DNA of 64,000 bases from an uncultured Lactobacillus sp. GTDB lineage: Bacteria; Bacillota; Bacilli; Lactobacillales; Lactobacillaceae. Of the stretch, positions 1-64,000 are shown piece by piece (within the stretch, counting starts at the first letter, position 1; every line of letters starts with the position of its first letter). The stretch covers positions 1 through 64,000 of the forward strand of contig CALFSK010000069.1 of the NCBI GenBank assembly GCA_937916845.1, given 5' to 3'. The notes under the pieces are model-generated. The model made no database searches and was not told where the DNA came from. It saw only the letters and a program-made list of their open reading frames with translations. Both the position numbers and the translations under genes were made by a program.

Positions 1-204
1 TTCATATCATGATTACGAGGGTAGAGCGAAGCGGCACCCTCAGATAGTTTTTTATCTCCGAATATTTATAGTCGAAACGTGCGATAAAAGACTGCTCCCT
101 CCGCTTAGCTACGAAATACGAACGATTGAAGGTGCACAATCATTCGTATTCCTAGGCTATGCTCGGTAGCAACCCGTCTTTTGTCCCACTCTCGTCTTTT
201 TAGG
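1..204. other. Intergenic stretch with long imperfect hairpin
   Basis: No gene is visible here. On the minus strand it lies just past the end of the ECF operon. Arms at about 115-128 and 137-150 are inverted repeats of 14 bases with one mismatch (AATACGAA core), and weaker arms continue outward, including AAAAGAC/GTCTTTT near 85-91 and 174-181. The base of the hairpin read on the minus strand (GGGACAAAAGAC) resembles the base of the structured repeats at 48744 and 54946. It may be a terminator or a diverged member of that repeat group. Confidence 0.4.
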
Positions 205-864
205 TTAACGCCACGGCATAACGAATACGCCGAGTTGTAGTAGCAGGACGCCGCCAATCAAAATCACCCAGTCACTGGGATGTATCTGGATTTGACGGTA
301 ATGTGTCCGGGGCGCGTCTTCCACAAAACCGTGCGACGACATGGCCTGGGCAAGGTTTTGGGACCAGTTAATGGCGATTAAAATCGCTTTGAAGTAAAGC
401 TGGGGTGACCAAAATGAAAGGGTCTGCCCCCGCATTAAGCCCGCGGCGCGAATGACCTGGACCTCGTGTTTGATTTTTGGGGCCAAGTTGTAAGCTGCCA
501 GGACCCCGTAAGCGAACTTAGAAGGTAAGTGGCAGTTCTGTTCTAAGGAATCAGCCAAGGCTAAGACGTCGGTCGTCAGGGTCAGCGTGGCACCGGTAAA
601 GACGAACGCGTAGATTCGAGTGAACAGGACCCACGCCATTAGTTCCTTTTGTCCGGTCCCGTTGATGTACTGGGTGCTCCAGAGCCCAATCGCTGGAATT
701 AACGGCACAATTAAAAGCCAGAGGAGCGTTCGGAGCTTAACGCGACAGGCAAGTAGGTAAATAATTGATAGAACGACCAGTGCGACGTTTAAGCTGACGA
801 TAGTTGTAAATGAAATTTCAAGTGCCACGATCAGTAGTAGCAATAATTTTAAACTAGGATTCAT
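205..864 (-). CDS. ykoC: ECF transporter transmembrane coupling protein (EcfT/CbiQ family)
   Basis: This is the membrane scaffold of an energy-coupling-factor vitamin transporter, linking the two ATPase domains to the substrate-binding S component. The protein of 219 residues has hydrophobic segments in the N-terminal half and near the C terminus. The two cytoplasmic coupling motifs are visible as AAGLMRG near residue 140 and AMSSHGF near residue 174. I start at the ATG at 864 rather than the GTG at 873 because a GGGGG box lies 8 bases before the ATG. The gene overlaps the end of the ATPase gene by 11 bases, so it is the third gene of the TPP-controlled operon. The family is clear; the thiamine-precursor role is inferred from the riboswitch and the YkoE-type partner. 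Confidence 0.85.
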   Translation of the reverse strand: MNPSLKLLLLLIVALEISFTTIVSLNVALVVLSIIYLLACRVKLRTLLWLLIVPLIPAIGLWSTQYINGTGQKELMAWVLFTRIYAFVFTGATLTLTTDVLALADSLEQNCHLPSKFAYGVLAAYNLAPKIKHEVQVIRAAGLMRGQTLSFWSPQLYFKAILIAINWSQNLAQAMSSHGFVEDAPRTHYRQIQIHPSDWVILIGGVLLLQLGVFVMPWR

Positions 865-2272
865 GAGGCGCACCCCCGTATTGTAACCGGTGATCAGCCA
901 GTCGCAGGTGATAGTCGATTAGCGGGGTTAACCCGGTGAGTTGGTGACTAATAATGATCAAAGTCTGATGAGTTTCCGTCAAGGTTGTTTGGAGTAAGGC
1001 GACGAGGGCGTGAATGGACTTTAAATCCAGTCCCTTCAGCGGCTCATCCATTAACAAGACGGGTGACTGCATAATAAGCATCAATAAGATTTGTAACTTC
1101 TTTTTTTGCCCCTCACTCAGGGTATAAATGACCTGATCATCACGGCCCGCTAAGTTAAGTTGTGTCAGGGCCGCTTGGATACGCGCGGGCGTGAAGTAAT
1201 CGCTGTACGCGTACTTTTGACTCTGTGCGAGTTCTTCCGCCACGGTAATGTTAAAAAACTGAGCTTCAGCGTCTTGGAATAGTAGCGCAACTTGCCGCGC
1301 GTAGCATTTTCGTCGAATTTTTTGAATGTCACGGTCCTGATAACTGATGGTCCCATCGTAACGGTTTAAACGCACGAGGGCCTCGAACAAGGTGGACTTA
1401 CCAGTCCCATTCGCCCCCGTAATTAGCGTGTTGTGGTGGGCGTGGAGTTGTAGGTCGGTAGGGGTCAGCAAGGTATGTTCGCCCTGACTAAGGCCCAACT
1501 GGTGGAGGTCGAATAACGGTTGTTCAACAATTGACGGTACCGGCCACGCTGGTAGCGTTTGCGGTTGAAAGGCCGCAAATAACTGCGTCCAGTCTGCTTT
1601 GGGGAGCGCCTTCAATTGGTGTTCTGGCGTAATTTGGACCACGTGATCGACGAGCTCATCGTAGCCCGCATAATCGTGGTCGGCTAAAATAATGGTTTTA
1701 CCGCGGTGATCACGCAATTCGACCAGCCGTCGTAATAGTCCGGCCCGAGCGATTGGATCGACACTCGCAAACGGTTCATCTAACAAGATGACGTCGCTAT
1801 CCATCGCAACGATGACCGCTAAGGCGACTTTTTGTTTTTCACCACCAGATAACTGGCCGAGCAGCCGTTTTTGTAAGTCGCGAATACCGACAAAGTCGAG
1901 GGCACTCGTGAGGCGGTGCATGATAATCTGGGGATCAGTCTGTTGATTTTCTAACGCAAAGATCAGTTCGTGCTCAACCGTGTCCATAGCGAACTGCTGG
2001 TTAGGATTTTGAAACATCATGGCGACGCGCTTAGAGCGGTCAGTTGCGGGGATGGCGCTGAGAAGCGTTTGGTCATAACGAATCTGGCCGTGTTCAGCTG
2101 GCAACGACAATAGGCCCGCAATTAACTGCAGTAACGTTGATTTACCGGTCCCAGAAGGCCCCGTCAGTAAGGTGAACTGGTGGGCGGGAAACTGAGCGGT
2201 GACGTGTTCAAAGATGGGCGTCTGCGCCGATGAATACGTATAAGATAAATTTTCAAGCGCAATCGTCGCCAT
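854..2272 (-). CDS. ykoD: Duplicated ABC ATPase of ECF thiamine-precursor transporter
   Basis: This cytoplasmic ATPase powers the ECF transporter. It has two complete nucleotide-binding domains in one chain of 472 residues, a fusion of the two EcfA subunits. Domain 1 has Walker A GPSGTGKST at about residues 38-46, signature LSGGE and Walker B ILLDEP. Domain 2 has Walker A GANGTGKST near residue 290, a less usual signature LSEGQ and Walker B LLMDEP. A CGGAGG ribosome site sits 9 bases before the ATG. It lies between the S component upstream and EcfT downstream, the YkoE-YkoD-YkoC order known for hydroxymethylpyrimidine/thiamine uptake in Firmicutes. Regulation is by the TPP riboswitch upstream of the first gene. 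Confidence 0.88.
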   Translation of the reverse strand: MATIALENLSYTYSSAQTPIFEHVTAQFPAHQFTLLTGPSGTGKSTLLQLIAGLLSLPAEHGQIRYDQTLLSAIPATDRSKRVAMMFQNPNQQFAMDTVEHELIFALENQQTDPQIIMHRLTSALDFVGIRDLQKRLLGQLSGGEKQKVALAVIVAMDSDVILLDEPFASVDPIARAGLLRRLVELRDHRGKTIILADHDYAGYDELVDHVVQITPEHQLKALPKADWTQLFAAFQPQTLPAWPVPSIVEQPLFDLHQLGLSQGEHTLLTPTDLQLHAHHNTLITGANGTGKSTLFEALVRLNRYDGTISYQDRDIQKIRRKCYARQVALLFQDAEAQFFNITVAEELAQSQKYAYSDYFTPARIQAALTQLNLAGRDDQVIYTLSEGQKKKLQILLMLIMQSPVLLMDEPLKGLDLKSIHALVALLQTTLTETHQTLIIISHQLTGLTPLIDYHLRLADHRLQYGGAPHES

Positions 2273-2296
2273 GTAAAAGGACCTCCGAGAAATTAG

Positions 2297-2866
2297 TTAG
2301 TGTGTGTTTTTAAGAACGTGGCTACGGTCCAATAGATCCGTAATGGCGCGGGTCAGTAACCCACCAAAAACGAACATTGAACAGAACCGAACGACGAAGA
2401 AGAGGAGGAGTAGCCATAGTTGTAACTTGGCGTACCCGCTACGTGCTAAGTCCCAACCAAAAGTGACGATGGTTGTGGTGGCGGCGGTCGCAACTAAGCC
2501 TAACCAGTCATAATGTTTGTAACGGGTCAATGTGAAGCCTAATTCTGAGCCGACCCCTTGTAAGACACCTGAGATCATCGTTGAGGCGCCCCATTGCCCC
2601 CCGAAAAGCATTTCAACAACGGATGCCAAAAATTCGCCGAGGACTGAAGACCCTTTGATTCGTAGCATGTAGCCGGCAAGCATCCCGGGCATACACCAGA
2701 GTCCGAGTAACAATTCGTTTGGAATTTGGCTCAAGCCTAACGGTGCGAAGACCGCGGTTAAAATATCGTAAATATAGTTGGTCCCTAAGAAAATAATGCC
2801 GAAGAAGACGCCAATTAAAGCTAATAAAATAATGTCACTTAAATACCAATCTTTTACCCATTTCAC
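2297..2866 (-). CDS. ykoE: ECF transporter S component, YkoE-like
   Basis: This is the integral membrane substrate-binding component of the ECF transporter, 189 residues and almost all hydrophobic (about five to six helices). The longest open frame begins at 2905, but that start lies against the riboswitch terminator and has no ribosome site. A GTG at 2866 is preceded at 8 bases by a perfect GGGAGG (2875-2880), so I use it. It is the first gene of a three-gene operon with the double ATPase and EcfT. The TPP riboswitch directly upstream points to a thiamine precursor, probably hydroxymethylpyrimidine, as substrate; the precise ligand is inferred. Confidence 0.8.
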   Translation of the reverse strand: MKWVKDWYLSDIILLALIGVFFGIIFLGTNYIYDILTAVFAPLGLSQIPNELLLGLWCMPGMLAGYMLRIKGSSVLGEFLASVVEMLFGGQWGASTMISGVLQGVGSELGFTLTRYKHYDWLGLVATAATTTIVTFGWDLARSGYAKLQLWLLLLFFVVRFCSMFVFGGLLTRAITDLLDRSHVLKNTH

Positions 2867-2913
2867 AAGTGAAACCTCCCATTGTGTCTGATTCATCCAC
2901 AGCATCCGTGCGA

Positions 2914-3062
2914 CAAAAAACGCCTACCACGCAAAACGGTGGTAGACGGCTAAGTCATCATTGATGGTTCCCCAAATAAAAGCATTGCTTCCTGCGCTGG
3001 CATTATCCAGATTCAGGTTCAATGGGTATTATCTCAGCCGTAGTTGGCACCCCAGTTGCTAT
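2914..3062 (-). promoter_or_regulatory. TPP riboswitch with intrinsic terminator
   Basis: Read on the minus strand, 3062-2981 carries the THI-box pattern: GGGGTGCC, then GGCTGAGA, then the run ACCCATTGAACCTGA, then TCTGGATAATGCCAGCG and GCAGGAAGCA. It is followed by a hairpin (stem arms 2923-2930 and 2939-2946) and a T run at 2914-2920, a Rho-independent terminator. The expected behaviour is that TPP binding favours the terminator and shuts off the ECF operon. The hairpin ends about 48 bases before the corrected start of the first gene. Confidence 0.92.
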
Positions 3063-3078
3063 TGTGGATGATAGGATT

Positions 3079-3107
3079 AGTGTAACGGAAAAATTTAGGA
3101 AGCGCAA
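3079..3107 (-). promoter_or_regulatory. Probable promoter of the TPP-controlled ECF operon
   Basis: On the minus strand a -10-like TACACT (3079-3084) lies 17 bases from a weak -35-like TTGCGC (3102-3107), a short distance upstream of the TPP aptamer. Spacing is ideal but the -35 is poor, so the assignment is tentative. Confidence 0.4.
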
Positions 3108-3211
3108 TCAAAATCCGTCGATTAGAAAGCAAAGTTCACTAGAAAATCAAGAATATGTGGTTTACTAAGAATAGCAGCTAAAAAAGTAAACTTTGTTAGG
3201 AGGGTTGCTCC

Positions 3212-3688
3212 ATGACGACGGAGATTTATGATTTTACGGAAACTGAAATGAGTGGTGAGACCCTGGCGTTGTCCCAATACCGTGGAAAAGTCCTGCTGAT
3301 TGTGAACACGGCCAGCAACTGTGGCCTGGCACCGCAGTTTAAGGGCTTGGAGACGTTGTATCAGCGCTACCAAGGTGAGGGACTAGTGATTTTAGGTCTA
3401 CCATCGAACCAATTTCATCAGGAAAAAGCGGACGACGCTGAGACGCACGACTATTGTCAGCGGCACTACGGCGTGACGTTCCCAATGACGAAACGGGTAT
3501 TGGTCAATGGTGATGAAGCTGATCCGTTATTCACTTATCTAAAACGGACGGCTGGCCACGGTCGAATCAAGTGGAATTTCACAAAATTTTTAATTGGGCG
3601 GGATGGACGTGTCTTAAATCGCTTCGCCCCCACAACGCGGCCAGTTGCCTTTGAAACGGCAATTCAAGATGCGTTAGCCGATCGATAA
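3212..3688 (+). CDS. gpo: Glutathione peroxidase family thiol peroxidase
   Basis: A soluble peroxidase of 158 residues, the normal length for bacterial Gpx. The peroxidatic site is Cys37 in NTASNCG, and the partner Gln (in NQFHQE) and Trp (in KWNFTKF) of the catalytic site are present. The usual PCNQF motif reads PSNQF, so that position is not a cysteine; Gpx-type enzymes of bacteria mostly use thioredoxin rather than glutathione. Ribosome site AGGAGGG sits 8 bases before the ATG. The aldo/keto reductase follows after 31 bases on the same strand, so the two may be co-transcribed as a stress or detoxification pair. Confidence 0.9.
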   Translation: MTTEIYDFTETEMSGETLALSQYRGKVLLIVNTASNCGLAPQFKGLETLYQRYQGEGLVILGLPSNQFHQEKADDAETHDYCQRHYGVTFPMTKRVLVNGDEADPLFTYLKRTAGHGRIKWNFTKFLIGRDGRVLNRFAPTTRPVAFETAIQDALADR

Positions 3689-3719
3689 GAATTAGAAATG
3701 AGTTAGGAGTGTCATTAGT

Positions 3720-4550
3720 TTGGAAACATATACGTTGCGGGACGGTTTGACCGTTCCTAAGGTTGGGTTTGGAACTTATAAATTAAACGGGGCCCACGGT
3801 GTTCAGGTGATTGATTCAGCGATTGACCGGGGCTACCGCTTGTTGGACACGGCGTTTAATTATGAAAATGAAGGAGCCGTTGGTGAGGCGGTCCGGCGTT
3901 CTTCCGTGCCACGTTCGGAATTGATTATCTCTTCAAAGTTACCGGGCCGGCACCACGCCTATGATCAAGCAATTGAAACGATTCAGGAATCACTGTATCG
4001 TGCTGGATTAGACTATTACGACCTTTACTTGATTCACTGGCCAAACCCGAAAGAAAATCACTACGTTGAAGCTTGGCAGGCGTTAATCGACGCGCAAAAG
4101 TTGGGGTTGGTTCGGTCAATTGGGGTCTCAAACTTTTTGCCAGAACACTTAGACCGCTTGGAAAAAGAAACGGGCGTGATGCCCGTCATCAACCAAGTAG
4201 AACTCCACCCGTACTTTAATCAGCAGGCTCAACGCGACTATGATGCTGCTCACGGTATTTTGACGCAGGACTGGAGTCCATTGGGGCGTGCCAGTGAAAT
4301 GTTACAAAATCCAGTTTTGAAAGAAATCGCAGCTCGTTACCAGAAGAACGTCGGTCAATTGATCTTGCGGTGGGAAGTCCAATTAGGAACGTTACCAATT
4401 CCGAAGTCGTCTACGCCTAAGCGGCAATTAGGTAATCGCGATATCTTCGACTTTGAAATCAATGCTGAAGACATGGCGACCATCAATGGCCTGAGTTCTG
4501 CGGACGGTCGGTTGAAGAATCAGAATCCGGCCTTTTACCAAGAGTTTTAA
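3720..4550 (+). CDS. Aldo/keto reductase
   Basis: A cytosolic NAD(P)H-dependent carbonyl reductase of 276 residues with a TIM-barrel fold. The catalytic tetrad is complete: Asp43 and Tyr48 in LLDTAFNYENE, Lys73 in SSKLPG and His106 in LIHWP. The C-terminal IPKSS motif of the cofactor-phosphate site is also present. It starts with TTG, placed 11 bases after AGGAG at 3704-3708. Substrate cannot be read from sequence; relatives act on 2,5-diketogluconate, methylglyoxal or other aldehydes. It is followed by a strong bidirectional terminator. Confidence 0.9.
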   Translation: METYTLRDGLTVPKVGFGTYKLNGAHGVQVIDSAIDRGYRLLDTAFNYENEGAVGEAVRRSSVPRSELIISSKLPGRHHAYDQAIETIQESLYRAGLDYYDLYLIHWPNPKENHYVEAWQALIDAQKLGLVRSIGVSNFLPEHLDRLEKETGVMPVINQVELHPYFNQQAQRDYDAAHGILTQDWSPLGRASEMLQNPVLKEIAARYQKNVGQLILRWEVQLGTLPIPKSSTPKRQLGNRDIFDFEINAEDMATINGLSSADGRLKNQNPAFYQEF

Positions 4551-4580
4551 GTGTAAGCCCTAATAAATAGGTATAAAAGA

Positions 4581-4654
4581 TAACCCAGCGTTAAAGGCCA
4601 CAGATCGTACCAACCAATCCGGTAGTACGATCTGTGGTCTTTAACGCTGGGTTA
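4581..4654. terminator. Bidirectional terminator with a 30-bp stem
   Basis: Arms 4581-4610 and 4625-4654 pair along all 30 positions with only one G-U pair, around a 14-base loop. It lies between the convergent aldo/keto reductase and greA genes and can end transcription from both sides. The stem is much longer than a normal terminator. Confidence 0.85.
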
Positions 4655-4678
4655 TTTTAGTGGCTGTTTTTTAAAGGG

Positions 4679-5149
4679 TTAGCCACGGTTAATGGTGATA
4701 ATTTTAACTTGGTAATTGCCGTTCGGTGCGCTAACCGTCACAACGTCACCCGTACTGTGATTTGCGAGTGCGGCACCGATTGGGGAAGTGAAGGAGATTT
4801 TGTTTTCTTCTAAGTTAGCTTCTTGTTTCCCAACGAGCTGATAGGTAAGTTGGTCGTGATCGTCCATGAATTCAATGGTCACAAACTTGCCAATGTCCAG
4901 TTTGTCATTATCTGCCGGCTGAACGACCTGTGCGTATTGGAGCTGCTTGTTTAAAAAGCGTAACCGGCTTTCTAAGCGTCCTAAATCACGTTTGGCATTC
5001 GTATACTCGGCATTTTCTGAACGGTCGCCAAGCGCCGCTGCGGCGGCCAAGACTTTGATGCGGTGGGGGCGTTGGCCCTTTAAGCTTTCAATTTCTTGTT
5101 CAATGGCGTGATAGCCCGCGGGCGTCATTTTATTAAAAGTTGGCTCCAT
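4679..5149 (-). CDS. greA: Transcription elongation factor GreA (paralogue)
   Basis: This factor enters the RNA polymerase secondary channel and stimulates cleavage of backtracked RNA. At 156 residues it has the usual GreA length: an N-terminal coiled coil (about 1-75) and a C-terminal FKBP-like domain. The acidic tip that holds the active-site metal reads LGDRSENAEY (near residues 40-49), keeping the Asp and Glu but with Arg where most GreA have Leu. That suggests a second, divergent GreA copy, as lactobacilli often carry two. It stands alone and converges on the aldo/keto reductase. Confidence 0.88.
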   Translation of the reverse strand: MEPTFNKMTPAGYHAIEQEIESLKGQRPHRIKVLAAAAALGDRSENAEYTNAKRDLGRLESRLRFLNKQLQYAQVVQPADNDKLDIGKFVTIEFMDDHDQLTYQLVGKQEANLEENKISFTSPIGAALANHSTGDVVTVSAPNGNYQVKIITINRG

Positions 5150-5297
5150 AGTCTCAAACCTCGATTATCTTGAATTTCTGGGAATAGTTTACCGCAATGG
5201 CAAATAAATTCAATGGGGGACAAATAGAACTAGTATTTTGCCGGATTTAGCGCAATAATCGATTCGATTAATAAATATTTTTATAAAAGGGGATCGT

Positions 5298-5894
5298 ATG
5301 ATGAATTTGATCACTAAATTAGGGGTCGTGACGTTAGCCGCTGTGACGGTTGCACCGTTAGCAAGTACCGTTGCACCAGTTACCGCACAGGCTAAGACGG
5401 TAAAAAAGAGTAGCAAGAAGAAAGCCAAAGCTTACAAGATCAGTAAAAACATTCTTAAAAGTCATAAAAAAGTTATGGTGAAGCTTGAAACAAAGAGCCG
5501 TCGGGGAATGGTTTTGTTACAAACGAGCAAGAAAAATTTACGGATTATCTGTAACTTTAGCTCTGAAACTTCGCACATTAATTATAAGATTAAGAAGCAA
5601 ACGGTTAAGGGTAGCACGATGACTTTAAAGTTAACGCCAAAGTTAAGTAAAACTCAAATTAAATATGGCTTTGCGAAGGGCTCAGGGACAATCAAGTTAG
5701 TTCGCAAAGGGAAGAATAGCTATACGATTCCAACCATTTATGCTTCTGATCAGTACCGGATCAACGGTCACAAGTATCAAAACTATAATATGTGGCAAAA
5801 GCCTAAGAAGGTTTCAGTAAAGAAATTACAAGTTATGAGTTTAGCTAAGCTGAAGTCTATCCGTGGCCTTTTTGCTTCAGATTACAAGTTCTAG
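5298..5894 (+). CDS. Secreted lysine-rich protein of unknown function
   Basis: I do not recognise the family. The 198-residue product has a signal peptide (residues 1 to about 32, ending near TAQAKT) and then a strongly basic mature part with many Lys, Ser and Tyr, including runs such as KKSSKKKAKAYK. No transmembrane anchor or LPXTG signal is visible, so it is probably released or held to the wall by charge. An AAAAGGGG stretch provides the ribosome site before two adjacent ATG codons at 5298 and 5301. In style it resembles the four secreted paralogues between 7.0 and 10.1 kb, but it lacks their KKFRGTWYQ motif. Confidence 0.7.
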   Translation: MMNLITKLGVVTLAAVTVAPLASTVAPVTAQAKTVKKSSKKKAKAYKISKNILKSHKKVMVKLETKSRRGMVLLQTSKKNLRIICNFSSETSHINYKIKKQTVKGSTMTLKLTPKLSKTQIKYGFAKGSGTIKLVRKGKNSYTIPTIYASDQYRINGHKYQNYNMWQKPKKVSVKKLQVMSLAKLKSIRGLFASDYKF

Positions 5895-5908
5895 TAAATC
5901 GCCGAAAG

Positions 5909-5950
5909 AAGAGGCTGCTTGAGAGGAAAACCGCAAGTAACCTCTTTTTT
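5909..5950 (+). terminator. Terminator after the secreted protein gene
   Basis: Stem arms 5909-5920 and 5935-5946 (AAGAGG/CCTCTT outer pairs) with one internal mismatch are followed by a T run to 5950. Confidence 0.75.
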
Positions 5951-6131
5951 AGTGACCGAACAATAAGTGAAAATAGGAAAAAGGCCAAAAAAAATAGCCA
6001 ATAGCTTTCCAGGCCTTGGCTAGTCGTAGAGTTTCTCACGCTCTACGGAGTTACGAACAAGTTAAGTATAGGCAAAATAATTAGAAAATACAATTTATTT
6101 GTTATGAATGTAGGACGGAAACTGACAATAA

Positions 6132-6145
6132 TGAGAACGTTATCA
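6132..6145 (+). promoter_or_regulatory. cre box upstream of nagB
   Basis: TGAGAACGTTATCA matches the CcpA consensus TGWAANCGNTNWCA at 13 of 14 positions. It lies about 96 bases before the nagB start, so carbon catabolite control of amino-sugar use is likely. Confidence 0.6.
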
Positions 6146-6184
6146 AACAAAAAATCAATTATTTGAAGCAAACCCCTTGAATTT

Positions 6185-6218
6185 TAGTCTAGACCAATAT
6201 ACAATTGGACTATACCAA
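6185..6218 (+). promoter_or_regulatory. Probable NagR (GntR family) operator
   Basis: TTGGACTATACCAA at 6205-6218 is the inverse of TTGGTATAGTCCAA and closely fits the NagR/YvoA box (TTGGTATAGACAA type). A second, partly matching box, TAGTCTAGACCAA, lies at 6185-6197. Both sit just before the nagB ribosome site, the position expected for repression relieved by amino-sugar phosphates. No GntR-type nag regulator is encoded nearby. Confidence 0.55.
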
Positions 6219-6240
6219 ACAAAGAGGGAGTCAGTTAATT

Positions 6241-6954
6241 ATGAAAGTTATCGTAGTAAAGGATCAAGCTGCCGGCGGCAAAGAAGGATACAAAGTATTT
6301 AAGGATGCTCTGGACAATGGGGCAAAAGTATTTGGGTTGGCAACTGGTTCAACTCCTATCACGACTTACAAGGAAATCATCAAGAGTGATTTAGATTTCA
6401 GTAACTGCACGTCTGTTAACTTGGACGAATATGTTGGTATTGCACCAGACAACGAACAAAGCTACAAGTACTTCATGCAAACAAACTTATTTAACGACAA
6501 GCCATTCAAGGAATCATTCTTACCAAATGGTTTAGCTTCAGACCCAGAAGCAGAAGTAAAACGTTATGATAAAGTTATTGACGAACACCCAATTGACTTA
6601 CAAATTTTAGGCCTTGGCCGTAACGGTCACATTGGCTTTAACGAACCAGGTACTTCGCGCGACGTTACAACCCACGTGGTTGATTTAACGGAATCAACGA
6701 TCGAAGCAAACTCACGCTTCTTCGCTAGCGAAAACGATGTTCCTAAGCAAGCCTTCTCAATGGGCTTAGCTTCCATCATGAAGAGCAAGCACTTATTGCT
6801 TGAAGCCTTTGGTGAAAACAAGGCCGATGCCGTTAAAGGCATGATCGAAGGTCCTGACACCGTTGACTTACCAGCAAGTATCTTGCAAAACCATCCGAAC
6901 GTAACCGTTGTGATTGATGAAGCGGCTGCAAGTAAGTTAAGCAAAAAATACTAA
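6241..6954 (+). CDS. nagB: Glucosamine-6-phosphate deaminase
   Basis: This enzyme converts glucosamine 6-phosphate to fructose 6-phosphate plus ammonia, feeding amino sugars into glycolysis. The protein of 237 residues has the family motifs: the phosphate loop ATGSTP at about 35-40, catalytic Asp62 in NLDEYVG, and His130 and Glu135 in [12 protein letters not shown] start at the ATG at 6241 behind AGAGGGAG; an upstream TTG at 6205 lies inside the operator and is not credible. It has its own cre and NagR-like boxes and a strong terminator. Short relics of its 3' end recur between the downstream secreted-protein genes. Confidence 0.96.
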
Positions 6955-6970
6955 ACTTTAGCAGAATAGA

Positions 6971-7012
6971 AAATCGTCCGGTAACTTGAAAAAGTTGCTG
7001 GACGATTTTTTT
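6971..7012. terminator. Terminator between nagB and the secreted-protein array
   Basis: Arms 6971-6987 and 6992-7008 form a 17-bp stem with G-U pairs, followed by a T run. Related hairpins recur after the next two secreted-protein genes (about 7839-7873 and 8697-8733), so it is part of the duplicated unit. It also serves the convergent gene on the minus strand. Confidence 0.85.
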
Positions 7013-7667
7013 ACTTCAAGTTGACGATCGGCTTTAGAGCAGTGTAGTAAGTCACTTTGATGTGCTTGAATTTACCTGACCCATGTAAGGACGTCTTTTT
7101 GACGGCTTTGGCGAGGTACTTTTTAGCATACGGATTAATCTTAGCGTAATCATGACGGTTCTTTTTAGCCGTTTTTACGCTGTTAACACCCATCCCATAA
7201 GGATTAGGATTTTCCCAAGACTTTTGGCCAATTCCTTTCTTGGATTTGGACCAAATATTGAAGGTGTAGTAATGTTCTTCTTCATTGTAGGCAACTAAGA
7301 CTTTGTGATGTTTAATTGTCGTTTGCCGGACCGTCTCACCACCGACGCCGTGGGCAAAGTAAAGGGTGTTGGATTTGGCACCGGTGACTTTATAAGGTGT
7401 GAAGTATTCTTCACTGGTAGCAGTGGAACTGTATGGATTGCGAGAGTGCCGGTATTTAGAGTTACCAAAGCGTTTAGCGGATACCTTAATTTTGTACGTT
7501 TTTCCCTTGGCTTTTTGATACCAAGTTCCCCGAAATTTCTTCGGCATACTCTTTAGTTTGTGAGTCTTAATTGCAGCTTGTGCCGATACCGGTTGCTGGT
7601 TAAGGCCAATAACGCCAATCCCCATGAGCGCAGTCGTTAGTGCGAGTTCTTTAACAAGTTTGTGCAT
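7011..7667 (-). CDS. Secreted paralogue 1 of 4 (KKFRGTWYQ family), unknown function
   Basis: Function unknown. The 218-residue product has a signal peptide (residues 1 to about 34, starting MHKLVKELALTT and ending near SAQA), then the hallmark MPKKFRGTWYQ, a basic Lys/Tyr-rich body, a TPYKVTGAKSNTLY segment and a C-terminal KHIKVTYYT. I use the ATG at 7667, which has a GGAGGGG box 7 bases upstream and matches the other copies; a longer frame to 7682 is not supported. Each copy carries its own near-identical promoter region (TATAATTATAA-like) and ribosome site. A single-domain, lipocalin-like or wall-associated role is possible but not shown. Confidence 0.75.
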   Translation of the reverse strand: MHKLVKELALTTALMGIGVIGLNQQPVSAQAAIKTHKLKSMPKKFRGTWYQKAKGKTYKIKVSAKRFGNSKYRHSRNPYSSTATSEEYFTPYKVTGAKSNTLYFAHGVGGETVRQTTIKHHKVLVAYNEEEHYYTFNIWSKSKKGIGQKSWENPNPYGMGVNSVKTAKKNRHDYAKINPYAKKYLAKAVKKTSLHGSGKFKHIKVTYYTALKPIVNLK

Positions 7668-7772
7668 GTGATTCCCCTCCAATTTATAAATAACTTTATA
7701 AGTATAGCGCTAAAAGTTATCTTGGAATCATTAACTTCTAATGACTGGTTAATCGTTTGTCTTGAAAAATTC

Positions 7773-7830
7773 GAATGACTGATGAGACAGTTCCGGGCAA
7801 GCTAAGCAAAAGTATTAAATTTTAGCAGTT
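7773..7830 (+). repeat. Relic of the nagB 3' end between array genes 1 and 2
   Basis: The stretch holds GATGA, then GCAAGCTAAGCAAAAG, then TATTAAATTTTAGCAG. It lines up with the last 17 or so codons and stop of nagB plus the bases after it (about 6911-6965), with small gaps and changes, and is followed by the same type of terminator hairpin. It is too short and altered to code. Confidence 0.6.
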
Positions 7831-7877
7831 TAAAAAAAGCCCGGCAACTCGTAAAAGTTGCTGGACCATTTTGTCGT

Positions 7878-8534
7878 TTATTTTAGGGCATTAAGATTTT
7901 TTGCAGCAGTGTAATAGGTAACCTTAATATGTTTCGCTTTACCCCAGCCGTGCATTGTCTTTTTCTTAGTGGCTTTGCCAAGATATTTCTTAATATAAGG
8001 ATTAACCTTAGCAAACTCTTTTTTACCTTGTTTAGCAGGCTTGACAGTGGCTAGGTTAAGGCCAAATGGGCTAGAAGATTGCCAAGATTTTTGGACAGAA
8101 GATTTTTTAGATTTTGTCCATGTATTTAAACGATCGCTGTGTGCTTGTTCATTAAAACTAATCAGAACTTTGTGATGTTTAACCGTAGTTTGGCGAACGG
8201 TTTGGCCACCGCTGCCATTGACTAAGTACAATGTATTAGACTTAGCACCGGTGACTTTATAAGGTGTGAAATATTGTTCACTGCTATAAGTGTAACTGTT
8301 TTTATTGCGCGTATGTCGATACTTAGAGGTACCAAATTTTTTGGCAGACACCTTAATCTTAGATGTCTTCCCCTTGATAGTTTGATACCAAGTGCCCCGA
8401 AATTTCTTTGGTATACTTTTCAGCTTGTGAGTCTTAACTGCGGCTTGTGCTGAGACTGGTTGTTGGCTAAGGCCAATAACGCCAACTCCCATGAGTGCAG
8501 TCGTAAGAGCGAGTTCTTTAACAAGTTTGTGCAT
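7878..8534 (-). CDS. Secreted paralogue 2 of 4 (KKFRGTWYQ family), unknown function
   Basis: This 218-residue copy keeps the signal peptide start MHKLVKELALTT, the IPKKFRGTWYQ motif, the KYRHTRNK segment and the TPYKVTGAKSNTLY segment of its neighbours, and ends with KHIKVTYYT followed by a variable tail. It differs most in the loop after YSSEQYF and in the region around KSWQSSSPFG. The ATG at 8534 follows a GGAGGGG box. Upstream lies the shared promoter block; downstream lies a terminator of the nagB type. No anchoring motif is visible, so it is probably released or loosely bound to the wall. Confidence 0.75.
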   Translation of the reverse strand: MHKLVKELALTTALMGVGVIGLSQQPVSAQAAVKTHKLKSIPKKFRGTWYQTIKGKTSKIKVSAKKFGTSKYRHTRNKNSYTYSSEQYFTPYKVTGAKSNTLYLVNGSGGQTVRQTTVKHHKVLISFNEQAHSDRLNTWTKSKKSSVQKSWQSSSPFGLNLATVKPAKQGKKEFAKVNPYIKKYLGKATKKKTMHGWGKAKHIKVTYYTAAKNLNALK

Positions 8535-8631
8535 GTGATCCCCTCCAATATAAATAACATTATAATTATAACCCTAAAAGTTATGTTTCAATCATTAACT
8601 TCTAATGAGTTAACGTCATGGGGTGGTGGCT

Positions 8632-8687
8632 TAATGGTTGATGAGTCAGGCATAAGTAAGCTCAGAACAGAATATTAACCGTAACTG
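8632..8687 (+). repeat. Relic of the nagB 3' end between array genes 2 and 3
   Basis: GGTTGATGAG, then AAGTAAGCTCAGAAC, then AATATTAACC lines up with the nagB tail (codons for [14 protein letters not shown] and stop) and is followed by a hairpin like the nagB terminator. It is more diverged than the relic at 7773. Confidence 0.5.
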
Positions 8688-8734
8688 CGCAAAAAAATGC
8701 CAGAAAACTTGTAAAAGTTTTCTGGACAATTTGT

Positions 8735-9391
8735 TTATTTTAATTTCATCGGGTCCTTGATGAAAGTGTAGTAAGTTACATTGATGTGTTTATATGGACC
8801 GTTACCACGCATGGACTTTTTCTTAACGGCTTTGCCAAAGTATTTTTTGATATACGGATTGATCTTAGCAAAATCGCGACGGTTCTGTTTAGCAGTTTTA
8901 ACGCTAGTAACGCTCATTCCGTATGGGTTCCCAGCGCCCCAAGACTTTTGAACGGAACTCTTTTTAGATTTGGTCCAAGTATATACGGAGTTGCCGTGTT
9001 CCTGTTCATTGTAATAAATTAAAACGTTATGGTGCTTAATCGTAGTTTGCCGCACCGTTTTACCACCAACGCCGTTGACTAAGTACAAGGTATTGGACTT
9101 AGCGCCAGTAACTTTATAAGGCGTGAAGTATTGTTCACTGCTATAAGCCGCACTATTTTTATCGCGAGTATGTCGGTATTTAGAAATACCAAAGCGCTTA
9201 GCTGACACTTTGAGCTTGTACGTTTTTCCCTTAGAAGTTTGATACCAAGTTCCCCGAAACCTTTTTGGTATACTTTTCAGCTTGTGAGTCTTAACTGCGG
9301 CTTGTGCTGAGATTGGCTGTTGACTAAGGCTCATAACGCCAACTCCCATGAGCGCAGTTGTAAGAGCGAGTTCTTTAACAAGTTTGTGCAT
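8735..9391 (-). CDS. Secreted paralogue 3 of 4 (KKFRGTWYQ family), unknown function
   Basis: Another 218-residue secreted copy: signal peptide MHKLVKELALTT to about SAQA, then IPKRFRGTWYQ, the KYRHTRDK segment, TPYKVTGAKSNTLY and KHINVTYYT. It is closest to copy 2 in its first two thirds and to copy 1 in the NPYGMSVTSVKTAKQN stretch, a mosaic that hints at exchange between copies. The ATG at 9391 has the shared GGAGGGG box. The T-rich promoter block upstream is again conserved, so each copy can be transcribed on its own. Confidence 0.75.
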   Translation of the reverse strand: MHKLVKELALTTALMGVGVMSLSQQPISAQAAVKTHKLKSIPKRFRGTWYQTSKGKTYKLKVSAKRFGISKYRHTRDKNSAAYSSEQYFTPYKVTGAKSNTLYLVNGVGGKTVRQTTIKHHNVLIYYNEQEHGNSVYTWTKSKKSSVQKSWGAGNPYGMSVTSVKTAKQNRRDFAKINPYIKKYFGKAVKKKSMRGNGPYKHINVTYYTFIKDPMKLK

Positions 9392-9480
9392 GTGATCCCC
9401 TCCAATTATAAATAACTTTATAATTATAGCGCTAAATGTCGAATTAAAAATTAATTACTTGGGAAGGTGATCTAGCTTAG

Positions 9481-10134
9481 TTATCTGATATAAGAATCGT
9501 ATTTAATGATATTGTAATACGTAATTTTAACGTGCTTCATTTTTCCGAATCCACGCAGAACTTTCTTTTTGACGGCTTTGCCAAAGTATTTCTTAATGTA
9601 GGGGTTGACCTTGGCGTATGAATTTCGGTTTTTCTTCATAACTTTTACGCTGTACATTAATCCACCAGGGCTAGCAGTAGCCCATGACTTTTGAGCGGAA
9701 CTCTTCTTAGCCCTTGTCCATGTATTCAGCTGATAACCATGTTCTTGCTGGTCATACTCAATTAAAACTTTATGATGTTTAATTGTCGTTTGGCGAAGGG
9801 CTTGGGCACCTGAAAAGTTTATTAGGTAAAGGGTATTTGGTTTAGCGTGAGTGACTTTGAGTGGTGTAAAGTACCGCTCACTTCCGGCAACATCACCGTC
9901 TGGAACTTGAGCATGTCGGTACTTGGAAATACCAAAGCGTTTAGCTGACACTTTGAGTTTATACGTCTTCCCCTTGACGGTCTGATACCACGTTCCCCGA
10001 AATTTCTTTGGCATACTTTTCACTTTATGGGTCTTAACTGCGGCCTGTGCTGTTAATGGTTGCTGATTAAGACCGACAACGCCGACTCCCATGGGCGCCG
10101 TTGTTAGGGCGAGTTCTTTCACCAATTTTTGCAT
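9481..10134 (-). CDS. Secreted paralogue 4 of 4 (KKFRGTWYQ family), unknown function
   Basis: The most diverged copy, 217 residues. It starts MQKLVKELALTT instead of MHKLVKE, keeps MPKKFRGTWYQ and the YFTPLKVTHAK segment, and ends with KHVKITYYN and a different tail. The frame extends to 10185, but the ATG at 10134 has the family GGAGGGG box and the conserved signal peptide start. Unlike the other copies it has no obvious terminator hairpin or nagB relic after its stop. It is probably the oldest member or the outer edge of the tandem duplication. Confidence 0.72.
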   Translation of the reverse strand: MQKLVKELALTTAPMGVGVVGLNQQPLTAQAAVKTHKVKSMPKKFRGTWYQTVKGKTYKLKVSAKRFGISKYRHAQVPDGDVAGSERYFTPLKVTHAKPNTLYLINFSGAQALRQTTIKHHKVLIEYDQQEHGYQLNTWTRAKKSSAQKSWATASPGGLMYSVKVMKKNRNSYAKVNPYIKKYFGKAVKKKVLRGFGKMKHVKITYYNIIKYDSYIR

Positions 10135-10233
10135 ATAATCCCCTCCAAATATTAATATCATTATAATTATAGTTCTAATTATCAACGACGAATCATTAAT
10201 TTATACATAAATACCCATCGTCTGTCTTGCTAA

Positions 10234-10470
10234 ATGCCGTGCGTAACCGCTAAAATTAAAGTAGCAAAAGAAGTCGGGGTGGGGAACATCGGAGTAACGA
10301 GCATACTATTAGTATTGATTGTGGCGCTGATTGCTATCGGGGGACTTGGTATTCGACGTCATCAGCCTCAATTGATCATCATTGCGAGCTTAGGGTTAGC
10401 TCTAATTGTGATTGGCATGATCTGGTTCGTTTTGACACCAGACCCCAATGGCGCAGCAATCATGTTATAA
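10234..10470 (+). CDS. Small membrane protein, unknown
   Basis: Function unknown. Two hydrophobic segments are clear (about residues 24-40 and 47-67 counted from the ATG at 10234), with RRHQPQ between them, giving a small hairpin membrane protein. The start is uncertain: the ATG at 10234 has no good ribosome site, and a GTG at about 10279 behind GAAGTCGGG would give a shorter product starting just before the first membrane segment. A strong terminator follows. Confidence 0.55.
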   Translation: MPCVTAKIKVAKEVGVGNIGVTSILLVLIVALIAIGGLGIRRHQPQLIIIASLGLALIVIGMIWFVLTPDPNGAAIML

Positions 10471-10501
10471 AAGTAAAGACACCAATTAGATGGTACTAAA
10501 A

Positions 10502-10541
10502 AAGAAGCATTGCAGGAATTCTGCAGTGCTTCTTTGATTTT
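10502..10541. terminator. Bidirectional terminator
   Basis: A perfect 14-bp stem (10502-10515 with 10521-10534, AAGAAGCATTGCAG and its complement) has A and T runs outside. It serves the small membrane protein and the convergent dipeptidase. Confidence 0.85.
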
Positions 10542-10552
10542 TAAAATGTGTT

Positions 10553-11968
10553 CTACAGGTTCTGGCCCTTTTCCCAAGTCGTTGCGGAAAGGAGTAGCCC
10601 TTGCTTAACCAGTTGGTCGAACAAGGTGTGGGTCCGTTTGGAAATCTCGCCGGCCGTTGCAGCGTTGGCCTTAGTCAAAAAGTCGGTCGCGTCGCCAGTA
10701 ATTGTGGCGTCGGCTTTAGCCACTTGTTCGCGGGCGAAGGATTGGCAACCGTCTTTGTAAGCATTGACGGTTTCAGCAAATTCGTGCCAGTGGGGTTCGA
10801 TGAGCACTGACAAGGTCTTGGACAACCAGTAAACGTTATTAACGTCGACGTTAGCCGTTGTGTTTTGATAATCAAGCGGCGTGTCCTTGATATTAGTAAA
10901 GAATGGAACGTATGGTGCGTAGGCAAAGAAGCCCATGGCAACCCATTGAATCGCAGCTTGTTCCGCTGGGACGTCGTTGCGAATTTGTAAAATCGATGAA
11001 CACTGGTTACGGTCCATTGCGATTGAACGGTAACGTTTTTGTTCCCGTTGATCACCAGAAGCAAAGGTGCCAAATGGATCGTACGGTGTCCCGTTGTAAT
11101 GGGATGACAAGAAGAACTGAACGTCTTCAATCGCAAGCTTTTTGCTAGGCTGCCGGAACATTGGCATGTCTTGGTCAGTTGGTTGTTGTTCAATTTCAGG
11201 ATTGAACAACTTTTGACCGTACCATGTCCGGGGCGTGTTGTAGTAGGCGTCGGCTTCACTCTGCGTACCGAAAATTTCACGGAAGTTAAAGTGACCGGGA
11301 TTAGGGTTTAAATGGTTCTTTTCAACGAATTCAGCTAAATCGCTGGCCCCAAGAAAGTTGTCGGTATCACTCAGATCCATTTCTTGAACAACGGTTTGGT
11401 TAGGAACGATGGCGTAAGTGTCATCGGGAACGCGTACGGCGCCCCACCGGTGACCACCGGCCGTTTCGAGGATCCAGATATCATTTTGGTCGTTGAAGGC
11501 GATGCTGTTGCTTTCGCCCGTACCGTATTTTTCAAGGAGGGCCCCTAAACGCTGAACACCTTCCTTAGCACTTTTAATGTAGGGTAATACTAAAGTGACC
11601 ATGGCTTCTTCATCCACACCATCGTGGACTAATGGGTCGTAGCCGAGTACGCGGACGTTCGTTGCCGTAGTTTCAGTGGCACTCATGCCGACGTTTAGTT
11701 CGTTGATTCCGGCTTCTTCATATTGACCGTCACTTTGGTCTGCTTGTGGCGTTGCCGTGTAACGATAGGCGTGGTCCGGTAGTGGCACCGTCACACCGGT
11801 CGTTACGGAATGGTAGGTCGCGTTGGACTGGTCCTTAGCGGCGTGAACCACGAATTTAATGGGGTTGATCGGGCCGTAACCATCTTCGTTACGAGCAACA
11901 ATCGTTGAACCGTCCATGCTGGCGGCTTTCCCGACTAATATTTCAGTACAATCAGAATCTTTCTTCAT
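10553..11968 (-). CDS. pepD: C69-family dipeptidase (PepD)
   Basis: An Ntn-hydrolase dipeptidase used by lactobacilli to split dipeptides in the cytoplasm. The product of 471 residues has a six-residue propeptide and then Cys7 in CTEILVGKAAS, which by family analogy becomes the N-terminal nucleophile after self-processing. The following SMDGSTIVARNED and the FNDQNDIWILETAGG segments are also typical. There is no signal peptide, fitting a cytoplasmic enzyme. The ATG at 11968 follows AGGGGGA. It is transcribed away from the mannitol operon, with about 370 bases of control region between them. Confidence 0.9.
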   Translation of the reverse strand: MKKDSDCTEILVGKAASMDGSTIVARNEDGYGPINPIKFVVHAAKDQSNATYHSVTTGVTVPLPDHAYRYTATPQADQSDGQYEEAGINELNVGMSATETTATNVRVLGYDPLVHDGVDEEAMVTLVLPYIKSAKEGVQRLGALLEKYGTGESNSIAFNDQNDIWILETAGGHRWGAVRVPDDTYAIVPNQTVVQEMDLSDTDNFLGASDLAEFVEKNHLNPNPGHFNFREIFGTQSEADAYYNTPRTWYGQKLFNPEIEQQPTDQDMPMFRQPSKKLAIEDVQFFLSSHYNGTPYDPFGTFASGDQREQKRYRSIAMDRNQCSSILQIRNDVPAEQAAIQWVAMGFFAYAPYVPFFTNIKDTPLDYQNTTANVDVNNVYWLSKTLSVLIEPHWHEFAETVNAYKDGCQSFAREQVAKADATITGDATDFLTKANAATAGEISKRTHTLFDQLVKQGLLLSATTWEKGQNL

Positions 11969-12075
11969 TGGATAATTCCCCCTTGGTAATTCCAGTATAG
12001 GAGTCTGAAAATGAATTTCAACGGCAAAACGGGGGGCGTGATATCAGGGATGGATGTGGTGGGACTAACGCAGTA

Positions 12076-12120
12076 AGTGAAAAATAACAGCAAAATCAGT
12101 GATTTTTGCGATGGCTCACT
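12076..12120. repeat. Inverted repeat in the pepD-mtlA divergent region
   Basis: Inner arms GCAAAATC (12090-12097) and GATTTTTGC (12101-12109) pair around a three-base loop, and outer arms AGTGA (12076-12080) and TCACT (12116-12120) close the structure. It could be an operator or an attenuator for pepD. No known binding site is recognised. Confidence 0.35.
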
Positions 12121-12239
12121 TGTGAAAACGTAATCATGAGTGTCGCAATTTGTGAATAATAAGGGCTTTCATTGCCTATAAAAGGCCATTCTGACATTTT
12201 GTGCCAACTTTGCCACTTGTGAATGGTTGAGTTTAATTG

Positions 12240-12259
12240 TGGCACAGTTTGGTGTGCCA
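12240..12259 (+). promoter_or_regulatory. Probable MtlR operator
   Basis: TGGCACA and TGTGCCA form a perfect inverted repeat of 7-base arms with a 6-base spacer. Firmicute MtlR binds similar TTGNCACA/TGTGNCAA palindromes before mannitol operons. A related single arm, TTGTGCCAA, occurs at about 12199-12207. Confidence 0.65.
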
Positions 12260-12279
12260 AGGGTCTGCCTAGAACTTCT

Positions 12280-12293
12280 TGAAACCGTTTTCC
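12280..12293 (+). promoter_or_regulatory. cre box upstream of mtlA
   Basis: TGAAACCGTTTTCC matches the CcpA consensus at all but the last position and lies about 50 bases before mtlA, suggesting glucose repression of mannitol uptake. Confidence 0.6.
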
Positions 12294-12341
12294 CGTCCCG
12301 ATATGATAGAGACGTTAAGAAAAAGGAAGGAGCTTTATCAG

Positions 12342-14183
12342 ATGAGTGAAAATGTAAATACAAATGCAACGCCAACCGCTCCCGCTGCAAAGAAAAAAGT
12401 GGGTCTCAAGGCGCGCGTTCAAAAATTTGGGAGTGCCTTAAGTAACATGGTCATGCCGAACATCGGGGCCTTCATCGCTTGGGGGCTAATTACCGCGATC
12501 TTTATGGCCGGTGGTTGGTGGCCAAACGCTGGATTAGCAAAGATGATTCAGCCAATGGTTCATTATTTATTGCCATTATTAATTGCCTTTACCGGTGGGA
12601 GTATGATTGCCGGACATCGTGGCGGGGTCGTTGGGGCCATCGCAACGATGGGTGTCATCGTTGGTTCAAGCATTCCAATGTTTATCGGTGCCATGATTAT
12701 GGGTCCTTTAGGTGGCTGGGTCATCAAGAAATGGGATGACGCCGTTTCCGATAAGATCAAGAGTGGTTTCGAAATGTTAGTCAACAACTTCTCAGCTGGG
12801 ATTATTGGGATGTTGTTAGCAATCGTTGGTTACTTTGCCATCGGTCCAGTGGTTACCGGCGCAAGCGCCTTAATGGCCGCCGGTGTTAACTGGATCATTA
12901 AGATGAAGTTATTACCATTAGCAAACGTCTTCATTGAACCAGCTAAGATCTTGTTCTTGAACAACGCGATTAACCAAGGTATCTTGACGCCGCTTGGGAT
13001 TCAAGCCGCAGCCAGTGCCGGTAAGTCAATCTTGTTCTTACTTGAACCAGATCCAGGTCCAGGTCTTGGAATTCTGTTAGCCTTCGCCTTATTCGGTAAG
13101 GGTACCGCGAAAGCTTCCGCACCAAGTGCAATCATCATTCACTTCTTCGGTGGGATTCATGAAATTTACTTCCCATACGTATTAATGAAGCCAGCATTGT
13201 TCTTGGCCGTTATCGCCGGTGGTGTTACTGGGACTGCAACCTTCAGTATTTTAAACGTTGGTTTGCGTTCAACCCCATCACCTGGTTCGATTATTTCATT
13301 ATTATTAATGTCACCAAAGAGTTTACCAAACTATATCGGGTTACTTGTAGGGGTTACCTTAGCAACCTTAGCTTCCTTCATCGTTGCAGCAATTATCTTG
13401 AAGCGTGACAAGTCCGGCGCAACTGCTGACTTAGCTACAGCTCAAGGTCAAATGAGCGCAATGAAGAATGGTAACGCCGAAACTGCTGAAGGCAGCAATG
13501 CTGAACCAGCTGACGTGATTGCTTCTTATAAAGACGTTGACCACATCATCTTCGCCTGTGACGCTGGGATGGGTTCATCCGCAATGGGTGCTTCCTTACT
13601 CCGTGACAAGGTCAAGAAGGCCGGCATCAACATGTCCGTTACCAACACGGCTATCAGTAATTTGAAAGATGAACCAGGTTTATTAGTCATTACGCAAAAC
13701 GAATTAGCTGACCGGGCTACACAAAAAGCACCACACGCTCTCCGGTTATCCGTTGATAATTTCTTAAGCAGTCCAAAGTACGACCAAATTGTTGTGAACT
13801 TAAAAGCGCGTGATCAAGTCAGTGCTGAACCAGCACCAGCTTCTGAAGCACCCGTAGCGCCAAGTGATGACGCAAGTGATTTACCAGCTGGTTTGAACTT
13901 ATCAGTTGTTGATGAAATTGTCTTTGTTCACCACGATGGTCATCTTGGTACGGCAACGATGGCAACATCATTGATGAAGGATCGCATTAAGAAAGCCAAT
14001 AAACAAGTTAATGTTAAGAACTTAGGTATTGATGAATTAGCCGATGCCAACAGTCTGTTAGTTGTTTCTAGCCCAGAAGCTGCTAAGAACTTACGGACTC
14101 GTTACACGCAAGTTCAAATACTAGTCACTGATGATCTTTTGAGCTCACCTAAATATGATAAAATAGTATCAGGATTGAAATAA
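12342..14183 (+). CDS. mtlA: PTS mannitol permease EIICB with a degenerate second EIIB
   Basis: This membrane permease takes up mannitol and phosphorylates it to mannitol 1-phosphate. Of 613 residues, about 20-350 form the EIIC membrane domain and about 390-480 the EIIB domain, with the phosphorylated Cys406 in IIFACDAGMGSSAMG. Unusually, a second EIIB-like domain follows (about 515-613). It keeps the fold pattern (DEIVFVHHDGHLGTATMATS and SSPKYDKIV) but has His530-His531 in place of the cysteine. The start is the ATG at 12342 with AAGGAAGGAG about 10 bases upstream. It is the first gene of mtlA-mtlR-mtlF-mtlD, with an MtlR-type operator and a cre upstream. Confidence 0.95.
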   Translation: MSENVNTNATPTAPAAKKKVGLKARVQKFGSALSNMVMPNIGAFIAWGLITAIFMAGGWWPNAGLAKMIQPMVHYLLPLLIAFTGGSMIAGHRGGVVGAIATMGVIVGSSIPMFIGAMIMGPLGGWVIKKWDDAVSDKIKSGFEMLVNNFSAGIIGMLLAIVGYFAIGPVVTGASALMAAGVNWIIKMKLLPLANVFIEPAKILFLNNAINQGILTPLGIQAAASAGKSILFLLEPDPGPGLGILLAFALFGKGTAKASAPSAIIIHFFGGIHEIYFPYVLMKPALFLAVIAGGVTGTATFSILNVGLRSTPSPGSIISLLLMSPKSLPNYIGLLVGVTLATLASFIVAAIILKRDKSGATADLATAQGQMSAMKNGNAETAEGSNAEPADVIASYKDVDHIIFACDAGMGSSAMGASLLRDKVKKAGINMSVTNTAISNLKDEPGLLVITQNELADRATQKAPHALRLSVDNFLSSPKYDQIVVNLKARDQVSAEPAPASEAPVAPSDDASDLPAGLNLSVVDEIVFVHHDGHLGTATMATSLMKDRIKKANKQVNVKNLGIDELADANSLLVVSSPEAAKNLRTRYTQVQILVTDDLLSSPKYDKIVSGLK

Positions 14184-14219
14184 ATCGATATAAATACTGT
14201 TATTGTATGAGGTGGCTCC

Positions 14220-16295
14220 ATGGTTAAGTTCACGCAGCGTCAAGACGAATTATTACAATTGTTGTTAGCAAATCCCAGTGGCCTTTCAATGGGTCAGATT
14301 GAAACCGGTCTCAACAGTAGCCGGCGGACGATTTACCGCGAGTTTAGTAACTTAGAGCTGGTCTTACAAAACGCCGGCTTGAAGGTAGTTAACGTGACGC
14401 ACCGGTTTCAACTAACCGGGGCAGAAGCGGCCTTAGCTGAGTTTAAAAGCCAGCTAACGGCGGGACACGAAATTGCACCAGCATTTGATTCGCAGACGCG
14501 TCAAAATGCGTTAGCTTGCCGGATTCTCATGTCAGACCGGTCAATGAAACTAAAAGAATTGGCGATTGATTTTGATGTCAGCGTGGCGACCATTTCTAAC
14601 GATTTGACCACGCTAGGCACACCGTTTGACGATTATGATTTATCAATTGAGCGGTTAAAGTCCCGCGGCATTCAAGTTGCGGGCACGGAAGGTAATATTC
14701 GGAATCTGTTTGCCACGATCTTGAATAATGAAATTAATGATTACGAGTTCTTTAAGACAATCGGCAAACTCAATCAGGGCTTGGCTGTATCGGCCAGCGA
14801 CGAGCAATCGTACTTCTTGAACTTATTAGATGCCGGCACGTTATTGATTTGTTACCATGCCGTTCGGGATTTAAAAAAGAAGTACTTTGCGTCGGTACCG
14901 GATGGTCAGTTGCAACAACTGATCATTACCTTGACGACCGGGGTCATGCGGTTGAAGAGTCATAAGCGCGTCACGTATTTACGGGGCATCAATCGCGATG
15001 ACTTTCTCAAATATCAGCGTATTGCGCTTGCCATCATGACTCAGTTGCCAGCGGACGTTAAAACCGTTATCACGGGTGCGGAAATTGATTTTCTAGCCCA
15101 GCAGATTAAGGGATTAACGTTCCGCATTGACCAAGACGCTTCGTTATCGAACTACGATTTGCAACTCACTTATCAGGTGAAGAAGTTAATCGACGCGGTT
15201 GCCCATCACTTTAATTGGTCGTTTGGGACTGATGATCGGCTACTGAATAACCTGACGGCGCACATGCAAATTGCGTTGCAACGTAACGGTGTTAATGGTC
15301 CAGTGCCACCAAGTCCAGAACTGCAAGAAGTTCGCGAACAGTACCCGAAGCTATATTCGGCGGTCGTGCGGAGTTTTGCCAGCACGTTCCCGGATCAAGA
15401 TTTTAAAGCGGATGAATTAACGTACTTGTTGATTCACTTCGCCAGTACGTATGAACAACAATTAAGTCACCAAGCCTTAAAGGTGTTGGTACTCTGTCCG
15501 AATGGGATGACGACCGCCCGGATCTTAAAGACCCGTTTGGCACGCTTAGTCCCAGAGATTACCACCATTGAAGTCGCTCGAATTGGGAACCTTGGTCAAA
15601 TCAACTTACAAGGATTTGACATGATTCTCTCGACGACGACGCTGCCCGGGTTCAAGTTGAACTACCGGGTGGTCAGCCCGTTGTTACTTGAAAATGAAGT
15701 CAGTTCGCTACGTGAATACATCCACCAGTATTATCCAAGTACGCTGGCGGTTGAAGCACCAGCCGTTGATGAAACGACGACGAATCTGGACTTTGATACC
15801 GTGTATCAACGAATGACAATCGCTAAACAAATTCTGAATCGGTTTACGATCACCCCCATTAGAAACGATCGTGAAACCATTGCGGAGACCTTAGTTAAGA
15901 TCACCAAGCATATCGATTCGAATTTGATACACGACCCCCTAGAAGTTGCGGGGCGGTTGTTACATCGTTTGAGTAGAGCACCGGTTGGTATCCCTAACAC
16001 CAATCTGGCGCTAGTGCACACGTTAAGTCAACAGGTGACCGCTCCGTATTGTGCCATCTTTGAACTGGATCAGCCAATCACCTTTAAGAGTATGGATCAA
16101 AGCGAGATTCGGCTTCAACGAATTGTGTTGATGCTCGGTCCCGAAAACATCAGCGACTTTGAAAATCGTTTGATGGGTAAGTTGAGTGCGTTAGTCATTG
16201 AGAGTTTGGATAACACCCAGACTTTTATGACCGGTGATCGCCAACAACTATATCAGTTAATTAGCAAAGCCTTTTTGAACGAACTAACGAAATAG
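14220..16295 (+). CDS. mtlR: Mannitol operon activator, PRD-containing
   Basis: A transcription activator whose activity is set by PTS phosphorylation. The order over 691 residues is: HTH (about 5-50), second HTH (about 100-135), PRD1 (about 190-290), PRD2 (about 300-400, with YLLIHFAS), an EIIB-Gat-like domain with Cys426 in VLCPNGMTTA, and a C-terminal EIIA-like domain with His600 in LALVHTLS. All the phosphorylation-site domains known from Bacillus-type MtlR are present. It sits between mtlA and mtlF, with GAGGTGG before the ATG, so it activates its own operon, probably through the palindrome at 12240. Confidence 0.95.
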   Translation: MVKFTQRQDELLQLLLANPSGLSMGQIETGLNSSRRTIYREFSNLELVLQNAGLKVVNVTHRFQLTGAEAALAEFKSQLTAGHEIAPAFDSQTRQNALACRILMSDRSMKLKELAIDFDVSVATISNDLTTLGTPFDDYDLSIERLKSRGIQVAGTEGNIRNLFATILNNEINDYEFFKTIGKLNQGLAVSASDEQSYFLNLLDAGTLLICYHAVRDLKKKYFASVPDGQLQQLIITLTTGVMRLKSHKRVTYLRGINRDDFLKYQRIALAIMTQLPADVKTVITGAEIDFLAQQIKGLTFRIDQDASLSNYDLQLTYQVKKLIDAVAHHFNWSFGTDDRLLNNLTAHMQIALQRNGVNGPVPPSPELQEVREQYPKLYSAVVRSFASTFPDQDFKADELTYLLIHFASTYEQQLSHQALKVLVLCPNGMTTARILKTRLARLVPEITTIEVARIGNLGQINLQGFDMILSTTTLPGFKLNYRVVSPLLLENEVSSLREYIHQYYPSTLAVEAPAVDETTTNLDFDTVYQRMTIAKQILNRFTITPIRNDRETIAETLVKITKHIDSNLIHDPLEVAGRLLHRLSRAPVGIPNTNLALVHTLSQQVTAPYCAIFELDQPITFKSMDQSEIRLQRIVLMLGPENISDFENRLMGKLSALVIESLDNTQTFMTGDRQQLYQLISKAFLNELTK

Positions 16296-16309
16296 AGTAG
16301 GTGAATAGA

Positions 16310-16759
16310 ATGGAAGCTTTAGATAAAAAAATGATTGCGTTGAACCAACAAGTAGCAACGCAAGAAGAAGGCATCCGCTTAGCCGGTCAACTTTTGGTCG
16401 ATGGCGGCTGTGTCGAGCCTGAATATATTGACGCGATGCAAGCGCGTAACAAGGATGTTTCCGTTTATATGGGTAATTTCATTGCCATCCCCCATGGTAC
16501 TGAAGATGGCATGAAACACATTAAAAAGACCGGTATTTCAGTGGTCCAAGTACCAATGGGTGTTAGCTGGGGAGACCCGGGCAATAACGATGATGACAAG
16601 ACCGTCACAGTTATCTTCGGGATTGCCGGGTTGAACGGTGAACACTTGAACCTCTTATCTCAGATTGCCATATACTGCAGCGATGTCGCCAACGTGGCGA
16701 AATTAGCGGACGCTCAATCTGAAGATGAAATCATAAATCTATTAAAGGAAGTTGATTAG
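16310..16759 (+). CDS. mtlF: PTS mannitol EIIA component
   Basis: A soluble phosphotransfer protein of 149 residues that passes phosphate from HPr to the EIIB of MtlA. The active-site histidine is His62 in NFIAIPHGT. The GTG at 16301 is part of the ribosome site region; the ATG at 16310 is better spaced after GAGTAGGTG and gives the usual length. It follows mtlR by 14 bases and is separated from mtlD by a single base, so translation of the two is probably coupled. Confidence 0.96.
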
Positions 16760-16760
16760 A

Positions 16761-17918
16761 ATGTTAGACGTACATTTTGGCGCAGGTAATATTGGTCGGG
16801 GCTTCATTGGCGAAACCTTGGCTGACAACGGCTTTAAGATCACTTTCGTTGACGTTAACGAAACTTTGATCGATGAATTAAATAAACGCAATGGTTACAC
16901 CATTGAATTGGCTGCAGAAGGTCAAAAGCATATTGAAGTTCACGATGTAAAGGGGATTAACAACGGCAAAGATCCTAAGGCAGTTGCTGAAGAAATTGCC
17001 CAAGCTGACATGGTTACGACCGCGATTGGGCCAAAGATCTTGAAGTTCATCGCGCCACTCATTGCCGACGGGTTAAAGTTACGGCATGCTAACAACAATA
17101 CGACTCCAATTGACATTATTGCGTGTGAAAACATGATTGGTGGGAGCCAATCATTGAAGAAGTCGGTTTACGAATCCTTAGATGATAGCGAACAAGCTTG
17201 GGCCGACGAAAACGCCGGGTTCCCAAACGCCGCTGTTGACCGGATCGTGCCACTTCAAAAGCATGACGATCCATTGTTTGTTTCCGTTGAACCATTCAAA
17301 GAATGGGTTATCGACAAGTCACAAATGAAGAACCCTAAGATTCAATTGAAGGGTGTCGACTATGCGGACGATTTGGAACCATATATCGAACGTAAGTTAT
17401 TCTCCGTTAACACTGGTCACGCCACCGTTGCTTACACTGGTAACATTAAGGGCTACAAGACCATTGGTGAAGCCGTTAAAGACGACAGCGTGGTTGACCA
17501 AGCTAAGCGCGTCTTAGGCGAAACTGGGGACTTGTTGATTCAAAAGTGGGGCTTCGATCCTGAAGTTCACCACGCTTACCAAAAGAAGATTTTGAGCCGG
17601 TTTGAAAACCCATATATCTCAGATGATATCGAACGGGTTGGCCGGACCCCAATTCGGAAACTTGGTTATGACGAACGCTTCATCCGCCCAATTCGCGAAT
17701 TGAAGGACCGTGGTCGCGACTACAGTGCCCTCATTGATACGGTTGGTGAAATGTTCTTCTTCAACTACCCTAACGATAGCGAAAGCGTTAAGTTACAAGA
17801 AATGTTGAAAGACGAACCAATCGAACAAGTTATCCGCGAAACCACTGGTTTAAAGGATGACGACTTAATTAATGAAATTAAAGCTTCTTACGAAAAGCAT
17901 TTAGCTGCAACTAAGTAG
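16761..17918 (+). CDS. mtlD: Mannitol-1-phosphate 5-dehydrogenase
   Basis: This enzyme oxidises mannitol 1-phosphate to fructose 6-phosphate with NAD, completing the mannitol pathway; in lactobacilli it can also run in reverse as an electron sink. The protein of 385 residues starts with the Rossmann motif [12 protein letters not shown], and the polyol dehydrogenase region with [10 protein letters not shown] (about residues 211-220) lies in the middle. The ATG at 16761 follows AAGGAAG by 10 bases. It is the last gene of the operon and is followed by a strong terminator. Confidence 0.97.
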
Positions 17919-17921
17919 CGT

Positions 17922-17979
17922 AAAAAAATAAAGTACCGGGATCACAAACCGCCATAGTGATCCGGTACTTTATTTTTTT
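17922..17979. terminator. Bidirectional terminator after mtlD
   Basis: Long arms at 17922-17945 and 17957-17979 (AAAGTACCGGGATCAC against GTGATCCGGTACTTT, one bulge) with A and T runs at the ends. It serves mtlD and the convergent gene at 18011. Confidence 0.88.
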
Positions 17980-18010
17980 GTCTAAAAGTTGAAAATGAAA
18001 TTTGAAATGG

Positions 18011-18523
18011 TTAGTTCCAGAATTGCCACCAAGGCTTAGCCCGTTGTTTGGCAGCCTGCTCGTCTAGGCGGTCCAACACGAGGTTGAGCCGGTAGTTGAG
18101 GGAATCTAAGCGCCGGATGATAATTTCTTGTTGCTTGGCCAGTTCGGCGTTACTTGGACCACTTGGTTGGGCCACTGCGGATTGTACAAGTTTAGCTGGT
18201 TTCGCGACAGGGGTTACCGTCTCTTCTACGGTAGCTTCGCTGACCGGTTGTGTTCCGTGTTCGTTGAAGGTCTGGTCTAAGGCGTTGGCCAGCGTTGCAC
18301 CTTGTTCAGTGAGTTCGATGGCTGCCTTGAAGGTTGCCAGGTCTGCCTGGTTGTACAGGCGGTGACTGCTATCAGTTGTTCTAAAACGGGTCTCATCATT
18401 GAGTTGTTTTTCGACTAACGTACTGTATTTGCGCAAGGTGACTGCCTTGATGCCAAGTTGTTTAGCGGCAACCGAGGCCACTAGTTTTGTTTCCTGTTCG
18501 GAATTAATTGTTTGTTCAGACAA
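18011..18523 (-). CDS. MerR-type HTH and coiled-coil protein (RacA-like)
   Basis: The N-terminal part (about residues 12-70) reads as a MerR-like winged helix: SVAAKQLGIKAVTLRKYSTL, then a strand pair ending RLYNQADLATF. A low-complexity Pro/Val/Ala linker (about 95-125) and a C-terminal predicted coiled coil (EIIIRRLDSLNYRLNLVLDR) follow, ending with the aromatic tail KPWWQFWN. This layout is found in chromosome- or plasmid-segregation proteins of the RacA type, but it could equally be a transcription regulator. The TTG at 18523 is chosen because AAGGAAG lies 8 bases before it; the GTG at 18532 overlaps that box. It is monocistronic. Confidence 0.55.
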   Translation of the reverse strand: MSEQTINSEQETKLVASVAAKQLGIKAVTLRKYSTLVEKQLNDETRFRTTDSSHRLYNQADLATFKAAIELTEQGATLANALDQTFNEHGTQPVSEATVEETVTPVAKPAKLVQSAVAQPSGPSNAELAKQQEIIIRRLDSLNYRLNLVLDRLDEQAAKQRAKPWWQFWN

Positions 18524-18699
18524 AATAAGCACTTCCTTAAGATATATCGTTTCTATAACGCTATTATATCGAATTTTTTAATGAACGAACACCGTTATGC
18601 GCTTTATTAGTGACCGGGGTTCAGGCTTTTAGAACGTGATGAGTGGTCAAAACATGCTATGATAAGACGTAAAATTAATTGAAGTGAGGATCTTTAAAT

Positions 18700-19035
18700 A
18701 TGATTGAACCAGTAGACGCGACCACCTTTGAAACGGTGGCCGACGGGACGGCGTTGACGGTGGTTGATTTCTGGGCGGATTGGTGTGGCCCTTGCAAGAT
18801 GCAGACGCCAGCCTTAGAAGCGCTAGATGAAGATTACGACGGAAAAATCAAATTCGCTTCCCTGGACGTTGACCAGTACCAGGAAATTGCGGAAAAGTTT
18901 GAAATCATGAGTATTCCGGCCCTCGTTGTTTTTAAGAACGGTAAGCCGGCTGAAAAGGTCGTCGGTTTCCATCCGCAAGCAGCGTTAAAAAAATATTTAG
19001 ATCAAAAATTGGCTGAAGTGACAACGGCCGAATAA
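18700..19035 (+). CDS. trxA: Thioredoxin
   Basis: A small cytosolic dithiol reductant of 111 residues. The active site is WCGPC with Cys29 and Cys32, followed by the conserved KMQTP region, and the cis-proline IPALVVFKNGK loop is present near residue 75. The N terminus starts MIEPVDATTF, so this is one of the more divergent thioredoxins lactobacilli carry beside the main TrxA. It has its own ribosome site (GTGAGGA) and terminator, with no partner gene next to it. Confidence 0.93.
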   Translation: MIEPVDATTFETVADGTALTVVDFWADWCGPCKMQTPALEALDEDYDGKIKFASLDVDQYQEIAEKFEIMSIPALVVFKNGKPAEKVVGFHPQAALKKYLDQKLAEVTTAE

Positions 19036-19062
19036 AAAGACGTCTGTTAAGGCGTCTTTTTA
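19035..19062 (+). terminator. Terminator after thioredoxin
   Basis: AAAAGACG (19035-19042) and CGTCTTTT (19053-19060) form an 8-bp stem followed by T residues; it starts at the end of the thioredoxin stop codon. Confidence 0.75.
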
Positions 19063-19266
19063 TATTACTCATATACTTATATTTTTGATAAATAACAACT
19101 GATGTCAAATTAAAGTCTACTAAGTTTTCATGAAAACAAGCTGACGAATCGTGCGTGGTTGGAACGGAAAGCTTATTAATAATAAAAGAGGCAGGGGTTT
19201 TACAATATAATTAGCGGTATTCGTGTTACATTAAAATGAAATAAATCGTTTTTGGGGGAACGCTTT

Positions 19267-19503
19267 ATGAAAAAAATCGTTTGGTTACTACGTTTGGGAA
19301 TCGTCGCTTTTGGGGCGTTGTTGGTTTTTGAATCAATCGAAGCGCCAAAGCATGCGCCAGCACCAAGTGTTTACGTTGTTAATCCAGCCGTTGAAAACAA
19401 AACGGCTCAGCACAGCTCCAACGGGCAAGTGCGGTTACCGCACGAAGTCCTGCACGCACCACAGACGGTACCCGTAGCGGCGCCGCAATCACTGGCATCG
19501 TAA
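19267..19503 (+). CDS. Small secreted or membrane-anchored protein, unknown
   Basis: Function unknown. The 78-residue product starts MKKIVWLLRLGIVAFGALLVF, a signal peptide or single membrane anchor, and then has a Pro/Ala/His-rich tail (EAPKHAPAPSVYVVNP and HAPQTVPVAAPQ). No cysteine lipobox or LPXTG motif is present. The ATG at 19267 follows GGGGGA; a frame beginning at 19252 is not supported. It stands alone between terminators. Confidence 0.6.
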   Translation: MKKIVWLLRLGIVAFGALLVFESIEAPKHAPAPSVYVVNPAVENKTAQHSSNGQVRLPHEVLHAPQTVPVAAPQSLAS

Positions 19504-19522
19504 TTTTTAATCGAAGAAATAG

Positions 19523-19566
19523 AAAAGGCCTTAATTACCCACTCGTTGGGTAATTAAGGCCTTTTT
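19523..19566. terminator. Bidirectional terminator
   Basis: A perfect 19-bp stem (19523-19541 with 19547-19565, AAGGCCTTAATTACCCA type) around CTCGT, flanked by A and T runs. It serves the genes on both sides. Confidence 0.9.
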
Positions 19567-19572
19567 GACTGC

Positions 19573-19959
19573 TTAGAGCTGATTGTAGATGGTTTCAATT
19601 AAATCGTCGCTATTATCAATTAGCTGGCGGTTGAGTGAGATCAAGTACCGGGGTTTCAGTGGATTGACGATGTTATGAAAAGTGTCCTGAATAAGACAAC
19701 CGGTCAGGGTGAAGGTGTTCCGATGATCTCGGACAATAATGTTGAAGTGACGCAAATCATTAGTCACAATCACGTTGGTACCGATTAAATGGGTCAGATT
19801 CAGTCCCAACGTTGCGGTTGAGTTAGTTAGCCCTGCTAGTCCGGTTTGCTTAATGAGTTGAATGGCGCCATCAATTCGTTCTAACGCGGTGTACATCGAA
19901 AGCTTAGGCGTTTCGGTGGTATTGGATCGGTGCATATATGGTCCCAGTACTAAGTTCAT
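19573..19959 (-). CDS. Conserved-looking protein of unknown function
   Basis: I do not recognise this 128-residue protein. It has no signal peptide or membrane segment. Features are an N-terminal MNLVLGPYMHRSN, a helical segment with ALERIDGAIQLIKQTGLAGL, a strand-like stretch NVIVTNDLRHFNIIVRDH and a C-terminal helix ending LIETIYNQL. The ATG at 19959 follows GGGGGG by 7 bases, so a longer frame to 19974 is set aside. It is monocistronic. Confidence 0.6.
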   Translation of the reverse strand: MNLVLGPYMHRSNTTETPKLSMYTALERIDGAIQLIKQTGLAGLTNSTATLGLNLTHLIGTNVIVTNDLRHFNIIVRDHRNTFTLTGCLIQDTFHNIVNPLKPRYLISLNRQLIDNSDDLIETIYNQL

Positions 19960-20086
19960 TACAAGTCCCCCCAACCTTTGTTTATTAACCTAATCATAAT
20001 AGTCAGGGAGGCATTAGGCGAAGATTGCAACGTGTTTGGCCGGTTAGTTGGGTGACTTTGTGGGTTAGCTTCGTTCAATTGCCAAA

Positions 20087-20117
20087 CAAAAAAATTCCCG
20101 GTCGTGACCGAGAATTT
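20087..20117 (-). terminator. Terminator after ndk
   Basis: On the minus strand AATTCTCGGTC pairs with GACCGGGAATT across a three-base loop and is followed by seven T residues. Confidence 0.8.
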
Positions 20118-20126
20118 CAAGGATTA

Positions 20127-20582
20127 TTAATCAGTTTCATTTTTACGTGAGGATACGGCTAGTTCGGGGAACCAGATGGCGATTTCGTGATGCGCATTTT
20201 CACGGCTGTCAGAAGTGTGAATAATGTTTCTCAAGATCCCGTCAGGATAATCATGGGCGTAGTCGCCCCGAATCGAACCTGGTTGTGCATCGGATGGCCG
20301 TGTATTACCAGCTAAGTGGTGGATGGCCTTTACAACGCTTGCGCCGCTGACGATGATGGCAACTAATGGCCCTTCCATCATGTAGGTCTCGATCTCTTTA
20401 AAGTAAGGTTTTCCCACCTTTTCAGCATAGTGGGCTTGAAGTTGTTCGGCAGTTGCGGTGGTGACTTTCAGGGCGGAAATCTGATAGCCCTTTTGTTCTA
20501 AACGAGAAATGATATCTCCGATGTGTCCTTCAGCGACCCCATCGGGTTTAACGAGAACTAAAGTTTTTTCTGAATTTGCCAT
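20127..20582 (-). CDS. ndk: Nucleoside diphosphate kinase
   Basis: This cytosolic enzyme balances nucleoside triphosphate pools by moving the terminal phosphate of ATP through a phospho-histidine. At 151 residues it has the usual length. The catalytic His122 lies in NIIHTSDS and the nucleotide-binding region RPSDAQPGSIRGDY is intact. The start is the ATG at 20582 after AGGAGGGG; a longer frame to 20600 begins inside that box. A near-consensus cre box lies about 25-35 bases upstream. Confidence 0.95.
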   Translation of the reverse strand: MANSEKTLVLVKPDGVAEGHIGDIISRLEQKGYQISALKVTTATAEQLQAHYAEKVGKPYFKEIETYMMEGPLVAIIVSGASVVKAIHHLAGNTRPSDAQPGSIRGDYAHDYPDGILRNIIHTSDSRENAHHEIAIWFPELAVSSRKNETD

Positions 20583-20604
20583 AATACGACCCCTCCTCAA
20601 GTTA

Positions 20605-20618
20605 AGTAAACGCTTTCA
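20605..20618 (-). promoter_or_regulatory. Probable cre box upstream of ndk
   Basis: On the minus strand TGAAAGCGTTTACT matches the CcpA consensus at 13 of 14 positions and lies directly before the ndk ribosome site, where CcpA binding would hinder transcription. Confidence 0.5.
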
Positions 20619-20779
20619 TCGCTATTGATTAAATTGTAGATTAATTTGATGAGTGCGTCAACTAGAATCGTGTGGGGAACGTCACAATCTTAAACAGCAG
20701 TTAAGGATGATGATAGTTCTTTTTGACCAATGAAATCGTTATAATGGGGATAGCTTAAAATAAAAGGGATTGATACAGC

Positions 20780-22129
20780 ATGCCACCACTTGATTTAACA
20801 CATATTCGTCAGCACCACACCGTTGCCGAATTAATTGCGCTCGGGAAAGCCCGGCGCCAAACCACGTCGTTTGACCAGCTAGGAACGTTTACACCAGTTG
20901 AACGTAACGCGGGCGCGTATTTGAAACACGTTCGTGCAATGTTAGTACCGGAATTATTGCCACTGCGCCGTGAGCGCATGTCAGCTTCCGCGTTTGCTTT
21001 TTTTCGGGGTTCCGTGGAACTGATGGATTATGATTTGGATTATCAAAAGTCAACGGAGATTCCAGCCGTTGTTTGTGGTGATGCGCATCTAGGTAATTTC
21101 GGGTTTTACGCGTCGCCAGAACGGCGGCTCGTCTTTGACCTTAACGACTTTGATGAAGCGGGTGTCCACCCGTGGGAATGGGATTTACGTCGATTACTCG
21201 TCAGCATTATTTTGGCCGCCCGTAACTCGAATTTTAAGCCTAAAAAGGTCGACAAACTCGTTCGGACAGCCAGTGCTAGTTACCGTGAAGCGATTAAACG
21301 CATGTTTGACCAAACGACGTTGGATCGTTTCTACCGGGACAATGAGGTCCAAGCCGTTTTGAATTTCGGTGGGCAACCGGAAGATACGGCGAACTTTATT
21401 GCGGATTTAGTCAAAAAAGCCCAAAAACGGAATTCTGAACAAGTTGTACGTAAGTTTACTTGGACGAATAGCCACGGTGAGCGCCAGTTTAAGGACAACG
21501 CACCGCGTTCCGTACACATTGATAAGAAGACGTACCGGGGCTTAAAGCACGGCATTCAAGAATATTTGCTCAATGTTCGAACGGACGTCGCTTTACTGTT
21601 GTCACAATATGAAGTGACCGATATTATCCGCCACAGTGTTGGTGTGGGGAGTTTTGGGTCGCTGTGTTACTTGGTCTTGCTCACGAGTACGGACGGCAGC
21701 CACATGGTCTTACAGATCAAGGAGGCGCTACCGACCCGTAAAGTGGGAAGCCAGTCCCAACAAGCTCTGACGGCAGCCCTCGAACTTTCCGAAGGTCAAC
21801 GGATCGTCAGTTCGCAACGCATTTTACAGGCCACTTCGGATGTCTTTTTAGGCTACTTCCAAATGGCCAACAAGAGCTTTTACGTGCGTCAATTCCGTGA
21901 TATGAAAGAGTCAATCGATATTGCGACTTTGGATTGGGGACAATTTTCAGCGTATGCGAATACGTGTGCGATGATTTTAGCACAGGCCCACGCGCAGAGC
22001 CCAACTGCGGCGATGATTCGTGGTTACATCGGTAGCACGACGAAGTTTGATGATGCCATGGCTAACTGGTCAGAGGCCTACGTTGAACAAGTTGAATCGG
22101 ATTATCAAGATTTTTTAGATAAGCCATAA
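20780..22129 (+). CDS. DUF2252 family protein, kinase-like fold
   Basis: The 449-residue protein has the DUF2252 pattern: FFRGSVELMDYDL near residue 74, then CGDAHLGNFGFY and FDLNDFDEAGVHPWEWDL at about 95-135. The GDAHLGNFG and DLNDFDE motifs look like the catalytic and metal-binding loops of aminoglycoside-phosphotransferase-like kinases, so an ATP-dependent transfer on a small molecule is possible. No substrate has been established that I know of. It is a single gene with its own ribosome site (AAGGGA) before the ATG, and no signal peptide. Confidence 0.8.
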   Translation: MPPLDLTHIRQHHTVAELIALGKARRQTTSFDQLGTFTPVERNAGAYLKHVRAMLVPELLPLRRERMSASAFAFFRGSVELMDYDLDYQKSTEIPAVVCGDAHLGNFGFYASPERRLVFDLNDFDEAGVHPWEWDLRRLLVSIILAARNSNFKPKKVDKLVRTASASYREAIKRMFDQTTLDRFYRDNEVQAVLNFGGQPEDTANFIADLVKKAQKRNSEQVVRKFTWTNSHGERQFKDNAPRSVHIDKKTYRGLKHGIQEYLLNVRTDVALLLSQYEVTDIIRHSVGVGSFGSLCYLVLLTSTDGSHMVLQIKEALPTRKVGSQSQQALTAALELSEGQRIVSSQRILQATSDVFLGYFQMANKSFYVRQFRDMKESIDIATLDWGQFSAYANTCAMILAQAHAQSPTAAMIRGYIGSTTKFDDAMANWSEAYVEQVESDYQDFLDKP

Positions 22130-22265
22130 ATGCAATGATATAAGGGGATTAGCGGATGCTAGTCCTCTTTTTTAAATAAAGAAATCAAAATGATTGCACT
22201 TTAATGATTTATTGATATACTTACTATTAGTAAGTGAAATTGATTTGAAAGGACTGTTAATAAAT

Positions 22266-22814
22266 ATGACAAAATATGGTGTAATTGTAGGTTCCATTCG
22301 TAAAAATTCTTATTCTAAAGGGGTGGCCGACGCAATCGTTGCGGGCTTACCAGAAGATGCAGAAGTAACGTACTTAAATATCGCTAAGTTACCACTTTAC
22401 AATCAAGACTACGATGAGGCTTCACCGGTTGAATATACCGAATTCCGGAATGCCGTTGCGGCGCAGGACGCAATCATCTTCGTGACACCTGAACACAACC
22501 GTAGTATTCCAGCTGCTTTGAAGAACGCCTTGGACGTTGCTTCTCGTCCCTGGGGTCAAAGTGTTTGGGGCGGCAAGCCAGCGTTGGTTGCGTCACAATC
22601 AATTTCTGGCATCTCTGGCGTTTTAGCACACCACGTCTTACGTCAATCATTGGTATTCTTAGACATGCCAACGATGCAACAGCCTGAATTATATATCGGT
22701 AATACGGACAAATTATCCGACGAAAACGGCCACATCACTAACGAAGGTACGCAGTCCTTCTTAGCCGGTGCGGGTAAGCAATTTAGCGAATTTGCTGCTA
22801 AGTTCATCAAGTAG
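22266..22814 (+). CDS. NADPH-dependent FMN reductase family protein
   Basis: A flavodoxin-fold oxidoreductase of 182 residues. The FMN phosphate loop is GSIRKNSYSKG near residues 9-19, and the TPEHNRSIPAALKNALDVASRP segment is the second flavin-contact loop of the family. Members reduce flavins, quinones or azo compounds with NAD(P)H. The ATG at 22266 has AAAGGA upstream at a somewhat long distance (about 12 bases); the longer frame to 22194 has no support. A terminator follows. Confidence 0.88.
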   Translation: MTKYGVIVGSIRKNSYSKGVADAIVAGLPEDAEVTYLNIAKLPLYNQDYDEASPVEYTEFRNAVAAQDAIIFVTPEHNRSIPAALKNALDVASRPWGQSVWGGKPALVASQSISGISGVLAHHVLRQSLVFLDMPTMQQPELYIGNTDKLSDENGHITNEGTQSFLAGAGKQFSEFAAKFIK

Positions 22815-22882
22815 TTACAACTGTAGTTGAGATCCAATCAAAAGGTTGTTGAACTTTAGTCCATAAGTCATTAAAACATGCA

Positions 22883-22925
22883 AAAAAGCGGGGCCTTCAA
22901 AATCTTGAAGGTCCCGCTTTTATAT
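22883..22925. terminator. Bidirectional terminator
   Basis: Arms AAAGCGGGGCCTTCAA and TTGAAGGTCCCGCTTT (about 22885-22900 and 22905-22920) with A and T runs serve the FMN reductase and the convergent map gene. Confidence 0.85.
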
Positions 22926-22930
22926 ATAAC

Positions 22931-23722
22931 CTATTTATTCCAAAGGTACTTAGCGTCAAAGTCGTGGTCGTATGAAGATAAGATCTTAGGACCATCGTCC
23001 GTAACAACTAAAGTGTGTTCGTATTGGCAACTGAGGCTACCGTCTAAGGTCCGAACGGTCCAGCCATCGTCAGCGGTTTCGCCAGAACGCCAGTCACCGA
23101 TGTTAACCATTGGTTCGATGGTGATGGTCATACCGGCCTTTAAACGGGTCCCGTGGCCAGCTTCGCCGTAATGAGGAACGTCAGGCTTTTCGTGCATCGT
23201 CGGTCCAATACCATGGCCGATGTATTCGCGGACAACGCCGTAACCCATTTCGTTTTCGGCGTAGTTTTGAATGGCCCAACCAATGTCACCGATTCGGTTA
23301 CCGACAACGGCTTGGTCAATACCCAAGTAGAGGGCTTTCAAGGTAACGTCCATTAACTTCTTAACTTCGGGTGATGGCGTACCGGCAACGAATGCGTGGC
23401 ATGAGTCACTCAAGTAGCCGTGGTAGTTAATGACGGTGTCGACTTTTAAGAGGTCGCCATCCTTAACTAAAATGTCTTTGCTAGGGCAGCCGTGGCAAAT
23501 CATGTCATTAACACTGACACAAGTTGAGTACTTGTAGCCTTCAAAGTTTAATTCACCAGGGGTAGCGTCATGGGCGATGATGAATTCGTATGCGAAATGG
23601 TCAACGTCCCAAGTAGTTATTCCGGGTTTGATGTAATCTTCCAAGGCGTGGAAGAGGCCGACCATGATGTCGCCGGCTTCTTGCATTCCCTTAATCTCGC
23701 GATCTGATTTAAGAGTTATCAT
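22931..23722 (-). CDS. map: Methionine aminopeptidase type I
   Basis: This essential cytosolic enzyme removes the initiator methionine from new proteins. The 263-residue product has all five metal ligands at positions close to the E. coli enzyme: Asp95, Asp106, His170, Glu203 and Glu235, plus His78 in ICHG. The motif around the first two aspartates (KVDTVINYHGYLSDSCHAF) is a lactobacillus-type variant. The open frame continues to 23860, but the ATG at 23722 has a GGAGGATT box and begins with the family N terminus. It stands alone. Confidence 0.96.
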   Translation of the reverse strand: MITLKSDREIKGMQEAGDIMVGLFHALEDYIKPGITTWDVDHFAYEFIIAHDATPGELNFEGYKYSTCVSVNDMICHGCPSKDILVKDGDLLKVDTVINYHGYLSDSCHAFVAGTPSPEVKKLMDVTLKALYLGIDQAVVGNRIGDIGWAIQNYAENEMGYGVVREYIGHGIGPTMHEKPDVPHYGEAGHGTRLKAGMTITIEPMVNIGDWRSGETADDGWTVRTLDGSLSCQYEHTLVVTDDGPKILSSYDHDFDAKYLWNK

Positions 23723-24011
23723 GTAATCCTCCAAAAATATTAAATATATTGTAGATAAAATAATGTCCATCCCTAGTATACTGCAACGGCAGATATCCGA
23801 CAAAAAGCAATGTTCAAGATTGGGCGCACAGTGGGGATTGGGGCAAGCAAATCGCGACATTTAACTGCAATCGCTTTCAGAAAAAAGTCCAAAAAAATTT
23901 CCAGTCCAAAAAGGCCCGTGTGGCGGGCTGAATCTGGATTGGTTGTTTACAACGCGTTTAATATTCAAGAATTTGGACTTTTCATCGTCAAAGTTAATGA
24001 TACAATATATA

Positions 24012-24033
24012 GTGTTGTTTCGAACAGAAACAC
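24012..24033. promoter_or_regulatory. Inverted repeat upstream of pnuC
   Basis: Within the 394-base gap between map and pnuC, the stretch AGTGTTGTTTCGAACAG followed by AAACACT forms a partial palindrome (GTTTC/GAAAC core). It might be an operator for the nicotinamide transporter. Nothing else is recognised in the gap apart from AT-rich sequence. Confidence 0.3.
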
Positions 24034-24116
24034 TACATATGGTAGTGAATTCGTGACTAGTTGGCCAACTGGACACTAACAACCGCATATTGATAAACGG
24101 AAAGAGGAGCATGATT

Positions 24117-24899
24117 TTGAGTAATTATTTTAAATTCTTATCACACCAATTGAAGGGTTGGCCGCAACAGAACTACTACTTATTCTTCTTTAGCTTAGGT
24201 TGTCAGGTGATGACGCTGGTTAACGCGCCAATCACAACGTTATCCATTCTAACATTTATTGGGACGACTTTGGGTGTCCTTTGTGTGTTGGCCATCAACG
24301 CCGCCAAGTCGGTGAATGGCTGGCTAGGATTAATTTCCGCAGCCTGCTTTATCGTCGTTGGTTTTTCAGCAAAGAACTACCTTAGCATCGGTGAACAGCT
24401 TGCCTACGTTGTGACCCTGGATATTCCAGTGTTACTGAGTGCCGGCTGGAACGTGAACATGGTTTCTAAGATTCGGAAGTTCACGGGCCGGACTTGGGTC
24501 GTGGCCATTGTATCAACCCTAGTCGTTTATGGGATTTCAGGTTACTTAATTGGTGCTTTGACCGATGATCCGCGGCCGTGGATCGACGCAATCAGCTTTG
24601 CAATCTGCCTGACTGCCGGTGTCATCTGCTTCCTACGTTACAACAACCAGTACTTCTGGTGGGTTGCTTCCGGGTTAGCACAGATGGTGTTATGGTTCAT
24701 TTCATTCCGTCAAGGATCTGCAACTTTAGCCATGTTCATCAACAGCTCCGTTTACTTGATGAACGACGTGTTAGCTTTCACCGTTTCACCTTGGTATAAC
24801 AAGCATGAACGGGCCCGTCTAATTGCCGAAGAGCAAGCGGCAGCGGCTAAGAAGACTGATGCAACTAATGAGGATCAATCTTTTAGTTTGAATCATTAA
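24117..24899 (+). CDS. pnuC: PnuC-type nicotinamide (riboside) transporter
   Basis: An integral membrane protein of 260 residues with about seven helices that brings in nicotinamide riboside or a related NAD precursor by facilitated diffusion. The PnuC marks are WNVNMVSKIRKF in the first half and RYNNQYFWWV near residue 180. The ATG at 24111 is only one base from the AGAGGAG ribosome site, so I prefer the TTG at 24117 (7-base spacing), giving MSNYFKFLSHQL. Lactobacilli usually depend on outside NAD precursors, which fits. Confidence 0.85.
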   Translation: MSNYFKFLSHQLKGWPQQNYYLFFFSLGCQVMTLVNAPITTLSILTFIGTTLGVLCVLAINAAKSVNGWLGLISAACFIVVGFSAKNYLSIGEQLAYVVTLDIPVLLSAGWNVNMVSKIRKFTGRTWVVAIVSTLVVYGISGYLIGALTDDPRPWIDAISFAICLTAGVICFLRYNNQYFWWVASGLAQMVLWFISFRQGSATLAMFINSSVYLMNDVLAFTVSPWYNKHERARLIAEEQAAAAKKTDATNEDQSFSLNH

Positions 24900-24919
24900 G
24901 AATATTAACGAATTAATCT

Positions 24920-24947
24920 CCTATGACCTAGTCATAGGCGATTTTTT
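24920..24947 (+). terminator. Terminator after pnuC
   Basis: CCTATGAC (24920-24927) pairs with GTCATAGG (24931-24938) around a three-base loop, followed by six T residues at 24942-24947. Confidence 0.85.
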
Positions 24948-24952
24948 AGTCT

Positions 24953-24962
24953 TGTCTAGACA
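24953..24962 (+). promoter_or_regulatory. Distal TreR operator
   Basis: TGTCTAGACA is a perfect palindrome within TTGTCTAGACAT. It matches the operator sequence at 25038 and lies about 85 bases upstream of it. Two spaced operators allow looping by the GntR-type repressor. Confidence 0.6.
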
Positions 24963-25030
24963 TCTTATACAAGTTAATTATATATACAAACTCCTATATA
25001 CGGCTATTTCGGAAGTTTATATTTTTAACG

Positions 25031-25059
25031 TTGACAGCTTGTCTAAACAAGTATATATT
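25031..25059 (+). promoter_or_regulatory. tre operon promoter with embedded TreR operator
   Basis: TTGACA (25031-25036) and TATATT (25054-25059) are spaced by 17 bases, a near-ideal sigma-A promoter. Between them lies CTTGTCTAAACAAG (25038-25051), a palindrome related to the distal box, so bound repressor would cover the promoter. Confidence 0.75.
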
Positions 25060-25065
25060 CATAAA

Positions 25066-25079
25066 TGAAAGCGTTAACG
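25066..25079 (+). promoter_or_regulatory. cre box of the tre operon
   Basis: TGAAAGCGTTAACG agrees with the CcpA consensus at all but the last base and lies just downstream of the promoter, a classic roadblock or repression position. Confidence 0.65.
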
Positions 25080-25097
25080 GAAAAGAGGACGGTGGTC

Positions 25098-25826
25098 ATG
25101 ATTAATAAATCGGCACTAGTTTATGACGATTTAATGCAGAAAATCGATGCGGAAGTCTACCAGTTAGGGACTTACTTACCTAGTGAGAACCAGCTGTGCG
25201 ACCTTTACGGAATTTCCCGGGAGACGGGGCGTAAGGCTTTAGCGACGTTGGCAGAGAACGGTTATATTCAAAAGATTCGGGGCAAGGGCTCACTGGTGAT
25301 CGAACATCGGCAGTATGAATTCCCAGTCTCAGGAATTGTGAGTTACAAAGAACTTGCACAGAAGTTACACATTGCGACCGAAAACGTGGTCTATGGGTAT
25401 GATCCGAAGGCAACGTTGCCCATTGCCGCGTTTGCTTCGCTGGGTGTTGACCTAACGGAGGAACCGGTGACGGCAATCAAGCGGGTGCGGGTGATTGATG
25501 ATGAACCAGACATTATTGATAAAGATTATATTTTAAAATCAGTTATTCCAGACGTTCCGCGCAGGGCAGCCGAGGATTCACTCTACGCTTACTTTGAAGA
25601 TGAGTTGGGGTTAGAAATTGGGTACGCCACGAAGGAAATTACGATGGAACCAGCGAACGCTGAGGACCGGGCGGAACTGAACTTAGATCCTGGGGCCTAC
25701 ATGGCAGTTGTTCGTAGCGTGACCAGTTTAACGGATGCGCGGGCGTTCCAATTCACGGAATCGCGACACCGCGCGGATAAGTTCCGTTTCCGCGACTTTG
25801 CTCGCCGGCAACGGAAACCAATGTAA
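25098..25826 (+). CDS. treR: Trehalose operon repressor, GntR family
   Basis: A DNA-binding repressor of 242 residues: N-terminal winged helix (about 1-70, with LPSENQLCDLYGISRETGRKAL) and a C-terminal UTRA ligand domain (about 85-235) that would sense trehalose 6-phosphate. The chosen ATG at 25098 follows AGAGGAC; an ATG at 25065 lies inside the cre box and is not used. It precedes the hydrolase and permease in one operon, and two TreR-type palindromes lie upstream, so it controls itself and the pathway. Confidence 0.93.
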   Translation: MINKSALVYDDLMQKIDAEVYQLGTYLPSENQLCDLYGISRETGRKALATLAENGYIQKIRGKGSLVIEHRQYEFPVSGIVSYKELAQKLHIATENVVYGYDPKATLPIAAFASLGVDLTEEPVTAIKRVRVIDDEPDIIDKDYILKSVIPDVPRRAAEDSLYAYFEDELGLEIGYATKEITMEPANAEDRAELNLDPGAYMAVVRSVTSLTDARAFQFTESRHRADKFRFRDFARRQRKPM

Positions 25827-25851
25827 GCAAACTAAGAGTGGAGAAAGTGCA

Positions 25852-27495
25852 ATGAAATTATCACAACAAGTTATTTACCAGATTTACCCGAAGTCCTTTT
25901 ATGATAGCGATGGGGATGGTGTCGGTGACCTCCGTGGCATTATCCAAAAAATTCCCTATCTGAAAAAATTGAATATTGACATGATTTGGTTCAATCCATT
26001 TTTTGTCTCACCACAAAATGATAATGGTTACGATATCGCTGATTACTACCGAATCGATCCGCAGTTTGGGACGATGAGTGATTTTGAAGAATTGGTCGCC
26101 AAGTTAAAGGCGGTCCATATCGGCGTCATGCTTGATATGGTCTTCAACCATACGTCGACTCAGCACCCGTGGTTCCAACGGGCGCTAGCGGGTGATAAGA
26201 AGTATCAAGCGTTCTACTATTTACGCCCCGCAAAAGCGGACGGCAGTTTACCGACTAATTGGGAATCAAAGTTCGGGGGTTCGGCCTGGGCGCCATTTGG
26301 GGAGACTGATTTGTACTATCTCCACCTATACGATGAAACGCAGGCCGATCTCGATTGGCATAATCCCGAGGTGCGGGCAGCCTGTGCCGCCGTGGTCAAC
26401 TTCTGGCGTGACAAGGGCGTGACCGGATTCCGGTTTGACGTCATCAACGTTACGGGGAAATCCGAACAGTTGGTGGACGCACCCGCGGGCGTAGCGTCCA
26501 AAACGCTATATACCGATACGCCAATCGTCCATGACTATTTGAAAGAACTTAATCAGACTAGTTATGGTCAGGATCCGGACAGTGTCACGGTAGGTGAAAT
26601 GTCATCCACAACTATTCGCAATAGCGTTGGGTATACGAATCCGGCTAACCACGAATTGTCGATGGTCTTTAACTTTCACCACCTCAAGACCGATTACGTT
26701 GATGGTCGGAAGTGGTCGCGAATGGCCTTTGATTTTCCCCGGTTGAAACAGTTACTAGATGACTGGGCAACCGGGATGAACGCTGGCGGTGGCTGGCAAG
26801 CGCTATTTTGGAATAACCATGACCAACCGCGGGCAATTAACCGTTTTGGGGATGCCGGCAAGTATCGTGTCAAGTCGGCAGAGATGCTCGCGACGGTCAT
26901 TCATTTACTGCGGGGAACGCCGTTTATTTACATGGGAGAAGAGATCGGGATGACTGATCCGGACTACCCATCGATGGCGGATTACGTTGATATCGAAGCG
27001 CTGAATGCTTATCGGGCACTCATTCGTAGCGGGTATAGCCATGCGGATGCGTTTACCATTGTGAAGACCAAGGCCCGTGACAACTCACGGACGCCGATGC
27101 AGTGGGATGCCAGTGCGACGGCTGGTTTTACGACTGGTCGGCCGTGGTTACGACCAACCAATCAGGATCAGATTAACGTGGCCGATGAATTGGCACACGG
27201 GGAACTCTTCAAGTATTACCAAACTTTAATTCGATTACGGAAGACGATGCCGATCATTGCGGATGGTGATTACCAGACGTGGCGTTTAGATGATGAGCAA
27301 GTCTTTGGCTTCTGGCGCACCCTAGGTTCCCAGCGCCTACTCGTTTTAAATAATTTTTATTCGAACGCAACAGTGGTTGCGCTACCGACTGAGATGGTTG
27401 ATGCCCAAGTGGTGTTATCCAACTACGATAACGTGGATGTGCAGCCCGAAATGGTCTTGAAACCATATCAATCGATTGTTTTGTCACAGGGTTAG
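25852..27495 (+). CDS. treA: Alpha,alpha-phosphotrehalase (GH13)
   Basis: A cytosolic glycosidase that splits trehalose 6-phosphate into glucose and glucose 6-phosphate. The 547-residue protein has the GH13 motifs: the nucleophile Asp196 in GFRFDVIN, the acid Glu249 in TVGEMSS and the third Asp323 in WNNHDQPR, after the N-terminal VIYQIYPKSFYDSDGDG. The ATG at 25852 follows GGAGA at 8 bases. It lies between treR and the trehalose permease, 25 bases after treR. The pairing with a trehalose PTS supports phosphotrehalase rather than oligo-1,6-glucosidase. Confidence 0.94.
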   Translation: MKLSQQVIYQIYPKSFYDSDGDGVGDLRGIIQKIPYLKKLNIDMIWFNPFFVSPQNDNGYDIADYYRIDPQFGTMSDFEELVAKLKAVHIGVMLDMVFNHTSTQHPWFQRALAGDKKYQAFYYLRPAKADGSLPTNWESKFGGSAWAPFGETDLYYLHLYDETQADLDWHNPEVRAACAAVVNFWRDKGVTGFRFDVINVTGKSEQLVDAPAGVASKTLYTDTPIVHDYLKELNQTSYGQDPDSVTVGEMSSTTIRNSVGYTNPANHELSMVFNFHHLKTDYVDGRKWSRMAFDFPRLKQLLDDWATGMNAGGGWQALFWNNHDQPRAINRFGDAGKYRVKSAEMLATVIHLLRGTPFIYMGEEIGMTDPDYPSMADYVDIEALNAYRALIRSGYSHADAFTIVKTKARDNSRTPMQWDASATAGFTTGRPWLRPTNQDQINVADELAHGELFKYYQTLIRLRKTMPIIADGDYQTWRLDDEQVFGFWRTLGSQRLLVLNNFYSNATVVALPTEMVDAQVVLSNYDNVDVQPEMVLKPYQSIVLSQG

Positions 27496-27512
27496 GAATG
27501 GAGGAGAGTATT

Positions 27513-29516
27513 ATGGCACACGCACAAACGGTTACAATTTTATCACCGGTTGCCGGTGAGGTAATTCCGTTAGCGGCTGTTAAAGATCCCGTTTTTTCTG
27601 CTGGAATGATGGGACTAGGTTTTGGGGTTCAGCCGACTAGTGGAGACATTGTGGCGCCCGTTAGTGGGAAAGTCACAATGATTGCAGAAACGAAACACGC
27701 GTTGGGGTTTACAACGCCAGACAATAATTTGGAAGTTTTAGTCCACTTAGGTATTGATACGGTTGATTTAAAGGGGACGCCGTTCAAATTGACGGTGGCG
27801 GCTGGTGATGAAGTTAAGGCTGGCGACACCATCGCAACGATGGATCTCGCAATGATTGAAAAGGCTAACCGGCAGACGACAGTCGTCCTAGCCGTGACCA
27901 ATTCGAGTGATAAATTGGACGGCTTAGACGTGACGACTGGGACGCAGACCGCTGGCGCAGTGGTTGCGACGGGGCGGCTAAATGCGAATACGTTCAACGC
28001 TAAGCGTCAGGGACGCCTCCCTAAGGCTGGCAAGTATGATCAGTTAGCAGCCGATATCGTTGAAAATGTCGGTGGTGTGGAAAACATTAGTAGCTTGATT
28101 CATTGCATTACCCGGTTGCGGTTCTACTTAAAAGATGAGAGTAAAGCTAACGATGACGTGGTGGCCAACTTAAAGGGTGTCATCGACATCGCCAAAGCGG
28201 GCGGTCAATATCAAGTCGTGATTGGACCAGCCGTTACGGACGTTTACGACGCGGTAATTAAGTTAATTGGACCGGAATTTTCAAATGATTCTGAAACGGC
28301 CAAGGCCGTAGCCGAAACGAACGCGGCGGCTAACCGGCCAGATACAGCGTGGGGCCTAGTTAAATGGGGCTTCAGTAACTTGATTGGGGTCATCACGGGG
28401 TCCATGATTCCCGTGATTGGACTTTTAGCCGCTTCAGGGATTTTAAAGGGGATCTTGGCACTACTGATTACCTTTAAGGTGGTTAGCACCACGGCCCCAA
28501 CCTACGTCATTATTAGTGCGATGGGGGATTCCGTCTTCTACTTCCTACCGATTTTTGTCGGCTTCACAGCCGCTAAAAAACTCGGTTCCGATCCCGTCAT
28601 CATGGGGATTATTGGTGGGGTTTTAACGTATCCATCGATTGTTGCGATTGCAACTAAGGGCAAAGTCGTTAGCACGTTATTTGGGATGGGCATCAACGCC
28701 AATTTCTTTGGGTTACCATTCCACGTGGCTTCATACACTTACTCAATCTTCCCAATGATTGCCGGTGCCTGGTTGGCTAGCAAGTTGGAACCATGGCTAA
28801 AGCGTGTGATTCCAACCGTATTACGGATGATTTTCGTGCCATTATTTGAAGTTGTCATTGTTTCAGGCGCTATTTTGATTTTCCTTGGCCCAGTTATCAC
28901 GGTCTTCTCGACCGGTTTAGCAAACTTAATCGTTGCAGTTTACAACTTGAGTCCTGCTATTTCTGGATTGATCATCGGGGGCTTCTATCAAGTCTTGGTT
29001 ATTTTTGGGTTGCACTGGGCCGTTATTCCAATCGTGGCCAACGACATTGCGACCACGGGCCACAGTTATTTGAACGCCATTATTTCCGCAACGATGGTCG
29101 CTCAAGGTGGCGCGGTTATGGCGATTGCGCTGAAGTCTAAGTTAGCAAATATTCAAGAACTTGCATGGCCCGCAACGATCTCAGCATTTTGCGGTGTTAC
29201 TGAACCCGCAATGTACGGGATTAACTTGAAGTACGGCCGTGCTTTCGTAACAGCTAGCATCGGTTCCGCAGTCGGTGGTTTCTTAACCGGTTTGATGCGT
29301 GTTAATATGTGGGGCTTTACCGGTTCTCTGATCGGGGTCACCTCATTCGTTAACCCTCAAAAAGGGATCGACTTTAGCTTTTACGGGTTCTTAATTGCGT
29401 CACTTGCAACGATTATCGTTTCCTTCACGTTAACCTGGATGTTTGGGTTTAAGGATGAAGACGCTGAAGCAGTCAAAACTGCTCCAAAGAAGCGGCACTT
29501 GGGCCAAACGGCTTAA
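27513..29516 (+). CDS. treB: PTS trehalose permease EIIABC
   Basis: A membrane permease that brings in trehalose as trehalose 6-phosphate. The 667 residues hold, in order, an EIIA of the glucose type (about 1-150, with His62 and the phosphorylated His78 in VLVHLGID), an EIIB (about 170-245, with Cys198 in SLIHCITRLRFY) and the EIIC membrane domain (about 280-640). The A-B-C order with its own EIIA means it does not rely on a separate EIIA-Glc, unlike the E. coli permease. GGAGGAG lies before the ATG at 27513, 17 bases after treA. A 20-bp terminator follows. Confidence 0.94.
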   Translation: MAHAQTVTILSPVAGEVIPLAAVKDPVFSAGMMGLGFGVQPTSGDIVAPVSGKVTMIAETKHALGFTTPDNNLEVLVHLGIDTVDLKGTPFKLTVAAGDEVKAGDTIATMDLAMIEKANRQTTVVLAVTNSSDKLDGLDVTTGTQTAGAVVATGRLNANTFNAKRQGRLPKAGKYDQLAADIVENVGGVENISSLIHCITRLRFYLKDESKANDDVVANLKGVIDIAKAGGQYQVVIGPAVTDVYDAVIKLIGPEFSNDSETAKAVAETNAAANRPDTAWGLVKWGFSNLIGVITGSMIPVIGLLAASGILKGILALLITFKVVSTTAPTYVIISAMGDSVFYFLPIFVGFTAAKKLGSDPVIMGIIGGVLTYPSIVAIATKGKVVSTLFGMGINANFFGLPFHVASYTYSIFPMIAGAWLASKLEPWLKRVIPTVLRMIFVPLFEVVIVSGAILIFLGPVITVFSTGLANLIVAVYNLSPAISGLIIGGFYQVLVIFGLHWAVIPIVANDIATTGHSYLNAIISATMVAQGGAVMAIALKSKLANIQELAWPATISAFCGVTEPAMYGINLKYGRAFVTASIGSAVGGFLTGLMRVNMWGFTGSLIGVTSFVNPQKGIDFSFYGFLIASLATIIVSFTLTWMFGFKDEDAEAVKTAPKKRHLGQTA

Positions 29517-29542
29517 CAATTAGTATTTTATAACTCAAATTC

Positions 29543-29592
29543 AAAAGGACCGTCACGCAAAATCCAAGCGGGTTTTGCGTGACGGTCCTTTT
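29543..29592. terminator. Bidirectional terminator after treB
   Basis: Perfect 20-bp arms (29543-29562 and 29573-29592) start with AAAAGGACCGTCACGC and surround a ten-base loop. It serves treB and the convergent gene at 29611. Confidence 0.92.
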
Positions 29593-29610
29593 ATGATGCA
29601 GGCCATCCTA

Positions 29611-30393
29611 TTATGAACTGATTGCGGCTAAGCGCGCCTGTTGTCGAATTGCTTCGACGTAAATGCGGACAAAGTCAGTCCCGTAAGTCGCTGCAAGCTG
29701 TTGTTCTAGGCTTGGGGTTGGGGGCAGTTCTTTGAGTAATGGTCGAATCCATTGATTGGTTGGCAATAAGCGGAGTAGCTGATGACTTGTAAACTGTGAA
29801 AATAGCAAGTTACGACCAAAATACTTGCCGACGCGTGCTTGAAAAACTGGTTGCTTAACTGGCACCAGTTGAAGACTACTATTATTCATATTACCTAGTA
29901 GCAATTTGGCACTTGGAAAGTCGTCGTGTAAGTCTAAACGGTGGTTCTTGTAAGCTTTAGCGATTACTGGTGATAACTGGACTAACCAGATTAACTGGTG
30001 TTGTTCCAAGTGTAAAATCAAACGCAAGGTGATGACATCGGTCGTACTAAGATGGTAACTGTAACGTTGAAGCGTTTTGGCGGTTAACCGGTTGCGTAAA
30101 GTTTGTTGGACGGCAGTAAAGTTGCCAGCCTCCCAAGTCACGGTCAGTTGATCGTGATTGGTCAACCACAGTTTGTGGTCGGCAATCCGCAAAGTCAGAA
30201 AATTCGGTGTGAGACCGTACGGCTGGTCCAGCATGAGCAGCCAGTAGGAGCTGGCGCTGGAACGCGCAAAGTTGCGGGCTAAAACGTGGGCGTTAGTCGG
30301 TAGTGCCATTTGAACGGCGAGTTGAAGTCGTCGGCGGTCATCCGCGGCGCTAACAAATTGATGTGGATCATGTGTGATCCGACGTTTGGCCAT
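29611..30393 (-). CDS. Cytoplasmic protein of unknown function
   Basis: I do not recognise this 260-residue protein. There is no signal peptide or membrane segment. It is rich in Leu, Gln and His and begins MAKRRITHDPHQFVSAADDRRR. A central part alternates short strands (LTLRIADHKLWLT, QLTVTWEAG), and the C-terminal third is helical (PSLEQQLAATYGTDFVRIYVEAIRQQ). The ATG follows AGGAGGGG. It is divergent from the chitosanase gene and shares the treB terminator. Confidence 0.6.
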   Translation of the reverse strand: MAKRRITHDPHQFVSAADDRRRLQLAVQMALPTNAHVLARNFARSSASSYWLLMLDQPYGLTPNFLTLRIADHKLWLTNHDQLTVTWEAGNFTAVQQTLRNRLTAKTLQRYSYHLSTTDVITLRLILHLEQHQLIWLVQLSPVIAKAYKNHRLDLHDDFPSAKLLLGNMNNSSLQLVPVKQPVFQARVGKYFGRNLLFSQFTSHQLLRLLPTNQWIRPLLKELPPTPSLEQQLAATYGTDFVRIYVEAIRQQARLAAISS

Positions 30394-30585
30394 GGGTATC
30401 CCCTCCTAACTGATAAAACACCTTAAGTATAGGTCAAATCACAGCGAACGACACGCCAAAGGTGTTTTTTGTTGCGGTCGTGACAAATCATTCGCAAATT
30501 AGCGACAACAACGCCGTTTTGTCACGCTATCCGCCTTTAAATAAGCGTAAACTAAATGATAAATTCTCGAGGGGGCAAACGGGAC

Positions 30586-31398
30586 ATGCGAAAATGGTGG
30601 CGGTGGTTCATTGGTCTAGGCGTTATGGTGAGTATTGGAAGTGGCGTTTGGTGGTACACTCAACACCGCACCATTTTGACGGGACAACTACGGGCTGAAA
30701 CCTTTGCGTTGGTATCCAGCGCTGAAAATTCATCATTGGACTACCAGAAGCAGTATCGGTACGTGGAGGATATCCATGATGGTCGGGGCTACACGGCGGG
30801 CATCATCGGGTTTACGTCGGCCACGGGGGACCTTTTAAAGGTTGTTAATCGCTATCAGCAATTGGCACCGCGTAATCGGCTTAGGAAATATCTCCCAGCG
30901 CTGCGTAAGGTAAACGGGTCGGCGAGTCACCGGGGACTGGGATCAGCCTTTGTGCGGGACTGGCACCAAGCCGCTAAAGACCAGCGACTTGTACGGGCCC
31001 AAAATGACGTGGTGGAACAAATGTACTTGCGTCCGGCCGTTAAAGCCGCCCAAAAAGACGGGCTAGCCCCGCTTGGCCAGTATATTTATTACGATGCGCT
31101 CGTGGTTCACGGCCCGGGCAACGGCGCCGCAAGTTTTGGTGGGATTCGGCGGGCGGCTAAGTTGCGAGCGAAGACCCCGGCGCAGGGTGGCAGCGTTAAG
31201 AATTATTTGCGGACCTTCCTCGTTGTGCGGGCTAAAGTGATGCGTCAAGAAACGGCGCATCAGGACTTGTCCCGGTTAAATACCCAGTGGCAGTTTGTGG
31301 TCGCGGATAATGAACGACTACGGTTACCGCTAACTTGGAAAATGTATGGTCAATCCTTTACGTTGACGAGGACGAAATTGCGTCAGATGATGCGTTGA
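30586..31398 (+). CDS. Secreted or membrane-anchored chitosanase, GH46 family
   Basis: The enzyme would hydrolyse chitosan. The 270-residue protein starts with a positively charged WWRW segment and one hydrophobic helix (about 8-25), a signal peptide or anchor. Then the GH46 core is clear: SSAENSSLDYQKQYRYVEDIHDGRGYTAGIIGF. Glu47 and Asp65 are 18 residues apart, the same spacing as the catalytic Glu22 and Asp40 of Streptomyces chitosanase. The ATG at 30586 follows GAGGGGG at about 10 bases; the frame beginning at 30556 overlaps that box. It stands between two unrelated genes on its own promoter. Confidence 0.88.
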   Translation: MRKWWRWFIGLGVMVSIGSGVWWYTQHRTILTGQLRAETFALVSSAENSSLDYQKQYRYVEDIHDGRGYTAGIIGFTSATGDLLKVVNRYQQLAPRNRLRKYLPALRKVNGSASHRGLGSAFVRDWHQAAKDQRLVRAQNDVVEQMYLRPAVKAAQKDGLAPLGQYIYYDALVVHGPGNGAASFGGIRRAAKLRAKTPAQGGSVKNYLRTFLVVRAKVMRQETAHQDLSRLNTQWQFVVADNERLRLPLTWKMYGQSFTLTRTKLRQMMR

Positions 31399-31542
31399 TG
31401 ATTTTTGAGCACATGCTTATTAGTCCTAAATCGAATATCAACTAGTCCAAACACGATTTGTTTACGTCTTAGAGAAGCCGTAAACTTAAAAAGAAGGCAA
31501 AGCGAACATAACGTGATCAAGCTGAAAGAGTGAGGGCTAAAG

Positions 31543-32106
31543 ATGAAACGAATTATTGTTGGAATTACGGGGGCATCCGGGACGATTTATGCCGTTGATT
31601 TATTGAAAAAATTACACGAATTGCCCGCTGTGGAAGTTCACCTCGTCATGAGTACGTGGGCGAAGAAAAATTTGGCGCTGGAAACGGACTACGATTTGAA
31701 GCAGTTAACGGCACTGGCCGATAAAACGTATCACATCAATGACCAGGGTGCGACGATTGCCAGTGGGTCGTTTTTAAACGACGGGATGGTCATCGTGCCA
31801 GCTAGTATGAAGACGGTGGCGGGGATTGCGGCCGGCTACGGGGATGACTTGATTGCCCGTGCGGCCGACGTCACGATTAAAGAACAGCGTAAATTAGTAA
31901 TTGTTCCACGTGAAACACCGCTGAGTGTGATTCATTTGGAGAACTTAACGCGCTTGGCTAAGTTAGGCGTACAGATTGTGCCACCAATTCCCGCGTTCTA
32001 TAATCATCCGCAGACGATTCAAGATTTGGTCAACCACCAAACGATGAAAATCTTGGACGCCTTTCACATTCGTAACGAAACGGATCGTCGCTGGGAAGGG
32101 GACTAA
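31543..32106 (+). CDS. lpdB: UbiX-like flavin prenyltransferase, gallate decarboxylase subunit B
   Basis: This enzyme makes the prenylated FMN cofactor needed by UbiD-type decarboxylases. The 187-residue protein has the UbiX N terminus MKRIIVGITGASGTIYAVDLL and the conserved MSTWAKKNLALETDYDL, VPASMKTVAGIAAGYGDDL and VPRETPLS segments. GAGGG precedes the ATG. It is followed after two bases by lpdD; in L. plantarum this lpdB-lpdD pair is known to work with the catalytic lpdC, which lies elsewhere on the chromosome and is not in this window. The role is decarboxylation of gallate and protocatechuate from tannins. Confidence 0.93.
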   Translation: MKRIIVGITGASGTIYAVDLLKKLHELPAVEVHLVMSTWAKKNLALETDYDLKQLTALADKTYHINDQGATIASGSFLNDGMVIVPASMKTVAGIAAGYGDDLIARAADVTIKEQRKLVIVPRETPLSVIHLENLTRLAKLGVQIVPPIPAFYNHPQTIQDLVNHQTMKILDAFHIRNETDRRWEGD

Positions 32107-32108
32107 AG

Positions 32109-32519
32109 ATGCCAACGTTTAAAACTGAACAAGCTGGGTACGCAATGACTGCGACGCTCCAGCAAATTGGGTTTGACTTACTGATTGTTGTGACGGGTGG
32201 CACGAACCCGCACATCGGGGACGTGACCACGGTGACCGCCACAACCCCCGCACAAACGGTCAAGTTTCCTAGCCATGACGGCCGGTTCCATAAGGACAAC
32301 TTTATTTCTGACCGCTTAGCAGCCCAATTGCAACCTTACCTAGCGGGTAGCTGTACGATTACCGCGGGTATTCACGTTAATCAAATTACGAAGGCTCAGA
32401 TTGCGGCGGCTGCGCCAATGACTGAAGCCCTCGGTCAACAAATTATTGACTGGCTGGCAGCACACCCGGTAAAAGCGGCGCGACCCGTTTATTATCAAAA
32501 TGATGAACAACCCAAGTAA
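32109..32519 (+). CDS. lpdD: Gallate decarboxylase subunit D (LpdD)
   Basis: A small soluble subunit of 136 residues of the non-oxidative hydroxyarylic acid decarboxylase group. The family marks are VVTGGTNPHIGDVTTV near residue 28, PSHDGRFHKDNFISDRLA near 54 and the CTITAGIHVNQITKAQI segment. Its biochemical job is unclear; it is not needed for catalysis in the L. plantarum enzyme but always travels with the B subunit. It starts two bases after lpdB ends, with AAAGATG-type spacing, so translation is coupled. A terminator follows. Confidence 0.9.
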   Translation: MPTFKTEQAGYAMTATLQQIGFDLLIVVTGGTNPHIGDVTTVTATTPAQTVKFPSHDGRFHKDNFISDRLAAQLQPYLAGSCTITAGIHVNQITKAQIAAAAPMTEALGQQIIDWLAAHPVKAARPVYYQNDEQPK

Positions 32520-32534
32520 GCTTTTAAGCATAAT

Positions 32535-32573
32535 AAAAAGGCGTTTCAGCGAAATTAAGCTGGAGCGCCTTTT
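32535..32573. terminator. Bidirectional terminator after lpdD
   Basis: Arms AAAAGGCGTTTCAGC and GCTGGAGCGCCTTTT pair throughout with G-U pairs. It serves lpdD and the convergent Rrf2-type gene. Confidence 0.8.
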
Positions 32574-32620
32574 GCATGGTTACTTTTAGCCTTTAGGTTC
32601 TGAAAAATGACAGTAAGTGC

Positions 32621-33064
32621 TCAATTCTGACGGGCGTCTTTTTTAGCTTGTTCGACTAAAATGTTATCGACAATGTCTTGCAAGCTGGTTCGGGCCAACC
32701 GTGCTTCGGCTGCCATCTGTGCGTCTTGGTAGTACTGCTTTAAAACGGTTTGGATATTGCCACCAACGATGCACGCGGGGTTGGTCTTGGGATCAACTGC
32801 GAATAACGGTTTATCTCCCTCCACGGCGTAAAAGACGCTGAGTAGCGAAATGTCAGTGAGTGGTTTTGCCAAGGCTGGTTGGGCCGTCCCGGGTGTTGTG
32901 GTGATGAGGCCCGCCTTACGAAGCTTGCTCATTAACCGGCGGACAACGACCGGACTCGTCTCGATACTGGCGGCGATGGCGTCGGAAGACAATTTTGTGT
33001 CAGCGTAGATTTTAATATAGGCTAACAAATGGATTGAATCACTAAAACGAGTGGAAACGCGCAT
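32621..33064 (-). CDS. Rrf2 family transcription regulator
   Basis: A winged-helix regulator of 147 residues. The N terminus (STRFSDSIHLLAYIKIY, then SSDAIAASIETSPVVVRRLMSKLRKAGLI) is the Rrf2 HTH. The three-cysteine iron-sulfur site of IscR/NsrR is absent; only one cysteine (in NPACIVGG) is present, so it is of the YwnA/YwgB type, which respond to other signals. The ATG at 33064 follows CAGGAAG. Its target is not evident; it converges on lpdBD and is divergent from the TetR gene. Confidence 0.85.
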   Translation of the reverse strand: MRVSTRFSDSIHLLAYIKIYADTKLSSDAIAASIETSPVVVRRLMSKLRKAGLITTTPGTAQPALAKPLTDISLLSVFYAVEGDKPLFAVDPKTNPACIVGGNIQTVLKQYYQDAQMAAEARLARTSLQDIVDNILVEQAKKDARQN

Positions 33065-33247
33065 TTGATCACTTCCTGTAACTTTATTAATTACCGATAT
33101 TATAAACTGTCGGGATTATAAAAGCAATCATTGCTATTTAGCTCGTTTTATATGTAACTTTTGAGCGATAATAGTTGTTTCGGCTTGCCGAATCGTTTAT
33201 GATGAGGTTACCAAAAATTGAGCAGTCACTGCAAAAGGAGCAAAACC

Positions 33248-33937
33248 ATGAGTGAAATTGAAACCATCCAGGCTTACTATGCGGCCTCATTGGGGAAGGA
33301 TGGTCGAATCACGCGTACTCAGCGCCAAATTTTAGCTGCGGCGCTCGACTTATTTTCGGAAAAGGGGTACGAAGAAGTCGGCACGCGCGAGATTGCTGAA
33401 CGGGCCGGGGTAGCTGAAGGTACGCTTTTTCATAATTTTGTGAGTAAGAACGGGATTTTAGAGGCCATCATGCAGCCCATTGTCAAAAGTGTTTTACCAA
33501 CCATGCTTAATACGTTAGACCAAGCCGTATTGGATCAAAATAGTGATACCTTAGCCAGCTTCGTGGTGGCCCTGGTTCAAGACCGGGTGGCTTTTGTCAC
33601 GCGTAATCAGGCGTCGCTAGCCGTGATTCTGTCACAGTTTTTCAATAATGCAACGGATCGGGCAGCGGTACTCAGCATGGTTTCACCGACGATTTTAGAG
33701 CAAGCTAACCAAGCTATGGATCGGCTGAAAGCGTCAGGGGAGTTAGTTAATTGGCCGAATCGGATTATTTTACAGCTCGTTTTTTCAACAATCGGTGGGT
33801 ACGTTGTTGAGCGGGTTCTCTATCCGGAAGCCAATCCGTTCAGTCCGCAGCAAGTGACGCAGTATCTCAGTGATTTCTTAGTCAACGGATTAAATCCGCG
33901 GCGAATCCCCTTACACGTTGATGAGACTAGTTTCTAG
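33248..33937 (+). CDS. TetR family regulator
   Basis: A one-component repressor of 229 residues. The N-terminal HTH is clear: TRTQRQILAAALDLFSEKGY, then TREIAERAGVAEGTLFHNF. The C-terminal half is the ligand-binding and dimer domain, which I cannot match to a ligand. The ATG at 33248 follows AAGGAG at 7 bases; the frame to 33218 is not used. It lies upstream of mntH on the same strand. An 18-bp palindrome between the two genes (34015-34032) would be a good TetR operator, so it may control mntH. Confidence 0.85.
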   Translation: MSEIETIQAYYAASLGKDGRITRTQRQILAAALDLFSEKGYEEVGTREIAERAGVAEGTLFHNFVSKNGILEAIMQPIVKSVLPTMLNTLDQAVLDQNSDTLASFVVALVQDRVAFVTRNQASLAVILSQFFNNATDRAAVLSMVSPTILEQANQAMDRLKASGELVNWPNRIILQLVFSTIGGYVVERVLYPEANPFSPQQVTQYLSDFLVNGLNPRRIPLHVDETSF

Positions 33938-33973
33938 ATGATTTAGGAATACCAAAGAAATAATTGAAAACAT

Positions 33974-34001
33974 TTGACTAATTTATTGATGATGATATAC
34001 T
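33974..34001 (+). promoter_or_regulatory. Probable mntH promoter
   Basis: TTGACT (33974-33979) and TATACT (33996-34001) are 16 bases apart, about 100 bases before the mntH start. Confidence 0.65.
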
Positions 34002-34014
34002 ACCAATTGGAATT

Positions 34015-34032
34015 AAAGTGAGCGCTCAATTT
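34015..34032 (+). promoter_or_regulatory. Palindromic operator upstream of mntH
   Basis: The core TGAGCGCTCA (34019-34028) is a perfect palindrome, extended to 18 bases by AAAG and ATTT with one mismatch. It starts 14 bases after the -10 box, so a bound repressor would block the start of transcription. TetR proteins often bind such sites, and one is encoded directly upstream. Confidence 0.6.
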
Positions 34033-34104
34033 GAGCCGCACTGTTGAGGATCACACAGTAGTCCACAACCTGAATTCTAAACCAATAGAAGAGAGGGTTT
34101 CATA

Positions 34105-35499
34105 ATGAAATCAGCAAAAACGAAGGACCACGCGACAATGGCTGCCAAGAAGTCAGAAAAGGCAGTGCACTCAACGGGTGCCGATAGTAAGAGCTTGGAC
34201 GAAGTGAATGGGAGTGTCCGGGTACCAAAGGACGCCAATTTCTGGCGAACTTTGATTGCCTACACCGGACCGGGCGCTCTGGTAGCAGTCGGTTACATGG
34301 ACCCAGGGAACTGGATCACGTCGATTGCTGGGGGTTCACAGTATAAGTACGCGTTGCTTTCCGTAATCTTACTTTCAAGTTTGATTGCGATGTTGCTACA
34401 AGCCATGGCAGCGCGTCTTGGGATTGTTACTGGGAAAGATTTAGCGCAACTCACACGTGAGCGAACTTCCAAATCTATGGGGATTTTCCTCTGGATTGTC
34501 ACGGAACTGGCCATTATTGCGACCGATATGGCCGAAATTATCGGTTCCGGGATCGCGCTCAAATTATTATTTGGTTTTCCACTGATTGTCGGTATTCTAA
34601 TTACTACCGCCGACGTCTTACTCTTGTTACTATTAATGAAATTAGGCTTCCGTAAAATTGAAGCCATCGTGGCCACTCTGGTTGCAGTTATTTTATTCGT
34701 ATTCATGTATGAAGTTATTATTTCACAACCAAACGTCCCTCAAATGTTAAAAGGGTACGTGCCAACGACAGAAATTGTCAGCAATTCTTCCATGTTGTAC
34801 CTCGCGTTGGGGATTGTCGGTGCGACCGTTATGCCACATAACTTGTATTTAGGGTCATCAATTTCGCAAACGCGTCAAGTTGATCGCAATGATGAAAAAG
34901 AAGTTGCGAAGGCCGTTAAGTTCACGACCATCGATTCCAACATCCAATTATCAGTTGCGTTCGTTGTTAACAGTTTGCTCCTGATTTTAGGTGCGGCACT
35001 GTTCTTTGGAACGAAGGGTGACTTAGGTCGTTTCGTTGACCTGTATAATGCGTTGGGTGACAGCAAGATCGTTGGGGCGATTGCGAGTCCCGTACTGAGC
35101 ATGTTGTTTGCCGTTGCGTTACTGTCTTCCGGCCAAAGTTCAACCATTACGGGGACGCTTTCCGGGCAGATTATTATGGAAGGTTTTATCCGGTTACGGA
35201 TGCCACTTTGGGCACAACGGTTACTCACACGGTTGATTTCCGTTGCACCCGTCCTAGCCTTTGCCATTTACTATCACGGCAACGAAGCTAAGATTGAAAG
35301 TTTACTAACGTTATCGCAAGTGTTCTTAAGTATCGCCTTACCGTTTGCCATGATTCCACTGGTTAAATTCACGAGTGATGCCAAACTGATGGGGAACTTC
35401 AAGAACCGGATATGGGTCAAATGGACGGCGTGGGTAATTACCGCGATTCTAATTGTATTGAACGTCTGGTTGATTCTCCAAACCCTTAGTTTAGTTTAA
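34105..35499 (+). CDS. mntH: Nramp-type divalent metal transporter (Mn/Fe)
   Basis: A proton-coupled importer of manganese and other divalent metals, which lactobacilli accumulate to high levels. The 464-residue protein has a Lys-rich cytoplasmic N terminus (about 1-45), then 11 helices. The metal-site motif of helix 1 is complete: Asp66, Pro67, Gly68, Asn69 in GYMDPGNW. The helix 6 motif reads [17 protein letters not shown] precedes the ATG. Such genomes usually have several MntH copies; this one has a palindromic operator and an upstream TetR gene rather than an obvious MntR box. Confidence 0.95.
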
Positions 35500-35518
35500 A
35501 AAATCGTTTTAAAAAGAT

Positions 35519-35560
35519 AATGCGTGCTTACCAGGTTAGCTTGGTAGGCACGCATTTTTT
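35519..35560. terminator. Terminator after mntH
   Basis: AATGCGTGCTTACCAGG (35519-35535) pairs with 35540-35556 across a short loop, followed by a T run. The stop codon of the convergent truncated adenylation-domain gene lies in the loop of this hairpin. Confidence 0.9.
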
Positions 35561-36177
35561 GTTGGGATAAGGGTAAAGGGCGTTGCGGTTAGGAGATCGG
35601 CGAGACAGGGAATCAGGCCGTTTTCTAAATCATAGAGATTCGTCAGGTCCGTTTGTGTGACGTGATGACGGGTGCTGGCCAACAGTTCACGTTGGGTGAG
35701 TTGGACCTGATTGGCTGGGAGAATCAAGTCCGGTTGGCTCTTCCTAGTAATTGGGAGGGCGTTGTCGTGAACGAGGTAAGTGAACCTTGGCGCGGTATTT
35801 AAAATTAGGGTTAGCATACTGATCTCATGGGGATCGAGTTGGGCGGCTAATTGTTCGGTCTGCAGGGGAGAATAGACCATCGCGGCGTAAGCCTGTGGGG
35901 CTAGCTCAGGCAGGTGGTGACTTGGCGGTGTCAGGGTCACCGTTAATCCGAGTTGCCAGCTGGCTAGGAGCAAAACGGGGATGGTCGCCGCTTGGGTCGG
36001 ACTAATCAGGATCGTTTGGCCAGCGCTGACGTTTTGCTGCTTGAGGCTAGTTCGACAGAGGGTCAGGTCTTCAAGCAGGTCAGCGCCGGTGTATCGACTA
36101 CCGTTGACATCCGTTAAAACGGGCGTTTGGTAGTGTTGTTGTAATTGTTGTGTAATGAGTTGCGTTAATTGCCGCAT
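35536..36177 (-). pseudogene. Truncated AMP-binding (adenylation-domain) relic
   Basis: The 213-residue frame matches the N-terminal part of acyl-CoA synthetase or NRPS-type adenylation enzymes: RYTGADLLEDL, then NVSAGQTILISPTQAATIPVLLLASWQLGLTV as in the usual nucleotide-fold start. In the family a P-loop (TSGTTGxPKG) comes before the LTHRNLL segment; here the LTQRELLAS segment is kept but the bases before it read SQPDLILPANQVQ, so the P-loop is gone. The C-terminal two thirds are missing, and the last residues (KNACLPS) are encoded by the mntH terminator. The ATG at 36177 follows GAAGG. It could be a dead gene or a retained fragment; no catalysis is expected. Confidence 0.6.
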
Positions 36178-36196
36178 GCCCGCACCTTCTTTCAAG

Positions 36197-36487
36197 CTAC
36201 TTCGTGTACTTCATTTTATCTAAGCTTTGGCTACCAGTGTCGACGGTTTCTAACATCTGCGATTGTAAAGTCTTGGTTGCTAGTTTGGTGGCACGGGGCG
36301 TAAGGTCATGGGCTGGTTTGTTGGTTGTCCCCAGTGCCAAGTTGGTTTCGTGATCGACGTGGCTGACGAGGCTAGTCGTAGTAGGGGCGGGTGTGCTGAC
36401 CGTATTGGCGGAAGCGGTGGCGGTAGTCGCAAACAGGGTCCCAGCGGCCATTAAAGTAATCGTTAATTTTGTAAATAAGTTTTTCAT
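36197..36487 (-). CDS. Small secreted protein, unknown
   Basis: Function unknown. The 96-residue product has a clear signal peptide (MKNLFTKLTITLMAAGTLF to about ASAN) and a short Thr/Ala-rich mature part with SLVSHVDHETNLALGTTNKP, ending KMKYTK. No anchor motif is visible. The ATG at 36487 follows AAGGAG at about 10 bases; the frame to 36496 is not supported. It precedes the truncated adenylation gene on the same strand by 19 bases. Confidence 0.6.
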   Translation of the reverse strand: MKNLFTKLTITLMAAGTLFATTATASANTVSTPAPTTTSLVSHVDHETNLALGTTNKPAHDLTPRATKLATKTLQSQMLETVDTGSQSLDKMKYTK

Positions 36488-36528
36488 AATTATCAAACTC
36501 CTTTTTGAATGATGAATCGGGTGACTAG

Positions 36529-36780
36529 TTATTCAGCGGTTGGCATGAGCCAGTCATTTGAAAGCAACTGATGGAAATGTTTACCAAGCGGAACCCATAA
36601 TTTCGATTTGTTGATATTGCGAAGCGTGTCCCAGAATAACGGGTCCTGCATCTGTTCGTCACTGAGTTTGACTTTGACGTATTCGCCGTCTTCAGTTTTA
36701 GCAATAACGAGTGGGTACATCACTTTGATAATTTGTGCAGCGTTGATATTTTTAATTTTGGGGTCGGTATCTAATAACAT
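36529..36780 (-). CDS. Small cytoplasmic protein, unknown
   Basis: Function unknown. The 83-residue product is soluble and acidic in its middle: LLDTDPKIKNINAAQIIKVMYPL at the start, then AKTEDGEYVKVKLSDEQMQDP and a C-terminal SKLWVPLGKHFHQLL. I choose the ATG at 36780, 9 bases after the GGAG at 36790, over the TTG at 36786, which is too near that box. It is the first of three minus-strand genes and may be co-transcribed with the small secreted protein. Confidence 0.6.
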   Translation of the reverse strand: MLLDTDPKIKNINAAQIIKVMYPLVIAKTEDGEYVKVKLSDEQMQDPLFWDTLRNINKSKLWVPLGKHFHQLLSNDWLMPTAE

Positions 36781-36960
36781 ATGCAAAATCTCCTTGCCTG
36801 AAATGGCTTGATTGGTTTAATTGAATGACTATAGTCTACCGAGAATCCGGGGGACAAACTATCGAGTTTCAATAAGCTTTATCTAAGAAATTCTTAGACT
36901 TGTATTTATAAAACAGCAATTGACGTAGTGACGCGCTTTAGGGCCGTTGTATCAGACCAT

Positions 36961-37006
36961 AAAACAAGCCCACCACAGGCAATTTTGCGTGTGGTGGGCT
37001 TGTTTT
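36961..37006. terminator. Strong hairpin terminator in a gene-poor gap
   Basis: Perfect 17-bp arms (36961-36977 and 36990-37006, starting AAAACAAGCCCACCACA) with A and T ends. No adjacent gene points into it closely: it is 180 bases from the divergent gene at 36780 and 290 bases past the histidine kinase gene end, so it probably ends minus-strand transcription from the two-component operon beyond the repeat element. Confidence 0.75.
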
Positions 37007-37094
37007 GAGATTATTAACTAGAGACTGAACGTTGAAAATGATTGATAGTTAATAGACATAGCATCATTAGGACCAATAAGTTTGTTAAGCTTTC

Positions 37095-37284
37095 CGCTTC
37101 CGGCCGCCCATGATTTCACCTGCCGCGGCGACCGGACTAAGCCTGAGAAGCGGTCTTAGTCCTCGCTTGCAAGTCGCAACCCCACGTCTCGCAAGACGTC
37201 GGTGGCGTAAACCGGAAGTACGCCGGTCAACGCCACTTTGGCTGTAGCCGACCCCACAGCCCACTGCTTCTGTCCGGCGAAGCG
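37095..37284. repeat. Structured repeat A, copy 1
   Basis: A GC-rich 190-base element without coding potential, made of a series of stems. The outer stem is CGCTTC (37095-37100) with GAAGCG (37279-37284). Hairpin 1 is GGACTAAG (37134-37141) with CTTAGTCC (37155-37162), loop CCTGAGAAGCGGT. Hairpin 2 is ACGTCT (37184-37189) with AGACGT (37194-37199). Hairpin 3 is GTGGCGT (37202-37208) with ACGCCAC (37230-37236), with an inner ACCGG/CCGGT. A further GGCTGT/ACAGCC lies at 37240-37261. A second copy at 44309 has the same layout with compensatory changes. Confidence 0.75.
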
Positions 37285-37294
37285 CCGAAAAATG

Positions 37295-38674
37295 CTACTG
37301 TTTTGGCCAACTAACTGTGAAGATACTTCCTTTAGGCTGGTTGTTGGTGACGGTAATTTGAGCTTGGTTCAGGTTGACTAGTTGTTTAACAATGGCGAGG
37401 CCGAGTCCGCTACCTTCGATTTCTTGGGAACGGGATTGATCGACACGGTAGAACCGCTGGAAAATGGCTTCCTTTTGGTCATCAGGGATGCCTTCACCCA
37501 AATCCGCTACGGCTAGGTTAATATTGGTGTCATCCTGACTCAGGCGCAGGGTGATCGGTTGATCATGCGGCGAATATTTATGGGCGTTGTCTAATAACGC
37601 TACTACAATTTGTTGCAACATCTCGGCGTTACCGGCGACGTGAATATCCGGGTCAATCGCGAGTTTAAGCGGTTGGTCGATTGATGGCTGGTAGTGTTCA
37701 CCTAGTTGCAGCAATAGAAACGAAAGGTCCTGGTCAGTGAGCGCTAATTTGGCCCGGTCCGCTCTGGAAAGGTGCAGCAGGTTCTCAATCAGATGTTGCA
37801 TCCGTAGCGATTCTTCATCAATAAATTGAAGGGATTCCGGAATGACTTCGGGATGGGCTTCACCGCGCCGGCGAATCAAACTTAGATTACCCCGAATGGC
37901 TGCGATGGGGGTGCGAAGTTCGTGCGAGGCGTCCGAAATAAACTGCCGTTCGTGTTGAAGGCGTTCGTTTTGGGCGACTAGTAAGACGTTGAACGCTTGC
38001 CCGAGGTCGTGAATTTCGCGCGGACTATCCGGTACCGTCAAGGTTGGTTGGTCGCTATCCGGATTGTTGGACGTATACTGGGTCTCACGCAACAACGCAA
38101 TGGTTGGGGCACTGAGCCGGGTCGCTAACCGGTGCGCCCACCAAGCACCGAGGGTAACCGCCCATAAAGTAACGAAGACCATGAGACAAATCAAAATGAG
38201 TAGGCTATTGATTAGGCGGCGTAGGCTGACCCAGAGTTGGTAAGTGTTGTTACCGCCTTTTTCCGTATATGATAGAAAGAAACCAAATCCCCGAACGTAA
38301 ACTAGTGGGCCGACGAGGTGGCTCTGTTGCTTAGCGAAGAAGGCTTTGGACGAAGGCGTGGTTAAAATCGTTTGCTTGGTTTTAGTCGCGGTCGTCAACG
38401 TTGCCTTTTTGGTCGTGACCCGAATGAAGGCGGGTTGTTTAGTATTACGGGTGGTCGTATTATTCCAGTGAATAAAGCTGGGCACGTCCTTGATGTTGGC
38501 CTGGTTAAGGCTGTTCATCAGGTCGTGAGCTTCCCTAGTGGTATTAACCGTTTGTTGGGCGCCCACAATAAACAACGTGATCAGACTAACCATGAGGGTA
38601 ATGGTCAGCATCAGGCGACGAATCGCCTGGTTGATGAGCTGTTCATAGGTAGGGGTCGTTTGATGATCAGTCAT
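37295..38674 (-). CDS. Sensor histidine kinase
   Basis: A membrane sensor kinase of 459 residues. Layout: cytoplasmic N terminus, helix 1 (about 20-40), an outside domain of about 110 residues, helix 2 (about 155-178), a HAMP-like linker, the dimerisation domain with His251 in DASHELRTP, and the ATP-binding domain with the DLGEGIP and GSGLGLAI motifs. The ATG at 38674 follows GGGAG at 10 bases and overlaps the end of the regulator gene by 8 bases, so the two are translated together. The signal it senses cannot be read. Downstream is structured repeat A. Confidence 0.92.
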   Translation of the reverse strand: MTDHQTTPTYEQLINQAIRRLMLTITLMVSLITLFIVGAQQTVNTTREAHDLMNSLNQANIKDVPSFIHWNNTTTRNTKQPAFIRVTTKKATLTTATKTKQTILTTPSSKAFFAKQQSHLVGPLVYVRGFGFFLSYTEKGGNNTYQLWVSLRRLINSLLILICLMVFVTLWAVTLGAWWAHRLATRLSAPTIALLRETQYTSNNPDSDQPTLTVPDSPREIHDLGQAFNVLLVAQNERLQHERQFISDASHELRTPIAAIRGNLSLIRRRGEAHPEVIPESLQFIDEESLRMQHLIENLLHLSRADRAKLALTDQDLSFLLLQLGEHYQPSIDQPLKLAIDPDIHVAGNAEMLQQIVVALLDNAHKYSPHDQPITLRLSQDDTNINLAVADLGEGIPDDQKEAIFQRFYRVDQSRSQEIEGSGLGLAIVKQLVNLNQAQITVTNNQPKGSIFTVSWPKQ

Positions 38675-39365
38675 TAGCAATCGGCTCCCTTAATTTATAG
38701 CCAACGCCCCGCACCGTTTTGATCAGTGGGTCGCCGTTGGCCGTTTCTAATTTATTGCGTAAGTAACCGACGTAAACGTCGACCACGTTTTGTTGGCCTA
38801 AAAAGTCCGCGCCCCAGACTTGGTCGAGCAAGTCGTCACGGGTAAAGACTTCGTTGGGGTGGGCGAGAAAGAATAGGAGTAAATCGTATTCACGGTGCGT
38901 CAGTTGGACGTCTTCCCCGGCGTTCGTGACGCGGTGGGCTTTCGTATCCAGGACGACTTGGTCGAGTTGGTAAACTTGGTTAGGATCGACTTGATTTTCG
39001 GCGCGCCGTTGAATGACCCGAATGCGGGCGAGGAGTTCTTCGATTTCGAAGGGCTTAGTGATGTAATCGTCGGCGCCGTTGTCGAGTCCCGCGACCTTAT
39101 CGCCAACGTAATCCCGCGCTGTCATGATGATGACCGGTACTTGGTCGTGTTTACGAATCCGGCGCAAGACTTCCATACCGTCTAACTTAGGCAGCATCCA
39201 GTCGAGCAGGATCAAGAGCAACTCGTTTTGATGCGCCTGGTACGTCTCCATGGCGGCGAGGCCGTCGTTTGCGACTAGGATGTTAAAGTCTTCAAACTGA
39301 AGCTCTTTTGTAAGGTATCCTGACAAACTCAATTCATCTTCAACGATTAAAATCGTGTTCTTCAT
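38667..39365 (-). CDS. Response regulator, OmpR/PhoB family
   Basis: A DNA-binding regulator of 232 residues. The receiver domain (about 1-118) has the acidic pair Glu9-Asp10, the phosphorylated Asp55 in LLDWMLP, Thr82 in MTAR and Lys104 in ITKPF. The C-terminal winged helix (about 130-228) contains LTHREYDLLLFF and TVRGVGYKL. GGGAGG precedes the ATG at 39365. It forms an operon with the overlapping sensor kinase. No targets are evident from the neighbourhood. Confidence 0.94.
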   Translation of the reverse strand: MKNTILIVEDELSLSGYLTKELQFEDFNILVANDGLAAMETYQAHQNELLLILLDWMLPKLDGMEVLRRIRKHDQVPVIIMTARDYVGDKVAGLDNGADDYITKPFEIEELLARIRVIQRRAENQVDPNQVYQLDQVVLDTKAHRVTNAGEDVQLTHREYDLLLFFLAHPNEVFTRDDLLDQVWGADFLGQQNVVDVYVGYLRNKLETANGDPLIKTVRGVGYKLREPIAND

Positions 39366-39530
39366 TTAAAAATCCTCCCAATAACCCAATTTGTGTTCAA
39401 TTATAACTAATAAATATGACGGAAGACCGATATTTGGATTTATTTTTTGCGATTTCAGCTTCAAAATGAAAGCGCCTCAGGACTTATGATAAACTAAAAG
39501 TAATCAAATAACGGAAGGTGAGTGATCCAG

Positions 39531-39818
39531 ATGGGACTTTTTGGCGATGCGATGAATGCGATGTATCACAGTGGACACTACGGTTATAATATCAATGTTC
39601 AAAAAACAGCTCCGGCGGTTGATCCAAAGGAAGTGCCCGCAATTGCGGCGTTGGGACGCCTTAACCGCACGCCTAACCTCAAGACGTGGTCGATTGATTC
39701 ACAATATAAGACGGCGGAATTTACGGCCAAACTCACGGCTGCGGTGGCCACGTGTGACCTTGAAATGAGCGATTTAGAAATCAAACCACAGATTGATGGT
39801 CGGTGGGGAGACCGATAA
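39531..39818 (+). CDS. Small protein, unknown
   Basis: Function unknown. The 95-residue soluble product starts MGLFGDAMNAMYHSGHYGYN and carries a helical C-terminal half (TAEFTAKLTAAVATCDLEMSDLEIK). The ATG at 39531 is about 10 bases after GGAAGG; a GTG at 39522 lies too close to that box. It lies between the two-component operon, from which it is divergent, and the RpiR regulator. Confidence 0.6.
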   Translation: MGLFGDAMNAMYHSGHYGYNINVQKTAPAVDPKEVPAIAALGRLNRTPNLKTWSIDSQYKTAEFTAKLTAAVATCDLEMSDLEIKPQIDGRWGDR

Positions 39819-39898
39819 TTGGAATTTGTTCCTACAAGTTGCAGTTATGGATATCAATATTTTAATAGACCAATGTAAGAAGGTTGTGAGGTGAGTAG

Positions 39899-40630
39899 AT
39901 GTTTTCATATGATCAAGTGCAACAGCTAAATCGGTTGGAAATCGAGATTTATAAGTACATTATGGGGCATCCGGTCGAGGTCAGTACCATGACGATTCGC
40001 CAATTGGCCGACCGGAGTCACGTCTCCGCGACGACGATTTTACGGTTCCTCAAACGCATGGGCTACGACGGTTACGCGGAGTTTAAATTTACGCTTAAAG
40101 AACAACTGCGCAAGGACGCTGAACAACCGCTATCCCAGACGATCGTGCCGATGCGAGTCTTCTTTGATCGCATGAACTTGCCCGATGTTACGGCTAAAAT
40201 CAAACAAGCCACGAAGCTGATGCACGATGCTGAGATGGTCGTGTTAGTTGGCTCCGGGACTAGTGCGGGGCTGGCGAGTTATGGGACGCACCTGCTGGCT
40301 GATTTTGGGATTTATAGCATGATGCTCAGTAATGTTTTTCAGCCCCATCCCGTGCGGCCACATGACCTGTCAGGGACGGTGTTATTGGTATTGTCCGTTT
40401 CCGGCGAGACCGATGACGTGATTCAGCAAGGCATCTATTACCAGCAGAGTGGGGCTAAACTAGTGGCCATAACGGCTAGCAGCCATTCAACACTCGCGGG
40501 GATTGCCGACGTTGTCTTAACGTATGATACGCCGGAAGTTCAAGCAATTAGTGGTGGAAGTGTGCTATCGCAGATGCCGGTCGTTTATTACTTGGAACAA
40601 TTAGCAATGACGGTCCAACCACTGGAATAG
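39899..40630 (+). CDS. RpiR family regulator (HTH plus SIS domain)
   Basis: A sugar-phosphate-sensing regulator of 243 residues. The N-terminal HTH (about 1-75) has TIRQLADRSHVSATTILRFLKRMGY, and the C-terminal SIS domain (about 100-235) has VVLVGSGTSAGLASYG and LSVSGETDDVIQ. The gene lies directly upstream of a PTS EIIC gene on the same strand with a 323-base gap, and this pairing suggests it controls that permease. The sugar is not known. Confidence 0.88.
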   Translation: MFSYDQVQQLNRLEIEIYKYIMGHPVEVSTMTIRQLADRSHVSATTILRFLKRMGYDGYAEFKFTLKEQLRKDAEQPLSQTIVPMRVFFDRMNLPDVTAKIKQATKLMHDAEMVVLVGSGTSAGLASYGTHLLADFGIYSMMLSNVFQPHPVRPHDLSGTVLLVLSVSGETDDVIQQGIYYQQSGAKLVAITASSHSTLAGIADVVLTYDTPEVQAISGGSVLSQMPVVYYLEQLAMTVQPLE

Positions 40631-40953
40631 ACCAATTTTTCGTAATTTTTAGGAACAAATTCCCAAAACGGAACATGTTCTTTTATCAGAAACACTATAC
40701 TCTTTCTTTTGAAAGGGTATACATTACAGCCACAATAGGCATAATTGGAAATATAGAAAACGCATTCAGTTATGTGGGTGCTCAAAAAACACCACCATTT
40801 TGAAACAAGTTACTTTAAACGGTGACAAATTAATCATGATAATCGGCCATTATCAGGAGTAGGTTAGTTTGTAAACTGACCCGTGATATATCCGGGTCAA
40901 CTTGTTAACGGGTGTGATTTTCGTTTTTTTAAATTATTCTAGGGGGTCACGAC
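40631..40953. promoter_or_regulatory. Gap between rpiR-type gene and EIIC gene
   Basis: This 323-base gap probably holds the permease promoter and operator. Visible are CTTTCTTTTGAAAG (a palindrome-like block near 40701-40714) followed by GGGTATAC, and later a hairpin of GACCCG and CGGGTC near 40879-40900 preceded by AGTTTGTAAACT. The latter could be an attenuator. I recognise no consensus cre box. Confidence 0.35.
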
Positions 40954-42276
40954 ATGAGCGAAAACAATAAGTCTAGCTTCGTCAACGACCGACTCATTCC
41001 ATTCTTTGGTAAAATTGCTGGTTCTCGTCACTTAATCGCGTTACGTGATGGGATGACACTAGCCGTACCAATGATTATTATTGGGTCAGTCTTCATGATC
41101 ATTGCCCAGTTCCCTATTCAAGGTTACCAAAACTTTATGTTAAGTACCTTTGGTAAGAACTGGCAGACAATTGTTCAATATCCAACCAATGCATCATTCC
41201 ATATCATGGGTTTGATTGCCGTTATTGGGATTTCTTATAACTTGGCTAAGAGTTATAAAGTCGATCCAATTTCTGCTTCAATCGTTTCTTTGAGTGCGTG
41301 GATGTTAACCATTCCACTAACTACTGATAAAGCAGGCGCACTCTGGGTTCCATTAACACAACTTGATTCAGCCGGTTTGTTTACAGCCCTTTTAATTGGT
41401 TTATTTATTACTGACTTGTATGTGTACATGGTTCACCGCAATTGGACGATTAAGATGCCAGAAAGTGTTCCACCGGCTGTCAGCAACTCGTTTGCTGCCT
41501 TAGTTCCTGGTTTCATTATCTTATTCTTGATGTGGTTACTCCGTATGGGTGTTGAAGCAACACCAATGCAAAGTATTCCAAACGTTGTTTCCTTCGCTTT
41601 AGCCAAACCATTAGGCTTGTTGAGTAACACCTTACCAGGTGCCCTCGTTGCCGAATTCGTTGTATGTATTCTTTGGATTTTCGGTATTCATGGTGCCAAC
41701 GTTGTTTCTGGTGTTATGCAACCAATCTGGTTGGCTGCGATGCAACAAAACGCCGACGCTTTAAAAGCCGGCAAAGCATTACCAAACGTTGTTACACAAC
41801 AATTCTTCGATAACTTCGTCCACATGGGTGGTTCTGGTGCGACCTTAGGGTTAGCTTTCATGATTGCCTTTGTTTCACGGAGTGCTGAATTTAAGACTTT
41901 AGGTAAATTAATCGTCGGTCCTGCGATCTTTAACATCAACGAACCAATCGTCTTTGGTTTACCAATCGTTATGAACTACCGGATGGCAATTCCATTTATC
42001 GCTGCCCCATTAGTTAACGTTACGACGACTTACTTCGCAATGTCGACTGGGTTAGTGGCTCGGACCATGGGTGTCATGGTTCCTTGGACAACGCCGCCAA
42101 TTATCTCCGGTTTCCTTGCAACTGGTCACGTCTCCGGTGCGGTATTACAAGTTGTTAATATCGTCATCGATGGCGCCATCTACTACTTCTTCTTCAAGGC
42201 CTTAGATCGTGATAAGGTTAAGGAAGAAAAGACTTTTGCAGCTAAAAAAGCCGCTGGTGAAGCTGTTAAAGCATAA
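40954..42276 (+). CDS. PTS EIIC permease, cellobiose/lactose family, stand-alone
   Basis: An integral membrane sugar permease of 440 residues of the CelB/LacE type, with about ten helices and the substrate-site stretch FNINEPIVFGLPIVMN near residue 330. Codon use is biased toward highly expressed forms. No EIIA or EIIB gene is adjacent, so it must borrow these from another PTS, as known for several EIIC of lactobacilli. Ribosome site AGGGGG precedes the ATG. The RpiR gene upstream probably regulates it. Substrate is likely a beta-glucoside or diacetylchitobiose, but this is inferred from the family only. Confidence 0.9.
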   Translation: MSENNKSSFVNDRLIPFFGKIAGSRHLIALRDGMTLAVPMIIIGSVFMIIAQFPIQGYQNFMLSTFGKNWQTIVQYPTNASFHIMGLIAVIGISYNLAKSYKVDPISASIVSLSAWMLTIPLTTDKAGALWVPLTQLDSAGLFTALLIGLFITDLYVYMVHRNWTIKMPESVPPAVSNSFAALVPGFIILFLMWLLRMGVEATPMQSIPNVVSFALAKPLGLLSNTLPGALVAEFVVCILWIFGIHGANVVSGVMQPIWLAAMQQNADALKAGKALPNVVTQQFFDNFVHMGGSGATLGLAFMIAFVSRSAEFKTLGKLIVGPAIFNINEPIVFGLPIVMNYRMAIPFIAAPLVNVTTTYFAMSTGLVARTMGVMVPWTTPPIISGFLATGHVSGAVLQVVNIVIDGAIYYFFFKALDRDKVKEEKTFAAKKAAGEAVKA

Positions 42277-42312
42277 ACTAGCATTTTAAATAAGTACTAG
42301 CTTCTAAATAAG

Positions 42313-42358
42313 AAAGTGGTGTTAGTTGCCGTAAATCGGCAATTAGCACCATTTTTTG
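42313..42358 (+). terminator. Terminator after the EIIC gene
   Basis: AAGTGGTGTTAGTTGCCG and CGGCAATTAGCACCATTT pair with G-U pairs, followed by a T run. Confidence 0.85.
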
Positions 42359-42359
42359 A

Positions 42360-42643
42360 TATGAGCGACAATCAGTGATTGCTAGTGTTTGTCAGATTTC
42401 GTGCTTGTCGGAATTTTATTTTTGGGGGATTAGTATACGAAACTGGAATATAATCAACACTTTAAAATAATGATGATCAATATAGATATTTCATTGAAAA
42501 GCATCCTAAATATGGTAAAACTAAAATAAGCGGTCTGGATCATTAAGAAACGATTGATTCAATTGGTGGTCGACAATGGATTCAGCCTGCAAGATGCAAA
42601 TGAAGTTTTAGAAATGTATATGGGGAGTGAATACGATGGATAA
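42360..42643 (+). pseudogene. AT-rich gap with degraded reading-frame fragments
   Basis: No intact gene. Two protein-like fragments without start codons lie here: one at about 42473-42547 reading NDDQYRYFIEKHPKYGK and ending GLDH-stop, and one at about 42530-42643 containing KKRLIQLVVDNGFSLQDAN and ending SEYDG-stop. They are in different frames. The second overlaps the start of the next gene by eight bases and contains its ribosome site, so it could also be a very short gene starting at the TTG at 42554 (29 codons). Confidence 0.4.
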
Positions 42644-42899
42644 ACTAACGATAATCCTATGGGTAATTATCATATTGGGGACTTTTTTACAGTATTTTGA
42701 AGGTTATTACTCTCAAAAGAAACTTAGTTATATCTTGCCAATACTTTACACTATTGCTATTATTTGGTTATATTTTGATGAAAAAAACATGACAATACTG
42801 CCAGTGTTAGTAGCACTATTTATTGGTAATGTTTGGTTTTTTGCATATTATGAATCTGGTAAAAAAAGGCATGAAAAAATGAAGGCTAAGAATAGCTAA
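42636..42899 (+). CDS. Small three-helix membrane protein, unknown
   Basis: Function unknown. The 87-residue product has three hydrophobic segments (about 4-21, 31-49 and 55-75) and a basic C terminus (SGKKRHEKMKAKNS). The ATG at 42636 follows GGGGAG at 8 bases. The gene is clearly richer in A and T than its neighbours, which suggests acquisition from elsewhere. It follows the degraded frames above. Confidence 0.6.
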   Translation: MDKLTIILWVIIILGTFLQYFEGYYSQKKLSYILPILYTIAIIWLYFDEKNMTILPVLVALFIGNVWFFAYYESGKKRHEKMKAKNS

Positions 42900-42942
42900 G
42901 ATTAGATTCTTGAAATTTTTGCATAGAAGGATGATGTTAATA

Positions 42943-43404
42943 TTGGCCTATCAAGTAGATTTTAAAACAGTTTCGACCGTGGGACTCGAAAGCTCACCAG
43001 TGGCACCCGCATTAGCTGGGTTACGTGCAAATGAAGCCCGTTATTTTTGGAATAAGTTTAAGCATGAATTTGTCACGGTGCCGGCAAGTGAAGCACCTGA
43101 GACCTTAAAATGGATTGAAACGATCTTAGCTGAACGTGACATGCACTTTGGCTACAAGCCGTTAGAGGTGACCGAATTTGTCGTTGAAGGGACTAAGTGG
43201 GCCTATGTCTTTTATGAAAATGGACTGGCCGTTAATGTCTTATATAGCCTTGAAGAAGGCGGCAAACGGGCAGTTGGCTTCAAACTGAGTGATGGTATGG
43301 AAATCCCCGCTGAATTTGAAGGCAAGTTCAAGTTTGCTCGGCAACGTTCCAAACTCGCTGGGACCATTCGTGGTTCATTCTTTGTTATCAAGGGAACGTA
43401 CTAA
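42943..43404 (+). CDS. Soluble protein of unknown function
   Basis: I do not recognise this 153-residue protein. It has no signal or membrane segment. It alternates strands and helices: AYQVDFKTVSTVGL at the start, then a helix-rich PETLKWIETILAERDMHFGY, and several strands (EVTEFVVEGTKWAYVFYENG) to the end FFVIKGTY. I choose the TTG at 42943, about 10 bases after AGAAGGA; the ATG codons at 42931 and 42934 overlap or abut that box. A terminator follows. Confidence 0.6.
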   Translation: MAYQVDFKTVSTVGLESSPVAPALAGLRANEARYFWNKFKHEFVTVPASEAPETLKWIETILAERDMHFGYKPLEVTEFVVEGTKWAYVFYENGLAVNVLYSLEEGGKRAVGFKLSDGMEIPAEFEGKFKFARQRSKLAGTIRGSFFVIKGTY

Positions 43405-43423
43405 ATTTAAATAGATTATATGT

Positions 43424-43467
43424 AAAAACGGCGACTACGGAAAATTATTCCGTGGTTGCCGTTTTTT
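43424..43467. terminator. Bidirectional terminator
   Basis: AAAAACGGCGACTACGG and CCGTGGTTGCCGTTTTTT pair with one G-U and sit between convergent genes. Confidence 0.85.
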
Positions 43468-43484
43468 GAAATTAATTTAAATTT

Positions 43485-43796
43485 TTAGCGAGTGTGAAAT
43501 TGGGGGTGTAACATCTGCGGGTGACCGTGGTCGTTTCCCCGGTACTGAATCAACCAGTAATCGTTCTGGGGTAACCCGTAGCGGGCGATGAGGTGTGTCA
43601 CGGTGAAGCGGACCGTGTCAGCGTTAGCGTTCGTCCATAAACGCCAAGTGGGTAACTTAGCGGAATAAACGCGCTCCCAATCGCCCAAATCTTCTTCGCT
43701 AGGGGTGAGTGCGGCTAACAGTTCGGTCTGTTTGTCGCCAGTGAGTTCAATAAGGTAGCAGTATTTTTTTGTGTGAACTGAATCAGCATTGACCAT
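43485..43796 (-). CDS. Small soluble protein, unknown
   Basis: Function unknown. The 103-residue product has strand-like KKYCYLIELTGD, a helix KQTELLAALTPSEEDLGDWERV, and WRLWTNANADTVRFTVTHLIARYGLP, ending with a His-rich GNDHGHPQMLHPQFHTR. The ATG at 43796 follows AAGGAG at about 9 bases; the upstream start at 43814 includes that box. It shares a terminator with its convergent neighbour. Confidence 0.6.
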   Translation of the reverse strand: MVNADSVHTKKYCYLIELTGDKQTELLAALTPSEEDLGDWERVYSAKLPTWRLWTNANADTVRFTVTHLIARYGLPQNDYWLIQYRGNDHGHPQMLHPQFHTR

Positions 43797-43965
43797 CACG
43801 GGGAGCTCCTTCATCTCGGATTTTAACGGCTACAAAAACTACCGTTTAAATGAATTTTCCTATAGACATAGTACAACCGTTTGACTAATTTGACTAGCTT
43901 TTTGTAACGCTGTTACCAAAATGTAACAATTAGACTTTCAATTAAAAAAAGATAAGGTCATAGAC

Positions 43966-43996
43966 TTGACCTGAAACGCGTTTCAGCGGTTATAGT
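43966..43996 (+). promoter_or_regulatory. Promoter with a 16-bp palindrome in its spacer
   Basis: TTGACC (43966-43971) and TATAGT (43991-43996) flank CTGAAACGCGTTTCAG (43971-43986), a perfect palindrome. The centre is GC, not CG, so it is not a standard cre box. Its place in the spacer is ideal for repression of the gene at 44030. It resembles LacI-family operators, but no such regulator is encoded nearby. Confidence 0.6.
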
Positions 43997-44029
43997 GAGG
44001 GCGTTAAGAAAACGAGGGGAGTAATCCAA

Positions 44030-44284
44030 ATGGCCACCGGAATTTTGAAACAAATTGATTTAACAACAACGCGTGAACGGTACTTTTTTGTGGATGCGCA
44101 ACGTACTGCGGATCGAATTTGGATTCGCTCGCTGCAAGCCTTTAAACCGTTGGAATTAACGTTTAAGGTGAGTGAATTGCGCGTTAACCATGACCAGGCT
44201 AGTACGGCCCGGGAAAATAAAAAGTATGAATTCAATGACGATACGGGTGGCCTGTTGACCCGCATCAAGACGTGGGTCAGTTAG
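44030..44284 (+). CDS. Small protein under a palindromic operator, unknown
   Basis: Function unknown. The 84-residue soluble product begins MATGILKQIDLTTTRERYFFVDAQR and is rich in Arg, Thr and Asp; no known motif is seen. GAGGGGAG precedes the ATG. The gene stands alone behind the promoter with the perfect palindrome, so it is probably tightly repressed. Structured repeat A copy 2 starts about 25 bases after its stop and could form its 3' untranslated end. Confidence 0.6.
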   Translation: MATGILKQIDLTTTRERYFFVDAQRTADRIWIRSLQAFKPLELTFKVSELRVNHDQASTARENKKYEFNDDTGGLLTRIKTWVS

Positions 44285-44308
44285 ATATTACAATTATGGA
44301 CCTAGTCC

Positions 44309-44485
44309 GGTTATTGCTGATAACATGCGGTCGTGGGACCGGGTTAAGCCTGAGAAGCGGTCTTAACCCTCGCCCGGAACACTTGCACAATTCGCAATTG
44401 TCCCGGACCGTCCGTGGTGTAAGACCGGCAGAAAAAAAGCGCCGCTCTAACACCACCTTCACGGCCGATGCTATCAGCAATAGCC
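44309..44485. repeat. Structured repeat A, copy 2
   Basis: This 177-base copy is closed by a 14-bp stem (44309-44322 with 44472-44485, core ATTGCTGATA/TATCAGCAAT). Hairpin 1 is GGGTTAAG (44341-44348) with CTTAACCC (44362-44369) around the same 13-base loop as copy 1. Hairpin 2 is ACAATT (44387-44392) with AATTGT (44396-44401). Hairpin 3 is GTGGTGT (44414-44420) with ACACCAC (44450-44456), with an inner CGGC/GCCG. Compared with copy 1, paired positions change together in all three hairpins while the first loop is identical. Confidence 0.78.
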
Positions 44486-44527
44486 TCCGATGATTCAATG
44501 AGTTTTGAGATCATAACAATTCTGACT

Positions 44528-44610
44528 GGCGGAGCGACTAATTTAGCAATCAATTAAAAAGATGGGCTTTAAGGAGTGATAATAATTCCCTAAAGTCCAT
44601 CCTTTTTTAT
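44528..44610 (+). repeat. Repeat B unit 1 (GGAGCG...hairpin terminator)
   Basis: Consists of GGCGGAGCGACTAATTTAG, then CAATCAATTAAAAA, then a hairpin GATGGGCTTTAAGG (44561-44574) with CCCTAAAGTCCATC (about 44588-44601) and a T run. A near-identical unit lies at 44812. The hairpin can act as a terminator. Confidence 0.7.
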
Positions 44611-44615
44611 AACAG

Positions 44616-44811
44616 CTAAAGATTAAAAGGTGAGTTTGGTGATTAAGTACAATTTTAGGATAATACAAGACAGCTACTTGTAAGCTATTTCGATTATCAG
44701 ACGACAGCAATAGTGAACCTATTTTGAGCGGGAGTCGGGTAGCCTTGGTGTGCTGTGTCGCAGACTGCAGTGTGGCTGGGACTGTCCCCCTCAGCACACC
44801 GAGGCTATCCA
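44616..44811. repeat. Diverged relative of the 59.5-kb MITE-like element
   Basis: It begins CTAAAGATTAAAAGG, close to the terminal repeat CTAAAGATTGAAAGT of the element at 59514, later carries ACAGCAATA and TCGGGTAGCCTTGGTGTGCT (the element at 59514 has TCGGGTAGCCTTGAGTGCT), and ends in AGCACACCGAGGCTATCC, an imperfect inverse of that block. The matching right end is missing. No coding capacity. Confidence 0.5.
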
Positions 44812-44925
44812 ACGGAGCGGATAATTTAGGCAATCAATCAAAAAGATGGGCTTTAAGGAGTGATAACAATTCCTTAAAGTCCATCTTTTTAGTAATGGCC
44901 GAGCACACCAAGGCTACCCGACAGA
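44812..44925 (+). repeat. Repeat B unit 2 and inverted-repeat arm
   Basis: ACGGAGCGGATAATTTAGG, then a hairpin GATGGGCTTTAAGGA (44845-44859) with TCCTTAAAGTCCATC (44871-44885) and a T run, nearly identical to unit 1. It ends with the arm at 44902-44922, which is a perfect 21-base inverse of 44734-44754. The hairpin probably also terminates the convergent LCP gene. Confidence 0.7.
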
Positions 44926-44939
44926 GCGGCTAATCAAGC

Positions 44940-45968
44940 TTAGTGGGTTCCATCCGTGTAAGTGATGGTATCTAGTCCGTCGGTGTTGTAATTTAGGTTC
45001 GTTTTACCGTCGTAAGCCGTATTTTGTGCGTTGAGTTTGGTTTCCATGTTGCTGATTTTAGCTGACTTTAAGCCCAGTTCCTGACGGAGTTGATCAGAGG
45101 CACTTTGTAAGGTGCTGGTGCTTAAAATTTGGTAGGAACTGGTGTTGATCCAAGCGGGTTGGCCAACGATTTGCGTTGATTTGATGCCTTTCAAGTTGGC
45201 GCGGTCGTGGGTTGCTAAGCCGACGAGGTCATTGAAACTCAGGTCGGTTTTAAGGTTACCTTTAAGTGAAGCAAGTAACTGGTTATAGCGACTATAGGTG
45301 CCGGTCTTGGTCAGCTTGACTAAGACGGCCCGCATCACTTGTTGTTGCCGCAATTGCCGGCCGTAATCGCCCCTGGGATCTTGGTAACGCATCCGGGAGT
45401 AGCTAAGGGCTTCCTTACCGTTCAAGTGGTGAGTGCCTTTAGAGATGCTGACACCGTCAAAATTACTGTTAATGGGACTGGTGATGGTTACCCCACCCAC
45501 GGCGTTGACGATTTGTTTCAGCCCACCCATATTAAGTGTTGCGTAGTAGTTAATGGGGATGTTGAGCAGCTTTGATACGCTGGCTTTAGCCATGGCTGAG
45601 CCACCGATATTATAAGCAGCGTTGAGCTTTTGAACGTTGGTCTTTTGGTCACCGACCATTTCTGCTAAGGAGTCCCGCGGAATGCTCGTAATAACGGTTT
45701 TCTTAGTCTTAGGATTGATGGTGACAACCATGATCGTATCCGAGTTGCCTTTGTCGATTCGGCCATCAGCCCCTGTGTCGACGCCTAGTAGTAGGATACT
45801 TAATGGCTTGGTGGTATCGACCCGCTGGCTATTGCCCGTATAAATAGCGGACTGGTACCGGGCCTGAGCCTGCCGAATGATCAGGCCAACTGAAATGGCG
45901 ACCATCAAAATAATTAATCCAGCCGCAATTAAAATTGGACGGCTTTTAGATTTTCCCATGTGCTGCAT
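44940..45968 (-). CDS. LytR-CpsA-Psr family wall polymer ligase
   Basis: A membrane-anchored enzyme that attaches wall teichoic acid or polysaccharide to peptidoglycan. The 342-residue protein has a short cytoplasmic N terminus, one helix (about 12-33) and an outside LCP domain with ILLLGVDTGADGR, SDTIMVVTINP, SIPRDSLAEM and the GDYGRQLRQQQVMRA motif; these hold the polyprenyl-phosphate-binding Arg and Asp residues. The ATG at 45968 follows GAGAGG at 8 bases; the longer frame to 46073 has no support. It is monocistronic, divergent from the FAD oxidase gene. Confidence 0.92.
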   Translation of the reverse strand: MQHMGKSKSRPILIAAGLIILMVAISVGLIIRQAQARYQSAIYTGNSQRVDTTKPLSILLLGVDTGADGRIDKGNSDTIMVVTINPKTKKTVITSIPRDSLAEMVGDQKTNVQKLNAAYNIGGSAMAKASVSKLLNIPINYYATLNMGGLKQIVNAVGGVTITSPINSNFDGVSISKGTHHLNGKEALSYSRMRYQDPRGDYGRQLRQQQVMRAVLVKLTKTGTYSRYNQLLASLKGNLKTDLSFNDLVGLATHDRANLKGIKSTQIVGQPAWINTSSYQILSTSTLQSASDQLRQELGLKSAKISNMETKLNAQNTAYDGKTNLNYNTDGLDTITYTDGTH

Positions 45969-46219
45969 GTTAACGACCTCTCTTAGTGGAACTTCCCCAA
46001 AATTATTAAACTCAACTACTAGCATACCTTGAGAAGTGCATGCCAGAAAAATACTTATTTTGAGTGTACGCAATTCAAAAAATAGATACCACTAAACGTA
46101 CTTAGATTGGAAACTAAGCTAATCGGTTATTTAGGGTTAATGAGGCTGTATTGGTGGCGAATCTGAAAACTTGATTTATACTGACCTATGTACTGATTAG
46201 ATAAAGTGAGGTTTTGACC

Positions 46220-47614
46220 ATGACAGTCTTTAGAGCATTTAGTAATGAAGAAGTTTTGGATGACTTGAAAGCACAAGTCACCGATGGAAAAGTATTTACT
46301 GATAAGGAAACGCTGCAAAAATATTCATTCAGCACAAAGATGACGGATGAGGATAGCGGCTTGGCATTGGCTTACGTTGAGGCACATTCAACGAGTGATA
46401 TCCAGGGCACCTTAAAAATTGCCCGGAAGTACCATATTCCGGTTGTGCCCCAAGCGCAAACGACCAGCACCGTAGTTGGTTCGGAGGGGATTGAAGGTAG
46501 CTTGCTCCTTTCGACGGTAAAAATGAACCGGATTCTAGAAATCAGTAAGGCCGATTCACTAGCCGTGGTTGAACCCGGGGTGATTAACGGTGATTTAGAT
46601 AAGGCCGCACGGGAACAAGGCATGTTTTACGCGCCAGATCCTGGTTCACGTCCAATGTCTGGTATTGGTGGCAACGTTGCGACGAATGCCGGTGGGATGA
46701 GTACCGTTAAATATGGTGCTACTAAAGATAACGTTCTTGGTGTGAACGTGGTTTTAGCCGATGGGCGCGAGATTAAGTTGGGCGGCCGGACCTTAAAACA
46801 GGCGTTTGGCTATGATTTAACACAATTGATGGTCGGTTCTGAAGGCACGTTAGGCATCATTACGAAGGTTATCGTAAAATTGTTACCGATTCCATTAGGG
46901 ACACCGGTGATGGGTGTGGCTTTCTTCGATAACATGACGGCGTTAGCCAAGGCCGTAACGGCAATCCGGATTTCTGGGGTTTACCCAACAATGTTGGAAG
47001 CTTTGGATGCGAACACGGTCGCTGCTTTGGATCGCTATGAGGATACCCATTATGCAGAGGATAACGCTGCGATGTTGATCTTCAAGCTCGACAACGGTGG
47101 TGAGGCCAGCATGAACGTCGTTAAAAAGTTGTTAGCTGAATATTCTGCTAGCAACGTGACGGTGACGACTGATCCAGACGAACAAGCTAAGCTGGAACAA
47201 TTACGGCGTGATATGTTACCAGCCGTCTTTGCAGGACAGAACCATATTATGGAAGATATGGCGGTTCCGTTGTCACAACTGGCACCTTTGATGGATTACA
47301 TTCAAGACCTTGCAAAACGGTTAGAGGTTAAGATTTATACGGCGGGACACGCTGGTGATGGGAATGTCCACCCAACGTTAGTTTGGCCAAAGGAAGCAAC
47401 GGAAGTACCAGAAAATGTCATTATCGCGCTACAAGAGATGTTCAAGCAGACGTTAGTGTTAGGTGGCACGATCTCTGGTGAACACGCCGTGGGGATGCTC
47501 AAAAACCAGTGGAACAATGCTGAACTCGGTGAAGACGTTGACCAACTGCAACATCAAATCAAAGCATTATTTGATCCGATGAACTTGCTCAATCCTAAGC
47601 GGAAAATTAACTAA
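46220..47614 (+). CDS. FAD-linked oxidase, GlcD/D-lactate dehydrogenase type
   Basis: A flavin oxidoreductase of 464 residues that oxidises a 2-hydroxy acid such as glycolate or D-lactate. The N-terminal FAD domain (about 35-220) shows GIEGSLLLS, PDPGSRPMSGIGGNVATNAGG and LMVGSEGTLGIIT. The C-terminal cap domain (about 220-460) holds TAGHAGDGNVHP and SGEHAVGMLKN. The ATG at 46220 follows GTGAGG at 8 bases; the TTG at 46214 is too close. No partner subunits (GlcE, GlcF) are adjacent. The substrate is uncertain. Confidence 0.9.
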   Translation: MTVFRAFSNEEVLDDLKAQVTDGKVFTDKETLQKYSFSTKMTDEDSGLALAYVEAHSTSDIQGTLKIARKYHIPVVPQAQTTSTVVGSEGIEGSLLLSTVKMNRILEISKADSLAVVEPGVINGDLDKAAREQGMFYAPDPGSRPMSGIGGNVATNAGGMSTVKYGATKDNVLGVNVVLADGREIKLGGRTLKQAFGYDLTQLMVGSEGTLGIITKVIVKLLPIPLGTPVMGVAFFDNMTALAKAVTAIRISGVYPTMLEALDANTVAALDRYEDTHYAEDNAAMLIFKLDNGGEASMNVVKKLLAEYSASNVTVTTDPDEQAKLEQLRRDMLPAVFAGQNHIMEDMAVPLSQLAPLMDYIQDLAKRLEVKIYTAGHAGDGNVHPTLVWPKEATEVPENVIIALQEMFKQTLVLGGTISGEHAVGMLKNQWNNAELGEDVDQLQHQIKALFDPMNLLNPKRKIN

Positions 47615-47710
47615 ACGCTAAGTTTCCTGTGAGTGTTGAGAAGAATCATTGCGGAATGTTCTGATTATGCTTATGATTGAGTTATGACCAATCCATGGAG
47701 GGGAAGCCTA

Positions 47711-47998
47711 TTGACACCAAAAAATTCTAACATTCGTTTAGAGTTTGATGCAGAAGTTTTGCGGAATGAAATCTTTGATGTGCATGACTTTGCCACCTTT
47801 GAACGGTTTTGGCAACGCTTTGAACACTTTTTGACTGACCGAATGGTAGCTGGTCGCTTAAATGTTTTAGAAGCGCACGGCTTGATTCCGAGTGAGTTTA
47901 GGGATGTTGCTGGTCGGCTAGCGTACTCAGCTGGTGATCAGGAATATCAGATCGATTACGATCAAATCGTCCGGGAATGGATGGTTACGACTCAATAG
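47711..47998 (+). CDS. Small soluble protein, unknown
   Basis: Function unknown. The 95-residue product is acidic and aromatic: NSNIRLEFDAEVLRNEIFDVHDF, then ERFWQRFEHFLTDRMVAGRL and a C-terminal QIDYDQIVREWMVTTQ. I use the TTG at 47711, which has GGAGGGG 7 bases upstream; the ATG at 47684 lies before that box. It precedes the alarmone synthetase gene by 48 bases on the same strand and may be co-transcribed with it. Confidence 0.6.
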   Translation: MTPKNSNIRLEFDAEVLRNEIFDVHDFATFERFWQRFEHFLTDRMVAGRLNVLEAHGLIPSEFRDVAGRLAYSAGDQEYQIDYDQIVREWMVTTQ

Positions 47999-48046
47999 TT
48001 ACGGTGCATGAGAGTGTTAAGAGTTTATAATTGGAGCGAAATTTAA

Positions 48047-48739
48047 GTGAGCACAGCAAATTCTCAACCAGTCGCAAATGATGATCAATTTTTACCAGCC
48101 CCGCCGGAGTTATTGCAGGCGGTCGACCAGCTGAAGGCCTACTCGTTGCGTTACGAGGTGGCCATGAAGTTGGTCTTGGACAAGCTGGATTACATTAGCC
48201 GGGAATATGAGTTACGCTACGGCTATGCCTTGATCGATAGCAAGCAGTCACGAATTAAGTCACCAGAAAGTATCGTGGGTAAGTTAAAACGTAAGCACCT
48301 GCCGCTGACCTTTGACGCGGTGTTTAGTAATTTACACGATATTGCTGGGATTCGACTGATTGTTCGATTTTTGAGCGATGTCAAAACGGTGGAAGATCTA
48401 TTAGCGACGCAAGCTGATATTAAAGTTCTAAGAGTGAAGGATTACATCCATAATCCAAAACCCAATGGTTATCAAAGCTTACATTTGATTCTTGGGGTTC
48501 CGGTCTACACGGTTGATGGTCCGAGTATCATCGAAGTTGAGTTACAGATTCGAACGATTGCGATGAATTTTTGGGCGTCGTTAGAGCATGAACTGAACTA
48601 TAAAAAGAACGTGCCCCATCAAGCTGCGTTACGGCAGTCGTTGACTAAAAAGGCACAATTAATTACCGAATTAGACCAGGAAATGGATGACATCAAGCAA
48701 CGGATGTACGATCCCGAACGACCACCGAAGAAATTTTAA
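48047..48739 (+). CDS. Small alarmone synthetase ((p)ppGpp synthetase)
   Basis: A stand-alone RelA/SpoT synthetase domain of 230 residues that makes (p)ppGpp from ATP and GDP or GTP, without the hydrolase or regulatory domains of Rel. Motifs include KSPESIVGKLKRK (about 72-84), HDIAGIRLIVRF (about 103-114), KDYIHNPKPNGYQSLHL and EVELQIRT; the Glu-rich EVELQIRT strand and YQSLH contact substrates. It starts with GTG at 48047 after TTGGAGCG. Whether it is RelP or RelQ cannot be decided here. Structured repeat C copy 1 begins 4 bases after its stop. Confidence 0.9.
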   Translation: MSTANSQPVANDDQFLPAPPELLQAVDQLKAYSLRYEVAMKLVLDKLDYISREYELRYGYALIDSKQSRIKSPESIVGKLKRKHLPLTFDAVFSNLHDIAGIRLIVRFLSDVKTVEDLLATQADIKVLRVKDYIHNPKPNGYQSLHLILGVPVYTVDGPSIIEVELQIRTIAMNFWASLEHELNYKKNVPHQAALRQSLTKKAQLITELDQEMDDIKQRMYDPERPPKKF

Positions 48740-48743
48740 AAGA

Positions 48744-48919
48744 GTGTGACAAAAGGCGGTCAGTTTGTGAGCATTAACGTGAAAGAAGCGATTATTCCTG
48801 GGCTTGGAATGGTCGATTCTTTCGGGTTAAGCGGAACAAATTGCCTTTTGTCACACGTTTTGGCCATAATAATAAGGGAAGCCAATCAGAAATAGCATGC
48901 TATTTCTGATTGGCTTTTT
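48744..48919. repeat. Structured repeat C, copy 1
   Basis: A 176-base element of two parts. The long hairpin is closed by GTGTGACAAAAGGC (48744-48757) and GCCTTTTGTCACAC (48843-48856), continues with CAGTTTGT against ACAAATTG, and ends in an apical stem GAAAGAA (48781-48787) with TTCTTTC (48817-48823) and ATTCC/GGAAT around TGGGCTT. It is followed by GGCCATAATAATA and a perfect 38-base palindrome (48879-48916) with a T run, a terminator. The copy at 54946 has the same layout and compensatory changes. Confidence 0.78.
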
Positions 48920-49173
48920 GAGTGTTGTCTCAAACTCATTTTTGGCGTCAAACTTGATGGGTATCAAGTCTAAAATTAAAGGGATTCGATAAACTGAATA
49001 AACCGTGAACTTTTTTAGGCCAAATGAAGCTGAATTATTTCCGATTACGGCGTGAACATGCTATTTTTAATAAGCAGGATCATGATTATTGATATTAAAT
49101 AATTATGATATTTATACAGAAGCCATAATGGTTGGGCCTAACTAAGTCCCAGTAATATTGTGAGGTGATTCAG
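48920..49173. other. AT-rich gap without recognised features
   Basis: Between repeat C copy 1 and the end of the TetR gene I see no reading frame, hairpin or binding site that I can support. Confidence 0.4.
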
Positions 49174-49752
49174 TTACTCGGTTGGTTCGGAAAGATCTTT
49201 AACCGGTTTGCCCCGGTACCACCAGTCGTTGATGAAACTAGCGAGTTCTTCTGGTGATTCGTTTAAACCGGTCTTGAGCCAGTAGCGCACGACGCCGACA
49301 ATCCCGTTGAGATAGTATTCGAACATGTACTCTTTTTCACGACTACCGATTCCCGGAACTTTACTAGGAATCTGTGCGAGAATTTCGCGTTTGGTCGTGG
49401 CAATGAAGCTCATTAAGAAATCTTGGTCAGTCGTCAGTATAAAGGAAGTAACGGCGTGTCGTTTCTTAACCACTTCGAAGATCCCCGTCAAAATGGCTTG
49501 TAATGAGTCCGGAATCGAATGTTCATCGATCACGGCTAGGAGTTCCTTAGTTGCATCTTGTTCCATCCGATTCATGCAGTCTTTGACATCTTCATAGTGC
49601 GCATAAAACGTTCCCCGGTTGATGTCGGCTGCTTTGCAAACGGCGGTCACGGTAATCTCATCGATGCTTTGTTCTTGTAGCAATTGGATGAGACTATCTT
49701 GAATTAAACGCTTCGTCATCTGGGAGCGCCGATTATTTTTTGTGCCTACCAC
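49174..49752 (-). CDS. TetR family regulator, divergent from MMPL gene
   Basis: A repressor of 192 residues. The N-terminal HTH reads TKRLIQDSLIQLLQEQSID, then VTAVCKAADINRGTFYAHY, and the rest is a helical ligand domain with YYLNGIVGVVRYWLKTG near the end, the TetR_C type of DhaS-like regulators. I use the GTG at 49752, which is 8 bases after GGAG; the GTG at 49761 overlaps that box. It is divergent from the 1449-residue MMPL gene, with palindromes between them, and almost certainly controls it. Confidence 0.88.
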   Translation of the reverse strand: MVGTKNNRRSQMTKRLIQDSLIQLLQEQSIDEITVTAVCKAADINRGTFYAHYEDVKDCMNRMEQDATKELLAVIDEHSIPDSLQAILTGIFEVVKKRHAVTSFILTTDQDFLMSFIATTKREILAQIPSKVPGIGSREKEYMFEYYLNGIVGVVRYWLKTGLNESPEELASFINDWWYRGKPVKDLSEPTE

Positions 49753-49802
49753 TTTATTCACTCCATTATTTGAACAGTATTGTTTAGTTTGTTTATTTTA
49801 TG

Positions 49803-49847
49803 ACAATTTTATGAAAATTGTTGATTGAAATTTCATTGGTTTTCAAT
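49803..49847. promoter_or_regulatory. Operator palindromes between TetR and MMPL genes
   Basis: ACAATTTT (49803-49810) and AAAATTGT (49814-49821) form a perfect palindrome with a three-base centre, and ATTGAAA (49824-49830) with TTTCAAT (49841-49847) a second one. Both lie in the AT-rich divergent promoter region, where the TetR protein would act on both genes. Confidence 0.55.
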
Positions 49848-49930
49848 TAACATATTGTTATTATTTAAACACATTGTTGATTAAATGTCACGATGTCGTT
49901 TTAGAATCTGATTTAGGGAAGGGATACAGA

Positions 49931-52900
49931 TTGAAAGGGAGCCGTAGACGCTTTACAATTCAAGCGATTATTTGGCTGGTAGTGATGGTAGCGGCCGTCA
50001 TCTTCCTGCCAAATATGAGCAGCCTGGTTCGTGAAAAGGGCCAGACTAAGCTGCCAAGCAGCGCCAAGAGTCAAGTTGCACAAGTCATCCAAAATCACTG
50101 GGGGCGTGGTCAAAATAACACGCGTCAAGTGGTCGTGGTCTTTAACAACGGTGACTCACCGTTAACTGACACGCAGAAGCAGGAGATCGATGGGACGATC
50201 CAACGCTTCAAAGTTCAAAAGTCGAAGTACCATGTGAAGTCAATGACTGCCGCAAGCGATAACGCGGCTGCCAAGAAACAATTGATTTCTAAAGATAAAT
50301 CGACCGAACTTTTACAGTTAATGGTTGGTAAGAATCAGACCGTTTCAAACATGACAAAAAACATCACTGAAGGTGCAAAGACGAGTGGTGTAAAGACTTA
50401 CGTTACCGGGAGTGACATCTTAAACGATGACTTCACGCAAGAAACGGAAGCCGGTATTCAAAAGACCGAAATTATTACGGTTATTTTCATCTTTATCGTG
50501 CTGACGTTAGTCTTTAGATCACCAATTACACCATTAGTATCACTGTTGTCCGTTGGGGTTTCATTTATCATTTCACTGAGTGTTGTGATGAACTTAGTTG
50601 ATAAAGTTAACTTTCCATTGTCGAACTTCACCCAGGTCTTTATGGTCGTGGTGTTGTTCGGGATTGGGACCGACTACAACATCTTACTGTTTGATCAATT
50701 CAAAGAAGAGCTCAGTCATGGCGATAGTCCGGTCGCCGCGACTGGGAGAGCACTAAAGATTGCCGGACGAACGATCTTGTACAGTGGGTCGTCACTATTG
50801 ATCGGGTTCTCAGCCTTAGGGTTGGCGAACTTCTCGATTTACCGGTCAGCGGTCGGGGTTGCGATTGCCGTTGCCATTCTATTGCTCGTCTTACTGACGT
50901 TAAACCCATTCTTCATGGCTTTGCTAGGACCACGGTTGTTCTGGCCAACTAAGAAGTTTGCTGGTGGCAGTACGAGTAAAATGTGGCACGGGATTGCGTT
51001 TAATTCCGTCCGTTACCCAATCATTGCGTTGATCGTGGTTTTAGGCGTTTCATTGCCTTTTGTCCTAACGTACAATAACGAGTTGAACTATGATACGTTA
51101 GCCGAATTAAACGATACGATTCCGGCTAAACAAGGGTTCAAAGTGGTTCAGAGTCACTTTTCAAAGGGGACGGCTGAACCGTCAACGTTATACATTAAGA
51201 CTGATCACGCTTTGAATAATGAAAAAGATTTAAAAGCGATTGATAGTTTAACGAAACAGTTACAAAAGGTTAAGGGCGTCAAGACCGTCGCTTCCGTCAC
51301 CCAACCAGGTGGCTCTGCCATTAGTGATTTATACGTTGGCAAGCAACTCGGGACTGTGACTAGTGGGATGAAGACCGCGGGTAGCGGGCTGACCAAGATT
51401 AGTGACGGTTTAGACACGGCTAACGGTAAGCTGAAAAAGGCTAACGTCGCGGGCAGTGTTAAAGACGTTAAGAAGTTGGCGGATGGTTCTAAGCAAGTAT
51501 CCGACGGCTTAAGCGAACTGAACGGTAAAACCGGGACGCTAGCTAGTGGGACGAGCCAGTTGGCCAGTGGTGCGAATACCCTGAAGACTGGGTTGGTCAC
51601 TTACACGAACGGTGTTTATACCGTCAACAGTGGGTTAAACCAGTTGAACAGCAAGACTGGAACACTTGCTAGCGGCGTTAATCAGTTAGCTAGTGGTTCA
51701 GGCCAAGTGACAAGTGGGTTAAACCAATTAAATGGTAAGACGGGTGCTTTATCCAGTGCGACCGGTCAGTTGGCTAGTGGTTCTAGTCAAGTTGCCAGTG
51801 GTGCCAACTCACTTAAGTCGAGCTTGGTGACTTATACGAATGGTGTTTATACCGTTAACAACGGCTTAGACCAATTGAATAGTCAGACTGGGACTTTGAA
51901 GTCTGGAATTACGCAGTTATTTGACGGTACCCAATCCTTAACTAATGGGTTGGATCAGTTAGATAATAGCAAGAAGTCCATTTCTGATGGGACGACCACT
52001 TTAAGCACCAGTGTTTCAAAGCTACAAGGTGGTTCTAGTGAAGTTTCTCAAGGGTTAAATCAATTAGCAGAACAGATTAAAGCTGGTAACAGCTCAGTGA
52101 GTGCTTCAGACCTTGAAAAGTTAGTCTCAGGGTTACAGGCAATCAATGGGAACATGCAGACGTTGATTGATAACTCTAGTGATTTGCCAGGAAGTATAAC
52201 GGCCTTAAATCAGGCGGCAACTTCGACTAAGCAGTCACAGTCAGCGATCAGTTCTGACATGACGGCCATTAAGGGCGCGTTAGAGAGTGCTGCTACGGCG
52301 GATGCGGCTGGTAGTCAGTCGTCATCGACAACTAGCGTGAACGGAACTACCGTGGCTGATGCAGCGGTAGCAGCCGCGGGTTCATCAGCAACTGCTGAAC
52401 AGAAGTCAGCCATTAGCTCGGCCGTAACGTCAGCGGTTAACGCCCAAAATAGTGCGAATGCGAAGACGAGTTCAAGTACGGCAACGACGAAGGCCAATTC
52501 TTCAGCGGCTTCCGGTCTCAGCGCTTTATCCGATTTACAAAAACAGTTAACAGCAATGAACGCTGCCACTGATCAATTACAAACGTTGAGTACTAAGTTG
52601 GGTAAACTTTCCTCACTTGGAACGTTAGCCAACGCAAGTATCGATGCAAATAACAAGTCGATCAATGCGGTCCAAGGGTTGCAAAAATCTTTGAGCAGTA
52701 TGCAAGAATTAGAAACTGCGGTTGGCAAGTTGTCTGACGGTTCTAACCAAGTGACTTCCGGTTTAGGCGAATTACAAACTGGAACTAACACGTTGGCAGC
52801 AAAGTTGAACCAATACACGACGGGTGTCTCAAGTGCCGCCAGCGGTGCTAACAAGGTCAACAATGGTGTCAGTGGGTTGAACTCACAAGTGCCAACGTTG

Positions 52901-54280
52901 ACTAGTGCCATCAGCGCACTCAGTCAAGGAACGAACAAGTTAAATGCTAATTCAGGTGCGCTTAATGCTGGAACGACGCAGTTAGCTAGTGGTGCGACCC
53001 AGGTTGCGACTGGTAACGGTCAGTTGAATGCGCAAGTGCCAACGTTAGCAAACGGTGTTAGTCGTTTAGCTAGTGGGTCTTCACAAGTTTCGACTGGTTT
53101 AGGCACGTTACAAGGTCAAATTCCAACGTTAACTGGTGCCATCAGTGCGTTGAGTTCTGGGACGAACCAATTAGTTTCGAATTCAGCAGCCTTAAACGGC
53201 GGTGCTTCAAAACTGGCACAGGGTGCAACCGAATTGAATTCGAACGTGCCTGCACTAGTTAGTGGTGTCAATAAGCTGAACACCGGTGCCAAGCAGGTTG
53301 CCGATGGGAACGCAACGATGTACACCACGATGCAAGGTCTCGTTGGTCAAATGCAAGAATTACAAACTGGACTTAAGACGGCCAGTGATGGGACGAAGAA
53401 GGTCAATAAGGGTGTCGTTTCAGCTAACAGTTACTTAACTGGGTTGAAAGATTCTGACGCTTCGAAGACCTACTACGTACCAAAGAGCGTCTTGAAGGGT
53501 AAGACTTACGCGTCAGCATTGAAGGCGTACATGTCTGAAGACAACCATGCCACTAAGTTGACGATTGTCTTGGATACCAACCCAAGTTCGAAGTCTGCAA
53601 TGAATAAGATCTCGTCGATTCAAACGCAAGCGCAAAATAGTTTGAAGGGGACCGCGTTAGATGGCGCAACGATTGCCATCGGTGGTCAAACTTCTGAAAC
53701 TAATGATACGCAAGCCATTGCGTCGAGTGACTTCATTCGGACCGCGGCGATTATGTTGATTGGGATTCTGATTGCCTTAATGGTCATCACGCGTTCCGTC
53801 TTACAACCGTTCTACATCTTAGGGACGTTATTGTTAGCTTACATTATGTCCTTGAGTATCACGCGGATCTTGAGTAACTGGTTCTTAGGTCAAAGCATGT
53901 TAACTTGGAACACACCGTTCTTTGGTTTCATCATGTTGATTGCCCTCGGGGTCGATTACAGTATCTTCCTGATGATGAAGTACCGTGAGTTTGATAATTC
54001 GGCAGCAACGCCAAGTACCCGAATTGTCCGTGCTTCCGCTGTTATTGGGGCCGTGGTCTTATCCGCTGCCTTGATCTTGAGTGGGACGTTCGCGGCATTG
54101 ATGCCATCCGGAGTCTTGACCTTGATTCAAGTGGCGATGGTTGTGATTATCGGGTTAATTATCCTGGTATTCTTCATTCCTGCTATCATTCCAAGTTTGA
54201 TTCGTTTAACTTATCCGTTAACGGATCGCATGGAAAATGAAGGCACGGCGGATGAACCAACGAAGCGTCATCAAAAGTAA
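49931..54280 (+). CDS. MMPL-type membrane protein with long repetitive middle region
   Basis: A very large RND-superfamily membrane protein of 1449 residues. One helix near residues 10-28 precedes an outside loop. A membrane block of about five helices (about 180-340) and a matching block near the C terminus (about 1265-1425) are the two MMPL halves, with IGTDYNILLFDQF and LGVDYSIFLMMKY as matching proton-relay-type motifs. Between them about 690 outside residues are built from heptad-like units (LASG, LNQL, SGLNQL) as in YhgE/Pip proteins, including a 77-residue near-duplicate with VTYTNGVYTVN. The TTG at 49931 has GGGAAGGGA 6 bases upstream. It is likely an exporter of lipids or wall-active compounds, controlled by the divergent TetR gene. 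Confidence 0.88.
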   Translation: MKGSRRRFTIQAIIWLVVMVAAVIFLPNMSSLVREKGQTKLPSSAKSQVAQVIQNHWGRGQNNTRQVVVVFNNGDSPLTDTQKQEIDGTIQRFKVQKSKYHVKSMTAASDNAAAKKQLISKDKSTELLQLMVGKNQTVSNMTKNITEGAKTSGVKTYVTGSDILNDDFTQETEAGIQKTEIITVIFIFIVLTLVFRSPITPLVSLLSVGVSFIISLSVVMNLVDKVNFPLSNFTQVFMVVVLFGIGTDYNILLFDQFKEELSHGDSPVAATGRALKIAGRTILYSGSSLLIGFSALGLANFSIYRSAVGVAIAVAILLLVLLTLNPFFMALLGPRLFWPTKKFAGGSTSKMWHGIAFNSVRYPIIALIVVLGVSLPFVLTYNNELNYDTLAELNDTIPAKQGFKVVQSHFSKGTAEPSTLYIKTDHALNNEKDLKAIDSLTKQLQKVKGVKTVASVTQPGGSAISDLYVGKQLGTVTSGMKTAGSGLTKISDGLDTANGKLKKANVAGSVKDVKKLADGSKQVSDGLSELNGKTGTLASGTSQLASGANTLKTGLVTYTNGVYTVNSGLNQLNSKTGTLASGVNQLASGSGQVTSGLNQLNGKTGALSSATGQLASGSSQVASGANSLKSSLVTYTNGVYTVNNGLDQLNSQTGTLKSGITQLFDGTQSLTNGLDQLDNSKKSISDGTTTLSTSVSKLQGGSSEVSQGLNQLAEQIKAGNSSVSASDLEKLVSGLQAINGNMQTLIDNSSDLPGSITALNQAATSTKQSQSAISSDMTAIKGALESAATADAAGSQSSSTTSVNGTTVADAAVAAAGSSATAEQKSAISSAVTSAVNAQNSANAKTSSSTATTKANSSAASGLSALSDLQKQLTAMNAATDQLQTLSTKLGKLSSLGTLANASIDANNKSINAVQGLQKSLSSMQELETAVGKLSDGSNQVTSGLGELQTGTNTLAAKLNQYTTGVSSAASGANKVNNGVSGLNSQVPTLTSAISALSQGTNKLNANSGALNAGTTQLASGATQVATGNGQLNAQVPTLANGVSRLASGSSQVSTGLGTLQGQIPTLTGAISALSSGTNQLVSNSAALNGGASKLAQGATELNSNVPALVSGVNKLNTGAKQVADGNATMYTTMQGLVGQMQELQTGLKTASDGTKKVNKGVVSANSYLTGLKDSDASKTYYVPKSVLKGKTYASALKAYMSEDNHATKLTIVLDTNPSSKSAMNKISSIQTQAQNSLKGTALDGATIAIGGQTSETNDTQAIASSDFIRTAAIMLIGILIALMVITRSVLQPFYILGTLLLAYIMSLSITRILSNWFLGQSMLTWNTPFFGFIMLIALGVDYSIFLMMKYREFDNSAATPSTRIVRASAVIGAVVLSAALILSGTFAALMPSGVLTLIQVAMVVIIGLIILVFFIPAIIPSLIRLTYPLTDRMENEGTADEPTKRHQK

Positions 54281-54312
54281 AATTATTTAGTGGTCGGTGT
54301 GACTAACTAAAC

Positions 54313-54360
54313 CAAAGCAGCCTTTCGGAAAAACATTCTGGAAGGTTGTTTTTGGTTTAT
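54313..54360 (+). terminator. Terminator after the MMPL gene
   Basis: AACCAAAGCAGCCTTTCGGAA pairs imperfectly with TTCTGGAAGGTTG followed by TTTTTGGTT, giving a hairpin with a T-rich 3' arm. Confidence 0.65.
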
Positions 54361-54381
54361 GATGATTAGGAGGACGAAATA

Positions 54382-54942
54382 ATGAAACGATGTACCTGGG
54401 CAGAATCTTCAGATTTAATGCGGGCTTACCATGATCAGGAGTGGGGGCACCCGCAGCATGATCCACAAAAGCTTTTTGAATTATTATGTTTAGAGACTTA
54501 CCAAGCGGGACTGAGCTGGCAAACGGTGCTTAATAAACGGGCGGCGTTTGAGGCGGATTTTCACCACTACGATATTGAACGAGTTGCTGCAATGACGACG
54601 GCTGATCTGGCGCGGTTAATGACTGACGAACGGATTATCCGGAACCGGTTGAAATTAACGGCAACTATTAATAACGCCCGGGTGATTCGTGATTGGCCAG
54701 CTGGGTCGTCGTTTGCGACGTGGTTATGGGACTTCGTCGATAATCAACCGATTCGGCAGCCTTGGCAACGCATGGACCAGATGCCCGCAACCAATGATCT
54801 CGCTAAACGGGTCTCAAAGGAAATGAAAAAGCGGGGCTTTAAGTTTGTGGGGCCCACAACCATCTATTCGTATTTACAGGCGGCTGGCTTGATCAATGAC
54901 CACTTGGTGGATTGTGATTGGGCACCGGAAAACCAGAAGTAA
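54382..54942 (+). CDS. tag: DNA-3-methyladenine glycosylase I
   Basis: A base-excision repair enzyme that removes 3-methyladenine from alkylated DNA. The 186-residue protein has the zinc ligands Cys4, His17, His174 and Cys178, matching E. coli Tag, and the motifs YHDQEWG near 16-22 and ETYQAGLSWQTVL near 40-52. AGGAGG precedes the ATG. It is a single gene; structured repeat C copy 2 starts within 4 bases of its stop. Confidence 0.96.
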   Translation: MKRCTWAESSDLMRAYHDQEWGHPQHDPQKLFELLCLETYQAGLSWQTVLNKRAAFEADFHHYDIERVAAMTTADLARLMTDERIIRNRLKLTATINNARVIRDWPAGSSFATWLWDFVDNQPIRQPWQRMDQMPATNDLAKRVSKEMKKRGFKFVGPTTIYSYLQAAGLINDHLVDCDWAPENQK

Positions 54943-54945
54943 GCC

Positions 54946-55121
54946 TGTGACAAAAGGCGGGTAGTTTGTGAGCATTAACGTGGCATCAGTGATTATTCCT
55001 GGGCTTGGAATAGTCGCTGATGCCGGGTTAAGCGGAGCAAATTGCCTTTTGGCACACGTTTCGGCCATAATAATATAGAGAAGCCGTTCAGAAATGGTTA
55101 ATATTTCTGAATGGCTTTTTT
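54946..55121. repeat. Structured repeat C, copy 2
   Basis: Same two-part layout as copy 1. The closing stem is TGTGACAAAAGGC (54946-54958) with GCCTTTTGGCACA (55044-55056), one mismatch. The apical stem is GGCATCAG (54982-54989) with CTGATGCC (55017-55024), in place of GAAAGAA/TTCTTTC in copy 1, so both sides have changed together. The loop TGGGCTT and its flanks GATTATTCC and GGAAT are identical. The terminator hairpin is AAGCCGTTCAGAAAT (55081-55095) with ATTTCTGAATGGCTT (55103-55117) and a T run. Confidence 0.78.
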
Positions 55122-55305
55122 AGTATGTCGTATTTTTGCCTAACATCTCATCCTTTAGAGTATTAGCAATCAATAATCAAAAAAAGTCGCGACTAAGCCG
55201 ATAAAATTGCGGAAGGCCTTCACATTTTGACCCCATTTTCCGTGTAAGTTTAAATCTGTTAAAGCAATTTGCAAGTTCAATACTTACCTGAAGGAGGGTT
55301 TAAGC

Positions 55306-56784
55306 GTGAATTTTTTTAAACGCGCATGGCTCAATCTAACGGCCAAAAAGGGTCGTTCAATATTATTAATTCTTGTGACATCAGCGATTATGTTATTTGT
55401 TTTGGCTGGGTTACTGATTCGAAACGCTGCGGATACCGCAACCAGCAATGCTAAGAAGAGTGTTGGGGCAACCGTTACACTGTCAGCTAACCGGGAGGCG
55501 GCTTTTAAGAAGATGCGCAGTTCGACATCGACGAGTAAAAGCAGTCGACCGAAACTAACGACGTCGCCAGTCAAATTAAGCGATGCCAAGAAGATTGCTC
55601 AGTTGAGCAACGTTGCGAGTTACAACGCAACGGTCTCAACGTCCGCCAATGCGAAAGGGTTTGATGCCATTTCGACGTCTACTAGTAGCAATACTGGGGG
55701 CGGGATGAAAGGTGGTATGGGCGCCAGTAGTAGTGGCAGTGGTGACATTGCCATCTCTGGTGTGACGAGTACGAGTAGCGTCACTAGTTTTGAAAGTAAG
55801 TCTAGCAAAATTACGAAGGGTCGTGGCATTACAGCGAGCGATGAAGGGACGAATAACGTCGTCATCGAAAGTGAACTCGCCAAGGAAGATAGCTTAAGTG
55901 TCGGCGATACCATCAAGATGAAGGCAACGACTGGCACGAAGAAGACGTATACGCTGAAGATCGTTGGGGTCTATAAAGCCTCATCCAGTGCTAGTACCCA
56001 ACAGGGACCCGGTGCGACGGACCCATCTAACAGCGTTTATACGTCGTACACGTTTGCGAATACCGTTAAAGGGTCGAAGTACAAAAATACGGCGGACTCC
56101 GTGACGTTTACTATTTCTGATCCGGCTAAAGTCAGCAAAGTTAAAACCGCTGGTAATCAGTTGATCAGCACGTCTAAATATTCACTGAGCACGGATGACA
56201 GTAGCTACCAAACGGTAAAATCGTCCATGAATAACGTTAAGTCGTTTGCGGATAAGATCGTTTGGTTAGTTGCAATTGCTGGGACGATTATTTTGGCCTT
56301 GATCGTTATTTTAATGATTCGGGAACGGCGTTATGAGATTGGTGTGCTCCTGTCCCTCGGCGAAAGTCGGTGGAAGATTGTGGCACAGTTCTTCGCTGAA
56401 ATGGTGATGGTCTTGGTGGTTTCCGTCGTGCTTGCCGGGTTTGGTGGCAAGTTTGTAGGTAACCAATTAGGACAACAATTAGTCTCACAGCAGACGACGA
56501 CCGCGACAACGAGTTCGTCGACCGGCACGACTGGTCAACCGGGTGGCAGTGGTGCACCGGGCGGTAGTACTGGTAGCAAGCCAAGTGGCAATATGCAAGG
56601 TGGACCGGGTAGTCATACCGGCAGTGCGGCGGCAAGCCAGAAGCAAACTGATCTGGATATTAACGTCACCGTGATGGATTTGGTTGAACTGGGTGGCTTC
56701 GGGTTAGCAATCATGTTCCTATCGATCATGTTAGCTTCCGGTGGTATCTTGCGGTTGCAACCGAAGAAAGTCTTGATTGACTAG
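55306..56784 (+). CDS. ABC transporter permease, MacB/FtsX type
   Basis: The membrane part of an ABC exporter or mechanotransmission complex, 492 residues. One helix (about 18-40) is followed by a large outside domain of about 270 residues rich in Ser, Thr and Lys, then three helices (about 318-345, 362-385 and 458-485), the MacB/FtsX topology. The outside domain has a GGGMKGGMG stretch, and between helices 2 and 3 lies a Ser/Gly/Pro/Thr-rich insert of about 55 residues. It starts with GTG at 55306 behind GGAGGG. The ATPase gene follows after 15 bases, so they form an operon. Substrate unknown; relatives act in antimicrobial peptide defence. Confidence 0.88.
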   Translation: MNFFKRAWLNLTAKKGRSILLILVTSAIMLFVLAGLLIRNAADTATSNAKKSVGATVTLSANREAAFKKMRSSTSTSKSSRPKLTTSPVKLSDAKKIAQLSNVASYNATVSTSANAKGFDAISTSTSSNTGGGMKGGMGASSSGSGDIAISGVTSTSSVTSFESKSSKITKGRGITASDEGTNNVVIESELAKEDSLSVGDTIKMKATTGTKKTYTLKIVGVYKASSSASTQQGPGATDPSNSVYTSYTFANTVKGSKYKNTADSVTFTISDPAKVSKVKTAGNQLISTSKYSLSTDDSSYQTVKSSMNNVKSFADKIVWLVAIAGTIILALIVILMIRERRYEIGVLLSLGESRWKIVAQFFAEMVMVLVVSVVLAGFGGKFVGNQLGQQLVSQQTTTATTSSSTGTTGQPGGSGAPGGSTGSKPSGNMQGGPGSHTGSAAASQKQTDLDINVTVMDLVELGGFGLAIMFLSIMLASGGILRLQPKKVLID

Positions 56785-56799
56785 TGAGGAGGAAAATCG

Positions 56800-57459
56800 A
56801 TGTTAAAAGTAAACGATTTGGGTTACTGGTACGATCGTCAGGAAAATAGCCTGTTTGAACACGTCAACTTGAACTTTGAAGCGGGCGCGTCTTACGCAAT
56901 CGTGGGTCAGAGTGGTTCGGGCAAAACAACGTTTCTATCACTATTGGCCGGGTTAGATAAACCCCGGGCTGGGCAGATTGAAATGAACGGCGAGTCCATT
57001 AACAAGATTGGCTTGACGAATTACCGAAAATCCCACGTTGCCATTGTGTTTCAGTCCTACAATCTGTTAACCTACATGTCACCGCTCAATAACTTGATGA
57101 CGGCGATGGCGATTACGGATTCAACTCACCGTGGTGACAAACGCTACGCTACAGAAATGCTACGCAAGCTTGGCTTGAGTGACGAACAAATGACGAAAAA
57201 CGTGCAACGCCTGTCTGGTGGTCAGCAGCAGCGGGTCGCCATTGCACGAACGATGGTTTGCGATGCAAAGTTAGTGGTCGCCGATGAACCAACGGGTAAC
57301 TTAGACGAGGAAAATACGCGCGACGTGATTGAGTTATTTCAGAAGATTGCTCATGAGCAGCACAAGTGCGTCATTATTGTGACGCACGAACCGGACGTGG
57401 CGGCAACGTGTGATCACTCGTACCGCTTAGCACAACACAAGTTTAGTCTGGAAGCATAA
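56800..57459 (+). CDS. ABC transporter ATP-binding protein, MacB/LolD type
   Basis: The ATPase that drives the preceding permease; 219 residues, one nucleotide-binding domain. Walker A is GQSGSGKTT near residues 36-44, the Q-loop VFQSYNLL near 85-92, signature LSGGQQQRVAIA near 139-150, Walker B VVADEPTGNLD near 162-172 and the switch His in IIVTHEPDV. TGAGGAGG precedes the ATG. A terminator follows, so the operon holds just the two genes. Confidence 0.93.
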   Translation: MLKVNDLGYWYDRQENSLFEHVNLNFEAGASYAIVGQSGSGKTTFLSLLAGLDKPRAGQIEMNGESINKIGLTNYRKSHVAIVFQSYNLLTYMSPLNNLMTAMAITDSTHRGDKRYATEMLRKLGLSDEQMTKNVQRLSGGQQQRVAIARTMVCDAKLVVADEPTGNLDEENTRDVIELFQKIAHEQHKCVIIVTHEPDVAATCDHSYRLAQHKFSLEA

Positions 57460-57469
57460 AAGAAATGAA

Positions 57470-57503
57470 AAAGGATCTGAGCCTTGAGCCCAGATCCTTT
57501 TTG
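57470..57503. terminator. Bidirectional terminator after the ABC operon
   Basis: AAAAAGGATCTG and CAGATCCTTTTT form a perfect 12-bp stem between the convergent ATPase and CPBP protease genes. Confidence 0.88.
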
Positions 57504-57508
57504 TGTAT

Positions 57509-58240
57509 TTAATTTTTAGCAGGGGTGTGACGAAAGACAATCCCCGTTAGAATTAAGATAATGACGATTTCTAGGAGTTGAAAAGCCGCGGTTGTGTGAA
57601 TCAGCGGCAAGTTAATCGTTGGCTGACTAAAGCTAAAGAAGTCGTTTAGGGCGTGGATGGCAATGGGCCACCATAGTGACTGTGTTGCCTGGTATAACCC
57701 GCAGAGTAAGAGGCCAATTGCAAAGGTAAACAGTAACTGAAGCCCAGTTAGCATTAAGTCCTGATGGGTTAAGTTGACCAAGTGTGTCAGGCTAAAGTAA
57801 ACGCTGCTTAGTCCGGCTGCTTGCAAGAGGCTCTTGCGACCACTGCCAAAATCACGTAAGAACAGTTTGAAGATGATGCCACGAAAGAGGAGTTCTTCAA
57901 AGCAGCTAACGAGAATGGCGACCAGTAACGTGAGGAGTAGGGGCGTAACGGAAGTGTAAGTTAACAAGCCAAAAATGGCTGCTACCCCAACGATGAGCAA
58001 GCTTGGTCCCACAATCGTCAGTTGCTTAGTCCAATTCAAGCTGGAGCGAAAGTGTAGCGCTTGATGAACGTAGCGGTTGTTCAATTCAAAGACCAAAATA
58101 ATCAGAATGAGTTCTTCAATCCCAGTGGCGGTCTGCGTATTGACCGTTGCAAATAGTGGAAATTTAAATAACAGGCTGACCAAGATCAAGGCGCCAACGA
58201 TGATGAGCCATAATGATGTGGCTAAACGGACAGCACGCAT
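57509..58240 (-). CDS. CPBP family intramembrane metalloprotease
   Basis: A membrane protein of 243 residues with about seven to eight helices of the CAAX-protease/bacteriocin-processing (Abi) family. The motifs are complete: EELLFRG (glutamate pair and Arg), YFSLTHLVN with its His, and a third IHALNDFFSF. In lactobacilli such proteins are found as bacteriocin immunity proteins or with unknown substrates; no bacteriocin gene is nearby. The ATG at 58240 follows GAAGGTG at about 9 bases; a longer frame to 58294 has no support. Confidence 0.88.
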   Translation of the reverse strand: MRAVRLATSLWLIIVGALILVSLLFKFPLFATVNTQTATGIEELILIILVFELNNRYVHQALHFRSSLNWTKQLTIVGPSLLIVGVAAIFGLLTYTSVTPLLLTLLVAILVSCFEELLFRGIIFKLFLRDFGSGRKSLLQAAGLSSVYFSLTHLVNLTHQDLMLTGLQLLFTFAIGLLLCGLYQATQSLWWPIAIHALNDFFSFSQPTINLPLIHTTAAFQLLEIVIILILTGIVFRHTPAKN

Positions 58241-58289
58241 GGATATGTCACCTTCTCTCAATTTTAGTTTTAGCATACGCCAATTAAAG

Positions 58290-58334
58290 CCCAAAAGAAA
58301 ACCCGTTTCGAAGCGTAACTTCGAAACGGGTTAA
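58290..58334 (-). terminator. Terminator after the LysM transglycosylase gene
   Basis: On the minus strand AACCCGTTTCGAAG pairs perfectly with CTTCGAAACGGGTT across five bases, followed by a T-rich run. Confidence 0.88.
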
Positions 58335-58353
58335 ATTTAAAATTTAGTTTTGA

Positions 58354-59127
58354 TTAAAGGGCCCAAGCGTTCATGCCTTGTGCGTTGTATAAAGAAACGG
58401 CGGCGTTAACTTGGTCTTGAACAGAACCGCTTGAGATGTGCATGTTTTGGAATAAACCATAGGCACCACTAGTACTGTTCTTAACAGTTGAGTTCCAGCC
58501 AGATTCACGGGTGATGATCTTGTTCCAAGTTGAGGCAGAAACCCCAGTCCGTGATTCCATTTGGCTCAAGACGTAGCTTTGCGTGTTCCCACCATTGCTT
58601 GAAGTAGTGGATGAAGCAGAGCTGGCCGTTGAAGTTGCGGCTGATGAGGTCGCTTGACTAGCAGCAGAACTCGTTGCAGCTGAAGAAGTTGCTTGGCTGG
58701 CAGCGGATTGTGGTGCAGTGCTCGTTGCAGCTGATGAACTAGCTTGGCTAGCTACTGAAGTTGCTGAAGAGGTTGCTTGGCTGGCAACTGACTTAGGTGC
58801 GGCACTCGTTGCGCTAGCTTGACTAGCAACTGAAGAAGTTGCTTGGCTAGCAGCGGATTGTGGTGCAGCGCTGGTTGCAGCTGAAGTAGCAGTAGTTGTG
58901 GTAGTTGTACCGTTAACTTCTAACTTGTCACCGACAAAAATTAAGTTGACGTTGGATAACTTGTTAGCTTTTTCAATAGCGGAAACCGTCGTGTTATGGT
59001 TTTGAGCGATTTCAGAAACGGTGTCACCAGCTTTAACTGTAACAGTGTCGGCGTTAGCGACTGTTGCAGAAAGGGCGAACAATGCTAAGGCTGCAGTTGA
59101 TGATAATACAAGGTTTTTGATTTTCAT
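58354..59127 (-). CDS. Secreted LysM protein with transglycosylase-like C-terminal domain
   Basis: A wall-associated peptidoglycan hydrolase of 257 residues. The signal peptide (about 1-25, MKIKNLVLSSTAALALF to NAD) is followed by a LysM domain (about 26-70, VKAGDTVSEIAQNHNTTV) that binds glycan chains. An Ala/Ser/Thr/Gln spacer of about 100 residues built from SASQATSS-like repeats comes next, then an SLT-like domain (about 185-257) with the likely catalytic Glu in ITRESGWN and GAYGLFQ. The spacer resembles glycosylated linkers of lactobacillus autolysins. The ATG at 59127 is far (about 15 bases) from AGGAG, as in the paralogue at 60302, so the start rests on the shared MKIKN signal peptide. 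Confidence 0.88.
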   Translation of the reverse strand: MKIKNLVLSSTAALALFALSATVANADTVTVKAGDTVSEIAQNHNTTVSAIEKANKLSNVNLIFVGDKLEVNGTTTTTTATSAATSAAPQSAASQATSSVASQASATSAAPKSVASQATSSATSVASQASSSAATSTAPQSAASQATSSAATSSAASQATSSAATSTASSASSTTSSNGGNTQSYVLSQMESRTGVSASTWNKIITRESGWNSTVKNSTSGAYGLFQNMHISSGSVQDQVNAAVSLYNAQGMNAWAL

Positions 59128-59513
59128 AATTATTAAATACACTCTCCTATGATTTGCGATAGTTCTTCTTTATTAACGTTCTTCACAACTTTGATGGTTT
59201 GGTGTTTGTCATAACCAATCAACAGTAACTAGTATAACTGGCCACTGTGTCATTCAAATAATCAGAACATTACGTTTTCAGCGCCAAATGTAATATAGGG
59301 CTGATTTTGTAATGAATTGTAATATTAGGACGGGTTTTCAGAAAATGGCGATGAACGATTAATGGGGCTGATTAATGCTAGTGAAGGGATTGCTGATGGC
59401 AACGGGATTTCTAATGAAAATTAGGAATGAGTCAACCATGTAAATTTTCTTTTTGCTTCCTATAGAGTAGGAAAAAGGATCACCATACGTCCAAACTAGC
59501 ATTTGACTCAGAC

Positions 59514-59649
59514 CTAAAGATTGAAAGTCCCAAAAAGGCTGTCAACGTTGCAACAGCAATAATTATTATTCCTAAAATTAGTCGCTCCATCGGGTAGCCT
59601 TGAGTGCTATGGCAACGCTTGAACTAGTTTTAGCACTTTCAATCTTTAG
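59514..59649. mobile_element. MITE-like element with 15-bp terminal inverted repeats
   Basis: A 136-base non-coding element. Its ends, CTAAAGATTGAAAGT (59514-59528) and ACTTTCAATCTTTAG (59635-59649), are perfect inverted repeats, and it is flanked on both sides by the direct repeat CTCAGAC (59507-59513 and 59650-59656), as a target-site duplication would be. It contains GTCGCTCCATCGGGTAGCC, shared in diverged form with 44.6-44.9 kb. No transposase is encoded in the window. It lies between two LysM genes, in a 580-base gap otherwise lacking genes. Confidence 0.7.
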
Positions 59650-59656
59650 CTCAGAC

Positions 59657-59695
59657 AAAAAAACACCCAATTCGCAAAGGAATTGGGTGCTGAGT
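59657..59695 (-). terminator. Terminator after the second LysM gene
   Basis: On the minus strand CACCCAATTC pairs with GAATTGGGTG around a six-base loop and is followed by seven T residues. Confidence 0.88.
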
Positions 59696-59708
59696 TGAAT
59701 TTTAAATT

Positions 59709-60302
59709 TTAGTACCAGCCGTTTGATAACCAGTGGCTCTTAGCGTTGTCCCATGAACCATAACGGGAAGCAACGTAGCTATCAGCAACGCGTTCTTGGT
59801 TAGCAGCGGAGTAGTCACCGTTTAAGTATGAAGCACTTAATTGGTACTTACCAATGTATTGACCGTTACGTGCTGAGTATGAACCGCCAGATTCTTTTCC
59901 AGCGATCCAAGCTTTAGCAGAACCACCACTGTAGTTAGAACTTGAAGCAGTGTTGTTGTTTTGAGTGGTCGTCTTAGCAACTGGTGCGCTGTAGCTTTGT
60001 GTCTGAGTTTGGCTCGATTGAGTGCTTTGAGTCGTTGCTGCAGGTTGGCTAGTTTGAGTTGTCGTGGTTGCGGCGGCGCCGTTACCGTTAACTTCAAGTT
60101 GTTGACCAACAAAAATTAAGTTAGCGTTCTTTAATTGGTTAGCCTTGGTAATAGCATCAACCGTGGTATTATGTTGAGCGGCGATTGCGGAAACCGTATC
60201 ACCGGATTTAACAGTTACAGTTGCGGCTTGAGCGGTTGCGCCAATGGCAAAGAGACTAGCAGTAGCGGCAGCGGTAGATAATAAAGCATTCTTAATTTTC
60301 AT
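59709..60302 (-). CDS. Secreted LysM protein with transglycosylase-like C-terminal domain (paralogue)
   Basis: A wall protein of 197 residues paralogous to the gene at 58354. The signal peptide (MKIKNALLSTAAATASLF, to about residue 26) and LysM domain (about 27-71, VKSGDTVSAIAAQHNTTV) match it closely. The spacer (about 75-125) is Gln/Thr/Ser-rich, and the C-terminal domain (about 130-197) has WIAGKESGGSYSARNG, with the Glu as probable catalytic residue, and ends WLSNGWY. This small domain resembles aggregation-promoting-factor and resuscitation-type transglycosylases. AGGAG lies about 12 bases before the ATG. A strong terminator follows. Confidence 0.9.
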   Translation of the reverse strand: MKIKNALLSTAAATASLFAIGATAQAATVTVKSGDTVSAIAAQHNTTVDAITKANQLKNANLIFVGQQLEVNGNGAAATTTTQTSQPAATTQSTQSSQTQTQSYSAPVAKTTTQNNNTASSSNYSGGSAKAWIAGKESGGSYSARNGQYIGKYQLSASYLNGDYSAANQERVADSYVASRYGSWDNAKSHWLSNGWY

Positions 60303-60659
60303 ACGTTAGGTACACTCCTATTTTTTAGTCTGAATTTGGCTTGGCCCCGTGTTTCTCCCAAGCGCTTAACTATGAAATAGTATAACTGCTGATTGTGACA
60401 GGATAATAGCAGTAGCTTTACGAATTCAGGGGTTAACTGTAATAAAAGGGTCTTTTTGTAATCTTTTGTAATATAAATATGGGGTTTAAGTGATTGGAAA
60501 AAAGCAAAATTGCGATTAATGGTTTAACAGATTAAAGATTATTTCACGATTGATTAAATGATAATTTGATAAAAAAAGCCCGTCTAGCAGCGTTTATACG
60601 CCGTGGACGGGATGAATGTTAAATTGTAACGGTAAGTTGGTGGCACGTTTAAGCAAAAA

Positions 60660-60675
60660 TGTAAACGCTTTTACA
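60660..60675. promoter_or_regulatory. cre-like palindrome
   Basis: TGTAAACGCTTTTACA has 6-base arms (TGTAAA/TTTACA). It is two bases longer than a standard cre box and fits it only partly. It lies about 360 bases before the LysM gene at 60302 and just after the GcvH-like gene, so its target is unclear. The rest of the 60303-60704 gap holds a hairpin GTCTAGCAGCG/CGCCGTGGAC near 60582-60608 and is otherwise AT-rich. Confidence 0.35.
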
Positions 60676-60704
60676 AAAATTGGATACTTACTTTTGGTAA
60701 CAGC

Positions 60705-61079
60705 CTAATCCGCCTTTAAAATTACTAACCAGTTATTTTTCTGGACGTTATTCGCTAAATCACTAGGTTGGTCGGTCAAATCAGTATTGATTTTCTGGAC
60801 AGTTCCACTAAATGGGGTCGTAAAAGGATGGGACCCCTGTTCATCAGTAACGGTGGTCAGGACATCACCAGTCGTCAGGTGTTGACCCTCTGAGGGTAGT
60901 GTTAGGCCAGTAATCCCCGTTAAAGATGCGGTAGCCGGATCCGTTAGCCCGAGGACGAGGCGCTGATGAGACTTAGTTTGGAGCCAGATGTCACCGTATA
61001 GCATTGGCGCGTGTTTTTCGTGATATTCGTCACGGTAGAAGTGAAACATTTGTTTCCAAGCAGATTCATGTTTTGCCAT
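60705..61079 (-). CDS. GcvH-like protein lacking the lipoyl lysine
   Basis: The 124-residue protein has the biotinyl/lipoyl-type beta-sandwich pattern of glycine cleavage H proteins: LVLGLTDPATASLTGITGLTLP, then GQHLTTGDVLTTV, TPFSGTVQKINTDLTDQP and NNWLVILKAD. In H proteins the attachment lysine lies 8 residues before the conserved Pro of the SPVSG turn; here that place is Gln81, so lipoylation there is not possible. No glycine cleavage genes are nearby. It is the last gene of the helicase-nuclease operon, 2 bases after the sce7725-like gene. It may be a scaffold protein derived from GcvH. Confidence 0.75.
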   Translation of the reverse strand: MAKHESAWKQMFHFYRDEYHEKHAPMLYGDIWLQTKSHQRLVLGLTDPATASLTGITGLTLPSEGQHLTTGDVLTTVTDEQGSHPFTTPFSGTVQKINTDLTDQPSDLANNVQKNNWLVILKAD

Positions 61080-61081
61080 AT

Positions 61082-61993
61082 TTACTCTCCTATTAAACGG
61101 TGCATCAGTTGTAAGTGGTGCATTAATGATAGCTTTTTAACGGTGCCGAGTCCAGGAAACTTTGCGGTGTGCTCGTAGGCTAGCAGACTTTCGAGGGCCG
61201 GTGTTCGATTTAATCCGGTCAAATGGGCTGGTGCCCACGCGGTCAATTTAGCTAGTGCTTCCGCAAATTTTTGCTTCTGGCCCCCCAGATGCTCGTTACT
61301 ATCGGAGACGCAGTGGTGGATTCGCAACTGACCGTCTGGCGTCACGTAAATCAGGTGTAACGCGATGGCCCGGGATGGCATGCCCTTATCGTAGTACGGT
61401 TTCCCGACGAGTGAGAAATCACCGAAGCCCTGGTAGCCAAAGGGCGGGGTGGCCCAGCTGGCCGGTTCAAAGTATTCATCGGGCAGGAGGCCGTAATCTG
61501 CGACGTGGTGCGGCGTTGCCATGGCATCGGTTAGGAGGATCGCCTGGTTACCGGCAATTTGGTGCAGGCGGGCCTCATCGGCAATCACGAGGGTTGTATG
61601 CTGCAACACGTCTGAACCTTGGTAGGCTTTAAGTAACGGATAGTTGGGTGCCACTAGGAAGCTGGATTGCCCGGGACCACACGTTAAGAAGTCCCGACTA
61701 AAGTCTGCGGCTAAAATGGCTCCGGGGTGAAAAAAAGGCACGGTACGCAGGTCGGGAAGCGGGTAAAGTTTATTCGGGTTTAGGCCGTAAACGCTGACTT
61801 GTGGGTTAGCAATCAAACTAAAAGGTTGCCGGGCTTTGATGAACGCCGCCACGGTCTGCTGTAATTCTTTGGAGTCGCGAACCGGTTCAATGATGGGGAT
61901 GATGTTTGGCCCTAATTGCCCTTGTTCGCACAGCGTTTTGAGCGCCAACAAATCGTACATCCGGCCCCGGAAATAGGGTGTATAAATCGTCAT
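61082..61993 (-). CDS. sce7725 / beta-protein-like family protein
   Basis: The 303-residue protein begins YTPYFRGRMYDLLALKTLCEQ and continues NIIPIIEPVRDSKELQ, the pattern of the sce7725 and phage T4 beta-protein-like families, whose function is not known but which occur near nucleases and in mobile elements. A TIM-barrel-like alternation of strands and helices is suggested, with LVAPNYPLL, LLTDAMATPHH and DFSLVGKPYYDKGMPSRAIALHL further on. The ATG overlaps the stop of the nuclease gene and follows GGGGGA at 7 bases, so it is translationally coupled. I am fairly sure of the family resemblance, not of any role. Confidence 0.65.
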   Translation of the reverse strand: MTIYTPYFRGRMYDLLALKTLCEQGQLGPNIIPIIEPVRDSKELQQTVAAFIKARQPFSLIANPQVSVYGLNPNKLYPLPDLRTVPFFHPGAILAADFSRDFLTCGPGQSSFLVAPNYPLLKAYQGSDVLQHTTLVIADEARLHQIAGNQAILLTDAMATPHHVADYGLLPDEYFEPASWATPPFGYQGFGDFSLVGKPYYDKGMPSRAIALHLIYVTPDGQLRIHHCVSDSNEHLGGQKQKFAEALAKLTAWAPAHLTGLNRTPALESLLAYEHTAKFPGLGTVKKLSLMHHLQLMHRLIGE

Positions 61994-62706
61994 AGTTGGT
62001 CCCCCAGATCCGGCGCAATCAGTTGCTGATAGGCTAACTTGAGTGCTTGGTATTCAGCGTTACGAGCGTCTAATTCTTCTTGTAGCGCCGTTACGGTATC
62101 GTTCGTCGTCTCGTCGATAAACCGGTCGTAGAGGTTCGCCTCGGGGTCGTACACGTCGTAACCTTTACGGGCCCGCTTGCGCAGCTCTTTAAAAAGTTGG
62201 TCGTCAGAATAGAGTGCCAACCCCTTTTTGACGCGCTTGGCCTTATCGACTTCCCGGAATAATGAGGCGATGAAGTGTCCGGTTAGCGGCGCTTCGGGAA
62301 CTTGTAAGTCTTGATGCTGGGCTTTTTTAGCCACGGTTAGGAATCCGGGTGCTCGTAATGGTTGTGGCGCTAGGGCGACGGCCTCTGGGTCAAAAGCACG
62401 GTAGATTAGGACGCCGATATGGCTTGGAATCTCATCTTTGACTTCCTCGTAAAGGGCTTGTGGGAGCACGAAGTAGTTATAGTGCCCAATAAAGGATAAC
62501 TTGGCCTTCGAATGGAAGTCATTTTTAGTCACCTTTAACTCGTAGCACCGCCACTCAATCTGACCGTCTGGAAGTTGCTGATAGCTGAGCGTATCAACAA
62601 TGCCCTTCTTATCGGGCATACTAACTTCTTCAACCACGTAAGCGCCCTGTTCCAAACAGTACTGATAGAGGGTACTTTCAAGTTGGCGTGTTAACTTAGT
62701 CTTCAT
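61990..62706 (-). CDS. PD-(D/E)XK nuclease-like protein
   Basis: The 238-residue protein has an N-terminal restriction-endonuclease-like core: VVEEVSMPDKKGIVDTLSYQ with Asp38, then EWRCYELKVTKNDF with Glu56 and Lys58, the D...ExK arrangement that binds metal in this superfamily. A longer helical C-terminal part ends in a coiled coil (ALQEELDARNAEYQALKLAYQQL). The ATG at 62706 follows AAGGAGG at 9 bases and overlaps the helicase gene by 11 bases; the frame to 62832 is a read-through of the helicase region. A DNA-cleaving or DNA-binding partner of the helicase is the simplest reading. Confidence 0.75.
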   Translation of the reverse strand: MKTKLTRQLESTLYQYCLEQGAYVVEEVSMPDKKGIVDTLSYQQLPDGQIEWRCYELKVTKNDFHSKAKLSFIGHYNYFVLPQALYEEVKDEIPSHIGVLIYRAFDPEAVALAPQPLRAPGFLTVAKKAQHQDLQVPEAPLTGHFIASLFREVDKAKRVKKGLALYSDDQLFKELRKRARKGYDVYDPEANLYDRFIDETTNDTVTALQEELDARNAEYQALKLAYQQLIAPDLGDQL

Positions 62707-64000
62707 TAGTAGTTTCCTCCTTAGTCTGGTGCCAAAAGTTGGCAATGGTGGCGCTGAGTTGCGGTAACGATTGAATTGTTTGGTAGTATTGCCAGTGCGA
62801 TGGGAATAAATCGACGTACCGTTGACTCGCAAACCGCTGATCCAATAATAAAATAATCCCGGTATCTTGACTGCTACGAATTAGTCGACCGGCTGCCTGC
62901 AAGACGTTATTCATGCCGGGAAGCTGGTAAGCGTAGGCAAATCCCTGACCGTTTTGATGGTCGTAGTAGTCTCGAATCAAGTTGGTTTCGGGATTTAAGC
63001 CGGGTAACCCGACACTGACAACGGCGACCCCAATCAACCGGTCCCCACGCAAATCGATTCCCTCTGAGAAGAGGCCACCGAGCACGCAAAAGCCGACGAG
63101 GGTGGTCGGATTATCCGCTTGGAATTGATCCAAAAAGGCTTGTCGGGCCGCCGCGTTCATGACGGATTCTTGGCTGGTCGTAGCAATGTCAGGATAAGTT
63201 TGTTCAAAGGCCGACTTGATCTGACTGAGATAGCCGTACGATGGAAAGAACACGAGATAATTGCCAGTTTTCCCAGTAACCAGTGCGTGTAAACTTTGAA
63301 TAATACGATCGACGTTACGCTCGCGTTCCCGGTAAGTCGTTTGGACGTACTGCGTTACTAAAATCGCCTGGTGCTTCGGCGGAAACGGGGAAGGTAATTG
63401 ATAAGCGAGACTGTTTGCTTCGCCACCTAAGACCCGTTGGTAGTACGCCATCGGGGACAGGGTCGCGGAGAACAGGACTGCGCCGGCACCGAGTTTCAGC
63501 GACCCGTCTAAGAAGTCACTAGGATCAAGGCAGAGTTCTTTAACCGTTAGATGGTGGCCATCTAAAACGAACCGGGTCTGATAGCTTCCATCGTACAAGT
63601 CCCCGATTTTAACGAAGGTTAAGCACGCAAAAAAGTAGTCACGGACGGCGTCTAAGAGTGGGGATGGTTTTTGTTGCGTCATCCAGTCAGTGACAAATTC
63701 GTTAAACGTCCGTAGGGTTCGCAAAAGGGGCTCCGGTGGGTCCGGCGTTACTTGTTCAGTGACACCGTCATCTAACAGGGACTGACTGAGTCGTGTAAAG
63801 CTGCGGCGCACTTTTTTGAGCGCTTGTTGTAAGTCGTCGCTTGGTTGCGTTTTGTCGGGCCGGGCCAGCTTTAATATGGAACCAATCGCTTGGTCGCTAA
63901 CGGCCGCTGAATACATATCCCGGGCCCGACTGACGAGGTTATGGGCTTCGTCAACGAGGAAAAAGTTGTCGTCGTCACCCTCGCTGAAGAACCGTTGTAA
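62696..64000 (-). CDS. XPD/DinG-type DEAH helicase (5' end outside the window)
   Basis: An ATP-dependent DNA helicase of superfamily 2, COG1199 type. The frame stays open to the window edge, and the last bases encode FFLVDEAHNLVSRARD, with the DEAH box of motif II, so the gene starts beyond 64000 and an ATG at 63916 is not its start. Further motifs are VLFSATLSPMAYY (III), LVFFPSYGYL (IV), GGLFSEGIDLRGDRL (V) and QAAGRLIRS (VI). Only about 434 residues are visible. It is the first visible gene of an operon with the nuclease, the sce7725-like gene and the GcvH-like gene, all overlapping or spaced by 2 bases. Confidence 0.92.
   Translation of the reverse strand, partial: LQRFFSEGDDDNFFLVDEAHNLVSRARDMYSAAVSDQAIGSILKLARPDKTQPSDDLQQALKKVRRSFTRLSQSLLDDGVTEQVTPDPPEPLLRTLRTFNEFVTDWMTQQKPSPLLDAVRDYFFACLTFVKIGDLYDGSYQTRFVLDGHHLTVKELCLDPSDFLDGSLKLGAGAVLFSATLSPMAYYQRVLGGEANSLAYQLPSPFPPKHQAILVTQYVQTTYRERERNVDRIIQSLHALVTGKTGNYLVFFPSYGYLSQIKSAFEQTYPDIATTSQESVMNAAARQAFLDQFQADNPTTLVGFCVLGGLFSEGIDLRGDRLIGVAVVSVGLPGLNPETNLIRDYYDHQNGQGFAYAYQLPGMNNVLQAAGRLIRSSQDTGIILLLDQRFASQRYVDLFPSHWQYYQTIQSLPQLSATIANFWHQTKEETTNED

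What the first reader, a model, noticed from the sequence alone, without database searches (positions are those of the whole stretch)
48744..55121. Structured repeat C: long hairpin plus terminator after two unrelated genes
Copies at 48744-48919 and 54946-55121 start 3-4 bases after the stop codons of an alarmone synthetase gene and tag. Each is a roughly 113-base hairpin (closing stem with ACAAAAGGC/GCCTTTTG, apical loop TGGGCTT) joined by GGCCATAATAATA to a terminator hairpin. The apical stem is GAAAGAA/TTCTTTC in one and GGCATCAG/CTGATGCC in the other, and the terminator stems also covary (CAATCAG/CTGATTG against CGTTCAG/CTGAATG), while loops and junctions are identical. Selection on a fold in a 3' untranslated region is the simplest reading, for example mRNA stability or an sRNA released from mRNA ends.
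Basis: partly seen in the sequence, partly recalled or inferred. Interest (0 to 1): 0.78.

Follow-up and report, generated by a model that had tools for sequence, protein, structure and literature searches.

The report
Mobile hairpin element replacing gene terminators
The two repeats are copies of a small, protein-less DNA element that has spread in lactic acid bacteria by taking the place of transcription stop signals behind genes, keeping its folded shape while its sequence changes; what moves it is unknown.

Summary
Both elements lie where described, and a covariance model finds about 55 copies in this Lactiplantibacillus genome, 10 to 112 in each of 21 Lactiplantibacillus genomes, and matches in 97 of 395 Lactobacillales genomes. 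Stems change freely but stay paired while ends, bulge and internal loop stay fixed: 399 cells with double-sided changes against 125 +/- 11 in shuffles. 38 of 51 full own-genome copies start within 30 bases after a same-strand stop codon (5.9% expected); none lies in a divergent gap (23% expected). Comparison with L. xiangfangensis shows why: at four sites read side by side, one species has the element and the other a plain terminator hairpin; at two of them the base of that hairpin still flanks the element and its top is gone. So this is a terminator-replacing, terminator-carrying palindromic mobile element. It works like the EFAR/Efa-1 repeats of Enterococcus faecalis (EFAR recalled, not read); common ancestry was not testable. 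The mover is unknown; a REP/RAYT-type transposase was not found in this genome.

The parts
48741..48937 (+). Copy 1, whole unit: 5' end AGAG, core hairpin, junction, terminator, distal inverted repeat GAGTGTTGTCTCAAACTC
   Evidence: 188.5 bits to R1; 133.9 bits to R2
48744..48856 (+). Copy 1, core hairpin
48862..48874 (+). Copy 1, constant junction GGCCATAATAATA
48879..48919 (+). Copy 1, terminator-like hairpin and T run
   Evidence: not called on the + strand by the simple scan
54942..55128 (+). Copy 2, whole unit; its first base is the last base of the tag stop codon and the 5' end reads AGCC in place of AGAG; distal repeat not clearly preserved
   Evidence: 182.8 bits to R1; not among the 23 copies with both ends definable
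54946..55057 (+). Copy 2, core hairpin
55063..55075 (+). Copy 2, constant junction GGCCATAATAATA
55081..55121 (+). Copy 2, terminator-like hairpin and T run
   Evidence: not called by the simple scan
34..195 (-). Copy of a divergent subfamily with a different apical stem but the same end, bulge and internal-loop motifs
   Evidence: (72.8 bits)
48047..48739 (+).
54382..54942 (+).

Best explanation
The repeat is a non-coding palindromic mobile element, about 185-200 bp in this genome, that lands in intrinsic terminators and brings its own terminator. Anatomy: an AGAGnG end, a 110-130 nt core hairpin with a fixed 5' bulge and a fixed internal loop, a CnCGTTTCG end, and in this genome a terminator hairpin plus a distal inverted repeat. 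Shown: many dispersed copies; presence/absence differences between sister species; the element in place of a terminator hairpin at four sites read side by side, with the hairpin base retained on both sides at two of them and the T run at the other two; no target duplication noticed at those sites; a fold kept through compensatory change. Inferred: since the element supplies a terminator, insertion does little harm, so it accumulates right behind stop codons in the direction of the gene; the conserved fold with its unpaired motifs is what the moving machinery recognises, on single-stranded or extruded DNA or on RNA. Unknown: the enzyme or repair reaction that moves it, and whether the RNA does anything for the cell.
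For: Copy number: 55-57 in the own genome, 10-112 in 21 of 21 Lactiplantibacillus genomes. Empty and occupied sites against L. xiangfangensis: C7:28877 and C22:36013 (hairpin base AATGGCTA/TAGCCATT and GACTA/TAGTC flank the element, top gone), C22:33571 and the L053/L167 site (hairpin gone, T run kept); C69 at 112.9 kb, a whole convergent gap exchanged; C69 at 109.2 kb, opposite orientation behind different genes in the two species. Behind the alarmone synthetase gene 12 of 12 congeners read by eye have a plain terminator at that place, and the model finds no element there in the 13 congeners other than L. xiangfangensis. 5 of 12 xiangfangensis copies lie at loci where an own copy was fetched. 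Placement: 45 of 51 with the upstream gene on the same strand, 38 of 51 within 30 nt of its stop, 0 of 51 divergent. Fold: 38 of 46 pairs change on both sides, 87% of cells paired against 36-45% in slid controls.
Against: No copy has been seen to move. Polarity (gain or loss) is supported by outgroups only at the alarmone synthetase site, where both sister species are occupied. At C69:81881 the core stands in front of a terminator, not in place of it. Behind tag, xiangfangensis has 535 bp of other DNA, so that site tells nothing of the target. Flank complementarity over the 23 of 51 copies with both ends definable was not significant by my first measure (0.126) and significant by a second one chosen afterwards (0.0016). 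In 54 copies from other species the same-strand bias is weaker, with 5 in divergent gaps. No mobilising protein was found.
Confidence: 0.85

Rival explanations
1. Cis-acting 3'-UTR element or 3'-end sRNA: the fold is selected for mRNA stability, RNase III processing or release of a regulatory RNA, and copies are kept because they are useful.
For: Compensatory change, placement behind genes in sense, more G-U than A-C cells on the sense strand, unpaired core columns less variable than paired ones (0.72 against 1.14 bits).
Against: Copies differ between sister species, occur behind unrelated genes, have internal deletions that remove most of the core, and copy number varies tenfold in a genus. 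No transcript data.
Confidence: 0.25
2. Classical MITE moved in trans by a transposase that recognises its terminal inverted repeats.
For: Imperfect inverted repeats at the ends in this genome; dispersed copies without coding capacity.
Against: No target duplication noticed and target DNA lost at the sites read. Of 10 own-genome hits to the end sequence, six lie at copies from the list, three of the four fetched regions hold elements, and the fourth, by a contig end, gave no model match; no IS was recognised, but I did not annotate every hit.
Confidence: 0.2
3. REP-like repeat moved by a RAYT (Y1) transposase.
For: Palindromic, intergenic, many copies, no coding capacity.
Against: PF01797 has no match in the own genome and in 7 further congeners that hold 11 to 101 copies; it occurs in 13 of 21.
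Confidence: 0.03
4. Covariation is mostly mutational: arms are copied from each other by template switching in the hairpin, so stems match without selection.
For: Near-perfect palindromes L094:6785-6918 and 15045-15178 beside siblings that keep the loop; own copies C15:122422 and C20:55574 have lost the mismatch in the apical stem.
Against: Bulge and asymmetric internal loop survive in most of 38 copies whose stems share little sequence; correction would erase them.
Confidence: 0.3

Closest known systems
EFAR repeats of Enterococcus faecalis (Venditti et al. 2007, recalled only, not in the library); Efa-1 (PMC2267715, passages and section 11 read)
   Same: Efa-1: 163 nt, 65 members, intergenic, pair of adjacent stem-loops. 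EFAR as recalled: about 170 bp, L-shaped fold of two stem-loops, inserted into stem-loops of which most is lost and part of the stem is kept at the ends. The element here behaves in the same way.
   Different: Sequence kinship not testable here. Here the core fold is shown by covariation across many genera, and head-to-tail arrays with a period near 125 nt occur in relatives.
SPRITE, BOX and RUP of Streptococcus pneumoniae (PMC3049150, passages read)
   Same: Small interspersed intergenic repeats with strong folds; SPRITE resembles a terminator and is enriched near gene 3' ends.
   Different: SPRITE is an 18 bp duplex and a U-rich tract, without the core hairpin; the paper reports rare occurrence outside pneumococcus and S. 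mitis. Replacement of terminators was not among the passages I saw.
REP/REPIN with RAYT transposase (recalled; PMC8049555 seen in a search listing and abstract start only)
   Same: Intergenic palindromes in many copies.
   Different: No PF01797 match in this genome; the unit is several times longer.
attC sites of integrons (recalled)
   Same: Structure conserved more than sequence, unpaired bases at fixed places, often right behind stop codons.
   Different: The ends do not fit the attC core-site motifs as I recall them, copies are scattered, and a terminator follows. An integron integrase was not searched for.

Membership tests
EFAR / Efa-1 | about 163-170 bp with two adjacent stem-loops | tested here: met
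   core hairpin plus terminator hairpin; R1 174 positions; Efa-1 figures
EFAR / Efa-1 | inserted into a stem-loop, most of it lost, stem remnants at the ends (recalled) | tested here: met
   stem remnants at 2 of 4 sites, hairpin lost at all 4; over 23 copies mixed statistics
EFAR / Efa-1 | sequence homology to E. faecalis elements | not testable with these tools
MITE | terminal inverted repeats | tested here: inconclusive
   imperfect in own copies; the 3' partner was definable in 23 of 51 copies
MITE | target-site duplication | tested here: not met
   none noticed, by eye, at the four site pairs
MITE | cognate IS with the same ends | tested here: inconclusive
   no IS recognised, not all hits annotated
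REP/RAYT | RAYT (PF01797) gene in the genome | tested here: not met
   0 matches in G000; 8 of 21 congeners without it
Rfam families | match at gathering score | tested here: not met
   window: only TPP riboswitch elsewhere; 6 loci of relatives: none
intrinsic terminator | stem followed by a T run | tested here: inconclusive
   present by sequence and fold; not called by the simple scan on the + strand; termination itself not testable
3'-UTR sRNA | a stable transcript | not testable with these tools
   no RNA data at hand

The most novel reading that the evidence does not exclude
An order-wide family of protein-less elements that spreads by structure alone: the folded core is recognised, or copied by template switching between hairpins, and exchanged for terminator hairpins without a dedicated transposase, so its sequence can drift while its fold cannot.
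Probability: 0.25. Interest if true: 0.82.

Novelty: new variant of a known kind. Interest (0 to 1): 0.62.

Why it matters
Terminators are usually treated as fixed parts of genes. Here they are landing sites that differ between sister species at several places compared, so gene 3' ends in lactic acid bacteria can turn over quickly. The family gives empty-site pairs and a covariance model with which the open question of how EFAR-like small palindromic repeats move can be tested directly. It also warns that a conserved 3'-UTR fold can come from a mobile element and not from a regulatory function.

Tried and rejected
Rfam: no family at gathering score; an E-value search of 261 bases gave four microRNA-type hairpin matches, all below threshold. 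Phage origin: no blastn match in phages, no exact match to one 25-base pattern in viral contigs. Plasmids: three Pediococcus damnosus plasmids, 73% over 52% of the query; three divergent queries found none. REP/RAYT. IS with the same ends: no support. The alignment mixed strands and was replaced. Literature: seven completed searches listed no paper on this repeat in lactobacilli; PMC2267715 lists a Lactobacillus johnsonii family, Lac-1, 231 nt, typed G where the Efa-1 row has I, which I did not pursue. Retained target stems as a general rule: one measure not significant, a later one significant, so claimed only for the sites shown. Gene contexts rest on mechanical ORF calls, some plainly imperfect (for example C69:81881, C20:23204). 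Rows dropped before counts: of 54 sense-strand hits put into, 38 went into alignment A6 (near-duplicates and one large deletion, L091, left out); one search used the 51 copies above 110 bits of the 63 hits examined; one search kept 23 of those 51.

Full report
WHAT IS IN THE WINDOW. Each begins three or four bases after a stop codon, forms one hairpin of 112-113 nt, then a constant junction, then a terminator-like hairpin. Folding energies lie far beyond shuffles (z -11.5 and -11.2). The window is Lactiplantibacillus: the alarmone synthetase protein is 98% identical to that of L. xiangfangensis, and DNA around it is 94-95% identical. A copy of a divergent subfamily lies at 34-188 on the minus strand.

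A GENOME-WIDE FAMILY. BLAST of the own genome found 42 places, two of them antisense self-matches. 51 matches exceed 110 bits; the rest include short derivatives, the divergent subfamily and antisense matches. At E <= 1e-10 the count is 55; with the broader model R2 it is 57 at E <= 1e-6. The junction motif alone, with up to two mismatches, occurs 70 times against 5 for the reversed pattern. Copies are not identical: some have lost most of the core, and terminators differ in stem and loop.

FOLD. Copies from Lactiplantibacillus, Levilactobacillus, Secundilactobacillus and a Pediococcus plasmid share an architecture more than a sequence: AGAGnG; helix 1; a 5' bulge of GGTTA type; helix 2; an internal loop TGA against GGAR; a long apical helix; CnCGTTTCG. 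On a MAFFT alignment of 38 copies chosen from 54 hits, with the structure taken from the first row's fold, 38 of 46 pairs change on both sides, with 399 such cells against 125 +/- 11 in shuffles, and 87% of cells pair against 36-45% when the partner is slid. Related rows count more than once, so these numbers overstate independence. Unpaired core columns vary less than paired ones, 0.72 against 1.14 bits. G-U cells exceed A-C cells on the sense strand, 177 to 43 in A6 and 148 to 24 in 30 own copies; counted as departures from the commonest pair, 101 to 43 and 31 to 10; one near-invariant G-U pair makes up 30 of the 177. This favours folding of the sense strand, as RNA or single-stranded DNA, over a symmetric cruciform, but does not prove it.

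A CAUTION. In L094 two copies are near-perfect palindromes (6785-6918 and 15045-15178) where two others keep the loop (2788-2920 and 16141-16273). Arm-to-arm correction therefore seems to happen and may contribute to covariation. That bulge and loop survive in most of the 38 copies argues that it is not the whole story.

PLACEMENT. Of 51 full own copies, 45 have the upstream neighbour on the same strand, 6 have both neighbours on the opposite strand and none lies between divergent genes. 38 start within 30 nt after a same-strand stop or overlap it, against 5.9% for random placement in 93 gaps of 142 kb of own sequence, where 23% of random points fall in divergent gaps. In 54 copies from other species the bias is weaker: 22 with sense upstream and opposite downstream gene, 9 with both sense, 16 with both opposite, 5 divergent, 2 with one neighbour unknown. 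Gene calls were mechanical.

TURNOVER AND TARGETS. Behind the alarmone synthetase gene, 12 of 12 other congeners (L067-L078, read by eye) have an ordinary terminator, and in L066 no element follows either. The own genome and L. xiangfangensis both have the element there, but the two copies are 85.4% identical over 185 aligned positions with 12 gap positions, while 600 bases on each side are 95% identical: they diverge faster than their surroundings, or one was exchanged. Behind tag, xiangfangensis has 535 bp of other DNA. Of 12 xiangfangensis copies with loci, 5 match loci fetched for own copies; the others may still match own copies that were not fetched. At four sites read side by side one species has a terminator hairpin and the other the element in its stead (compared blocks 87-97% identical). 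At C7:28877 and C22:36013 the base of the hairpin is left on both sides and the top is gone. At C22:33571 and the L053/L167 site the T run remains. At C69, 112.9 kb, the whole gap between two convergent stops differs; at C69, 109.2 kb, the two species carry the element in opposite orientation behind different genes, best explained by independent insertions; at C69:102140 xiangfangensis has a shortened copy; at C69:81881 the core stands in front of a terminator. Complementarity of the flanks over the 23 of 51 copies with both ends definable was not significant by one measure (0.126) and significant by a second (0.0016).

BREADTH. With R2, built from the 38 copies, 21 of 21 Lactiplantibacillus genomes have 10 to 112 matches, and 97 of 395 Lactobacillales genomes in 34 of 80 genera have at least one at E <= 1e-4 (8 candidates scored per genome, stricter filters). 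Ten genomes of other families, picked because they had matches, have 1 to 84 at E <= 1e-6, including head-to-tail arrays with a period near 125 nt.

WHAT MOVES IT. Unknown. PF01797 (Y1 transposase) has no match in the own genome and in 7 further congeners with 11 to 101 copies. No IS with the same ends was recognised, and no target duplication was noticed.

KNOWN KIN. The way it works matches what I recall of EFAR repeats in E. faecalis. The open paper on Efa-1 gives 163 nt, 65 members and a pair of adjacent stem-loops. Kinship was not testable. SPRITE shares the terminator-like nature and enrichment near gene 3' ends. Rfam 15 gave no matching family in the window or in six loci of relatives. 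Seven literature searches listed no description in lactobacilli; most subscription journals are not in that library.

VERDICT.

Noticed in passing
window 2970-3064, minus strand: TPP riboswitch, 59.7 bits, the only Rfam match at gathering score in the window.
   Followed up: no
window 34-195, minus strand; L041:1559-1728 minus; L044:1413-1583 plus: Divergent subfamily: other apical stem, same ends and loop motifs; in L041 and L044 it is followed by a terminator whose stem is the AAAGAGTTTGG/CCCAGACTCTTT motif.
   Followed up: partly
L207, L209, L208: Head-to-tail arrays of three to five core units with a period near 125 nt in genomes of other families.
   Followed up: partly
L094:6785-6918 and 15045-15178 (Secundilactobacillus paracollinoides): Copies turned into near-perfect palindromes, which suggests arm-to-arm copying during replication.
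   Followed up: partly
L065:16881-17415: 535 bp of unrelated DNA behind tag in L. xiangfangensis, with a short reading frame, where the window has the element.
   Followed up: no
L103, L105, L107, L094 about 10760-10953, minus strand: In Levilactobacillus and Secundilactobacillus a related element lies downstream of the alarmone synthetase gene on the opposite strand.
   Followed up: no
window 48952-48970: Palindrome AACTTGATGGGTATCAAGT downstream of copy 1; similar ones follow the terminator in several of the congeners printed, next to a divergently read regulator-like gene; operator-like.
   Followed up: no
window 49874-54280: Reading frame of 1468 aa between the two copies with a long internally repeated stretch (SGLNQLNGKTGTL-like units).
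   Followed up: no
L206:1507-1862 and 4227-4582: In one genome of another genus two facing pairs of elements flank trpE/trpG-like genes about 2.4 kb apart (gene names by eye).
   Followed up: no
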